Assembly: GCA_020723165.1 (NCBI GenBank)
Contig: DYJK01000016.1
Coordinates: forward strand, 1-45,732
Direction: 5' to 3'
Length of the DNA stretch: 45,732 nt
Source: Melioribacter roseus
GTDB lineage: Bacteria; Bacteroidota; Ignavibacteria; Ignavibacteriales; Melioribacteraceae
The translations under genes were made by a program, and so were the position numbers. Below the pieces are notes generated by a model. That model saw only the letters and a program-made list of their open reading frames with translations. It was not told the origin of the DNA and did not search any database. Each line of letters opens with the position of its first letter. Within the stretch, counting starts at the first letter, position 1. Shown here in pieces: positions 1 through 45,732 of this stretch.

Positions 1-194
1 TGACGTGCGGAACTTCCTTGTGCAACCAGAACTATTTCACCAACACCGGCACCAGCAGAATCTACCGCTACTACAGTTGCTTCTTTCGGCGTGTAGTCTA
101 AATTCAAGTGACGCACAATCAAAAATTTTGCACCGACAAGATTTTCATCTTTCCGGGTCGACCAAACGGTTCCGATTACTTTTCCTAGTATCAG
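1..194 (-). CDS. EutN/CcmL-family microcompartment vertex protein (BMC-P), 3' end cut by window
   Basis: The 64 visible codons match the N-terminal two thirds of the EutN/CcmL pentamer fold that caps the vertices of bacterial microcompartment shells. Residues 3-8 read LGKVIG, followed by a TVWSTRKDENLVGAKF segment and, near the cut edge, a GEIVLVAQGSSAR segment; these are hallmark stretches of the family. The reading frame has no ATG. An in-frame TAA lies about 14 codons upstream, and the best start is CTG at 192-194, preceded by GAGG with a 5-base gap. That puts M-I-L-G-K at the N-terminus, as in relatives. Family membership is confident from sequence; the rare CTG start is inferred. It lies 216 bases downstream of deoB on the same strand. 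The cargo pathway is not visible here. Confidence 0.85.
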   Translation of the reverse strand, partial: MILGKVIGTVWSTRKDENLVGAKFLIVRHLNLDYTPKEATVVAVDSAGAGVGEIVLVAQGSSAR

Positions 195-410
195 TGTAAC
201 CTCGCAATTAAAATGGATAAATATTTTCTCTTATGCTTATATATTCTTACGGCAGTCAAAATTAGAATATTGTCAATTCTAGCGATTGTACATTCATTGA
301 TTCTTGTGTGGTTGCAACTTTATTAAAAAAATCTGAAATCTTCAAACTGTTAAGTGATTTTATTCTTATTGAATCAGGCGCTCACACGCATGTACCAATT
401 TTTTATCACC
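195..410 (-). other. Intergenic region between deoB and the microcompartment gene
   Basis: This 216-base A+T-rich gap follows the deoB stop and precedes the EutN-like gene. I see no clear terminator hairpin and no plausible small gene. TTGACA- and TTGACT-like hexamers occur about 60 and 45 bases before the CTG start, but neither has a convincing -10 box at standard spacing. It probably holds the microcompartment gene's promoter, which I cannot place firmly. Confidence 0.4.
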
Positions 411-1574
411 TCATTCGTTCAAAAAACTCATACCGCACAAATCATTATTGATATTAAAGTAATGTGCAACTGTTTGAGCAATATCAGAAAAAGTTTTTCG
501 TGTACCAAGATTTTTACCGCTTGAGTTTTTCTTGTAAAACAAAAGTGGAACATATTCCCGGCTGTGATCGGTACTTGGCGTTGTAGGATCATTGCCGTGG
601 TCGGCTGTTAAAATCAATCGATCTGTTTCATCAAGTTGGTCGAGTATCTTAGGTAAATGGTCATCAAATTCTTTCAGTGCTGATGCAAATCCGGGCGGAT
701 CATTCCTATGCCCGAAGTAAACATCAAAATCAACAAGGTTAGCAAATATGAAACTCCCTTTTGAATCCCGGCACTCGCGAATTAGGTAATCTATTCCTTC
801 TTGATTGGATTTTGTTTTCAGTTTTTTCTTAATACCACGATAATTAAATAGATCATTGATCTTACCAATAGCGATTGTTTCAATTCCGGCTTTATTAGCA
901 TAATCAAGAATTGTATCGGTGAATGGATCGATAGAAAAGTCCCTTCTATTAGTTGTACGCGTAAAATTTCCGACACTGCCGATAAATGGACGGGCTATCA
1001 CTCTGCCAACTGCATATTGATCAACTAAAATTTTTTCTCTTGTGATTGTACAAATTTCGTAAAGCCGATCGATTGGAATAATCTCTTCGTGCACGGCAAT
1101 CTGGAAAACTGAGTCTGCCGATGTATAAACAATCGGGTAACCGGTGTTGATATGCTGTTCGCCTAACACTTGAATAATCTCTGTTCCTGATGCAGCATAA
1201 TTGCCGAGAATTCCTTTAGAACCGGTTTCTTTTACAAACTGGTCAATAATATTCTTCGGGAATCCATCCGGGAACAACGGAAATTCTTTTTTGATTACTA
1301 ATCCCCCAATTTCCCAGTGCCCGGTTGTAGAATCTTTACCGATTGATACCTCGGCTAATTTTCCAAATGATGCTAACGGATTGCTTTGCGGTTCTATACC
1401 CTTGATCGGTATTATATTACCAAGACCAAGCGATTGTAGATTTGGCAAATTCAAACCACCTACGTATTCTGCAAGGTTAGCAAGTGTATTACTCCCCTCA
1501 TCCTTATATTTATAAGCATCGGGGAGTTCGCCTACTCCAACTCCATCAAGTACTATGATTATAAAATTATTCAA
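411..1574 (-). CDS. deoB: Phosphopentomutase
   Basis: DeoB interconverts (deoxy)ribose 1-phosphate and (deoxy)ribose 5-phosphate in cytoplasmic nucleoside salvage and catabolism. The 387-residue length is typical of the family. The alkaline-phosphatase-superfamily metal site begins with D10 in VLDGVGVGELPDA. The phosphorylated threonine is most likely T84 in the KDSTTGHWE segment, and the late TADHGNDP and DHSREYVPLL segments supply further metal ligands. The start is TTG, 5 bases after the stop of the upstream GAF/GGDEF gene with no strong ribosome binding site of its own, so translational coupling is likely. A microcompartment shell gene follows, which may link pentose-phosphate production from nucleosides to an encapsulated aldehyde pathway; that link is inference. 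Confidence 0.95.
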   Translation of the reverse strand: MNNFIIIVLDGVGVGELPDAYKYKDEGSNTLANLAEYVGGLNLPNLQSLGLGNIIPIKGIEPQSNPLASFGKLAEVSIGKDSTTGHWEIGGLVIKKEFPLFPDGFPKNIIDQFVKETGSKGILGNYAASGTEIIQVLGEQHINTGYPIVYTSADSVFQIAVHEEIIPIDRLYEICTITREKILVDQYAVGRVIARPFIGSVGNFTRTTNRRDFSIDPFTDTILDYANKAGIETIAIGKINDLFNYRGIKKKLKTKSNQEGIDYLIRECRDSKGSFIFANLVDFDVYFGHRNDPPGFASALKEFDDHLPKILDQLDETDRLILTADHGNDPTTPSTDHSREYVPLLFYKKNSSGKNLGTRKTFSDIAQTVAHYFNINNDLCGMSFLNE

Positions 1575-1579
1575 TGGGA

Positions 1580-3454
1580 TTAATTGATACTTTTAACAGT
1601 GTTGCCGCCTTTTTCAAGTGCTTTCTTCAAAGCTAACTCTGCATTGTAAAGCACTTCCTGAACATCTGTTTTGTTAGTTGTGGAAGCCACGCCAATTGAT
1701 ACAGTAAAGGTTGTCTGTTTTGTAACAACAGAAACCGGCTTGCGCGCAATTTTAATTCTAAGTTTTTCTGCCCAAAGAAAAACATCCTTTGGTGCAGTAT
1801 TAAAGAAATAGACTGCAAAGATTTTTTCGCTTAATCTGCCGAGTATATTAAGCGGTGTCATTTCGTCTTTGACCATTTGAGCGATTGCACGTAGAACTTT
1901 AGGGAATGGATCTCCTTCAAACAATGTATCTTGTTCGAGGAAATCATCTATGCGAATCAAAACAACTGCACCGTTTGTGTTTAACTCTTTACTTCTAACA
2001 AGATCAACAGATAATCTTTCAATAAACGAGTCATAATTTAAAGTACGTGTTTCTATATCAACCGAAAGGAGCCCTTTCAATATGCTTATGGATGAATAAG
2101 AATGGAGAATGAATGCAAACATCTTGGTAGCATTCTTTATGAAATTGACTTCGTTATTTGTGTAAACATTTTTCTTCAAACTCTCAAAACAGAGTACACC
2201 GTAATTCTGGTCATCATAAACTAAAGGGATTGCTAGGAATGAACCATCAAAACTGACATCCTCATTTTTAGAAAATCTTGGATATTCTGTTATCGATGTA
2301 TCATCAATTTTTACCGGTGTTGCACTCAAGATTGATTTACCGACAATTGTTCCGCTTAAATCCACTTCTAAATTTTCTCCGACATATTTCAGAGAAGTCT
2401 TATTCATGATTCTAACAGTTTTAAATTTTCCTTCTGTCGGAAAATATGATACAAAAGTAAAAGCATCCCAATCGATTAGTTCCTTAACAGCATTATCCAG
2501 GGCAGAATAGAGTTCTGTTTCTGATTCAAATTTCTTATCGTAACTTAAAACACCTATTAAAGCTTGTAGCCTCTTTTCTGCCTGGGTTTCGGAATATTTT
2601 TCTTCGAATAACGATATGATTACCGAAATAACCCTTACAATTTTTCCCAAAGAATAAATTTGTTCGATACCAAAAGCGTCATTCATTTTCGAATCTAATG
2701 TTAAAATTCCGGTGAGGGATTTTCCGTAGAACAGAGGTACACCAACAAAACTTTTTATTCCCTGGGGTGCATTGTAATAACGTATAACATCAATTTCTGC
2801 ATTAGTAGAAATATCGGTTAGGAGTTCCGGTTCTTCTTTTTGAATTATTTTACCAAGTATATCGTCTTCAAGATCAAATTTTTGTTTAGATATTTGAGTT
2901 GCACTCGAGACATATTTTTCAAGTGTTAAACGCCTCCGGTTTTTATTGTACCAAAAAAATGCCGCTGTATGTGCCATAAAGGAATCTTTAATAACACTCA
3001 GAATTTTTTCCAGTACAAAACCAAATTCTTCATCCTGGCTGACACCTTTCGGTAATTCTTCATGAACGATCTTTTCAAAATTTTCTTTGAAATTCGGCGG
3101 TTTGAAAAATTCTTTATTGCCGCGATTCAACGAAGGCGTAAAAGTATCGGCTGTGATTACTTCTATATTTTTATTCGGCGAAATAATCTTGAAATCTTCA
3201 CCTTTATCCGGCTGATATTTCTCTAAGGTCGATTCATCGAGATCATCAAATTCATTTTGAGAAATAATTTTATCACCCACAGCATCGGGCTTGGCAGAAT
3301 CGCGAAGAAATATTATAAAAGCTGCATAAATTATAAGGACAATACCTACAATAATTTTTATTATTAGTTCTTCGGTTAACAAAAGAAGCGCAATTAATAT
3401 GGGAATGAATATAAATGTGAGCAGCCTTTTTCTGTATTTTTCAGATAATCCCAT
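1580..3454 (-). CDS. Membrane-anchored GAF-GAF-degenerate GGDEF protein
   Basis: A 624-residue protein of unknown specific role. Two hydrophobic segments (about residues 9-27 and 31-50) form an N-terminal hairpin anchor. An acidic linker follows, then two GAF-like sensory domains (about 140-290 and 310-455) and a C-terminal domain with the GGDEF fold (about 470-620). In that domain the GG(D/E)EF signature is replaced by RLSEKIF, although a VSIGVAS strand typical of GGDEF proteins remains. It is therefore unlikely to synthesise cyclic di-GMP and could instead bind a nucleotide or act structurally; that is inference. The ATG is preceded by GGTGG. It lies 76 bases after engB and 5 bases before deoB. 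Confidence 0.8.
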   Translation of the reverse strand: MGLSEKYRKRLLTFIFIPILIALLLLTEELIIKIIVGIVLIIYAAFIIFLRDSAKPDAVGDKIISQNEFDDLDESTLEKYQPDKGEDFKIISPNKNIEVITADTFTPSLNRGNKEFFKPPNFKENFEKIVHEELPKGVSQDEEFGFVLEKILSVIKDSFMAHTAAFFWYNKNRRRLTLEKYVSSATQISKQKFDLEDDILGKIIQKEEPELLTDISTNAEIDVIRYYNAPQGIKSFVGVPLFYGKSLTGILTLDSKMNDAFGIEQIYSLGKIVRVISVIISLFEEKYSETQAEKRLQALIGVLSYDKKFESETELYSALDNAVKELIDWDAFTFVSYFPTEGKFKTVRIMNKTSLKYVGENLEVDLSGTIVGKSILSATPVKIDDTSITEYPRFSKNEDVSFDGSFLAIPLVYDDQNYGVLCFESLKKNVYTNNEVNFIKNATKMFAFILHSYSSISILKGLLSVDIETRTLNYDSFIERLSVDLVRSKELNTNGAVVLIRIDDFLEQDTLFEGDPFPKVLRAIAQMVKDEMTPLNILGRLSEKIFAVYFFNTAPKDVFLWAEKLRIKIARKPVSVVTKQTTFTVSIGVASTTNKTDVQEVLYNAELALKKALEKGGNTVKSIN

Positions 3455-3530
3455 TCTACCACCGAAAGATGTGCAGAAAAATTAATTTACTACAAATTTT
3501 CACTCAATAATAAGAAAGTTTTGCGAATTT

Positions 3531-4112
3531 TCATAAAAGGTGAGTTTGGATGTGATTAATAATTTCTTTCTTCCCGATTCCCTTAATAGCCGAAAAGTAG
3601 AAGAGGTTTGTACCGGGTATTGCTTCCGGGAAAATTCTTACCACATTTTTCTTTAGAGCTGCATAATCCGATTGTTTTAATTTATCTACCTTGTTAAATA
3701 CAAAATTGTACGGGATATCCTTCGCTTTAAGAAATCCGTTAAGCTGAATATCCAACACAGTGGGTTCGTAACGGCTATCCAACAGATGGAATGCAAAGAC
3801 AATCTGTTTATTGGCATCAAAATAATCTTCAATCAATTTCTTCCAGTATTCACGTTCTTTTTGAGAAACTTTAGCATAGCCGAAACCGGGTAGATCAACA
3901 ATGTAAAATTTATTCTCAACAAGGTAGTAATTAATCGATCGTGTTTTACCTGGGGTCGAGCTTGTCTTAGCTACACGTGAAGGCGAGAATAAACAATTAA
4001 TAAATGAAGATTTCCCAACATTAGAACGTCCGCAGAGTACAATTGCGGGCAATTCACGTTTTGGCAAATCTTGTAAATTATAAACCGCTTTTACAAATTC
4101 TATTTTTTTCAT
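3531..4112 (-). CDS. engB: Ribosome biogenesis GTP-binding protein EngB/YihA/YsxC
   Basis: An essential TrmE-Era-EngA superfamily GTPase that assists late assembly of the 50S subunit. All GTPase motifs are visible: G1 GRSNVGKSS (residues 28-36), the switch TPGKTRS, G3 DLPGFG (73-78), G4 NKVD (140-143) and G5 SAIKG (174-178). The length of 193 residues is normal. It is the first gene after the ribosomal supercluster terminator, so it should have its own promoter in the 4113-4210 gap; I could not place one with confidence. It leads the short cluster with the GAF/GGDEF protein and deoB. Confidence 0.96.
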   Translation of the reverse strand: MKKIEFVKAVYNLQDLPKRELPAIVLCGRSNVGKSSFINCLFSPSRVAKTSSTPGKTRSINYYLVENKFYIVDLPGFGYAKVSQKEREYWKKLIEDYFDANKQIVFAFHLLDSRYEPTVLDIQLNGFLKAKDIPYNFVFNKVDKLKQSDYAALKKNVVRIFPEAIPGTNLFYFSAIKGIGKKEIINHIQTHLL

Positions 4113-4210
4113 TTAGTAAACATAAAAATGAAAGGATATTGAATACAAATAGAGTATATATATGGACATCCAGCACATCAAATCATTGTCGTTAAGATAG
4201 ACGGACCATT

Positions 4211-4253
4211 TCTTTAAAACAAAAAAGAGTAACCGTATAACAGTTACTCTTTT
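4211..4253 (-). terminator. Intrinsic terminator of the ribosomal supercluster
   Basis: On the minus strand, AAAAGAGTAAC and GTTACTCTTTT form a perfect 11-bp stem (arms 4243-4253 and 4223-4233) around a 9-base loop, followed by a T-rich run ending in TTTTGTTTT. It lies about 20 bases after the rplQ stop and before engB, so it ends the alpha-operon transcript. Confidence 0.92.
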
Positions 4254-4272
4254 AATGAACATCAATTATAAA

Positions 4273-4845
4273 TTATTTATCGCCGGTTTTTCTAACCGTA
4301 GAGGTTTTACCTTTAGAAGGAGCCTTCTTTTCTTTTACTTTTTGATCGTCTGCTCTTTTTGCTCTTGGTGTTTTAGTTTTCGGAGCTTTCTTTTCTTCCT
4401 TTTTCTCAACTGTTTCTTTAGCAGTTTCGGTTTTGGGTGTTTCAGACCCGGCTTTTTCTTTTTTAGCTTTTTTCGGTTTTACTATACCGCTATAATCTAC
4501 AAGTTCAATTATTGCAAGTTCCGCGGCATCACCCTTTCTCAATCCAAGGCGTACAATCCTGGTATAACCGCCAGGTCTGTCGCCAATCTTCGGTATAATA
4601 TCACTGAATAATTCCTGGATTAATTGTCTATCCTTTATATCATCGTAAACATATCTTCTGGATGCAACAGAATCTGTTTTAGCTTTGGTAATAATCGGTT
4701 CAACAAATCTGCGGAGCTCTTTTGCTTTTGCAATAGTAGTTCTAATTTTTTTATGCTTAAGTAAAGAAGCAGCAAGATTTCTTAGTGTAGCGCGTCTGTG
4801 TTCAGAGGTTCTGCTTAGTTTTCTTCCTTTAACTCTATGTCTCAT
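4273..4845 (-). CDS. rplQ: 50S ribosomal protein L17 with a long charged tail
   Basis: L17 binds 23S rRNA near the exit-tunnel side of the large subunit. Residues 1 to about 120 carry the conserved MRHRVKGRKLSRTSEHRRA start and the GGYTRIVRLGLRKGDAAELA core. The protein is 190 residues instead of the usual 115-130. The extra ~65 residues form a low-complexity tail rich in Lys, Glu, Thr and Pro, almost certainly disordered. It is the last gene of the alpha operon, 23 bases after rpoA and directly followed by the terminator. Confidence 0.96.
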   Translation of the reverse strand: MRHRVKGRKLSRTSEHRRATLRNLAASLLKHKKIRTTIAKAKELRRFVEPIITKAKTDSVASRRYVYDDIKDRQLIQELFSDIIPKIGDRPGGYTRIVRLGLRKGDAAELAIIELVDYSGIVKPKKAKKEKAGSETPKTETAKETVEKKEEKKAPKTKTPRAKRADDQKVKEKKAPSKGKTSTVRKTGDK

Positions 4846-4868
4846 TATTTAACCTTCTGGGAAAAATG

Positions 4869-5864
4869 CTAATTAGTTTCTGGTTTATCTTTAACGTATT
4901 TATCTACGTCCATACCAAATTCAAGTCCGTAGTTCTCAACAATCTCAATCAATTCAGCAAGAGATTTTCTTCCGAAATTTCTGAATTTGAGCATTTCATT
5001 TTCGTCACGGCGTACAAGATCGCCAAGGGTTTTTATGTTAGCGGCTTTCAGACAGTTGTGCGAGCGGACGCTTAATTCAAGATCGTCGACATTTGTTGTA
5101 AGAATTTTTCTTAACCTTTCAGCTTCGGCATCTTTTTCACTCTCAACTTTTTCTTCTTCGGGTTCAGCATCAAAGTTGATGAATAATTGTATATGATCCT
5201 TTAGTATCTTAGCTGAACTTGATAACGATTCTTCCGGTGTAATGGAACCATCAGTTGTAATTTCGAGTGTCAATTTCTCGTAATCGTTTTTCTCACCGAT
5301 ACGAACATTTTCAACTTCATAACGGGCATTGACTATCGGGGTGAAAATTGAATCGATCAATATTGTTCCGATTGTCATTTCAGGAATTTTCTGTTCGTTA
5401 GATGGAACGTATCCTTTACCAACACCGAATTTCAATTCCAAATTTAATTTTGCATCCGGATTCAACCGGGCAATCAATAAACCTGGATTTAATATTTCAA
5501 TATCGGGACAAGCTTTTTGGATATCTTCAGCTTTAAATTCTTTAATGCCAGAAAGAGATAATTCGCAACCGGTTGCTTTTTTGTTGATGATTCTCATTCT
5601 AACTTTTTTAAGGTTAAGGATTATTTCGGTAACATCTTCAACTACACCCGGTATTGTAGAGAATTCGTGAAGAACCCCTTCAATTTTAACTGCAGTAATA
5701 GCTGCGCCAGTAAGAGAGGATAATAATACTCTTCTTATTGCATTGCCTAATGTTACTCCGAATCCTCGCTCTAATGGTTGCACAATAAATCTACCGAATG
5801 TTGCACTTTTTGAGGAATCGTCTAATACAACGCCATCGGGCATCTTTATAAACGGATAGCTCAT
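4869..5864 (-). CDS. rpoA: DNA-directed RNA polymerase alpha subunit
   Basis: The alpha dimer nucleates RNA polymerase assembly and contacts activators and UP elements. The N-terminal domain (about 1-235) includes the FGRFIVQPLERGFGVTLGNA segment used in dimerisation and beta/beta' binding. An acidic linker leads to the C-terminal DNA-binding domain (about 255-320), with the ELSVRSHNCLKAANI and RNFGRKSLAEL helix-hairpin motifs. The length of 331 residues is normal. It sits between rpsD and rplQ in the standard alpha-operon order. Confidence 0.98.
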   Translation of the reverse strand: MSYPFIKMPDGVVLDDSSKSATFGRFIVQPLERGFGVTLGNAIRRVLLSSLTGAAITAVKIEGVLHEFSTIPGVVEDVTEIILNLKKVRMRIINKKATGCELSLSGIKEFKAEDIQKACPDIEILNPGLLIARLNPDAKLNLELKFGVGKGYVPSNEQKIPEMTIGTILIDSIFTPIVNARYEVENVRIGEKNDYEKLTLEITTDGSITPEESLSSSAKILKDHIQLFINFDAEPEEEKVESEKDAEAERLRKILTTNVDDLELSVRSHNCLKAANIKTLGDLVRRDENEMLKFRNFGRKSLAELIEIVENYGLEFGMDVDKYVKDKPETN

Positions 5865-5893
5865 GTAGTATCCTCTTTTTTTAAATTTATAAA

Positions 5894-6505
5894 TTACTTA
5901 GAATATAATTCGACTACTAATTGTTCATTTACTGTTAAAGGAATGTCTTCTCTTTCCGGAACACTTACAAAAGTGCCGGAGAGCGTTGCTTTATCTAAAC
6001 TTAACCATGAATATAACGATGCATCTTTTACACGTCTCATTGAATTATGGATAACATCTAATTTCTTGCTTTTATCGCGTACAGAAATAAGATCACCGGC
6101 AGATAAAAGATAAGACGGTACGTTCACTTTGTCGTTGTTAACTCTAAAATGACCGTGCACAACAAGCTGGCGTGCTGCTCGTCTTGTTGGTGCTAATCCT
6201 AAACGATAGACAACATTGTCCAAACGGCGCTCAAGCAATTTAACCAAATTATCGCCCGTTTTTCCTTTCATCCTCGTTGCTTTCTCAAAATAATTTCTAA
6301 ACTGGCGTTCTAAAACACCGTATATATATTTCATTTTTTGTTTTTCTTTTAACTGTGTGCCGTATTCCGATACTTTTGCACGGCGTGATTTACCATGTTG
6401 ACCGGGTCCGTATGGACGGCGTTCCATATACTTACTAGCTTTAGTACTTAGCGGAATACCCAACTTACGAGATAATTTTACTATTGATTCTGTGTTTCGT
6501 GCCAT
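5894..6505 (-). CDS. rpsD: 30S ribosomal protein S4
   Basis: S4 is a primary 16S rRNA binder that nucleates 30S assembly and in many bacteria autoregulates the alpha operon. Its 203 residues include the S4 RNA-binding domain (about 93-155), starting at the LERRLDNVVYRLGLAPTRRA segment. The N-terminal zinc cysteines seen in some relatives are absent (C-minus type). It lies 28 bases after rpsK and 29 before rpoA. No obvious S4 leader structure was found. Confidence 0.98.
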   Translation of the reverse strand: MARNTESIVKLSRKLGIPLSTKASKYMERRPYGPGQHGKSRRAKVSEYGTQLKEKQKMKYIYGVLERQFRNYFEKATRMKGKTGDNLVKLLERRLDNVVYRLGLAPTRRAARQLVVHGHFRVNNDKVNVPSYLLSAGDLISVRDKSKKLDVIHNSMRRVKDASLYSWLSLDKATLSGTFVSVPEREDIPLTVNEQLVVELYSK

Positions 6506-6533
6506 TGTTTTTTATTATTTCCTTTTAATTTTT

Positions 6534-6920
6534 TTACACTCTTCTGCGTTTTGGCGGTCTGCAACCGTTGTGAGGAATTGGTGTTGTATCTTTAATAGAT
6601 AGAATTTCAAGACCGGCAACATTCATAGCCCTTATAGCTGCCTCTCTACCGGCACCGGGACCTTTTACAAAAACATCAATTTTTCTTAAACCAAGATCAT
6701 GAGCTTCTTTAGCTGCTGCTTCGGCAGTAACCTGGGCTGCAAACGGAGTGTTTTTTCTCGATCCTTTAAATCCATTTTTACCGGCAGAGGACCATGAAAT
6801 TGTATTTCCATAAATATCGGTTATTGTAACAATCACATTGTTGAACGATGCTTTAATATGTGCTACACCCACAGCATCAACGTGAACTTTCTTTTTAGTC
6901 TTTTTAACTACCTTAGCCAA
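6534..6920 (-). CDS. rpsK: 30S ribosomal protein S11
   Basis: S11 lies on the 30S platform near the E site and helps hold the mRNA path. Its 128 residues contain the family core, with [20 protein letters not shown] and the terminal [13 protein letters not shown]. The start codon is TTG, preceded by AGGAG, and gives the expected [12 protein letters not shown]-terminus. It is 22 bases after rpsM, in alpha-operon order. Confidence 0.98.
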
Positions 6921-6942
6921 TGTTGCTCCTTGTAATTATTTA

Positions 6943-7326
6943 TTACTTCTTAGCTGCCACTTTTTTCTTGCCGGCAACTGTTTTACGTTTTCCTTTACGT
7001 GTTCGGGAATTGGTTCTAGTACGCTGACCTCTGACCGGTAATCCTCTCCTATGACGCAGTCCGCGGTAGCTTCCTATATCCATTAGTCGTTTAATATTCT
7101 GCTGAACTTCACTTCTCAATGCACCTTCAACTTTGTATTCAGAAGTCATTATCGAACGAATTTTTGCAACTTCTTCTTCGGTGAGTTCGCTGATTTTTTT
7201 ATTCGGATTAACATTTGCCTTGGCAAGAATATCTGATGCTGCTTGTCTTCCAACACCAAAAATATAAGTTAATCCTATAAATGCTTTTTTCTGTTTTGGT
7301 AAATCTATACCAGCTATACGAGCCAA
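6943..7326 (-). CDS. rpsM: 30S ribosomal protein S13
   Basis: S13 forms the head bridge to the 50S subunit and touches P-site tRNA with its basic tail. The 127 residues begin [14 protein letters not shown] and contain the [19 protein letters not shown] segment near residue 90, then a lysine-rich end. The start is TTG with a strong AGGAGG eight bases upstream; no ATG is available. It follows rpmJ by 19 bases. Confidence 0.98.
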
Positions 7327-7345
7327 ATCTTATTCCTCCTAAGTT

Positions 7346-7459
7346 TTAACCTTGTCTTTGTTTGTGTTTTGGATTTTTACAGATAATTCTAACGACACCT
7401 TTTCGTTTAATTATCTTGCAGTGCTCGCACATTTTTTTTACGGATGATCTAACTTTCAT
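7346..7459 (-). CDS. rpmJ: 50S ribosomal protein L36
   Basis: A 37-residue protein starting [15 protein letters not shown] and ending in PKHKQRQG. It has the zinc-ribbon ligands Cys11, Cys14, Cys27 and His32, so it is the zinc-binding C-plus form. L36 stabilises 23S rRNA near the L7/L12 stalk base. It sits between infA (10-base gap) and rpsM (19-base gap), the usual bacterial place. Confidence 0.96.
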
Positions 7460-7469
7460 CACTACTCCA

Positions 7470-7688
7470 TTATCTATATCTGTAAGTAATTCTACCTTTG
7501 TTCAAATCATACGGCGATAGTTCAATTGCAACTTTATCGCCAACCAAAATTTTAATGAAGTGCATCCTCATCTTGCCTGAAATATGGGCTAAAATTTCAT
7601 GACCATTATCTAAACGAACACGGAAGTGAGCATTTGGTAATGTCTCTGTTACAATTCCGTCAATTTTTATTGGTCCTTGTTTAGCCAT
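7470..7688 (-). CDS. infA: Translation initiation factor IF-1
   Basis: IF-1 is an OB-fold protein that blocks the A site during 30S initiation. Starting at the ATG at 7686-7688 it is exactly 72 residues, as in most bacteria, with the [12 protein letters not shown]-terminus and the [14 protein letters not shown] core. An ATG two codons upstream lies inside the end of map and gives an atypical N-terminus, so I chose the internal one. The start overlaps the map stop as TAATG, indicating translational coupling. Confidence 0.97.
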
Positions 7689-8449
7689 TAGCACTTCGTA
7701 AGTATTTCAGGTTTTCCTTCAATTATTGCTATTGTATGTTCAAAATGAGCAGACGGTAATCCATCTTGTGTTCTAACCGTCCAGCCATCTTCATCAATCG
7801 AAACTTTATAAGTTCCCATATTAATCATTGGTTCAATCGCCAGCGTCATTCCGTTTTTTAAGAGTGCCCCTACACCTCTCCTACCATAATTTGGTATTTG
7901 CGGATCTTCATGCAAATACTTACCTACTCCATGTCCGCAAAGATCTCTTACAACGGAAAAACCATTTCTTTCAACTAACGATTGTATAGCTTCTCCAACA
8001 TTACCTAATCTGTTTCCCGGTCTCGCTTGTTCAATTCCATCGTATAAAGATTTTTCTGTAACATCCATCAATTTTTTCTTTTCACCGCTAATATTTCCTA
8101 CGGCAACAGTTAATGCAGCATCGCCAAAGAAATTATTTTTTTCAACGCCTACATCAATAGAAAGTATTTCACCTTCTTTAAGCACTCTATTCCCGGGAAT
8201 ACCGTGAACGACTTCATTATCAACTGAAGAACAAATTGAACCCGGAAAATCGAAAGAGCCGGCTTGTGAATAACCTTTAAATGCGGCTCTCGCATCATTG
8301 CTTAAGATATAATCTTCGGCAATTTTATCGAGTTCTAATGTCGTTATGCCAGGTTTAACATAACGCTTCAATAATTGTAATGTCTCTGCAACAATCTGAC
8401 AACTTTCTCGTATGTAATCGATCTCTTTTTTCGATTTAATTAATATCAC
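7688..8449 (-). CDS. map: Methionine aminopeptidase, type I
   Basis: It removes the initiator methionine from nascent proteins. All five metal ligands are visible: Asp99, Asp110, His173 (CGHGVG), Glu206 (AIEPM) and Glu237 (FEHT), with the substrate-side His82. The length of 253 residues is that of a type Ia enzyme without an SH3-like extension. The start is GTG without a clear ribosome binding site, 20 bases after secY. The secY-map-infA-rpmJ order is common in bacteria. Confidence 0.97.
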
Positions 8450-8469
8450 AATAAAATCAATCTATAAAA

Positions 8470-9807
8470 TTAGAATCTTCGCCCTTTTATTTTCCCGGAT
8501 TTCATAAATCCATCATAGTGACGCATCAATAAATGGGATTCAATTTGTTGAAGTGTATCTAATGCAACTCCAACAACTATTAGTAAACTTGTACCGCCAA
8601 AGAATGATGCAAAACTTCCGGATACTCCAAATTTCGAAATGAAAGTAGGAAGTATTGCAATTACTGCAAGGAATACAGAACCGGGTAATGTTATCTTTGT
8701 CAAAATGTTATCTATAAAATCTGCGGTTTGTTTCCCGGGGCGAATACCCGGTATAAATCCGCCTTGTTTTTTCATATTCTCTGCAACATCTTGTGGATTG
8801 AATGCAATTGCAGTATAAAAATATGTAAAGAATATAATCATGATTGCATATATAAAAGCATACGTCAACGATTGATAAGTAAAGTACCCGGAGATCGAAG
8901 CAATAAATTCATTGTTAGGGAAAAATGATAACAATGTACTTGGAATAAACATAATTGACTGCGCAAAGATTATCGGCATAACACCGGCTGTATTAACTCT
9001 TAACGGTATGTACTGTGTTACACCGCCGTAAACTTTTCTGCCGACAACTCTTTTAGCATATTGAACCGGGATTCTGCGTGTACCTTGCGTAACTAAAACT
9101 ACGCCGGCAATAATAAAAACTAATAAAACTATAATGATAATTTCAATAACCAAATTTCTTTGACCGGCAACAATCAAACGGTATTCATCGAGTATAGCGA
9201 ACGGGAAACGATCGATAATTCCAATAAAGATTATCAACGAAATACCGTTGCCAATTCCTTTTTCAGTTATCTGCTCGCCCATCCACATAATAAACATTGT
9301 ACCCGAAACCAAAAGCACGACTGTTGATATCGTCCAGCCAAAACCTCTTACTGCATCCGGTACGATAGGAAGATTGTTGTGTTGAATACTCATTAAGTGA
9401 ATTGTTACACCCCACGCCTGGAATGCAGATACAAGAACGGTACCGTATCGTGTCCACTGGTTTATTTTCTTTCTTCCTTCTTCACCTTCACGCTGCAATT
9501 TCTGAATGTAAGGAACAACAGCGCCGGCTAACTGCAATACTATTGATGCGGATATGTAAGGCATAATGCCTAACGCAAATAATGCCGCATTTCTGAATGC
9601 ACCCCCCACAAATAAATCGTACAACCCGAATAGATTATCGGAAGTGGTGTTTGTCATTGCAGAATTCAATAAGAATGAATCGATTCCGGGAAGAGTGATG
9701 TGAGAACCGATACGAACTATAATCAACAGAGCTAACGTATATAGTATCCTCTGTCTAAGTTCATGAATCTTAAAAATATTTCGGAATGTTTCTTGAAAAG
9801 TAGCCAT
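8470..9807 (-). CDS. secY: Protein translocase channel subunit SecY
   Basis: SecY is the ten-helix pore of the SecYEG translocon in the inner membrane. The 445 residues contain the expected hydrophobic segments, the plug-region GGAFRNAALFALGIMPYISA segment and the cytosolic RRIPVQYAKR loop between helices 6 and 7, where SecA and the ribosome dock. Its ATG overlaps the rplO stop by one base (TAATG), so translation is coupled. Its partner SecE is encoded at the other end of the supercluster; secG is not in the window. Confidence 0.98.
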   Translation of the reverse strand: MATFQETFRNIFKIHELRQRILYTLALLIIVRIGSHITLPGIDSFLLNSAMTNTTSDNLFGLYDLFVGGAFRNAALFALGIMPYISASIVLQLAGAVVPYIQKLQREGEEGRKKINQWTRYGTVLVSAFQAWGVTIHLMSIQHNNLPIVPDAVRGFGWTISTVVLLVSGTMFIMWMGEQITEKGIGNGISLIIFIGIIDRFPFAILDEYRLIVAGQRNLVIEIIIIVLLVFIIAGVVLVTQGTRRIPVQYAKRVVGRKVYGGVTQYIPLRVNTAGVMPIIFAQSIMFIPSTLLSFFPNNEFIASISGYFTYQSLTYAFIYAIMIIFFTYFYTAIAFNPQDVAENMKKQGGFIPGIRPGKQTADFIDNILTKITLPGSVFLAVIAILPTFISKFGVSGSFASFFGGTSLLIVVGVALDTLQQIESHLLMRHYDGFMKSGKIKGRRF

Positions 9808-10271
9808 TAAAATTTAATCTCTTTGATAGTTCCGCCGAGTGATTCAATTTTTTCTTTTGCCGATGCACTAAAAGCATGTGCTTCAACATTCAATTTCGTT
9901 TTTAATTCTCCATTACCAAGAATTTTGCAAGGTACAGAAGATTTTGAAACTGCACGATGTTTTAATAAAGTTTCAAAATTGATAACACCGTCAGTTACTT
10001 TTTTATCATCTACTAATTTTTGAAGCTTATCAACATTAACAACTTGATAGGTAACTTTGAACGGACTTTTAAAACCTCTTTTAGGAACGCGCCTTTGCAA
10101 TGGCATCTGTCCGCCTTCAAACCATGCTCTAAACTTTGCACCAGAACGTGAACGCTGTCCATTCATACCTTTTGTTGCTGTTCCGCCGTGTCCGGAACCT
10201 TCACCGCGACCAATTCTTTTTTTCTTTTTATGTGAACCCTTTGCCGGTTTCAGATTACTTAGTATATCCAT
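9807..10271 (-). CDS. rplO: 50S ribosomal protein L15
   Basis: L15 is a late-assembly protein of the large subunit. Its 154 residues start MDILSNLKPAKGSHKKKKR, with the glycine- and arginine-rich extension (GRGEGSGHGGTATKG) that penetrates 23S rRNA and a globular C-terminal half. It lies 8 bases after rpmD and overlaps secY by one base. Confidence 0.98.
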   Translation of the reverse strand: MDILSNLKPAKGSHKKKKRIGRGEGSGHGGTATKGMNGQRSRSGAKFRAWFEGGQMPLQRRVPKRGFKSPFKVTYQVVNVDKLQKLVDDKKVTDGVINFETLLKHRAVSKSSVPCKILGNGELKTKLNVEAHAFSASAKEKIESLGGTIKEIKF

Positions 10272-10279
10272 TTAGCACC

Positions 10280-10468
10280 TTATTCTTCTATTTCTTCAAC
10301 TTTAACTAGATGATTTACTTTACGAACCATCCCTCTTATCTGGGGGGTATCGTTGTGTACAACATGATAATTCGGTCTGCCGAGACCCAATGCTTTTATT
10401 GTCAGCTTCTGTCTTTCCGGTCTATCAATTACGCTTCCGGTTTGAGTTATTTTTAATTTCTTAGCCAT
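10280..10468 (-). CDS. rpmD: 50S ribosomal protein L30
   Basis: A 62-residue L30 of the short bacterial form, with the family core [19 protein letters not shown] and a [13 protein letters not shown] loop. It packs on 23S rRNA domain II. It lies between rpsE (11-base gap) and rplO (8-base gap), the standard spc-operon position. Confidence 0.97.
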
Positions 10469-10479
10469 TTAATCCTCTA

Positions 10480-10992
10480 TTACAAATTGAATAGCTCGGA
10501 TACTTTTATTCCGCGCTTTGCTGCCATAGTACGGGCATCAATAAGATTTAACAATGCATTCAATGTTGCCTTTACTTGATTATGCGGATTTGATGATCCG
10601 AGAGATTTTGTTAATACATCTTGAACACCGGCGGCTTCAAGTACAGCACGCACTCCTCCCCCGGCAATAAGGCCGGTTCCAGGGGTTGCCGGTTTTAGTA
10701 ATACTTGCCCGGCACCGAACTTGCCAATTATCGAATGCGGAATAGTACCTTTTGCAATCGTAACTCTGTAAACATTTTTCTTAGCATCATCAATACCTTT
10801 CGAAATGGCATCTGTTACTTCGTTAGCTTTACCTAATCCAACACCAACATGACCATTGCCATCGCCTACAACTACAATTGCGTTAAAGCTGAATCTTCTA
10901 CCGCCTTTAACTACTTTGGCAACTCTATTAATGTGAACAATTTTTTCTTTTAGGTTCTCTAATCCTGAAACTTTTTTGTTCTTGAAATTCAA
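10480..10992 (-). CDS. rpsE: 30S ribosomal protein S5
   Basis: S5 lines the mRNA entry channel and contributes to decoding fidelity. The 170 residues contain the double-stranded-RNA-binding-like N-domain, with [19 protein letters not shown], and the S5 C-domain with [20 protein letters not shown]. The start is TTG at 10990-10992, preceded by AAGGAG with a 6-base gap; no ATG fits. It is the only spc gene here separated from its upstream neighbour by a tRNA gene (41 bases away). Confidence 0.97.
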
Positions 10993-11033
10993 TGTTAACT
11001 CCTTGTTTCAACCATTCACTGTTTTTAATTTTT

Positions 11034-11107
11034 TGGCTGCCGGGGGAGGATTCGAACCTCCACATACGGCTCCAAAGGCCGCTGTCCTGCCATTAGACGA
11101 CCCGGCA
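11034..11107 (-). tRNA. tRNA-Gln (anticodon TTG), inside the spc operon
   Basis: A complete 74-base cloverleaf. The acceptor arms TGCCGGG and CCCGGCA pair fully, the discriminator is G, and an encoded CCA follows. The anticodon stem is GCGGC/GCCGT with loop CTTTGGA, so the anticodon is TTG. The T arm is GGAGG-TTCGAAT-CCTCC. The weak U1-A72 pair and G73 agree with known glutamine identity. It lies 17 bases after rplR and 41 before rpsE on the same strand, so it should be cut out of the spc transcript. It is the only tRNA of the five here with encoded CCA. Confidence 0.96.
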
Positions 11108-11124
11108 ATCACAATTTCAAATAC

Positions 11125-11490
11125 TTAAAATTTAAGACCGCCTTCGCGGGCACCATCGGCTACTGCTTTTATTCTGCCGTGATATGTAAATCCATTTCTA
11201 TCAAATACTACTGTTGCTATTCCTTTTTCTGATGCACGTTTTGCTACTAATTTTCCTACTAATTTACTTTTAGAAGTTTTACCTTTGCTGGTTTTTAGTT
11301 CTTCTGCCAGCTCTTTAGATTTTGTAGAAGCTTCTACTAATGTTATCCCTTTGACATCATCAATTATCTGTGCATATATATGATTTAAGCTTCTGAATAC
11401 ACTCAATCTTGGTCTTTCTGGTGTACCGGATATTTTACTTCTTACTCTAACTTTTTTACGAATTCTTTTTTTATTATCCTTCAAAAACAT
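11125..11490 (-). CDS. rplR: 50S ribosomal protein L18
   Basis: L18 binds 5S rRNA and anchors it in the central protuberance. Its 121 residues include the family segments [20 protein letters not shown] and [28 protein letters not shown]. It lies 16 bases after rplF and 17 before the tRNA-Gln gene. Confidence 0.98.
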
Positions 11491-11506
11491 TTTAACAATC
11501 TCCTAA

Positions 11507-12043
11507 TTATTTACCGGCTGTTTTACCAGCTTTACGTACAATAACTTCGTTGGAATATTTTACACCCTTACCTTTATACGGTTCAGGTTTCTTGAATGAT
11601 CTTATCTTCGCAGCGATCAATCCTACAAGTTCCTTATCACTCCCCGAAATTTTTACTTGAGTAGGAGCCGGAACTTCCATTTTTATTCCATCCGGGGGCA
11701 GAAAATATATTGGATGGGAATAACCCAAACTGAACAATACAGCATTGCCTTTGGCTTCAGCTTTGTAACCAACACCAACAATATCCAAAGATTTTGAATA
11801 TCCTTCGGTTACTCCTTTAATCATATTATTGATTAAAGCACGGGTTAAACCGTGTAATGACCTATTCTCTTTAGAATCATCCGGGCGCGTTACTGTTATT
11901 TCTTCTTTACCAATTTCAACTTTAATATTGGGATGAACTTTCATCGCCAGTTCACCTAGCTTACCTTTAACTTTGATTACTCCATTGCTTAAGTTAACTG
12001 TAACATCTTTTATTGGTATCGGTTTTTTACCTATACGGGACAC
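11507..12043 (-). CDS. rplF: 50S ribosomal protein L6
   Basis: L6 binds near the sarcin-ricin loop and the factor-binding site. Its 178 residues form the two repeated L6 domains, with the MSRIGKKPIPI start and the C-terminal PEPYKGKGVKYSNEVIVRKAGK signature. The start is GTG, preceded by GAGG with a 6-base gap. It is in normal spc order between rpsH and rplR. Confidence 0.98.
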   Translation of the reverse strand: MSRIGKKPIPIKDVTVNLSNGVIKVKGKLGELAMKVHPNIKVEIGKEEITVTRPDDSKENRSLHGLTRALINNMIKGVTEGYSKSLDIVGVGYKAEAKGNAVLFSLGYSHPIYFLPPDGIKMEVPAPTQVKISGSDKELVGLIAAKIRSFKKPEPYKGKGVKYSNEVIVRKAGKTAGK

Positions 12044-12062
12044 TTTTTACCTCGTTAAAATT

Positions 12063-12458
12063 TTACCAAACATGGCAAATTACTTCGCCGCCAACTTCTT
12101 CTTTTCTGGCTTGTCTATCTGTTAATAACCCTTTAGATGTAGATACGATAGCAATTCCTAATCCATTCAATACTTTCGGAAGATCATCTTTACCTATATA
12201 TAAATGCAAACCCGGCGTACTTATTCTTTTAATTCCGGTTATTGAGGGCACACCATTTATATATTGTAAATGAACTCTCAGTACGTTCTGTTTATTATCT
12301 TCAACAATATTATAATCTCTTATGAACTTATTGTTCTTAAGGATTTCAGCCAGACTAATTTTAGTTTTTGATGATGGGATATCAACAAATTTTTTTCTGG
12401 CTTTAACAGCATTCCTAATTCGTGTTAAAAAATCTGCAATCGGATCGGTTACCGGCAT
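12063..12458 (-). CDS. rpsH: 30S ribosomal protein S8
   Basis: S8 is a primary binder of 16S rRNA helix 21 and, in Escherichia coli, the autorepressor of the spc operon. The 131 residues show [17 protein letters not shown] at the N-terminus and the C-terminal [19 protein letters not shown] signature. It lies 17 bases after rpsN and 19 before rplF. Confidence 0.98.
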
Positions 12459-12475
12459 TTACTATTCTCCTCTAA

Positions 12476-12745
12476 TTACCAACTTGATTTCTTTACGCCT
12501 GGAATTTCTCCGCGTAAAGCCATTTCTCTTAATACTAATCGGGATATGCCAAATTTTCTGTAATATCCCCTTGGTCTGCCTGATATTTGGCATCTGTTGT
12601 GTGCACGAGTTAAAGATGAATTACGAGGAAGCTCTTGCAATGCATCATAATCACCTTTCGCTTTTAATTCTTTTCTTTTTTCAGCGTATTTCTTGTACAA
12701 TTTGGCTCTTTTAACTTCACGAGCAAGTAAGCTTTTTCTTGCCAT
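12476..12745 (-). CDS. rpsN: 30S ribosomal protein S14, zinc-free form
   Basis: S14 sits in the 30S head by the A site. At 89 residues, and without the CxxC pairs of the short form, this is the C-minus, zinc-independent type. The conserved segments [20 protein letters not shown] and [20 protein letters not shown] are present. It is in standard order between rplE and rpsH. Confidence 0.98.
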
Positions 12746-12754
12746 GTTTACCCT

Positions 12755-13414
12755 TTAATTAATTTCTTTTTTTCTGAACGGGATACCAAACGCATTCAGT
12801 AATTCATATGATTCTTTGTCTGACTTTGCAGTTGTAACAAATGTAATATCCATTCCTAAAACTTTAGTAACCTTATCAACATTTATTTCTGCAAAAATAA
12901 TCTGTTCTTTAACTCCCAAAGTATAGTTGCCTCTTCCGTCAAATGATTTATCAGATACTCCTCTAAAGTCGCGCACCCTCGGTAAAGCAATAGTTATCAA
13001 CCTATCAAGAAACTCGTACATTATATTGCTGTGTAGAGTAACCTTTGCACCGATTTTCATCCCCTCGCGGAGTTTAAAATTTGATATAGCTTTCTTTGCT
13101 ATTCTTATTGATGCTTTCTGCCCGGTTATGGTTTCAAGATCTCTAACAGCTTCTTCTAAAATTTTAGGATCTTGAACTGCTGCACCAACACCCATATTAA
13201 CAACAATTTTTTCGAGTCTTGGAACTTGCATCACGCTTTTATATTGAAATTGTTCTTTTAATTTTGGTACAATTTCTTTTTCATACTTAATCTTTAGTCT
13301 AGCCGGAATCTTTTCTTCAACAACTTTGGTTTGCTTCCCTTCCGGTTTAGATTTTTTCCCAGCAGCTGCTGAATCTTTTTGTTCTTTTGTTTGTTGTTCT
13401 TTTTGCTTTGCCAT
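12755..13414 (-). CDS. rplE: 50S ribosomal protein L5 with an N-terminal extension
   Basis: L5 binds 5S rRNA and touches P-site tRNA from the central protuberance. The core starts near residue 38 ([19 protein letters not shown]) and carries the [20 protein letters not shown] and [20 protein letters not shown] segments. The protein is 219 residues instead of about 180 because of a Lys/Gln/Glu-rich extension at residues 1-37. No start nearer the core has a convincing ribosome binding site, so I keep the extension, though the true start is less certain than the gene. Confidence 0.95.
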
Positions 13415-13438
13415 CTTCGTTATAAGTCCTTAATATTT

Positions 13439-13765
13439 TTATGCAAGCATTTCGCCGCTAACTTTGCTGATTCTAACTCTTCTCTTTTTACCGGTTTTAT
13501 CGTCAATAATAATTTTTTTCCCGATTCTTGTAGGTTCACCGGTTTTAGGGTCTAAAACCATAACATTAGAAACATGAATCGGTGCTTCTTTTTCAATAAT
13601 GCCGCCTTGCGGATTTTTTTGATTAGCTTTAGTATGTCTTTTACGAATATTCACACCTTCAACAATTACTCTATCCTCAACTGGAAATACTTTCAATACT
13701 TTCCCGGTTTTACCTTTATAATTACCGGTAATAACTTTTACTGTATCGTTCTTTTTTATCTTCAT
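13439..13765 (-). CDS. rplX: 50S ribosomal protein L24
   Basis: L24 starts 50S assembly and later lies at the tunnel exit. The 108 residues open with a KOW motif ([20 protein letters not shown]), followed by [20 protein letters not shown]. It lies 15 bases after rplN and 24 before rplE. Confidence 0.98.
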
Positions 13766-13780
13766 AATTTCTATCCTTAA

Positions 13781-14149
13781 TTAGAGAACCTCTGGAGCCA
13801 GAGAAATAATTTTCATGAATTTTTTGTCTCTTAATTCCCTTGCAACGGGACCAAAGATACGTGTACCTCTTGGTTCATCCTGGTTATTCAAAAGAACAGC
13901 AGCATTTTCATCAAAACGAATATAAGAACCGTCGTTTCTGCGCACTTCTTTTTTTGTACGGACAATAACTGCTTTAGAGACTTCACCTTTTTTTACGCCG
14001 CCGCCCGGGATAGCTGTCTTAACGCTTACTACTATAACATCGCCAACGCTTGCATATCTTCTATTGCTTCCGCCAAGAACACGTATGCAACGAACTTTTT
14101 TTGCACCCGAATTATCTGCAACGACTAAATTTGTTTCTTCTTGTACCAT
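13781..14149 (-). CDS. rplN: 50S ribosomal protein L14
   Basis: L14 contacts 16S rRNA in an intersubunit bridge. The 122 residues include [19 protein letters not shown] and [20 protein letters not shown]. It is the first gene of the classical spc operon. Its AAGGAG ribosome binding site is partly inside the 3' arm of a 7-bp hairpin (see separate entry), which could modulate initiation. Confidence 0.98.
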
Positions 14150-14162
14150 GATTTATCTGCTC

Positions 14163-14183
14163 CTTATCAAACTTTATGATAAG
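14163..14183 (-). promoter_or_regulatory. Hairpin abutting the rplN ribosome binding site
   Basis: On the minus strand CTTATCA and TGATAAG form a perfect 7-bp stem with a 7-base loop in the 45-base rpsQ-rplN gap. The last three bases of the stem (AAG) are also the first three of the AAGGAG ribosome binding site of rplN. This marks the S10/spc operon border. A regulatory role is inferred. Confidence 0.5.
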
Positions 14184-14194
14184 CTATACGTTTA

Positions 14195-14452
14195 TTACTT
14201 GGCTTTTTCAATTATTTCTACTAAACGCCATTTTTTTCTTTTACTCAAAGGACGTGTTTCCATAACTTTAACAACATCGCCAATACTGCACTGATTCTCT
14301 TCATCATGAGCCATGAGCTTGGTTGTTTTCTTAAAATATTTTTTGTAGATCGGATGAGCTACACGTCGTTCAATTGCAATAACGATACTTTTTTTCATTT
14401 TGTTGCTTACTACTGTACCGATCCTAACCTTTCTTCTATTTCTTGTCTGCAT
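14195..14452 (-). CDS. rpsQ: 30S ribosomal protein S17
   Basis: S17 is a primary 16S rRNA binder needed for early 30S body assembly. The 85 residues show the OB-fold core with [20 protein letters not shown] and the C-terminal [20 protein letters not shown] signature. It is the last gene of the classical S10 operon, 17 bases after rpmC. Confidence 0.98.
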
Positions 14453-14469
14453 GGAAAAACAATCTCTCC

Positions 14470-14688
14470 TTATTTATTTGCCTTTGAGTTTTTTGCTTCT
14501 TGTAACTCGCGTTCTTTCAAAATTGTTTTCATTTTTGCGATATCTTTTCTTACAAGATGCAACTTAGCTGTATTAGTTAGGTTCTTTAATTCTTTCTGAA
14601 ATCTTAAGTCCACAAGATTTTTTTGTTCCTCTATAATTCTTTTCTTTATTTCATCAGTGGACATTTCACGTATTTCATATATCTTCAT
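14470..14688 (-). CDS. rpmC: 50S ribosomal protein L29
   Basis: L29 is a small two-helix protein near the tunnel exit, part of the docking site for the signal recognition particle and trigger factor. The 72 residues include [20 protein letters not shown] and the signature [16 protein letters not shown]. An in-frame internal ATG (residue 9) would give a slightly shorter protein; the first ATG fits the spacing to rplP better. Confidence 0.95.
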
Positions 14689-14702
14689 GTTGTCAGATCC
14701 TC

Positions 14703-15122
14703 TTATGATTCTAGATCAGGTCTTTGAACGATTTTAGTCTTAATAGGAAGTTTATGTGAAGCTATTGTTAAAGCTTCGTGCGCAGTATTTTTATCAATGC
14801 CGCCAACTTCAAACATAATTCTTCCCGGTAATACAACAGCAACCCAGAATTCCGGCGCACCCTTTCCTTTACCCATTCTGGTTTCAAGAGGTTTTTTGGT
14901 AACCGGTTTATCAGGAAATATTCTGATCCAAACTTTTCCGTCTCTTTTCATGTGACGTGATAATGCAACACGGCATGCTTCAATCTGTCTGCTGGTAATC
15001 CAAGCCGGTTCCATTGCTTTTAAACCGTAATCTCCAAAATTTACAAGATGACCCCGGGTAGCTTTTCCGGTTCTTCTGCCTCTATGTGCTTTTCTGTATT
15101 TTACTCTTTTGGGCATTAACAT
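14703..15122 (-). CDS. rplP: 50S ribosomal protein L16
   Basis: L16 supports the A-site finger and tRNA accommodation. The 139 residues start [17 protein letters not shown], close to the MLxPKR start of relatives. GGAG lies eight bases before this ATG, which decides against the ATG two codons later. The [19 protein letters not shown] segment with its conserved basic residues is present. It follows rpsC after a 51-base gap holding a 20-bp palindrome. Confidence 0.97.
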
Positions 15123-15146
15123 GAGAGAAACTCCTAAAATTTTTCT

Positions 15147-15166
15147 ACCAATACAATTGTATTGGT
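15147..15166. repeat. Perfect 20-bp palindrome between rpsC and rplP
   Basis: The sequence ACCAATACAATTGTATTGGT is an exact 20-base palindrome just after the rpsC stop. As RNA it can fold as an 8-bp stem with a 4-base loop; as DNA it could be a dimeric-protein site. No T-run follows, so it is not a simple terminator. Its function is unknown. Confidence 0.7.
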
Positions 15167-15173
15167 TACTTCT

Positions 15174-15812
15174 TTATTCTGACCGTTTACCTAAAATTTC
15201 GCCGCGGCAAATCCATACTTTAATTCCGATCGAGCCGTAAATTGTTTCAGCTCTTCCATGAGCATAATCAATATCGGCACGGATAGTATGCAATGGAATT
15301 CTGCCTTCTTTATATTGTTCTGTTCTTGCCATTTCAGCACCGCCTAATCTGCCAGAACACATAACTCTTATACCTTCAGCACCCATTCTCATAGCAGAAG
15401 TAATAGCAGATTTCATAGCACGTCTGAATGATACTCTTCCTTCAATCTGTTTAGCAATATTTTCAGCCACTAAATAAGCATCTAATTCCGGTCTTTTAAT
15501 TTCAGTTATCTGGACTTTAACTTCTTTATCTGTCAATTTTTTTAATTCTTCTTCAATCTGAGCAATTTCTTTTCCGCTTTTTCCAATAACAACACCGGGT
15601 CTTGATGTATGAATTGTTAAAATTATATTCTTTGAAGTTCTGTCGATCTTAATAGAAGAGATACCGGCATTCTGCAATCTTTTACGAATATAAATTCTTA
15701 GCTTTTTGTCTTCGATGAGTTTAGGTGCGTAGCTTTTATTCTCGTACCAGTTCGATTCCCACCCTTTAATTATACCAACTCTTAGACCGATTGGATTAGT
15801 CTTTTGACCCAA
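15174..15812 (-). CDS. rpsC: 30S ribosomal protein S3
   Basis: S3 lines the mRNA entry tunnel and has helicase-related function. The 212 residues contain a type II KH domain with the [10 protein letters not shown] loop (about residues 75-84) and the C-terminal domain with [20 protein letters not shown]. The start is TTG with GGAGG five bases before it, giving [11 protein letters not shown] as in relatives. It lies 12 bases after rplV. Confidence 0.98.
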
Positions 15813-15824
15813 AACTTCCTCCGA

Positions 15825-16172
15825 TTACTTTTGTTTTGTTGCAACAACAATTGTTAAGTGATTTGATCTTTTTCTAATTCTATAAGCTCTGCCCATTGGA
15901 GCGGCAGAAATTCTTTTTAATGTTGGACCCTGGTTAACAAAAGCTTCTTTAATAAATAGATCAGAAACTTCGTGTTTAGTATTATCGTCTTTATTCATCA
16001 AGTTGGAGACAGCCGATCTTAAAACTTTTTCTGCCGGTTTAGAACTGTGTTTAGGAGAAAAATGTAAAATTTCGATTGCCTGATCTACCGATTTTCCTCT
16101 TATCAAATCAACAACCAATCTCATTTTTCTTGGTGATGAACCTATGTATCTCTGAGTAGCTTTTGCTTCCAT
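15825..16172 (-). CDS. rplV: 50S ribosomal protein L22
   Basis: L22 sends a long hairpin into the peptide exit tunnel, where macrolides bind. The 115 residues include RYIGSSPRKMRLVVDLIRG and the tunnel-hairpin segment GPTLKRISAAPMGRAYRIRK. There is no obvious macrolide-resistance-type insertion or deletion in the hairpin. It is in S10-operon order between rpsS and rpsC. Confidence 0.98.
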   Translation of the reverse strand: MEAKATQRYIGSSPRKMRLVVDLIRGKSVDQAIEILHFSPKHSSKPAEKVLRSAVSNLMNKDDNTKHEVSDLFIKEAFVNQGPTLKRISAAPMGRAYRIRKRSNHLTIVVATKQK

Positions 16173-16206
16173 TTCTAGATTACCTCAAAATTATATGCCA
16201 GTGGCA

Positions 16207-16494
16207 TCACTTTACTTTAGTTGCTTTTTCTGCTTTAGTTCCCGGATGTCCTCTGAAAATTCTGGTCGGAGAAAACTCACCTAATTTATGACCAACCATG
16301 TTTTCAGAAATATATACCGGTATCATTTTATTACCGTTGTGTACTGCTACTGTGTGTCCAACAAACTCGGGAGAGATAGTACTTGTACGCGACCAGGTTT
16401 TAATAATTTTTTTCTGGTTGGACTCGTTCAACTTCCTAACTTTCTTCAAAAGTTTGGTGTCTATAAATGGACCTTTTTTGACTGATCTTGGCAT
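16207..16494 (-). CDS. rpsS: 30S ribosomal protein S19
   Basis: S19 is in the 30S head, paired with S13, and touches the A-site finger. The 95 residues include [18 protein letters not shown] and the signature [20 protein letters not shown]. It lies 12 bases after rplB and 34 before rplV. Confidence 0.98.
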
Positions 16495-16506
16495 AGATTA
16501 CTCTAA

Positions 16507-17331
16507 CTATTTTCTTCTTTTAACAATGTATTTATTAGAAATATTTTTTCTCTTTCTTGTTTTAAGTCCCTTAGCTTTTTGTCCCCACGGTGAAACCGGA
16601 TGACCGCCGCCGGATGTTTTACCTTCGCCGCCGCCCATCGGGTGATCGATCGGGTTCATAGCAACACCACGAACATGGGATCTTTTACCAAGCCATCTGC
16701 TTCTGCCGGCTTTACCAAGACTAACATTTTCATGATCTAAATTACCGGCAACACCATAAGTTGCCAAACAATCCACGCTTACCATTCTTATTTCACTTGA
16801 AGGCATTTTTAATTGAGCATATTTACCTTCGCGCGCCATTAATTGAATTGATGCACCGGCTGATCTTCCTAATTGCCCACCTTTACCGGGTTTCAATTCA
16901 ACGTTATGCACAAAGCTGCCAAGAGGTATCTCTTTCAAAGGTAATGCATTGCCAACCTTAATTTCGGAACCGGTACCGGACATCAATTTATCACCAACCT
17001 TCAAACCATCGGGTGCGAGAATATATCTCTTCTCTCCATCAACATAATGAAGTAATGCAATCCGGGTTGTTCTGTTGGGATCATACTCGATCGAAAAAAC
17101 TTTTGCCGGAACGCCGTGTTTATCTCTTTTAAAATCTATTATTCTATATCTTCTCTTATGTCCGCCGCCTCTATGACGCGATGTAACTCTTCCAAGATTA
17201 TTTCTACCGCCCGATTTCTTTAACGACGCGGTCAAAGATTTTTCAGGAGTTGATTTTGTAATCTCATCAAATGATGAGATGCTCATGAATCTTGTGCCGG
17301 GGGTATTTGGTTTTAACTTTCTAATTGCCAT
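16507..17331 (-). CDS. rplB: 50S ribosomal protein L2
   Basis: L2 is close to the peptidyl-transferase centre and needed for subunit joining. The 274 residues include [20 protein letters not shown], the RNA-binding domain around residues 60-200, and the C-terminal [20 protein letters not shown] segment with the functionally important histidine. The length and order between rplW and rpsS are standard. Confidence 0.99.
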
Positions 17332-17357
17332 TTAATTATGCTCCGCAACCGGTCGTA

Positions 17358-17654
17358 TTAAGCTTGACCGAAAATATCAATAGTTTGACCTTCTTTTAAA
17401 GTAACAATTGCTTTTTTAGATTTAGCAGTTCTACCGGTAAAACGTCCTCTCTTTGTTAATTGAGTTTTAGTTTTCCCTTTATGTCTAATTGTATTTACCG
17501 AAACAACATCAACACTAAATTTTTCTTTAATAGCTTTTGCAATTTCAATTTTATTAGCATCGATATCTACAACAAATCCAAATTTGTTAGGATGCTTTTC
17601 AGTAAGGTTAGTCATCTTTTCAGTAATTAAAGGTCGTATTAAAATGCTTTTCAT
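17358..17654 (-). CDS. rplW: 50S ribosomal protein L23
   Basis: L23 surrounds the tunnel exit and is the trigger-factor and SRP docking site. The 98 residues begin ILIRPLITEKMTNLTEKHPN, with the conserved KIEIAKAIKEKFSVDVVSVN helix-strand. Position between rplD and rplB is canonical. Confidence 0.98.
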   Translation of the reverse strand: MKSILIRPLITEKMTNLTEKHPNKFGFVVDIDANKIEIAKAIKEKFSVDVVSVNTIRHKGKTKTQLTKRGRFTGRTAKSKKAIVTLKEGQTIDIFGQA

Positions 17655-17666
17655 CTTTAAACCGTT

Positions 17667-18293
17667 TTAGTTTAGTGTACTTGCCAATAAATTAACTGCA
17701 CTCTTTTGTAAAAGAAGCACTTGATTATTCAAAATATCATAAGCCGAAGCTTTATTAGCTTCCAGGATATTTATTCTTTCAATGTTTCTTCCAGATTTAT
17801 ATACATTTTCCAAAGCGCCATTAGTAAGAAGGAGAGTTTTCTTACCTTTTATTTGAAGCGAAGAAAGAATTTTAGCAAAATTTTTTGTCTTTGGTGCTTC
17901 AAAATTGAAATCTTCAACAATAACAATCTGGTTAGCTTTAGCTTTATAAGAAAGAGCAGATTTTCTAGCAAGCGTAATGACTTTTTTGTTTAGTTTCTGT
18001 CTATAATCTCTTGGTTTAGGGCCAAAGATAGTACCACCACCAACCCAGAGCGGAGACCTTGTAGAACCGGCTCGAGCACCGCCACGACCTTTTTGCCGCC
18101 ACGGTTTCTTACCACCGCCTCTAACTTCATTTCTTTCTTTTGTTTTATGAGTACCTTGTCTTTGGTTTGCTAAATAAGCTTTAACAGCAAGATAAAGTAC
18201 ATGGTCATTCGGTTCGATTTCAAAAATATCTTTTGAAAGCTCTACTTGCTCGCCAGTTTTTGAACCATCAGTTTTATAAACTTCTAATTTCAT
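17667..18293 (-). CDS. rplD: 50S ribosomal protein L4
   Basis: L4 extends a loop into the exit tunnel and in Escherichia coli represses the S10 operon. The 208 residues include the tunnel loop (about 45-95), with RGGGKKPWRQKGRGGARAGS and SPLWVGGGTIFGPKPRDY, followed by the globular domain. It sits between rplC and rplW with gaps of 11-12 bases. Confidence 0.98.
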   Translation of the reverse strand: MKLEVYKTDGSKTGEQVELSKDIFEIEPNDHVLYLAVKAYLANQRQGTHKTKERNEVRGGGKKPWRQKGRGGARAGSTRSPLWVGGGTIFGPKPRDYRQKLNKKVITLARKSALSYKAKANQIVIVEDFNFEAPKTKNFAKILSSLQIKGKKTLLLTNGALENVYKSGRNIERINILEANKASAYDILNNQVLLLQKSAVNLLASTLN

Positions 18294-18304
18294 TTTTTAT
18301 TTTG

Positions 18305-18925
18305 TTATTTATTAATAGTAACAATTGAATTAATTGAACCCGGTACAGCTCCTTTTACCATAATAATATTCTTGTCGGTAATAATTTTAACTACTTTAAG
18401 ATTTCGGACCGTCACACCTTCATAACCTTTTCTTCCGGCCATTTTCTGTCCTTTGAATACTCTCGAAGGATAAGAACTTGCGCCAATAGAACCGGGAGCT
18501 CTCACTCTATCACTTTGACCGTGTGTTGTACCGCCGACACCGCTAAATCCATGTCTCTTAACAACACCCTGAAAACCTTTTCCTTTACTTTTGCCGGACA
18601 CTTTTACTTTGTCGCCTACCTGGAAAATATCAACTTTAATCTCATCTCCGGTTTTGAATTGATTCAATTCAAAATTTCTGAATTCTCTTAAAGTTAATGG
18701 TGCAGTAAGACCGGCTTTCTTATAAACTTCTGATTGGGCTTTGTTAACCTTTTTCTCTTTTTTCTCACCGAATCCTATTTGAATAGATTCGTAACCGTCT
18801 TTGCCTTTAGTCTTAACAGTATAAACTTTGCAAGGACCAGCTTCGAGAACGGTAACCGGAATAATTTGACCGTCTTCCGTATATATATTAGTCATTCCTA
18901 ATTTTTTAGCTAACAGACCAGGCAT
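18305..18925 (-). CDS. rplC: 50S ribosomal protein L3
   Basis: L3 is an early-assembly protein whose loop reaches the peptidyl-transferase centre. Starting from the ATG at 18923-18925 it has 206 residues, beginning MPGLLAKKLGMTNIY. This agrees with the family and has AGGA upstream. An in-frame ATG 11 codons earlier lies inside rpsJ and gives an atypical extension, so I reject it. The FQGVVKRHGFSGVGGTTHGQ segment carries the conserved methylatable glutamine region. Confidence 0.97.
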   Translation of the reverse strand: MPGLLAKKLGMTNIYTEDGQIIPVTVLEAGPCKVYTVKTKGKDGYESIQIGFGEKKEKKVNKAQSEVYKKAGLTAPLTLREFRNFELNQFKTGDEIKVDIFQVGDKVKVSGKSKGKGFQGVVKRHGFSGVGGTTHGQSDRVRAPGSIGASSYPSRVFKGQKMAGRKGYEGVTVRNLKVVKIITDKNIIMVKGAVPGSINSIVTINK

Positions 18926-18935
18926 TTCTTTTTTC

Positions 18936-19244
18936 CTATAACTTAATCTCAATATCAACGCCGGCTGGAATTTCCAATTTGCTCAGCGCATCTACAGTTT
19001 TGTTGTTAGAATTATGAATATCAATTATTCTTTTATGAGCCCTAATCTCAAATTGTTCTCTGGATTTTTTATCTACGTGCGGTGATCTCAATACCGTAAA
19101 AACAGTTTTCTTGGTTGGCAGCGGTATTGGACCTGAAACTATAGCGCCAGTGCTTTTAACCGTTTTAATTATCTTTTCTGTTGATTTATCAATCAGAATA
19201 TGATCGTATGATTTCAGCTTGATTCTAATTTTTTGACCGGGCAC
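18936..19244 (-). CDS. rpsJ: 30S ribosomal protein S10 (NusE)
   Basis: S10 is a 30S head protein and also the NusE partner of NusB and NusG in antitermination and transcription-translation coupling. The 102 residues include [20 protein letters not shown] and [20 protein letters not shown]. The start is GTG, preceded by AAGGAG about nine bases upstream. It is the first gene of the S10 operon, 67 bases after tuf with a hairpin in the gap. Confidence 0.98.
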
Positions 19245-19273
19245 TTTTAATAATCTCCTTGTTCAGACATAAA

Positions 19274-19300
19274 GAAGGGAACCCTTAATGGATTCCCTTC
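19274..19300 (-). terminator. Hairpin between tuf and rpsJ (partial terminator or processing site)
   Basis: On the minus strand GAAGGGAATCC and GGGTTCCCTTC form an 11-bp stem with one G-U pair around an ATTAA loop, followed by TTTATG. It lies about 11 bases after the tuf stop. The T-run is short, and no promoter room remains before the rpsJ ribosome binding site. Partial termination or RNA processing is therefore more likely than complete termination. Confidence 0.65.
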
Positions 19301-19311
19301 AATTAATTTTA

Positions 19312-20517
19312 TTACTCAATAATCTTTGTAACGAAACCAGCACCAACTGTTCTACCACCTTCGCGGATAGCGAATTTCAATCCTTCTTCCATAGCAATCT
19401 CAGAAATTAAATCGATCTTCAACTGAACACTATCACCGGGCATAACCATTTCAGTTCCTTCGGGTAAGGTAGCAACACCGGTAACGTCTGTAGTTCTAAA
19501 ATAGAATTGCGGTCTATATCCGTTGAAGAATGGTGTATGACGCCCACCCTCTTCCTTTGAAAGGATATAAACTTTAGCTTCAAATATTTTATGAGGAGTG
19601 ATGGAGCCAGTTTTTGCAAGAACCATTCCTCTTTCAATTTCGTTTTTATCAACACCTCTTAATAATAAACCGGCGTTATCACCAGCTAAAGCGGAATCAA
19701 GTTCTTTACGGAACATTTCGATACCGGTAATAACAGTTTTCTTATGGGCACCAAGTCCTACTAATTCAACTTCCTCATTCAATTTACATGTACCCCTTTC
19801 AACTCTACCGGTAGCAACTGTACCACGACCAGTAATTGAGAATACGTCTTCAACCGGCATCAAGAATGGTTTATCAACATTTCTTTCCGGAACCGGAACA
19901 TAGCTATCAACAGCATCCATCAACTGCCAAATGCAATTATATCTTTCATCTGTAGTTACTGCACCGGAAGCACCAGCTTCTAATGCATGTAATGCTGAAC
20001 CTCTAATGATCGGAATTTCATTTCCAGGGAATTCATATTTTGTCAATAGTTCTCTTAATTCCATTTCAACTAAGTCAATTAATTCCGGATCGTCCATCAT
20101 ATCAACTTTATTTAAAAATACAACTATTCTCGGTACGCCAACCTGGCGAGCTAAAAGAATATGTTCTCTAGTTTGGGGCATTGGGCCATCAGTAGCAGCA
20201 ACAACAAGAATAGCACCGTCCATTTGCGCAGCACCGGTGATCATGTTTTTAACATAGTCAGCGTGGCCGGGGCAATCAACGTGAGCATAATGTCTATTTG
20301 CTGTTGAATATTCAACGTGTGCGGTTGCAATAGTAATACCTCTTTCTCTTTCTTCCGGTGCATTATCAATACTATCGAATGTTCTAACAGCTGATAAACC
20401 CTTTTGTGATAAAGCCATGGTGATGGCAGCTGTAAGAGTAGTTTTCCCATGGTCTACGTGTCCAATAGTTCCAATATTAACGTGAGGCTTACTACGATCA
20501 AATTTTTCTTTTGCCAT
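19312..20517 (-). CDS. tuf: Translation elongation factor Tu
   Basis: EF-Tu delivers aminoacyl-tRNA to the ribosome as a GTP complex. The 401 residues contain the P-loop GHVDHGKTT (19-27), the switch-2 [17 protein letters not shown] (around 136) and the RGSA motif of the G domain, followed by the two beta-barrel domains. Codon use is that of a highly expressed gene. It is 51 bases after fusA and is the only tuf in this window; the tRNA-linked tufB site near 35031-35110 has no copy. Confidence 0.99.
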
Positions 20518-20568
20518 CGAGTTACTCTCCTTGTTATTTTATTTTTTTTCTTATTTATTTATTGTTAA

Positions 20569-22671
20569 CTAAACTGATTCAACTGATTTTTTTGATTGAG
20601 ACTTTTCAGTAATTTCTGCTGCAACTGATTTTGGTACCTCAGCGTAATGAGAGAACTGCATAGTATAAATTGCGCGTCCTTGTGTCATAGATCTTAAAAT
20701 AGTTGCATATCCAAACATTGTCGAAAGAGGAACCATTGCTTTTATTACTTGAGCATCTTTTCTTGATGTAAATCCTTCTATTTTTCCTCTTCTTGAATTA
20801 AGATCGCCCATTACGTCACCTAAATATTCTTCAGGTGTGATTACTTCTACGCTCATCATAGGCTCTAACAGAACCGGACCAGCTTTTAGTGCGCCGTTTT
20901 TGAAAGCTAATGAAGCTGCAACTTTAAATGAGATTTCATCAGAATCTACATCGTGATACGAACCATCATATAACTTAGCTTTAACGTCCACAACCGGGAA
21001 ACCAGCAAGCACACCATTACGAAGTGCGTCTTGCAATCCATGTACAACGGGATTAATATATTCTTTTGGTACAGCACCGCCAACAATTGCGTTCTCAAAT
21101 TCAAAACCTTTACCAGCTTCATTTGGTGCGAACTCAATCCAAACATGTCCGTATTTTCCACGTCCACCAGATTGTTTAATAAATCTACCTTCAGCTTGAA
21201 CAGTTTTAGTAATAGTTTCTCTATAAGCAACTTGAGGTTTACCAACATTAGCTTCAACTTTAAATTCACGTTTCATTCTATCAACAAGAATTTCAAGATG
21301 AAGTTCGCCCATGCCGCTAATCAATGTTTGACCGGTTTCATCATCAACTTTAACTTTGAATGTAGGATCTTCATCACTCAATTTTGCCAGAGCTTCAGAT
21401 AATTTATCTTGGTCAGCTTTTGTTTTTGGTTCAATAGCAATTTGAATAACAGGTTCAGGGAAAGCCATTCGTTCTAAAATAATTGCGTCCTCTTCCGTAC
21501 AGAGTGTATCACCGGTTTTTGTATGTTTCAAACCTACAATCGCTGCAATATCACCGATACGAATTTCATCCAAATCCTCCCTATGATTTGCATGCATCTG
21601 GAGAACTCTTCCAACTCTTTCTTTCTTTTCCGAAACAGAATTATATATATAAGAACCGGCATTCAATGTGCCGCTATATACCCTAATAAAAGTAAGTTTA
21701 CCAACATAAGGATCGGTCATAATTTTAAAAGCCAACGCAGCAAATTTTTCTTTCGGGTCCATCTTTCTTTCAATATGATCATTTTTATGAACATGATGTG
21801 CTGTTAAATTACCAAGATCAGTCGGCGAAGGTAAAAAATTGACGACTGCATCAAGCAGCATCTGCACGCCTTTGTTCTTAAAAGAAGATCCGCATAAAAC
21901 CGGGATTATCTTCAACTGAATTGTTGCAGTTCTTAACACATTTTTAATTTCTTCAGCAGATATTTCTTTACCTTCTAAATATTTTTCCAATAAAGTATCA
22001 TCAACATCAGAAACAGCTTCCAGCATTTGTGTACGATACTTTTGTGCAACCGGTTTCAAATCAGTAGGAATATCTACATCTTCGAATGTAGTGCCTAATG
22101 TATCTTCATGAAACATGCGAGCTTTCATTGTCATCAAATCAATAATACCGCTGAAAAGATCTCCATCGCCAACGGGTAAAGTAATTGGGACAGCATTAGC
22201 TCCAAGTTTTCCTTTCATCATTTGAACAGCATGATAGAAATCTGCGCCGATTCTATCCATCTTATTAACAAAAGCGATTCTTGGTACGCCGTATTTATCA
22301 GCTTGTCTCCAAACAGTTTCAGATTGGGGTTCAACACCGCCTACTGCACAAAATAACGCAATAGCACCATCTAAAACTCTTAATGATCTTTCAACTTCAA
22401 CAGTAAAATCTACGTGACCGGGAGTATCTATAATATTAATTTGATGATCCATCCATGATGTAGTTGTTGCTGCACTAGTAATTGTTATACCACGTTCTTT
22501 TTCTTGTTCCATCCAATCCATTGTAGCAGCGCCATCATGAACTTCACCAATTCTATGAACTTTTCCAGTATAGAATAATATTCTTTCGGTTGTTGTAGTT
22601 TTACCGGCATCAATGTGAGCCATAATGCCAATATTTCTAACTTTATTTATGTCGACTCTTTTACCTGACAT
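20569..22671 (-). CDS. fusA: Translation elongation factor G
   Basis: EF-G drives ribosomal translocation. The 700 residues have the G domain with AHIDAGKTT (P-loop, residues 17-25), DTPGHVDF and NKMD, then domains II to V, including the [19 protein letters not shown] segment of domain IV and a C-terminal [16 protein letters not shown]. The length matches the main housekeeping EF-G rather than a specialised paralogue. It sits in str-operon order, rpsL-rpsG-fusA-tuf. Confidence 0.99.
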
Positions 22672-22692
22672 CTAAACGAAAAACCCCTTTCA

Positions 22693-23160
22693 TTACCATT
22701 TAAAGTGGGCAAAAGCCTTGTTTGCTTCAGCCATTCGGTGTGTATCATCTTTTTTCTTTACTGCATTGCCTTCACCATTTGCAGCAGCTAATAATTCTGC
22801 AGCCAATTTTGCTGCCATCGATTTGTCTTTTCTTTCACGTGAATACAATCTTATCCATCTAAATGCTAAAGCTACCCTTCTATCAGGGCGAACTTCCATC
22901 GGTACCTGATACGTAGCACCACCAACACGGCGGCTTCTTACTTCTACAAGTGGTTGAACATTTTGTACTGCTTTCTTAAAGACTTCCAAAGCGGGTTTTT
23001 TAGTTTTCTGTTCGACCAGATCGAAACAATCGTAGATTGTTCTTCTTGTTACTGATTTTTTACCATGCCACATCATATAATTGATAAGTTTAGCAACCAA
23101 AATATCATTGTATTTTGGATCAGGCTTGATATAACTTTTTTCAGCTCTTTTTTTTCTCAT
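22693..23160 (-). CDS. rpsG: 30S ribosomal protein S7
   Basis: S7 nucleates the 30S head and contacts the E site. The 155 residues include LINYMMWHGKKSVTRRTIYD and the signature VEVRSRRVGGATYQVPMEVR. It lies 6 bases after rpsL and 21 before fusA. Confidence 0.98.
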   Translation of the reverse strand: MRKKRAEKSYIKPDPKYNDILVAKLINYMMWHGKKSVTRRTIYDCFDLVEQKTKKPALEVFKKAVQNVQPLVEVRSRRVGGATYQVPMEVRPDRRVALAFRWIRLYSRERKDKSMAAKLAAELLAAANGEGNAVKKKDDTHRMAEANKAFAHFKW

Positions 23161-23166
23161 AATAAA

Positions 23167-23544
23167 TTATTTTGCCTTTGGTTTTTTAGCACCATATTTA
23201 GATCTACCCTTTTTCCTATCTTCAACACCACCGGTGTCTAATGTACCTCTAATAATATGATAACGAACACCTGGTAGGTCTTTTACTCTACCGCCTCTAA
23301 TTAAAACGATCGAGTGTTCTTGAAGATTATGACCTTCACCCGGAATATAAGCTGTAACTTCTATTCCATGTGAAAGCCTAACTCTTGCTACTTTTCTAAG
23401 TGCTGAGTTTGGTTTCTTAGGAGTTGTAGTATATACTCTTGTACAAACACCGCGTTTTTGAGGGCACGCATCTAAAGCCGGTGCTTTATTTTTTGATGTA
23501 ACAACTACCCTACCTTTTCTAACCAACTGGTTAATCGTTGGCAC
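23167..23544 (-). CDS. rpsL: 30S ribosomal protein S12
   Basis: S12 monitors codon-anticodon pairing at the decoding centre. I start it at the GTG at 23542-23544 because GGAGGAGAT lies just upstream and this gives the universal [13 protein letters not shown]-terminus at 125 residues. An upstream ATG would place the ribosome binding site inside the protein. The [11 protein letters not shown] segment keeps the lysine associated with streptomycin sensitivity, and [17 protein letters not shown] keeps the conserved aspartate that is methylthiolated in other bacteria. It is the first gene of the str group, behind its own promoter. Confidence 0.98.
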
Positions 23545-23582
23545 GTAATCTCCTCCAAAATTGAACAAACAGATAAAAATTC

Positions 23583-23627
23583 AGACTTTTAATTTATTGA
23601 AAGAACTTTCAATTGTCAAGAAAGTCT
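23583..23627 (-). terminator. Nested inverted repeats after rpoC (possible terminator/attenuator)
   Basis: Reading from rpoC, AGACTTT and AAAGTCT (23621-23627 and 23583-23589) enclose the inner 8-bp ATTGAAAG/CTTTCAAT stem, with GAATTTTTATC following. A readthrough transcript could fold into this two-part hairpin, so the same DNA may end rpoC transcripts and start rpsL transcripts. The internal loops weaken the structure, so complete termination is doubtful. Confidence 0.45.
23591..23619 (-). promoter_or_regulatory. Promoter of rpsL-rpsG-fusA-tuf, with operator-like palindrome
   Basis: TTGACA (23614-23619) is followed after exactly 17 bases by TAAATT (23591-23596). The predicted transcript would start about 40 bases before the rpsL GTG. 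The spacer is filled by an 18-bp inverted repeat, ATTGAAAG-TT-CTTTCAAT (23596-23613), which could be a protein site. An outer 7-bp inverted repeat is almost concentric with it. The promoter call rests on the perfect -35 box and spacing. Confidence 0.7.
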
Positions 23628-23652
23628 ATTTATTATTTTGTAATTAAGCTAT

Positions 23653-26600
23653 TTATTCAGAAACTTTTACTTCCACTTCCTCTTCTTTTGGCTGTTGAAC
23701 TTCAGTTTCGTCCGAAGTAAGAATAATGTTTTTATATTTCTTTAGTCCAGTTCCAGCCGGAATCAGATGGCCCATAACAACATTTTCTTTAAGACCTATT
23801 AAAGTATCTACTCTAGCCTCTGTTGCAGCATTGGTTAATACCTTAGTTGTCTCTTGGAAAGATGCTGCTGAGATAAAGCTTTCAGTTGATAATGCGGCAT
23901 GTGTAATGCCAAGGAGAATATTATCGAAAGTAGCCGGTTCCGCATCACGAGATTTCATAGTTTTTTTACTTTTTCTCGTTAACTCCGAATTAATTTCACG
24001 GAATTTTGTCTTAGTAACTAACTGGCCAGCTTTGAATTTTGATTGCCCTGGATCTACAGTACTAACCATATTCTTAATTCGTTCATTTTCTTCCAGCAAT
24101 CTATTACGATCTACTAAATCCTCTTCAATGAAATTGGTATCACCGGCTGAAATAATCTGCAGCTTTTGAAGCATTTGTTTTACAATAACTTCTATATGCT
24201 TATCATTTATCTTAACACCTTGTAATCTATAAACATCCTGAATCTCATTTACAAGATATTCTTGGACTGCATTTGTACCCTTGATCTTTAATATATCATG
24301 CGGATCTATTGGACCATCAGTTATTTTTTCACCAGCCGGTATTTCATCACCCTCTTGAACTAAAATATGTTTACCATAAGGTACCGCATAAACTTTTTGG
24401 ATTGAACCATCTAATGATTCAATTATAATTTCACGAGAACCTTTTTTTCGTGCACCAAATTTTACTCTACCTTCAATTTCAGAAACAACAGCCGGATCGT
24501 GTGGACTACGAGCTTCAAATAATTCTGTAACACGCGGCAAACCACCGGTAATATCACGTGTCTTGGCAGTGGCTTTAGATATTTTTGCTAAAATTGTACC
24601 GGCTTGAACTTCTTCACCTTCTTCAACAGCTAAATATGCACGCGTAGGAATACTAAATACTTTTTCATTACCCTTGTTATCACTGATAGAAATACTAGGA
24701 GTAAGATTCTTATCCTTAGACTCAATTACAACTTTTTGTACGTGCCCGGTTTGTTCATCAGCAACTTGTTGATACGTAACATTATCAACTAAATCGACAA
24801 ATGTAACTTTACCTGAGAAGTCTGACACAATAACCGAGTTGTATGGATCGTGATTATACAAAGGCTGACCTTTAACTACTTTTTGACCATCTTCAACAAC
24901 GAGTTCAGCACCATATGGGATCTCGAATTTTTTGATCTGACGGTTATCTACATCATAAATACCCATTGCGCCTCTACGACCAATTACAACTTGTGCTTTA
25001 CCAAACGCATCACTCTTTTCAACAAATGTAATCCTATCAAATTTAACAGTACCACTAATGTTTGCTTCTACTTGTGATTGACTTGCAATACGGGATGAGG
25101 TACCACCAAAGTGGAATGTTCTTAGTGTTAATTGTGTACCGGGTTCACCAATTGACTGTGCCGCAATAATTCCAACAGATTCACCAATTTCTACCAGTGA
25201 GCCAGTTGTTAAATTACGTCCATAGCATTTAGCACATACTCCGCGTTTTGATTCACAAGTCAGAACCGTTCTAATATAAACTTGATCGATATTTGCTTCA
25301 TCAATTTTTTCAGCAACAGTTTCCGAAATTAGCTCACCAGCTTCAACTAAAATTTCATCAGTGCGGGGATCATAAACATCTTCTTGAGCAACACGACCAG
25401 TGATTCTTTCAGCCAACGGTTCTCTTTCCAATTCCACATCTTTAAGCGCAGTTATATAAACACCACGAATGGTACCGCAATCGACTTCTGATATAATAAC
25501 GTCTTGTGCAACATCGCAAAGTCTTCTTGTTAAGTAACCAGCATCAGCAGTTTTCAATGCTGTATCTGCAAGACCTTTACGTGCACCGTGTGTAGATATA
25601 AAATATTCAAGAACTGATAATCCTTCTTTGAAGTTTGCAACAATCGGGTTTTCAATAATTTCTCCAGATTGACCGGTTAAACTCTTTTGAGGTTTCTGCA
25701 TTAGCCCTCTCATACCGGCTAACTGACGAACTTGTTCTTGTGAACCTCTAGCACCGGAGTCAACCATCATGTGAAGTGAATTAAATCCCGATTGATCAGT
25801 TTTCAATCTGTCCATCAAAGATTTTGCTACGTTATTTGTTGTAAATGTCCAAACGTCAATTATCTTGTTATATCTTTCTGCGTCTGTAATTAAACCTTGT
25901 TCGTGTTCGTTAAGAATGGAATTAACTTTCTTATTCGAATCATCGATCAATTTTACTTTTTCATCTGGAACAATCATATCACTAAAACTAATTGAAATAC
26001 CGGCAGCAGTGGCATATCGATATCCGAGTTCTTTTACATCATCAAGAAACTTAGCAGTCTTTTCATTTCCAATTTTCATGAACATCTTATAAATAAGTCC
26101 GCTGAATATTTTCTTAACAAGTAATTCATTTATAAAACCGTATTCTCTTGGAACAATCTGATTGAAAATAACCCTACCAACTGTAGTTTCAATCAATTCA
26201 TTATCAATTTTAACTTTTATTTTTGCATGAAGTTCAACAGCCTTTGAGTTGTATGCTATTATTACTTCATCCATGCTGCTGAATATTTTCCCTTCACCAA
26301 CAGCACCGGTTTTAACCTTAGTCAAATAGTAACATCCTAAAACAATATCTTGTGTTGGGATTACTATCGGCATTCCGTTTTGTGGAGAAAGAATATTATG
26401 ACTACTTAACATTAATATTGAAGCTTCAAGTTGTGCTTCATAAGAAAGCGGAACGTGAACAGCCATCTGGTCACCGTCAAAATCCGCGTTGAATGCAGTA
26501 CAAACCATCGGATGTAATTGAATTGCTTTGCCATCAATTAACACCGGCTGGAATGCCTGGATACCAAGTCTGTGCAATGTTGGCGCACGGTTTAACATTA

Positions 26601-27894
26601 TCGGATGGCCATCAATCAACTTTTCTAAAATTTCCCAAATGATTGCATCCTTTCTATCAACGGCTTTGCGTGCACTCTTAACTGTTTTAAAGTGCCCTCT
26701 TTCAATCAACTTTCTTATAATAAATGGTTTAAATAATTCAACAGCCATATCTTTTGGAAGACCGCACTGATGCAATTTCAATTCGGGTCCAACAACAATA
26801 ACAGAACGGCCGGAATAATCAACACGTTTACCAAGTAAGTTTTGGCGGAAACGGCCTTGCTTACCTTTGAGCATATCACTTAATGATTTAAGTGGTCTAT
26901 TACCATCACTTCTTACAGCACTTGCTCTTCTCGAATTATCAAACAAAGCATCAACGGCTTCTTGAAGCATTCTTTTTTCATTTCGTAGAATTACTTCGGG
27001 AGCTTTTATATCAATTAATCTTTTTAAACGATTATTACGAATGATTACTCTGCGATATAGATCATTCAAATCCGAGGTAGCAAATCTTCCGCCTTCGAGG
27101 GGAACCAATGGTCTTAATTCAGGAGGGATAACCGGTATAACACTCAACACCATCCATTCAGGTTTGTTCGGAACTTTCCCTTCGTATTCACGGAATGCTT
27201 CAAGCACTCTCAATCTTTTTAGAACATCAGCACGTTTTTGTTGTGATGTTTCTACAGCTAACTGGGCTTTCAGCTCCTGGAAAGTGATTTCAATATCAAT
27301 ATTCTTTAATAGTTCTTTTACAGCATCGCCACCGATCCTTGCAACAAATTTTTTCGGATCTTCATCGTCAAGTGCATCGTTATCGTGCGGTAGTGAAGAA
27401 ACTATTTCATAATACTGGTCTTCGGAAATCAAATCTTTTTTATTTAGCCCGGTTGGACCTGGATTAATAACCACATAAGATTCGTAATAAACAATCTTCT
27501 CTAACTCTTTTGTAGTCATCCCGATAATGTTGCCAATTTTAGAAGGCAAAGCTTTAAAGAACCAGATATGAACAACCGGAACAGCAAGAGAGATGTGCCC
27601 CATTCTTTCGCGACGAACACTTTTTAATGTTACTTCAACACCGCAGCGATCGCACACAATACCTTTGTAACGAATTCCTTTATATTTGCCGCAAGCACAT
27701 TCCCAATCTTTAACCGGTCCAAAAATCTTTTCACAGAAAAGACCATCTTTCTCCGGTCGGAATGATCTATAATTTATTGTCTCTGGCTTTGTAACCTCTC
27801 CGTGAGATCTAGATAAGATATCATCGGGGCTGGCAAGACTAATTGTTAATTTTTCTATCTGTTTGATTTTTGTTTCTTGGGTTTTGAACCGCAT
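23653..27894 (-). CDS. rpoC: DNA-directed RNA polymerase beta' subunit
   Basis: The beta' subunit carries the catalytic magnesium. The 1413 residues include the N-terminal zinc site Cys66, Cys68, Cys81, Cys84, the catalytic [12 protein letters not shown] loop, the bridge-helix and trigger-loop regions ([33 protein letters not shown]) and the second zinc site [13 protein letters not shown]. The C-terminus ends in an acidic tail. It follows rpoB after 48 bases that hold an 18-bp palindrome. Confidence 0.99.
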
Positions 27895-27915
27895 AGAAAT
27901 TCCTCCTTAAAACTT

Positions 27916-27933
27916 TTCCGCAATATTGCGGAA
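27916..27933. repeat. Perfect 18-bp palindrome between rpoB and rpoC
   Basis: TTCCGCAATATTGCGGAA is an exact palindrome centred in the 48-base gap, about 14 bases before the AAGGAGG ribosome binding site of rpoC. In RNA it gives a short GC-capped hairpin. No T-run follows, so RNA processing, stability control or translation control is more plausible than termination. Confidence 0.7.
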
Positions 27934-27942
27934 CTAAGGCAA

Positions 27943-30900
27943 CTAGTTAATTTTTACATCAAGGCCGAGACCTTGCAATTCTTTAATCATAACGTTAAAT
28001 GCTTCCGGTAAATTTGGTTCCGGAATATTTTCACCTTTAACAATCGATTCGTAAGTTTTAGCTCTTCCGGTTACATCATCACTTTTTACTGTCAAGATTT
28101 CCTGAAGAACATGGGCTGCACCATAACCTTCGAGAGCCCAAACTTCCATTTCTCCAAATCTCTGACCACCGAATTGTGCTTTACCGCCAAGAGGCTGCTG
28201 TGTGATTAAAGAGTAAGGTCCTATTGAACGTGCGTGTATCTTATCGTCAACCATGTGTCCTAACTTCATCATATATATATATCCGCATGTTACTCTTTGA
28301 TGGAATTTTTCACCCGATCTTCCATCATAAAGCCATGTTTTACTTCCGTCACTTAGTTCTGCCTTTCTTAATAATTCTTCTACGTCATTAAATCCGGCAC
28401 CATCAAAAATTGGTGTTTCAAATTTTACACCTAATAATTTTCCAACCCAACCTAATGCCGTTTCATATAGCTGTCCAAGATTCATACGCGAGGGTACACC
28501 AAGCGGATTGAGAACTATATCAACCGGCGTTCCGTCTTCGTGGTACGGCATATCTTCAACCGGGACAACTTTAGCAACGACACCTTTATTACCATGACGT
28601 CCGGCCATTTTATCGCCAACCGATACTTTCCTTTTCTTAGCAACATATACTTTTGCAAGCTGAGTGATGCCAGGAGCTAATTCATCGCCGCTTTGAATTT
28701 TTAATTTCTCTCTCTTGTAATCTTCTTCAATATCCGAAAGTACACGGAAATAATTTGAGTAGAGTTGTTTAATTAGCTCGTTTGTATTTTTTCTTTCGAA
28801 CCAATCTTTCGTGTAATCGAGTTTTGTTATATCCTCGATATCTTCGAAAGTACTTTCTTTAATTGATGTACCGCTTCTTAAAACAACCGAACCATCTAAA
28901 TCTCTTATACCCGATGTAGTTTTCCCCTCGGTTATTTTAGTTAGTTTAGATACAAGTTTTCCGTAGTGATTTTCTCTCTTGTTTTTAAATTCGACTTCGA
29001 GATTATCCAATAACTTCTTTTCTACTTTTTTAGATTCAGCATCTTTCTTCTTTCTGCTGAACAATCTTGTTTTTATCACAATACCTTTTAATCCTGGAGA
29101 TGCTTTTAATGAAGCATCTTTTACGTCACCGGCTTTATCGCCAAAGATAGCCTTCAGAAGTTTTTCTTCTGGAGTAGGATCTGTTTCACCTTTCGGTGTA
29201 ATTTTACCAATTAAAATATCACCTTCTTTAACCTCAGCACCTTCCCGTACTATTCCATTCTCATCAAGGTCTTTGGTAGCTTCTTCACTTACGTTAGGAA
29301 TATCGCGTGTTAATTCTTCTTCGCCGCGTTTTGTTTCTCTAACTTGTAACTCAAATTCTTCAATGTGAATTGAAGTAAAGACATCGTTGGCAACTAATTT
29401 TTCACTTAGAACGATTGCGTCTTCAAAGTTGTATCCACGCCAAGGCATAAATGCAACTGAAACATTTCTGCCAAGTGCAAGTTCACCTTTATCTATTGCC
29501 GGTCCGTCAGCTAGCACATCACCTTTCTTTACTTTTTGGCCGGTTACTACAATCGGCTTTTGTGTAAAACAAGTTTCCTGGTTTGTGCCGGAGAATTTTG
29601 TCAAACTGTACGAAACCCTTCTCTCATCATCAAAATTTATTAAAGCATCTGTACTGTTTTCATCAATTTCATATTTAACTACAATTTTTTTCGAGTCAGC
29701 ATATTCTACAACACCGTTATCTTCTGCAAGCATAACCGATCTTGAATCGCGTGCAATTTTATATTCCATACCGGTACCAACAATCGGAGTTTCCGGCATA
29801 AGCAACGGAACAGCCTGGCGCTGCATGTTCGAACCCATTAATGCTCTGTTAGCATCATCATGTTCAAGAAACGGTATTAATGCAGCAGCAGCACTAACAA
29901 TTTGTGCCGGTGCAACATCCATGTAGTGAACATCATGCGGTGGTACTACCGGGAATTCACCTTTGAATCTCGATTTAATTCTATTTGGTACAAATTTCCC
30001 TTGATCATCAATCGGCACATTCGCTTGAGCAATTGTATATTCATCTTCTTGATCAGCACTTAAATAATCTATACTGCTTGTTACTCTTCCTTCTTTAACT
30101 TTTCTATAAGGTGTTTCTAAAAACCCGTATTGGTTTACTCTTGTATAAATTGTCAATGAAGAAATCAAACCAATGTTTGGACCTTCGGGAGTTTCAATCG
30201 GGCATAATCTTCCATAATGCGAATGATGCACGTCGCGCACTTCGAAACCGGCTCTTTCACGCGTTAAACCTCCAGGTCCTAACGCTGATACTCTTCTTTT
30301 ATGCGTTAATTCGGAAAGCGGATTTGTTTGATCCATGAATTGTGATAGCTGGTTCGTTCCAAAGAATGCATTAATTACACTACTAATAGTTCTGGCATTA
30401 ACAAGATCTTGAGGCTGCATATTCTCGTTATCGCGCATGTTCATTCTTTCTTTAATAGTACGCGACATTCTTGCCAGACCAACATTGTATTGCTGCATCA
30501 ATTGTTCGCCGACAGTTCTAACTCTTCTGTTACCTAAATGATCAATATCATCAACATTAACATTGCCAACTTTCAACATGATGATATTTTTCATTATTGC
30601 AATAATATCTTCAACGGTTAGCACTCTAACATTATCAGCTACATCCAATCCAAGTTTATCATTCATTCTGAAACGGCCGACATCACCAAGGTCATATCTT
30701 TTTTCGTTGAAAAATAATTTATCTATAAGACCATATGCAGTTTCGATATCCGGTGCTTCGCCTGATCTCAACTGGCGGTAAATTGCATACAGAGCTTCTT
30801 CTTTAGTTTTGGAACTATCTTTTCTTAATGTATTAATTATTAAATCTTGTTCTAAAGAAGTTTGCGAACTGAGTAATTGGACTTTTGTAACGGAAGAAGA

Positions 30901-31722
30901 TTTAATATTATCTATAACTTCCTCGGTAAGTTCGGAATCTTTTGATGCGTAAATTTCCCCGGTCTCAGTATCAATAACATCATTGGCAGCAATACGACCT
31001 GAATGTTTATCAACGTTCAACTGCTTAACAGTAATTTCTTCAATCAAATCAAATAGATTTAAAATTTGATCGTCATTTTCATATCCCAATGCTCGTAGTA
31101 AAGTTGTTGATGGGAATTTTTTTCTACGATCAATGTAAACATACAAGATGTTATTAATGTCTGTAGCAAACTCAACCCACGATCCTCTGAAAGGAATTAT
31201 TCGTGCAGAATAAATTGGTGTACCGTTAGGATGTAATGTTTGAGCAAATGCAACACCGGGTGAACGGTGTAACTGGCTAACGATAACTCTTTCGGCACCA
31301 TTAATAATAAATGTACCGCGTTCTGTCATAAACGGGAGATTGCCAAGATAGACTTCTTGTTCAACAGTGTTTACATATTCTCCGGTATCGTCATCTTTTG
31401 TAGATAATCGAAGTTTACATTTTAATGGCGCAGAATAAGTCAAACCTCTTTCTTCGCATTCTGCAATCGAAAAGCGTGGCTTTTCAATATAGTATTCTAA
31501 AAAATCTAATCTGTAAAATTCTTTATTATCTAAGATCGGAAAGTTTTGGTTGAATACTGCTTGTAAACCTTTGCTTTCTCTTCCTGATGGCGGTACTCTT
31601 AATTGGAGAAAATCTTCAAATGATTCCAATTGAATATTGAGCAGATCCGGAACCTTAAGCGCAGAAGTAATTGATGAAAACGTAATTCTTCCGGTGCTTT
31701 TGTTAATTTTTTGTTTTTCCAA
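27943..31722 (-). CDS. rpoB: DNA-directed RNA polymerase beta subunit
   Basis: The beta subunit of RNA polymerase, 1259 residues. The rifampicin-region segment FMDQTNPLSELTHKRRVSAL is of the wild-type, sensitive kind (conserved Gln, Asp, His and Ser residues). SVAFMPWRGYNFEDAIV, KMAGRHGNKGVVAKVVPVED and the C-terminal FGGQRFGEMEVWALEGYGAA are also present. The start is TTG with GGAGG upstream; no ATG fits. It follows rplL after a 119-base gap holding a strong hairpin. Confidence 0.99.
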   Translation of the reverse strand: MEKQKINKSTGRITFSSITSALKVPDLLNIQLESFEDFLQLRVPPSGRESKGLQAVFNQNFPILDNKEFYRLDFLEYYIEKPRFSIAECEERGLTYSAPLKCKLRLSTKDDDTGEYVNTVEQEVYLGNLPFMTERGTFIINGAERVIVSQLHRSPGVAFAQTLHPNGTPIYSARIIPFRGSWVEFATDINNILYVYIDRRKKFPSTTLLRALGYENDDQILNLFDLIEEITVKQLNVDKHSGRIAANDVIDTETGEIYASKDSELTEEVIDNIKSSSVTKVQLLSSQTSLEQDLIINTLRKDSSKTKEEALYAIYRQLRSGEAPDIETAYGLIDKLFFNEKRYDLGDVGRFRMNDKLGLDVADNVRVLTVEDIIAIMKNIIMLKVGNVNVDDIDHLGNRRVRTVGEQLMQQYNVGLARMSRTIKERMNMRDNENMQPQDLVNARTISSVINAFFGTNQLSQFMDQTNPLSELTHKRRVSALGPGGLTRERAGFEVRDVHHSHYGRLCPIETPEGPNIGLISSLTIYTRVNQYGFLETPYRKVKEGRVTSSIDYLSADQEDEYTIAQANVPIDDQGKFVPNRIKSRFKGEFPVVPPHDVHYMDVAPAQIVSAAAALIPFLEHDDANRALMGSNMQRQAVPLLMPETPIVGTGMEYKIARDSRSVMLAEDNGVVEYADSKKIVVKYEIDENSTDALINFDDERRVSYSLTKFSGTNQETCFTQKPIVVTGQKVKKGDVLADGPAIDKGELALGRNVSVAFMPWRGYNFEDAIVLSEKLVANDVFTSIHIEEFELQVRETKRGEEELTRDIPNVSEEATKDLDENGIVREGAEVKEGDILIGKITPKGETDPTPEEKLLKAIFGDKAGDVKDASLKASPGLKGIVIKTRLFSRKKKDAESKKVEKKLLDNLEVEFKNKRENHYGKLVSKLTKITEGKTTSGIRDLDGSVVLRSGTSIKESTFEDIEDITKLDYTKDWFERKNTNELIKQLYSNYFRVLSDIEEDYKREKLKIQSGDELAPGITQLAKVYVAKKRKVSVGDKMAGRHGNKGVVAKVVPVEDMPYHEDGTPVDIVLNPLGVPSRMNLGQLYETALGWVGKLLGVKFETPIFDGAGFNDVEELLRKAELSDGSKTWLYDGRSGEKFHQRVTCGYIYMMKLGHMVDDKIHARSIGPYSLITQQPLGGKAQFGGQRFGEMEVWALEGYGAAHVLQEILTVKSDDVTGRAKTYESIVKGENIPEPNLPEAFNVMIKELQGLGLDVKIN

Positions 31723-31774
31723 ACCTAACCTCCAATGGTTTTACTCGGTTTTCTTCCATTTACATAATGAAAGA

Positions 31775-31808
31775 AAGTGGTAAGACGGATTTCACCATCT
31801 TACCACTT
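31775..31808 (-). terminator. rplL-rpoB intercistronic attenuator-like hairpin
   Basis: On the minus strand AAGTGGTAAGATGG and CCGTCTTACCACTT form a 14-bp stem with one G-U pair around a 6-base TGAAAT loop, followed by TCTTTC. It lies 33 bases after the rplL stop and 52 before rpoB. Escherichia coli has a partial terminator and an RNase III site at the same junction, which lowers polymerase output relative to ribosomal protein output. An equivalent role here is inferred from position. Confidence 0.75.
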
Positions 31809-31841
31809 CAATTAATACAATAAATAGTGGTAAAAATCGGA

Positions 31842-32219
31842 TTACTTAATTTGAACAGTAGCGCCCGCTTCTTCCAATTCTTTTTTAATTTTTTCAGCTT
31901 CGTCTTTTGAAATTCCTTCTTTTACATTTTTCGGTGCACCATCAACTAAATCTTTTGCTTCTTTCAACCCTAAACCGGTATGAGCACGGACAACTTTGAT
32001 AACGTTGATTTTAGTAGCGCCGGCAGCTTGTAATACAACATCGAATTCAGTTTTCTCTTCAACCGGGGCAGCAGCTGCGGCAGCCGGACCACCGGCCATT
32101 ATCACTGGTGCAGCAGCAGTAACTCCAAATTCATCTTCCAATGCTTTCTTTAATTCAGCAGCTTCAACCAATGTAAGCGCTTTAATCTTCTCTACTAATT
32201 CAGCAATTTTCTCTGACAT
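31842..32219 (-). CDS. rplL: 50S ribosomal protein L7/L12
   Basis: L7/L12 forms the mobile stalk that recruits translation factors. The 125 residues show the N-terminal dimerisation helix pair, an Ala/Pro-rich hinge (about 38-52) and the C-terminal factor-binding domain with [20 protein letters not shown]. It lies 41 bases after rplJ. Confidence 0.98.
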
Positions 32220-32260
32220 TTTTTATTTCTCCTATCTTTTATAATTATTATTTCTAAAAC

Positions 32261-32782
32261 TTATGCAGCCTTCTTTTTTGCAACTTCATCAATTACAGAA
32301 ACGAGGTCGCGAATAACTGCATTGATAGCACCAACAATTCCGGTAGCCGGCGAAGCAACACTGCCGATAATACCGGCAATAATTTCTTCTTTGGTCGGCA
32401 TAGACGCAATTGTATTTAATTGGTCGGCACCGTAATATGCTGATTCGATATAACAACCTTTGAAAGAAAGTTTCTGTGTATCGTCAAAATATTTTTTGAT
32501 GATCTTAGCCGGTGCTACAAAATTATCCCCGGCAAAAGCAACTCCAATCATTCCAACAAGTTGTTCATTAAATTTTTCGTAACCTTGAATTTGATCAAGG
32601 GCTTTTTTAAAGAGAGTATTTTTAAAGACCTTGTATGTTACTCCTTCTTTCCTGAAGCTGGAACGGAGTTTATTAATATCTTCTACGGTTACTCCTCTGT
32701 AATCTACAAGGAACAGCCCGGAAGATTTATTCACAAGTTCTTTAATCTGTTCAATAATCTCAGCTTTTTCAGTTTTATTCAT
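32261..32782 (-). CDS. rplJ: 50S ribosomal protein L10
   Basis: L10 anchors the L7/L12 dimers to the ribosome. The 173 residues include LFLVDYRGVTVEDINKLRS and the C-terminal helix that binds L12 dimers. GGGAGAAAG directly precedes the ATG. In many bacteria the L10-L12 complex binds its own mRNA leader; the 85-base gap upstream has hairpin potential consistent with that. Confidence 0.98.
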   Translation of the reverse strand: MNKTEKAEIIEQIKELVNKSSGLFLVDYRGVTVEDINKLRSSFRKEGVTYKVFKNTLFKKALDQIQGYEKFNEQLVGMIGVAFAGDNFVAPAKIIKKYFDDTQKLSFKGCYIESAYYGADQLNTIASMPTKEEIIAGIIGSVASPATGIVGAINAVIRDLVSVIDEVAKKKAA

Positions 32783-32867
32783 CTTTCTCCCAAATCAGTT
32801 TATAATCAACCAATCGGCTTGAAGCGTTTACTATCCCGCTCACAAACGGGATGAGTGCGTAATTTTT
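32783..32867 (-). promoter_or_regulatory. rplJ leader with candidate L10-binding structure
   Basis: The 85-base rplA-rplJ gap can form an ATCCCG/CGGGAT hairpin (32833-32852) with an 8-base loop. A competing pairing of GAGCG with the later CGCTT is also possible. The position fits the autoregulatory L10 leader known from other bacteria, but I could not match its kink-turn consensus by eye. Confidence 0.45.
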
Positions 32868-33569
32868 TTATTTAGTTGAAAGAGCAGCTTCGTCTTTGGT
32901 AATTTTTAAACCAGGACCCATAGTTGTTGAAAGGTAAACACTCTTAACGTATTGTCCTTTTGCAGAAGCTGGTTTCATTTTAATTATTGTTTGTAAAAAT
33001 GCTTTCACATTTTCAGATAATTGTTCAACAGTAAAATTTAACTTACCAAGAGATGTGTGAACAATACCGGCTTTCTCAACTCTGAATTCTATTTTACCGG
33101 CTTTAATTTCTTTTACTGCTTTTGAAACATCTTGAGTTACAGTTCCGCTCTTAGGATTAGGCATTAATCCTTTTGGACCAAGCACACGACCTAATTTACC
33201 TAATTCACCCATAACATCTGGAGTAGCAATAATAACATCTACTTCTGCCCATCCATTTTTAATTTTTTCTAAGTACTCTTCAAATCCGGCATATTCAGCT
33301 CCGGCATTCAATGCTTGTTCAGCAAGAGCTCCTTTAGCTACCACAAGAACCGAAACCTTTTTACCGGTACCGTGCGGTAACGAAACAGTTCCGCGTACCA
33401 TTTGATCGGCATGACGAGGATCCACTCCAAGTCTTATAGCACAATCGAGTGATTCTGCGAACTTAACTTTCGAATTCTCCTTTAACAATTTTACAGCTTC
33501 GTCAACAGAGTACTCTTTATTAACATCTACGTTTTTATTAATTGCTTTAATTCTTTTTGACACTTTCAT
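32868..33569 (-). CDS. rplA: 50S ribosomal protein L1
   Basis: L1 forms the mobile stalk that releases E-site tRNA and, in many bacteria, represses the rplKA mRNA. I start it at the ATG at 33567-33569 (233 residues, [15 protein letters not shown]), which matches the family and has GGAA upstream. An ATG five codons earlier adds an atypical MYGIK. The signature [20 protein letters not shown] is intact. It lies 27 bases after rplK. Confidence 0.97.
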
Positions 33570-33596
33570 TTTTATTCCATACAAATTTTATTGGTT

Positions 33597-34022
33597 TTAG
33601 TCTTCTACAGAAATCCCCATGCTTCTTGCAGTACCGGCTATCATACTCATAGCTTGGTCAACATCATGCGCATTTAAATCAGGCATTTTGATTTGGGCAA
33701 TTTCGCGTAATTGAGATTTGTTTACTTTAGCAACTTTTGTTTTGTTAGGTTCTGCAGAACCTTTTTCAACTTTTGTTAATTTCTTTAAGAGTACAGCTGC
33801 CGGAGGTGTTTTAGTTATAAATGTAAATGACTTATCAGAATAAACAGTTATAACTACCGGAATAATCAATCCTTGTTTATCCGCCGTCCTTGCATTGAAC
33901 TGTTTGCAAAACTCCATGATATTAACACCCTTTTGACCCAACGCTGGTCCAACTGGTGGTGAAGGGTTTGCTTGCCCGGCTGGTATTTGTAACTTAATAA
34001 ATCCGTCTACTTTCTTTGCCAT
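33597..34022 (-). CDS. rplK: 50S ribosomal protein L11
   Basis: L11 binds the GTPase-associated centre of 23S rRNA and is required for RelA-type stringent responses. The 141 residues include the [20 protein letters not shown] proline-rich segment and the C-terminal rRNA-binding domain with [20 protein letters not shown]. It lies 16 bases after nusG. Confidence 0.98.
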
Positions 34023-34038
34023 AATATTACCTAATAAT

Positions 34039-34584
34039 TTATTTCTCTAATTCTGCTTGAACGAAATCAATTTCGACCGGTGTTTTTCTGCCGAATATTG
34101 ATACCATTACTTTTATTTTCATTTTTTCTTCGTTTACTTCTTGGATGATGCCAGAAAAATTGTTAAAAGGTCCATCAACTATTTTAACAAAATCACCCGT
34201 CCTGAATACAGTTTCAGTTCTTTCCATATCATCATTTTGCGAAATTCTACCGACAATTCTTTTAACTTCATCGTGTTGTAATGGAATTGGATTTTTTTCT
34301 GAGCCAAGAAATCCCATCACTGATGGAGTATTTATTATAAAATCTTTTGCTTTAATATCTAAATCAGCTGAAACAAGAATGTACCCGGGAAAGAAATTTT
34401 TCTTTTTTGTTTTTTTCTTTCCGTCTTTTACTTCAAAAACTTTTTCTGTAGGAACTAAAATTTCATATATGCGAGCACGTAATTCTTCGTTATCCTTGAG
34501 TTCATTTTCAATTATAGATTTCACCTTATTCTCATGCCCTGAGAATGTACGAACCACGTACCATTTCCCTTTTTCGTTATCCAA
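34039..34584 (-). CDS. nusG: Transcription termination/antitermination factor NusG
   Basis: NusG rides on RNA polymerase and links it to Rho or, via S10, to the ribosome. The 181 residues have the NGN domain ([20 protein letters not shown] to about 115) and a C-terminal KOW domain ([20 protein letters not shown]). The start is TTG, immediately adjacent to the secE stop (TAATTG), so translation is coupled. Confidence 0.98.
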
Positions 34585-34767
34585 TTAAAATATTCCTTTG
34601 AATAATTGAGAAATCGCCATATCAATTACATATGTAAATACTGCAAGAATAATACACACTGCAATCACAATGGTTGTTGATTCTTTAAGTTCATCTCTTG
34701 TAGGCCAGGTTACTTTCTTCATTTCCTTGACTACGTCATTCACAAAGTTGATAATTTTTTCTTTCAT
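34585..34767 (-). CDS. secE: Preprotein translocase subunit SecE
   Basis: SecE clamps SecY in the translocon. It is a short single-span form of 60 residues: an amphipathic N-terminal helix with VVKEMKKVTWPTRDEL, then one transmembrane helix at about 31-53. I use the ATG at 34765-34767, preceded by GGTGA. An ATG eight codons earlier lies against the tRNA-Trp 3' end and would put coding sequence at the tRNA processing site. Confidence 0.95.
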   Translation of the reverse strand: MKEKIINFVNDVVKEMKKVTWPTRDELKESTTIVIAVCIILAVFTYVIDMAISQLFKGIF

Positions 34768-34788
34768 TTTATTTTCACCATTCCGTTG

Positions 34789-34861
34789 CACGTCAGGAGG
34801 GATTCGAACCCCCAGCCTGCGGTTTTGGAGACCGCTGCTCTGCCAGTTGAGCTACTGACGT
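34789..34861 (-). tRNA. tRNA-Trp (anticodon CCA)
   Basis: A complete 73-base cloverleaf with acceptor arms ACGTCAG/CTGACGT and discriminator G. The anticodon stem GCGGT/ACCGC carries loop CTCCAAA. The T arm has the GTTCGAATC core. The 3' CCA is not encoded. It sits between rpmG and secE, a common bacterial arrangement. Confidence 0.97.
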
Positions 34862-34862
34862 A

Positions 34863-35030
34863 TTATTTAGTTTCCTTAAATATTACGTGTTTACGAGCTA
34901 CTGGATCGTACTTTTTAAATTCTACTCTATTAGGATGATTTCTTTTATTCTTCTTAGTACTATAACGGTAACCAGTTCCGGCTGTACTTTCCAATGTTAT
35001 AATCTGTCTTACATTTTTTGATTTTGCCAT
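34863..35030 (-). CDS. rpmG: 50S ribosomal protein L33, zinc-free form
   Basis: A 55-residue L33 beginning [20 protein letters not shown], with the [19 protein letters not shown] core and ending in VIFKETK. There are no CxxC pairs, so this is the C-minus form. L33 lies near the E site. AGGA is about eight bases upstream of the ATG. Its stop is only one base before tRNA-Trp, so one transcript carries both. Confidence 0.96.
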
Positions 35031-35110
35031 TTTTCATTTCCTACATAATTACATTACTAACTTTGTTCCAATTACTTTTGCGAGGGTTGCTCATTAAAAA
35101 ATATTCTAAG
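35031..35110 (-). other. Gap between tRNA-Thr and rpmG, where other bacteria carry tuf
   Basis: Eighty A+T-rich bases with no supportable gene. In many bacteria a second tuf gene follows the Tyr-Gly-Thr tRNAs and precedes tRNA-Trp-secE-nusG. Here that position is empty apart from the rpmG ribosome binding site. Confidence 0.6.
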
Positions 35111-35183
<73 letters not shown>

Positions 35184-35191
35184 GTAGAGTG

Positions 35192-35264
35192 AGCGGGAGA
35201 CGGGACTCGAACCCGCGACCAACAGCTTGGAAGGCTGTGACTCTACCAACTGAGTTACTCCCGC
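35192..35264 (-). tRNA. tRNA-Gly (anticodon TCC)
   Basis: A 73-base cloverleaf with acceptor arms GCGGGAG/CTCCCGC and discriminator T. The anticodon stem ACAGC/GCTGT carries loop CTTCCAA. The T arm GCGGG-TTCGAGT-CCCGT contains one wobble pair. CCA is not encoded. Confidence 0.97.
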
Positions 35265-35292
35265 AATTTTTACATAACATTAAGAACTCATG

Positions 35293-35376
35293 TGGGCGGC
35301 GAGGGATTCGAACCCCCAAAGGCGTTTGCCAACGGATTTACAGTCCGCCCCGGCTCTCCAACTCCGGCGTCCGCCC
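35293..35376 (-). tRNA. tRNA-Tyr (anticodon GTA) with unusual core positions
   Basis: An 84-base class II tRNA with a long variable arm (GGC-AAAC-GCC). The anticodon stem GCGGA/TCCGT carries loop CTGTAAA, and the T loop is TTCGAAT. Two oddities are seen: position 8 reads C rather than the near-universal T, and acceptor pair 7-66 is A-G instead of a Watson-Crick pair. CCA is not encoded. It is the first gene after the supercluster promoter. Confidence 0.93.
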
Positions 35377-35414
35377 AGACATATTTCACCCATTAAGTCA
35401 AAAAGCGAGCTTCA

Positions 35415-35443
35415 AATATAGACGCTCCTATAAAAAAAAGCAA
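35415..35443 (-). promoter_or_regulatory. Promoter for the tRNA-rpmG-secE-nusG-ribosomal supercluster
   Basis: TTGCTT (35438-35443) and TATATT (35415-35420) are spaced by 17 bases. The -10 box extends to TATATTTG, which also fits the TAnnTTTG motif described for Bacteroidetes. The predicted start is about 30 bases before tRNA-Tyr. The rest of the 35377-35569 gap is A+T-rich and should hold the proC promoter, which I could not place. Confidence 0.7.
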
Positions 35444-35569
35444 GATTTTGATTAATAATTATTTCATTTATAAATTGATATAGGTATTTGCTCATTTATG
35501 TTTTTACTTAATTAGTAATAAATTCAATTGTATGGAGATAAAATCTGATCATTAATAAATAGGTGAACT

Positions 35570-36379
35570 ATGAAAATATCAATAATCGGCTGCGGAAATA
35601 TGGGATTAACTTATGCTCGTTCGTTTTTACAATATCACAAAACTAAAAAAGATAATCTATTATTAGTCGCTAAAAATGAAGCCCATGCTCAAAAATTAAC
35701 TGAATTAAATTTATCCCGTATTTGCTTAGGCATAAACAATGAAGTTCTTAACTCCGATGTAATCATTTTAGCAATTAAGCCCCAGGATTTGAATTCAATT
35801 ATTGAACCATTATCAGGTAGAATAAAAAAAGATGCTTTAGTAATATCAATTTTAGCCGGGACAAAAATCAGCAAACTTAGAAACTCGCTTAAACATAATT
35901 ATATTGTTCGCACGATGCCAAATATGCCGGCACAATTCGGTATGGGAATTACGGTATATATACCTTCATCAGAAGTAAACATACACCACATTTCCACAGT
36001 TGAAAATCTTTTAAGCACAACCGGAAGAACATTTATGATTGATGATGAAGAACTCATGGATGGTGTAACAGCTTTAAGTGGAAGCGGCCCGGCATATTTT
36101 TACTTTATAGTTAAGATAATGATTGACACTGCCAAGAAAATGGGCTTCGATGAAAGCTTGGCTGAATTACTTGTCAAACAAACTATGCACGGCGCATTCC
36201 ATGTTATAAATAATTCCGATATGGATTTAGATTCATTAATTAAAAAAGTTGCTTCTAAAGGCGGAACAACCGAAGCCGCTTTTCAAGTTATGAAAGAGAA
36301 TAATTTCAGTGAAATTTTTTCAAGTGCAATTCTACGTGCAGAAGAAAGATCAAAAGAGTTATCAAATATTAATTGTTAA
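35570..36379 (+). CDS. proC: Pyrroline-5-carboxylate reductase
   Basis: ProC catalyses the last step of proline synthesis, NAD(P)H-dependent reduction of pyrroline-5-carboxylate. The 269 residues open with a Rossmann GCGNMG motif (7-12). The C-terminal dimerisation and active-site domain carries DGVTALSGSGPAYFYFIVKI and the SKGGTTEAAFQVM signature. AGGTGA precedes the ATG. It is the only clear plus-strand gene in the window, with its stop only 5 bases from the convergent cimA stop. Confidence 0.96.
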   Translation: MKISIIGCGNMGLTYARSFLQYHKTKKDNLLLVAKNEAHAQKLTELNLSRICLGINNEVLNSDVIILAIKPQDLNSIIEPLSGRIKKDALVISILAGTKISKLRNSLKHNYIVRTMPNMPAQFGMGITVYIPSSEVNIHHISTVENLLSTTGRTFMIDDEELMDGVTALSGSGPAYFYFIVKIMIDTAKKMGFDESLAELLVKQTMHGAFHVINNSDMDLDSLIKKVASKGGTTEAAFQVMKENNFSEIFSSAILRAEERSKELSNINC

Positions 36380-36384
36380 TATTT

Positions 36385-37968
36385 TTACAACGAGATTTGT
36401 TTTTCTTTATGGTATTGAAATAATTTATAATTGATGCTATCGCTGAGTGCTTTAAAACTTGCTTCAATAATGTTTGTTGAAACGCCAACCGTTCCCCAAG
36501 TATCGTTTCCATCACTCGATTCTATCATTACACGTACTTTGGCAGCGGTTCCGTCCTTTTCATCAAGCACACGAACTTTGTAATCGACAAGTTTAATTTC
36601 TGAAATCTCAGGATAAAATCTCAACAGCGCCTTTCGTAAAGCTTTATCGAGTGCATTAACCGGTCCATCACCATTCGATGCCGTGTGCTCAATTTCATCA
36701 TTAACTTCTACTTTTAGTACTGCTTCAGAATATGAATGCCCGGCATCATCATAAAAGACATTTACTTTTGTATCAATTAATTTGAAGAAGGGTGAGAACT
36801 CGTTTGTTTCTGAACGAAGCAATAATTCAAACGATGCTTCAGCCCCGTCAAATTGATATCCAAAGTACTCTAATGATTTTATATCATTTACAACTTTCTT
36901 GCTTAATTCTTTATCATCTGATAGATCTATCCCCACTTCTTTAGCTTTGTATTTAATATTACTCTGCCCGGATAAATCAGAAACTAAAACTCTTTGTTTA
37001 TTCCCGACTAATTCCGGCTCGATGTGTTCATACATTCTCGCTTCTTTCATAACCGCACTAACATGCACACCACCTTTATGTGCAAATGCTGATTTACCGG
37101 TGTATGCGGCTCTCGTATTTGGATGTATATTCATCAATTCGTAAATATAATTTGAGATTGATGTTAAGTGGTCTAATTTTTCTTTCTGGTTTGTATCGTG
37201 ATGAAGTTTCAAAATCAAATTTGGTATAATGCTGCTAAGATTTGCATTGCCGCATCGTTCTCCTACTCCATTAAATGTACCTTGAACATGCTCTGCCCCG
37301 GCATTGATTGCAGCGAGTGAGTTTGCTACCGCCAATTCCCCATCATTGTGTGTGTGAATACCAATTTTTGTAGTATCAAATTTGTTTTTAACATAACTAA
37401 CTATTTTAAATATCTCATCAGGTAATGAACCTCCGTTAGTATCGCAAAGTACTAAAGTATCGGCCCCACCTTTGAGTGCAGATTCAAGCATTCGCAATGC
37501 GAAATCTGGATTGTGTTTATATCCGTCAAAGAAATGTTCTGCATCAAAAATTACTCTTCTCCCATATGATTTAAGATAAGCAACTGATTTGAAAATCAAT
37601 TCGGCATTTTGATCGTCACTTAAACCTAACCCTTTTTGTGAATGAAGCTGCCATGTTTTGCCGAAAATTGTGATGACTGGCGTTCCTGAATTTATCAATG
37701 CATTTAAATTGATATCATTCTCAATATCATCGATGGATCTTGCAGTAGAACCAAATGAACAAAGCTGGGCATGATTTAATTTAAGGTTCTTTGCTTGCCT
37801 GAAAAATTCCTCATCCCGCGGATTGCTGCCTGGCCAGCCGCCTTCTATTATATCGATACCAAACTCATCAAGTTTTTTTGCAATCAGTAATTTATCCTGG
37901 ACAGAAATGTTTACACCTTCACCTTGTGTACCGTCGCGTAATGTAGTATCAAATACTTCTACAAACAT
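36385..37968 (-). CDS. cimA: (R)-citramalate synthase
   Basis: CimA condenses pyruvate with acetyl-CoA to citramalate, opening a threonine-independent route to 2-oxobutyrate and isoleucine. The 527 residues carry the TIM-barrel start FDTTLRDGTQGEGVNIS (Arg11, Asp12), the IIEGGWPGSNPRDEEFF segment typical of CimA rather than LeuA, the metal-binding HTHND (205-209) and FNGVGERCGNANL. A C-terminal LeuA-type regulatory domain (about 380-520) follows. It is the last gene of the leucine/isoleucine cluster, 24 bases after leuD. A leuA-like activity cannot be fully excluded, but a separate LeuA is present. Confidence 0.92.
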   Translation of the reverse strand: MFVEVFDTTLRDGTQGEGVNISVQDKLLIAKKLDEFGIDIIEGGWPGSNPRDEEFFRQAKNLKLNHAQLCSFGSTARSIDDIENDINLNALINSGTPVITIFGKTWQLHSQKGLGLSDDQNAELIFKSVAYLKSYGRRVIFDAEHFFDGYKHNPDFALRMLESALKGGADTLVLCDTNGGSLPDEIFKIVSYVKNKFDTTKIGIHTHNDGELAVANSLAAINAGAEHVQGTFNGVGERCGNANLSSIIPNLILKLHHDTNQKEKLDHLTSISNYIYELMNIHPNTRAAYTGKSAFAHKGGVHVSAVMKEARMYEHIEPELVGNKQRVLVSDLSGQSNIKYKAKEVGIDLSDDKELSKKVVNDIKSLEYFGYQFDGAEASFELLLRSETNEFSPFFKLIDTKVNVFYDDAGHSYSEAVLKVEVNDEIEHTASNGDGPVNALDKALRKALLRFYPEISEIKLVDYKVRVLDEKDGTAAKVRVMIESSDGNDTWGTVGVSTNIIEASFKALSDSINYKLFQYHKEKQISL

Positions 37969-37992
37969 TTTGCTACCTCTAAACTGTTATTC

Positions 37993-38550
37993 TTAAATCA
38001 TGTTGTTATGCCGTGCATATTCAAAAATATTACCGGCTTCAATAATTGGTAAAATATCTCCTAATGGGTTGAGTAAATATTCATCACCGCTTGTGATGTT
38101 TTTTAATCTATTATTAGTAAGATCGATTTCCAATTCATCACCGGTTTTGATTTTATTGTTCAATTTTTGCGGTGTATCGTAGGGAATAACAAATCCGCCA
38201 TCAACAGAATTTCTATAAAAAATTCTTGCATAAGATTCCGCAACAATCACCTTTGCACCGGCAACTTGAAGTGCAAAAGGTGCATGTTCACGCGATGAAC
38301 CGCACCCAAAATTTGCACCTCCAATAATTATGTTAAACCTTGATTCATAATTTCCATCATCAACAAATACTGTCCCTCCATTTGGCAAGCCGGCATCTTT
38401 TTGAGGTACGCCTGATAACGCATACTTACCATAATTTTTCATTTCTTCCGGGTCTGTTAAACTATAGACCAAATGTTCTGCCGGAATTATTTGATCGGTA
38501 TCAATATTATCACCAAGTACAAATGCTTTCCCTTTTATGATTTTTTCCAT
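37993..38550 (-). CDS. leuD: 3-isopropylmalate dehydratase small subunit
   Basis: LeuD pairs with LeuC to isomerise 2- to 3-isopropylmalate. The 185 residues start with GKAFVLGDNIDTDQIIPAEH and contain the swivelling-domain GGANFGCGSSREHAPFAL signature. The short loop HLVY (26-29) resembles that of isopropylmalate-specific archaeal-type small subunits rather than homoaconitase. With CimA next door the enzyme probably also isomerises citramalate to methylmalate; that dual use is inferred. Confidence 0.95.
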   Translation of the reverse strand: MEKIIKGKAFVLGDNIDTDQIIPAEHLVYSLTDPEEMKNYGKYALSGVPQKDAGLPNGGTVFVDDGNYESRFNIIIGGANFGCGSSREHAPFALQVAGAKVIVAESYARIFYRNSVDGGFVIPYDTPQKLNNKIKTGDELEIDLTNNRLKNITSGDEYLLNPLGDILPIIEAGNIFEYARHNNMI

Positions 38551-38562
38551 TTTAATTTTCCT

Positions 38563-39858
38563 TTATAAAAATTCACGCGGATCTGTAATTACCCCGGTTA
38601 CTGCCGAAGCGGCAACAGTATAAGGCGATGCGAGATATACTTCCGATTTTTTACTTCCCATCCTTCCCGGGAAATTTCTGTTGGTAGTTGAAATCACAAC
38701 TTCACCATCAACTGCTCTTCCAATTGTATCGGATGGACCACCGAGACAAGCTGCACACGATGATTGCGCAACTACACAACCCGAATTTTCAAAAATCTGT
38801 TTGAGAGAAATACCATTTAATGTTTCTTCTTCTAACTGTTGAGCAACAGATGTACTTGCCGGGACAATAAACGTTGGTACTTTTACTTCATTACCAAAAA
38901 TTATTTTTGCAGCATTAACAAAATCGCTCAGCTTACCCCCGGTGCAAGAACCAATGTAACACTTTGTAAGTTTTGTACCTTGCACATTTCTTACTGTGTC
39001 TTTGTTATCAGGGCTATGCGGTTTTGCAACAAGCGGTTCCATATTCGTTACATCATAATTATACACTGAATGATAGGTTGCATTTTGATCGCTTTCAAAA
39101 ATTTCATATTGCTTATCCGATCTCTCCTTAACATAATTTTCTGTTACTTCGTCCGCTTTTATAATTCCATTCATCGCACCGGCTTCGATTGCCATGTTTG
39201 TCAAAGTCATTCGTTCATCCATATCAAGAGCAAAAACTGCTTCGCCATCAAATTCCAGTGCACGGTATGTCCCACCATCCGTTGTAATATCTCCCAGCAC
39301 TTGAAGTATTAAATCTTTTGCAGTGATATATTTTGGTAGTTCACCATTAAAAATAAATTTTAGTGATTCGGGAACTTTCTCCCAAATTTTCCCGGTCCCA
39401 AGTATAAATGCCGCGTCTGTATTTCCAACACCGGTTGAAAACATCCCAAATGCGCCGGATGTACACGTGTGTGAATCTGTGCCAAACAAAACTGTGCCAG
39501 GTATGTTATAACCTTCTTCTGCAAGTGCTATATGACAAACACCTTTATAACGCGGAGTGCCTACATCATAGTAATTTTCAACTCCATATTCTGAAGCAAA
39601 CTCACGTAGAATATTTACATTCCTATTTGCTTGAGGATTCTTAGTAAAAATATAATGATCAGGAAAGATCACTAACTTATTTTTATCCCAAATTTTTGCT
39701 TTGTCACCGAATTCTCTTTTCCATATTTCGATTGTCGGCGGACCGCATACATCATGCGTCATAAGCACGTCAACATTTAACCAAATATTTTCCCCCGGTA
39801 TAACTTTATTTCTGCCGGATGCTTTAGCTAAAATTTTTTCAGTAATTGTCATTCCCAT
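38563..39858 (-). CDS. leuC: 3-isopropylmalate dehydratase large subunit
   Basis: The large subunit binds the 4Fe-4S cluster through Cys305, Cys368 and Cys371 (GSCTGG and SCAACLGG). The aconitase-like core is visible in PDHYIFTK, GTDSHTCTSGAFGMFSTGVG and the NRNFPGRMGS segment. At 431 residues it is of the shorter archaeal/second bacterial type rather than the ~466-residue enterobacterial LeuC. It sits 12 bases upstream of leuD and 11 downstream of leuA. Confidence 0.96.
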   Translation of the reverse strand: MGMTITEKILAKASGRNKVIPGENIWLNVDVLMTHDVCGPPTIEIWKREFGDKAKIWDKNKLVIFPDHYIFTKNPQANRNVNILREFASEYGVENYYDVGTPRYKGVCHIALAEEGYNIPGTVLFGTDSHTCTSGAFGMFSTGVGNTDAAFILGTGKIWEKVPESLKFIFNGELPKYITAKDLILQVLGDITTDGGTYRALEFDGEAVFALDMDERMTLTNMAIEAGAMNGIIKADEVTENYVKERSDKQYEIFESDQNATYHSVYNYDVTNMEPLVAKPHSPDNKDTVRNVQGTKLTKCYIGSCTGGKLSDFVNAAKIIFGNEVKVPTFIVPASTSVAQQLEEETLNGISLKQIFENSGCVVAQSSCAACLGGPSDTIGRAVDGEVVISTTNRNFPGRMGSKKSEVYLASPYTVAASAVTGVITDPREFL

Positions 39859-39869
39859 TTATTAATCCT

Positions 39870-41453
39870 TTAAATTACTTCTGATAAAGTTTCACTGTTC
39901 GAGAGTGTTTCGGTTTCTTTCATGTATTGTTCTTTTTGATTCAAAGCGCTCAAATAAGCTTTTGCGCTTGCTTCAATAATATCTGTTGAGATCCCTCTGC
40001 CGGTAAATGATTTACCATTACTTCTAATCCTGATTAATACTTCACCCATCGCTTCTCTACCTGATGTAACCGAACGAACCTGGTACGATTCGACTTCGGA
40101 TTTGATTGAGAGTGCGCGTTCTATCGAATTGAATACTGCATCAACCGGTCCATCGCCGGTTGCAGTCTCTTCAAATGTTTGGTCACCTGATTTTATTCTC
40201 ACCACGGCATTCGGAATTGAATTAGTCCCGGCATTAATCTGTAAATATTCCAACTCATAAACTTCATCTTTCTTCTGAATTTCATCACCCATTAACATTC
40301 TTAAGTCGTCGTCAAATACTTCTTTCTTTTTATCTGCGAGTTCTGTGAATGCTTCATAAATTCTTTGCACTTCCTCTTCTGTGACTTTATAACCTAATTG
40401 TTCTAAACGAACCTTTAACCCGTGTCTTCCCGAATGTCTTCCCAAAACAATTTTGTTTGTTGGAATACCGACACTTTCCGGGGTCATAATTTCATACGTC
40501 TCACGGTTTTTCAGCACACCGTCTTGATGGATACCGGATTCATGAGAGAAAGCATTTTCGCCGACTATCGCTTTATTCCTTTGAACAAGCAAGCCGGTAA
40601 AAGCAGAAACCATTTTGCTTGTGTTATAAATTTCGTAAGTGTTAATGCTTGTATAATAGTTTAACAAATCTTTACGAACGTTCAACGCCATTACCAATTC
40701 CTCAAGCGATGCATTACCGGCACGCTCTCCAATTCCATTGATTGTACATTCTACTTGCCTTGCACCGTTTTGAACTGCTGTGATAGAATTTGCAACAGCA
40801 AGTCCAAGATCATTATGGCAATGAACACTAATGATAGCCCTATCAATATTTTTAACTCTACGTTTTAGTTCTGCAATTTTTTCACCGTACTCCGAAGGCA
40901 GTGTATAACCGGTAGTATCCGGAATATTAACTGTAGTAGCACCGGCTTCGATTGCAGTTTCTACAACTTCAGCCAAATAACCGATATCTGTTCTCCCGGC
41001 ATCTTCAGCAGAGAATTCAACATCATCGGTAAAAGTTTTTGCGTATGCAACCGCATCGAAAGACATTTTAATAATTGTCTTTCTTTTTTCCTGAAGAGTA
41101 GAACCGTAACGAGGATGGCTAAATTTACCGAGTATATGATAATCTGAAGTACTTGAGAAAGTATGAATCCTTTTTCTTGGCGCCGGTGCGAGGGAATCTG
41201 CTGCAGCTTTGATATCTTTTTCATTTGCCCGTGATAGCCCGGCAATAATTGCGTTTACTTCCTCGGCAATTCTTTTTACACCTTCAAACTGCGCCGGTGA
41301 TGAAACCGGGAAACCGGCTTCAATAACATCAACTTTTAATTTTGCAAGCTGGTGTGCAATCTCAACTTTTTCGTGAACATTTAATGATGCGCCCGGTGAT
41401 TGCTCGCCATCGCGGAGTGTTGTATCAAATATTATAATTCTATTTGACTGCAT
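39870..41453 (-). CDS. leuA: 2-isopropylmalate synthase
   Basis: LeuA condenses 2-oxoisovalerate with acetyl-CoA, the committed step of leucine synthesis. The 527 residues show the TIM barrel FDTTLRDGEQSPGASLN (Arg14, Asp15), the IEAGFPVSSPAQF segment typical of true LeuA, the metal-binding HCHND (211-215) and INGIGERAGNASLEE. The C-terminal LeuA-dimer domain (about 375-510) is where leucine feedback inhibition acts in relatives. Confidence 0.97.
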   Translation of the reverse strand: MQSNRIIIFDTTLRDGEQSPGASLNVHEKVEIAHQLAKLKVDVIEAGFPVSSPAQFEGVKRIAEEVNAIIAGLSRANEKDIKAAADSLAPAPRKRIHTFSSTSDYHILGKFSHPRYGSTLQEKRKTIIKMSFDAVAYAKTFTDDVEFSAEDAGRTDIGYLAEVVETAIEAGATTVNIPDTTGYTLPSEYGEKIAELKRRVKNIDRAIISVHCHNDLGLAVANSITAVQNGARQVECTINGIGERAGNASLEELVMALNVRKDLLNYYTSINTYEIYNTSKMVSAFTGLLVQRNKAIVGENAFSHESGIHQDGVLKNRETYEIMTPESVGIPTNKIVLGRHSGRHGLKVRLEQLGYKVTEEEVQRIYEAFTELADKKKEVFDDDLRMLMGDEIQKKDEVYELEYLQINAGTNSIPNAVVRIKSGDQTFEETATGDGPVDAVFNSIERALSIKSEVESYQVRSVTSGREAMGEVLIRIRSNGKSFTGRGISTDIIEASAKAYLSALNQKEQYMKETETLSNSETLSEVI

Positions 41454-41477
41454 CCAATACCTCGGTTGTTTTTTTAA

Positions 41478-42572
41478 TTAAAGTGTAAAAACATTCAATG
41501 AATGATTTGCACAGACCGTATCAAACTCTTCAATAATATTATTGGTCATCTCGTCGGTCGAGACAAGTTTATCGCCTTCTTTATATATATCTTTTGTTCT
41601 GTATCCTTTAGTCAAAACATTTTCTATTGCTTCTTCTACAAGTTCAGCGGCTTTATCCATCTGGAAAGAATATTTCAGCATCATGGCTGCTGATGAAATT
41701 GCTGCTATTGGATTTGCAATATTTTTCCCGGCTATGTCCGGTGCACTGCCATGTACCGGTTCATATAAAGCATATTTTGAACCGATGCTTGCTGAAGGAA
41801 GCATTCCCAAACTTCCGGTTATCATAGCAGCGATATCACTTAAAATATCCCCAAACAGATTTGACGTTAACACAACATCAAATTGTTTAGGATCGCGGAC
41901 GAGCTGCATTGCCGCATTATCAACATACATGTGCTGAAGCTGCACATCCGGATAATCTTTATGAACTTCGATAACTACCTTTCTCCAGAATTGAGAAACT
42001 TCCAAAACATTTGCTTTATCAACCGAAGCAACTTTTTTATTTCTTACGCGTGCATATTCAAATGCTTTTCTTGCTATGCGCACTACTTCATCTTTTGTGT
42101 AGATCATCGTATTAAAACCTTTTCCATCGTCGTATCCTCGCGGCTGGCCAAAATAAATTCCACCGGTCAGCTCACGTAGTATCAGTACATCTGTCCCTTT
42201 AAGAATTTCTTCTTTTAAAGATGAATATGAAAGCATTGGTTCATAAACTTTAGCCGGACGAAGATTTGCATACAATCCTAATGCCTTTCTGATTTTCAAC
42301 AATGCCGCTTCCGGTTTTAATTGATGGGGTAAATCTTCCCATTTGTATCCGCCAACCGCTCCAAGAAATACAGCATCCGAGCTGTAGCATTCGCCCAGTA
42401 CTTCATCTGTCAATGGTGTTCCGTGAGCATCGTATGAACATCCGCCCATCAAACAAGTTTTGAATTCGAAATCTGTGTTAAATCTTTCACCGACAAGTTT
42501 TATAACTTTTACTGCTGCATTTACAACTTCAGGACCTATTCCATCTCCCGGCAAAAGTGTAATCTTAAACAT
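41478..42572 (-). CDS. leuB: 3-isopropylmalate dehydrogenase
   Basis: LeuB oxidatively decarboxylates 3-isopropylmalate; in citramalate-pathway bacteria it also handles methylmalate. The 364 residues start ITLLPGDGIGPEVV and contain the substrate-binding LRELTGGIYFGQPRG segment, the Lys/Asp active site (DKANVLEVSQFWRK; NLFGDILSDIAAMITGSLGM) and the EPVHGSAPDIAGKNIANPIA cofactor loop. It follows ilvC after 75 bases containing a palindromic repeat. Confidence 0.97.
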   Translation of the reverse strand: MFKITLLPGDGIGPEVVNAAVKVIKLVGERFNTDFEFKTCLMGGCSYDAHGTPLTDEVLGECYSSDAVFLGAVGGYKWEDLPHQLKPEAALLKIRKALGLYANLRPAKVYEPMLSYSSLKEEILKGTDVLILRELTGGIYFGQPRGYDDGKGFNTMIYTKDEVVRIARKAFEYARVRNKKVASVDKANVLEVSQFWRKVVIEVHKDYPDVQLQHMYVDNAAMQLVRDPKQFDVVLTSNLFGDILSDIAAMITGSLGMLPSASIGSKYALYEPVHGSAPDIAGKNIANPIAAISSAAMMLKYSFQMDKAAELVEEAIENVLTKGYRTKDIYKEGDKLVSTDEMTNNIIEEFDTVCANHSLNVFTL

Positions 42573-42589
42573 TGCATTCTCCTATATTC

Positions 42590-42640
42590 TCTTTGTCTTT
42601 GTGCCACTGTGGTGAAAAAGAAAACCACGGAGACACCGAG
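42590..42640. repeat. Imperfect palindromic REP-like repeat between ilvC and leuB
   Basis: Two inverted arms, CTTTGTGCCACTGTGGT (42597-42613) and ACCACGGAGACACCGAG (42624-42640), match at 12 of 17 positions when folded, around a 10-base A-rich centre. The arms have the flavour of the dispersed 'CTTTGTGCCTCTGTGGT' type of intergenic repeat seen in many bacterial genomes. It may also act as an RNA hairpin between the genes. No transposase is near. Confidence 0.6.
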
Positions 42641-42647
42641 TTGATAA

Positions 42648-43640
42648 TTATTTTTTGATCAACCAGCTCATCATACCTCTAAGTTGTGAACCAACTTTTT
42701 CAATAATATGATTTTTATTTTCTTCTCTAAGTTTATTCAAAACGGGTTGACCATTTTTATTTTCGTTGATCCATTCTTCTGCAAATTTTCCGGTTTGAAT
42801 ATCAGTTAATATTTGTTTCATAACCTTTTTTGTATCGCTTGTAATTACTTTGGGACCCCGGGTCATTCCGCCGTACTCAGCAGTATCGCTCACCGAGTAG
42901 TTCATTCTTGATAGTCCCCCTTCATAATAAAGGTCAACGATTAATTTTAGTTCGTGCATACATTCAAAGTATGCAAGTTCTGGATCGTAACCGGCTTCGA
43001 CTAAAGTTTCAAATCCGGATTTAATTAATTCTGCAGAACCGCCGCAAAGAACAGCTTGTTCGCCGAACAAATCAGTTTCAGTTTCATTCTTAAAAGTTGT
43101 TTCGATAACGCCGGCACGTGTGCCTCCAATTCCTTTTGCCCAGGCAAGTGCTGTATCTTTTGCTTTTCCACTTGCATCTTGATGGATTGCGATTAAACAT
43201 GGTGTACCGCTTCCGCCCTGATATGTTCTCCGTACTAAATGTCCCGGACTTTTAGGTGCAATCATTATAACATCAACATCTTTCGGCGGATCGACTTGTT
43301 TGTAAAGGATATTAAAACCATGCGCAAAAGCCAAAGTCTTTCCAGCTTTCATATGTTGCTTAATTTCTTTTTCATAAACTTCTTTTTGATTTTGATCCGG
43401 CAACAATATCATGATTACATCACCCCACGCAGAAGCTTCTTCAACTGTCATAACTTTCACGCCCGATTCTTCTGCTTCTTCCCATCTTGCACTCGTCTTT
43501 CTTAAACCTACAGCTACATCCATTCCGCTCTCTTTTAAATTAAGTGCGTGTGCATGACCCTGGCTTCCAAATCCGATTACTGTTAGTTTTTTCCCTTTCA
43601 ATAGATTTAGGTCCGCATCAGCATCATAGTAAACTTTCAT
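42648..43640 (-). CDS. ilvC: Ketol-acid reductoisomerase, class I
   Basis: IlvC isomerises and reduces acetolactate or acetohydroxybutyrate in valine and isoleucine synthesis. At 330 residues it is the short class I form. The Rossmann GFGSQG (23-28) is followed by the GLRKTSARW cofactor loop, whose Arg47, Lys48, Thr49 and Ser50 suit NADPH. The knotted C-domain has the acidic metal ligands in [15 protein letters not shown] and the [16 protein letters not shown] segment. It lies 26 bases after ilvN. Confidence 0.97.
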
Positions 43641-43666
43641 TTTTTCTCCTTGTAGATTTTAATTTT

Positions 43667-44182
43667 TTATTTATCTGATTTAACTTCTTTGATATCTTTC
43701 TTCAACTGTTCACCGCGTTTTAGAACAACATTACCCGATCTTGCCAGTTCCTTAATTCCATATGGCTCAAGTACATTAATTGCAGCATCAATTTTATCGG
43801 GTGGACCCGTAATTTCCAGCATCAATGTTTTATTGTTGATATCAACAATATTGCCGCGGAAAATTTCACAAATGTCCATAATTTCTGATCGGGTTCCTTT
43901 CTGATAAAAAACTGTTAACAATGCAAGTTCACGTTGAACTTTTGCCTGGTCAGTCAAATCAATAATTTTTATTGTGTCGATCAAACGATTTAATTGTTTG
44001 ACAACTTGTTCGATGATCTGATCATCACCCTCTGTTACAATTGTCATCCGGGAAACTTCAGGATTTTCCGTTTCACCAATCGACATTGAATGAACATTAA
44101 ATCCTTTACCGCTGAACATTGTAACGATACGGTTAAAAGCACCAAATTGATTTTCGCATAGAACTGAAATAATGTGTTGCAT
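43667..44182 (-). CDS. ilvN: Acetolactate synthase small (regulatory) subunit
   Basis: IlvN activates the catalytic IlvB subunit and mediates valine feedback inhibition. The 171 residues have an N-terminal ACT domain (SVLCENQFGAFNRIVTMFSG, about 1-76) and a C-terminal small-subunit domain (about 85-160), ending in a charged tail. Its ATG immediately follows the ilvB stop (TAAATG), so translation is coupled. Confidence 0.97.
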   Translation of the reverse strand: MQHIISVLCENQFGAFNRIVTMFSGKGFNVHSMSIGETENPEVSRMTIVTEGDDQIIEQVVKQLNRLIDTIKIIDLTDQAKVQRELALLTVFYQKGTRSEIMDICEIFRGNIVDINNKTLMLEITGPPDKIDAAINVLEPYGIKELARSGNVVLKRGEQLKKDIKEVKSDK

Positions 44183-45732
44183 TTATAACATCTCCTTTGG
44201 ATCTAATCTTCTTGTTATCATATCACTAATCGATGCACCCGAAGGTATGATCGGGAAGACCATATCTTCTTTCACAACTTTAAACTCAATAAGAACCGGG
44301 CCATCTTTCGTAGCCAGCGCTTCTTTCAATAACGGTTCTACATCAGCCGGACTGTTTGTTGAATATGCTTTCAAGCCAAATGCTTCTGCAACTTTTGCAA
44401 AATCCGGGTTACTATCCGATAGATTTGTAAAACTAAATTTCTCTGCATGAAATAGTTCTTGCCACTGACGAACCATTCCTAAAAAACTGTTATTCAATAT
44501 TATAAATAGAATAGGAAGTTTATGATAAACAACAGTCGCAAGTTCTTGAATATTCATCTGGAAGCCGCCATCACCGCTGATAGAAATTACCGGGCGGTCT
44601 TTAATACCGAAAGCTGCACCAATGGAAGCCGGTAGTGAAAAACCCATCGTTCCAAGTCCGCCGCTTGTAATATGAGAGCGCGGATGGTTGAATTTATAAT
44701 ATTGTGCGGTCCACATTTGATTTTGCCCAACATCAGTTACAACAACTGCTTCTCCTTGTGTTAACTCGGATAGTTTTTCAATTACATATTCGGAACGTAA
44801 ACGTCCATCATTTTTTTCGTAATGCAAAGGACATTCATCTCTCCACTTATTTATCTGAGACCACCAATCACTTAAATCCGGTGCACTGGTTAATTCAGAT
44901 GCTAGTTCTGCCATCACATGTTTAACATCGCCAACTATCGGCAGATCAACAATAATATTTTTATCGATACAAGTGGGATCAATATCGACATGAATTTTAT
45001 AAGCTTTTGTAGCAAACGTTTCAATCTTGCCGGTAACACGGTCATCAAAACGTGCACCGAGTGAAATTAAAAGATCGCAATTATTCACAGCTTGATTTGC
45101 CCAATACGTACCGTGCATACCGAGCATGCCGAGCGATTGCGGATCGGTTCCGGGGAACGCACCGAGACCTTGCAAAGTCATTGTAACCGGCAAATTATTT
45201 TCCTTTGCCAGCAAATACAATTCACGATTGCCGTCCGACATGATCACACCGCCGCCAACATAAAGTAAAGGCCGTTTTGCTTTTTGAATCATCGTGGCAG
45301 CTTTTTTAATCTGGTTTTGATGCCCAAAAAGTTTCGGTTTGTAACCGCGCATTTCAACTGATTCCGGGTATTCAAATTCACATATACTGTTAACTACATT
45401 TTTGGGAAGATCAACAAGAACTGGTCCCGGTCTTCCGGTTGAAGCAATGTAAAATGCTTTTTTAACTATCGTTGCCAATTCACTAACATCACGAACCAGA
45501 AAATTATGTTTTGTGATAGGTCTTGTAATCCCGACAATATCAGCTTCCTGGAAAGCATCGTTGCCAATAAGATGTGTTGCAACTTGCCCGGTGAAAACAA
45601 CGATTGGAACAGAATCCATATATGCATCTGCAATCCCGGTAACAGTATTTGTAGCACCAGGACCGGAAGTAACAAGTACAACACCAACTTTACCGGTTGC
45701 CTTTGCATAACCTTCTGCCATGTGTGTAGCGC
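44183..45732 (-). CDS. ilvB: Acetolactate synthase large subunit, 5' end cut by window
   Basis: The thiamine-diphosphate catalytic subunit of acetohydroxyacid synthase. The frame is open to the window edge; the first visible residues, ATHMAEGYAKATGKVGVVLV, normally follow the catalytic HEQGA glutamate, so roughly 50 residues are missing. An internal ATG at 45719-45721 is not the true start. GPGATNTVTGIADAYMDSVP, the FAD-binding central domain and the C-terminal thiamine-diphosphate motif from SGDGGFQMN to ILNN are all present. It leads ilvN and ilvC; ilvD is not seen and may lie beyond the edge. Confidence 0.96.
   Translation of the reverse strand, partial: ATHMAEGYAKATGKVGVVLVTSGPGATNTVTGIADAYMDSVPIVVFTGQVATHLIGNDAFQEADIVGITRPITKHNFLVRDVSELATIVKKAFYIASTGRPGPVLVDLPKNVVNSICEFEYPESVEMRGYKPKLFGHQNQIKKAATMIQKAKRPLLYVGGGVIMSDGNRELYLLAKENNLPVTMTLQGLGAFPGTDPQSLGMLGMHGTYWANQAVNNCDLLISLGARFDDRVTGKIETFATKAYKIHVDIDPTCIDKNIIVDLPIVGDVKHVMAELASELTSAPDLSDWWSQINKWRDECPLHYEKNDGRLRSEYVIEKLSELTQGEAVVVTDVGQNQMWTAQYYKFNHPRSHITSGGLGTMGFSLPASIGAAFGIKDRPVISISGDGGFQMNIQELATVVYHKLPILFIILNNSFLGMVRQWQELFHAEKFSFTNLSDSNPDFAKVAEAFGLKAYSTNSPADVEPLLKEALATKDGPVLIEFKVVKEDMVFPIIPSGASISDMITRRLDPKEML

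Follow-up and report, generated by a model that had tools for sequence, protein, structure and literature searches.

Operons in which tRNA genes are combined with protein genes of translation and export are known from Escherichia coli, such as tRNA-tufB and secG-leuU, and a tRNA in a translation operon is a known phenomenon. It is also established that excision of a tRNA by RNase P and 3' nucleases cuts the transcript in which it lies. Few gene strings in bacteria are as conserved as the spc operon. In the window, the whole stretch of 45,732 nt of Melioribacter roseus DNA analysed here, a tRNA-Gln(UUG) gene was located between rplR and rpsE of this operon (Table 1); this gene and its homologues at the same site are called the gap tRNA below. 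It shares with the E. coli examples a tRNA cut, by prediction, from a transcript common with translation and export genes, but it differs from them in splitting two ribosomal-protein genes. Among the matches listed, no paper on a tRNA within the spc operon or at the rplR-rpsE junction was found by title and abstract opening. The window also holds a cluster of tRNA-Tyr, tRNA-Gly, tRNA-Thr and tRNA-Trp in which, as at the gap, tRNAs adjoin a ribosomal-protein gene. This cluster is different in that a match to the promoter form of Bacteroidota (TTG, 17-21 nt, TAnnTTTG) lies just upstream of tRNA-Tyr/Gly/Thr, namely TTG-N20-TATATTTG at 35443 on the minus strand. Rfam at its gathering threshold recovered four of the five window tRNAs and missed tRNA-Tyr (35292-35376), though the latter scored 35.7 bits.

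Table 1. Coordinates of the rplR-rpsE junction, its neighbours and the second tRNA cluster of the window
Feature	Position	Strand	Basis or remark
tRNA-Gln(UUG)	11034..11107	-	ARAGORN (anticodon TTG); 71-nt body 11107..11037 and encoded CCA 11036..11034
rplR (L18), upstream neighbour of tRNA-Gln	11125..11490	-	ORF; TIGR00060 over NCBIfam cut-off
rpsE (S5), downstream neighbour, TTG start	10480..10992	-	ORF; TIGR01021 over NCBIfam cut-off
rpmD (L30), rplO (L15), secY, rest of the spc operon downstream	8470..10468	-	
Spacer, rplR stop to tRNA 5' end	11108..11124	-	17 nt
Spacer, tRNA to rpsE, predicted leader of a released rpsE message	10993..11033	-	41 nt
tRNA-Tyr/Gly/Thr - rpmG (L33) - tRNA-Trp cluster	34788-35376		rpmG by NCBIfam

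As shown in Table 1, ARAGORN, Rfam, the open reading frames and NCBIfam agreed on a tRNA-Gln(TTG) between rplR and rpsE on their strand, as the first-pass annotation had proposed. The Rfam model RF00005 gave 63.8 bits over 11107..11037, and rpmD, rplO and secY exceeded the NCBIfam cut-offs of TIGR01308, TIGR01071 and TIGR00967, respectively. The motif AAGGAG was present at 11004..10999, ahead of the rpsE start. The statement that rplR and rpsE are normally adjacent was borne out by the relatives: the median spacing was 25 nt in the class genomes without the gap tRNA (n=30) and 148 nt in those with it (n=61). The spacing was taken from the rplR stop to the rpsE start, with some start codons misplaced and two of them inside the tRNA, and the locus L155, which is without rplR, was left out. 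Because of the misplaced starts, the ribosome-binding-site scores (35/61 gap genomes and 12/30 others) were set aside, and the median spacings alone were used. No direct repeats of the mobile-element kind were found around tRNA-Gln. In addition, an A+T-rich inverted repeat of 21 nt with 76% complementarity (10969-10989 and 11113-11133) flanks the gene. The source genome is a draft of 193 contigs with 98% completeness, and the nearest named spc loci carry the labels Ignavibacteria, Ignavibacteriales or Melioribacteraceae.

The best explanation, to which we give a probability of about 0.8, is that an ordinary, functional and apparently single-copy tRNA-Gln(UUG) moved long ago within Ignavibacteria from a place before prs into the rplR-rpsE junction, that it was later lost from the junction in some lineages which keep a prs-linked tRNA-Gln, and that it is co-transcribed with the spc genes and cut from their message.

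The structure of the gap gene was compared in 16 gap homologues. The standard pairs accounted for 99.4% of the paired cells of the clover-leaf, and 11 of the 20 stem pairs changed on both sides, which was reached in 0/500 shuffles. Judged by this covariation, the clover-leaf of the gap tRNA is under selection. A count of the Gln tRNAs of the source genome gave the TTG anticodon once among the 39 tRNA genes found, and a tRNA-Gln(CTG) of another type elsewhere. The single copy of tRNA-Gln(UUG) is provisional, because the 39 tRNAs of the draft include no His or Ile-GAU. It might be supposed that the gap gene is a tRNA-derived pseudogene or a regulatory tRNA-like element that yields no working tRNA, given its unusual place and the gap tRNA of one genome (G013, L204:701-772), in which one anticodon change from TTG to GTG places a His anticodon on a tRNA-Gln body. 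However, the clover-leaf is maintained with compensatory changes and no second TTG anticodon was seen among the 39 tRNA genes of the source genome, so that this supposition is hardly credible. The GTG anticodon of G013 may be a sequencing error or a real change. Descent of the gap gene from the tRNA-Glu or tRNA-Gln(CTG) of its own genome was also considered and dropped, since the identities of 67.5% and 64.9% are no guide and the same type occurs in other classes.

The bacterial glutamine identity set, in the passages of PMC9976931 cited here, consists of U1-A72, G2-C71, G73, G10, U34, U35, G36, G3-C70, A37 and U38, and U1-A72 is given there as needed by tRNA-Gln; the latter pair is present in the gap type. 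The window tRNA has U1-A72, G2-C71, G73, G10, U34, U35 and G36, and it has C3-G70, G37 and A38 where the set lists G3-C70, A37 and U38 (PMC9976931). G37 also occurs in the other tRNA-Gln type of the class. The gap tRNAs of families f7 and f14 have C2-G71 and A73 in place of G2-C71 and G73. Moreover, U11-A24, U13.G22 and a variable loop of four bases (47 absent), all present in the gap type, are part of the tRNA-Glu core in the same passages; unlike that core, the gap type has G and not A at position 46 (PMC9976931). Both glnS and gatB were present in the source genome. A glnS match passed in 77/149 class genomes (42/62 gap genomes against 35/87 others, counted by eye), and the correlation of the gap tRNA with GlnRS over these 149 genomes was patchy inside families and followed no clear rule. 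Family f14 has the gap tRNA, yet no glnS match was obtained in its 9 genomes, and f7 has glnS only in part; therefore, the charging route may have shaped the acceptor stems of their gap tRNAs.

The distribution of the gap tRNA was determined at two levels. A tRNA was present in the rplR-rpsE junction at 23 of 80 rpsE loci of named genomes, always tRNA-Gln(TTG), and the other 57 had no tRNA in the stretch examined. With a covariance model for the gap tRNA, 61 of 149 whole genomes of the class each had one high-scoring match (89 bits or more), and these counts are not independent of the former, as the named-genome loci and the genomes labelled G overlap in part. All 61 matches were directly upstream of rpsE and on its strand, with none elsewhere. 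The carriers belonged to 10 of 24 families and made up 61 of the 62 genomes of these families; in the remaining genome, G110, a contig end falls within the gap tRNA, following rplR. The covariance model found no gap tRNA in the other 14 families (87 genomes). Among close relatives in the class sample, the gap tRNA was present in 15/15 f1 and 5/5 f2 genomes, and in the phylum search two of 26 f1 genomes (G439 and G474) were without a high-scoring match. The first-pass annotation had seen in the encoded CCA, which among the tRNAs of the window is complete in this one only, a sign of a different origin, and hence of possible recent horizontal acquisition. Recent transfer is refuted because of the class-wide distribution, with the same site in 61/149 genomes from 10 families. 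Furthermore, the 71-nt body is identical in two relatives (L032 and L035), where CTG and CAA, respectively, take the place of CCA, and CCA changes 7-8 times among 51 genomes placed on a tree, which also speaks against such an acquisition. We regard it as extremely improbable.

Most tRNA genes of the genomes studied here do not encode CCA, which is also reported for Bacteroidetes/Chlorobi (PMC5143459). The lineages treated in that paper share with ours that individual tRNA genes encode CCA where most do not; the paper differs in that it stresses the initiator tRNA, and its main text nowhere uses the terms 'C74', 'partial' and 'operon'. The remaining four window tRNAs were without a full CCA, in agreement with the first-pass annotation, but all four encode C74, and a second full CCA was found in the source genome outside the window, in tRNA-Leu(GAG). 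C74 was encoded in 39/39 tRNA genes of the source genome by the ARAGORN 3' end and in 38/39 by a stem-based locator. It was also encoded in 127/128 other tRNAs of ten gap-bearing genomes, in 60/60 gap tRNAs, in 43/43 non-spc tRNA-Gln, and in 20/20 tRNAs (1/20 with full CCA) from one genome each of KSB1, Neomarinimicrobiota, Calditrichia and Kapaibacterium. The frequency of C in the trailers was about 10% (18/184, positions 77-80), far below the rate of C74. The observation on C74 covers the tRNAs of the source genome together with L312-L341 and L390-L449. The RNase P RNA of the source genome is of class A, and its alignment keeps the GGGU stretch; in E. coli, this stretch pairs with the tRNA 3' end. 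The retention of C74 may keep the pairing with RNase P RNA or may suit RNase Z. No paper on C74 retention was found by title and abstract opening among the matches listed.

As C74 is always encoded, a full CCA needs only CA. The full CCA was present in 8/166 other tRNAs (7/128 + 1/38, the 128 being the better-scoring ones of 10 genomes), which is close to the frequency of CA in the trailers (4.5%). In the gap tRNAs it was present in 12/60, namely 8/15 in f1, 1/5 in f2, 3/11 in f7 and 0/29 in the rest; with six genomes added, the values were 10/20 in f1 and 2/6 in f2. It was absent in 7 of the 10 carrier families. G013, with the anticodon read as GTG and the 3' end CAG, is outside the 60 counted. 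For tRNA-Gln before prs, the full CCA was present in 4/19 genes of the gap type and 3/24 of the 72-nt type described below. The idea that CCA marks the spc site was weakened by these prs-linked genes, and CCA as a mark of separate origin was ruled out by the body without CCA, the 7-8 switches and the background rate. It is hard to judge whether the full CCA arises by pure chance, which fits the background and does not fit f1 (10/20), since kinship and inherited state blur the excess. From these sequence comparisons, CCA is a labile trait that occurs somewhat more often in tRNA-Gln than among the other sampled tRNAs, and it is a two-base extension of the always-encoded C74 that marks no separate origin.

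Class genomes without the gap tRNA mostly have another tRNA-Gln(UUG), which is 72 nt long with the D arm GCCAAG..AAGGC. A pattern for this type matched 82/149 genomes (0/62 gap genomes and 82/87 others), among which the match in G025, with 3 mismatches, does not resemble a UUG tRNA. In these searches, the two main tRNA-Gln(UUG) types occurred together in 0/149 class genomes. A search of 395 genomes revealed the gap type itself in other classes of the phylum as well. There it has in common with the gap tRNA the 71-nt type, the D arm GTCTAAYGG.AGGAC, the UUG anticodon, C74 (19/19), an occasional full CCA and a same-strand protein gene downstream; however, it lies before prs, whereas the gap gene lies inside the spc operon. 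In the 12 other-class loci of the gap type first read, rplR and rpsE were absent from the 1.5-kb flanks. For the two main types outside spc, 42 of the 43 sampled genomes had prs (ribose-phosphate diphosphokinase) on the strand of the tRNA, 25-473 nt downstream of it. The linkage was 19/19 for the gap type in other classes, picked from the top of the phylum search, and 23/24 for the 72-nt type, sampled in 11 of the 14 families that lack the gap tRNA; the single genome without linkage had 519 nt of flank. The distances were counted to the start of the prs match, with small genes between left out of account, and NCBIfam names one gene of each kind. Examples of the prs-linked loci are L458-L469, L301-L311 and L352-L361.

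Two genomes, G003 and G051, were left out of the 43, as they have a third tRNA-Gln type (GTGTAA) with under 500 nt of flank, in which no prs was seen. G051 carries the gap tRNA as well, and a single copy is thus not universal among carriers. Its second, divergent tRNA-Gln(TTG) at L453:232-303 lies beside a 75-nt gene called tRNA-Leu and is perhaps from a mobile element or contamination. No prs was found in the window or in the other loci examined of the source genome, where tRNA-Gln precedes rpsE. On this evidence, the gap gene is best described as the ordinary tRNA-Gln of the phylum in another home, and it would have moved there, because the related genes elsewhere in the phylum, as sampled, are found before prs. 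No second copy of the two main types was seen in the gap genomes, which suggests that their prs site was emptied. Either of the two tRNA-Gln types of the class may be the ancestral one. The separate history suspected by the first-pass annotation therefore survives in another form: the origin read from CCA fell with the relatives that have the body without CCA, and a relocation took its place, as the kin lie before prs.

To examine the gains and losses, a tree with 56 rows was made from nine proteins, ribosomal ones and secY; 45 rows were class genomes, which covered all 24 families, and 11 were outgroup loci. The distribution of the carriers required 4 changes on this tree, 3 of them imposed by branches whose SH-aLRT was at least 95. 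After removal of five outgroup or long-branch rows (L294, L080, L086, L099 and L102) before the AU test, 3 changes were needed, and a single carrier clade was rejected (AU p 6e-5). Because the ribosomal-protein trees reject one carrier clade, an ancient gain with several losses appears to be the likeliest and simplest history. The same 3-4 changes and the rejection of a single carrier clade would also agree with several independent insertions of tRNA-Gln at this junction. However, the tRNA type, junction and strand were identical in all 61 matches, no tRNA of any kind was detected at the other 57 of the 80 spc loci in the stretch examined, and losses are easier than repeated identical gains; independent insertions are thus an unlikely account.

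Consensus scans found no terminator-like or promoter-like sites on the minus strand in the rplR-rpsE gap. The tRNA lies on the strand of its neighbours with no promoter or terminator between them in these scans, which is the arrangement of a mixed tRNA-mRNA operon, and it is therefore expected that the tRNA is transcribed together with the spc genes. The Bacteroidota-type pattern had no match in the gap of the window, and it had matches in 0/60 upstream stretches of 120 nt and 0/60 downstream stretches of 110 nt of the gap genomes, which is weak evidence for promoter absence because only about 0.3 matches are expected in shuffles. The -7 motif alone was present in 4 upstream and 13 downstream stretches (of 60 each), a count without control. 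A promoter between the tRNA and rpsE had been suspected by eye in f7 and f14, and was dropped when the pattern had no match in any stretch scanned. Four loci (L055, L056, L058 and L061) have a long A+T-rich tRNA-rpsE spacer with TATATATTTG-like runs and no promoter match at the spacing tested.

In the preferred reading of a relocated tRNA-Gln, the tRNA would be transcribed as part of the spc message, with no promoter or terminator of its own visible. RNase P would cut its 5' end and 3' nucleases its 3' end. These cuts would split the message in two: an upstream part that ends shortly behind rplR, and a downstream part with rpsE, rpmD, rplO and secY that has a ribosome-binding site of its own. 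The excision may affect the L18/S5 stoichiometry, as the first-pass annotation had claimed in stronger terms. In a fold of the 161-nt junction, the minimum-energy form paired the end of rplR with the first tRNA bases (z-score -0.83), and the centroid fold kept the acceptor and T stems. The distance from the rplR stop to the tRNA was 4-54 nt in 60 gap genomes and 25 nt or less in 28 of them; it was 4-22 nt in 15/15 f1 genomes and 27-54 nt in f7, f10, f13, f14 and f19. As this spacing varies by family, any hindrance of processing by ribosomes would differ between families.

The close packing in f1 and in 28/60 genomes would agree with a regulatory device, in which tRNA maturation competes with rplR translation or determines how long the rpsE part of the message lasts, so that the supply of tRNA-Gln is tuned jointly with the expression of S5 to SecY, and CCA is favoured in some lineages by changing the 3'-end cutting. 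The conservation of the gap tRNA over 10 families, the higher frequency of the full CCA in gap than in other tRNAs (12/60 against 8/166, Fisher p 0.001, kinship ignored) and the f1 value of half the genomes would also suit such a device. However, the spacing is not kept in the five families with 27-54 nt, CCA is absent in most of the carrier families, and the conservation fits simple linkage inertia. In addition, CCA is as frequent in the prs-linked genes of both types, and is not tied to spc. This makes less likely both the regulatory device, which we consider improbable, and a stricter version of it, in which the supply of the CAA-reading tRNA is obligately coupled to the expression of S5, L30, L15 and SecY, with effects of ribosomes and CCA. 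If this obligate coupling were true, each spc transcript would end up either as an uncut rplR-rpsE message or as a mature tRNA plus two halves of the message, and ribosomes ending rplR 4-22 nt away in f1 would hinder tRNA folding or RNase P. Encoded CCA, which hinders RNase Z elsewhere, would shift the balance in some lineages. The obligate version is quite doubtful.

The gap tRNA-Gln is real, old and kept within families. The stable interruption of the spc operon in ten families by a tRNA that is probably essential is a natural experiment on whether L18 and S5 require a single unbroken message, for which the lineages without the gap tRNA serve as matched controls. Moreover, the encoded CCA in a phylum mostly without CCA is a labile trait, and no sign of foreign origin.
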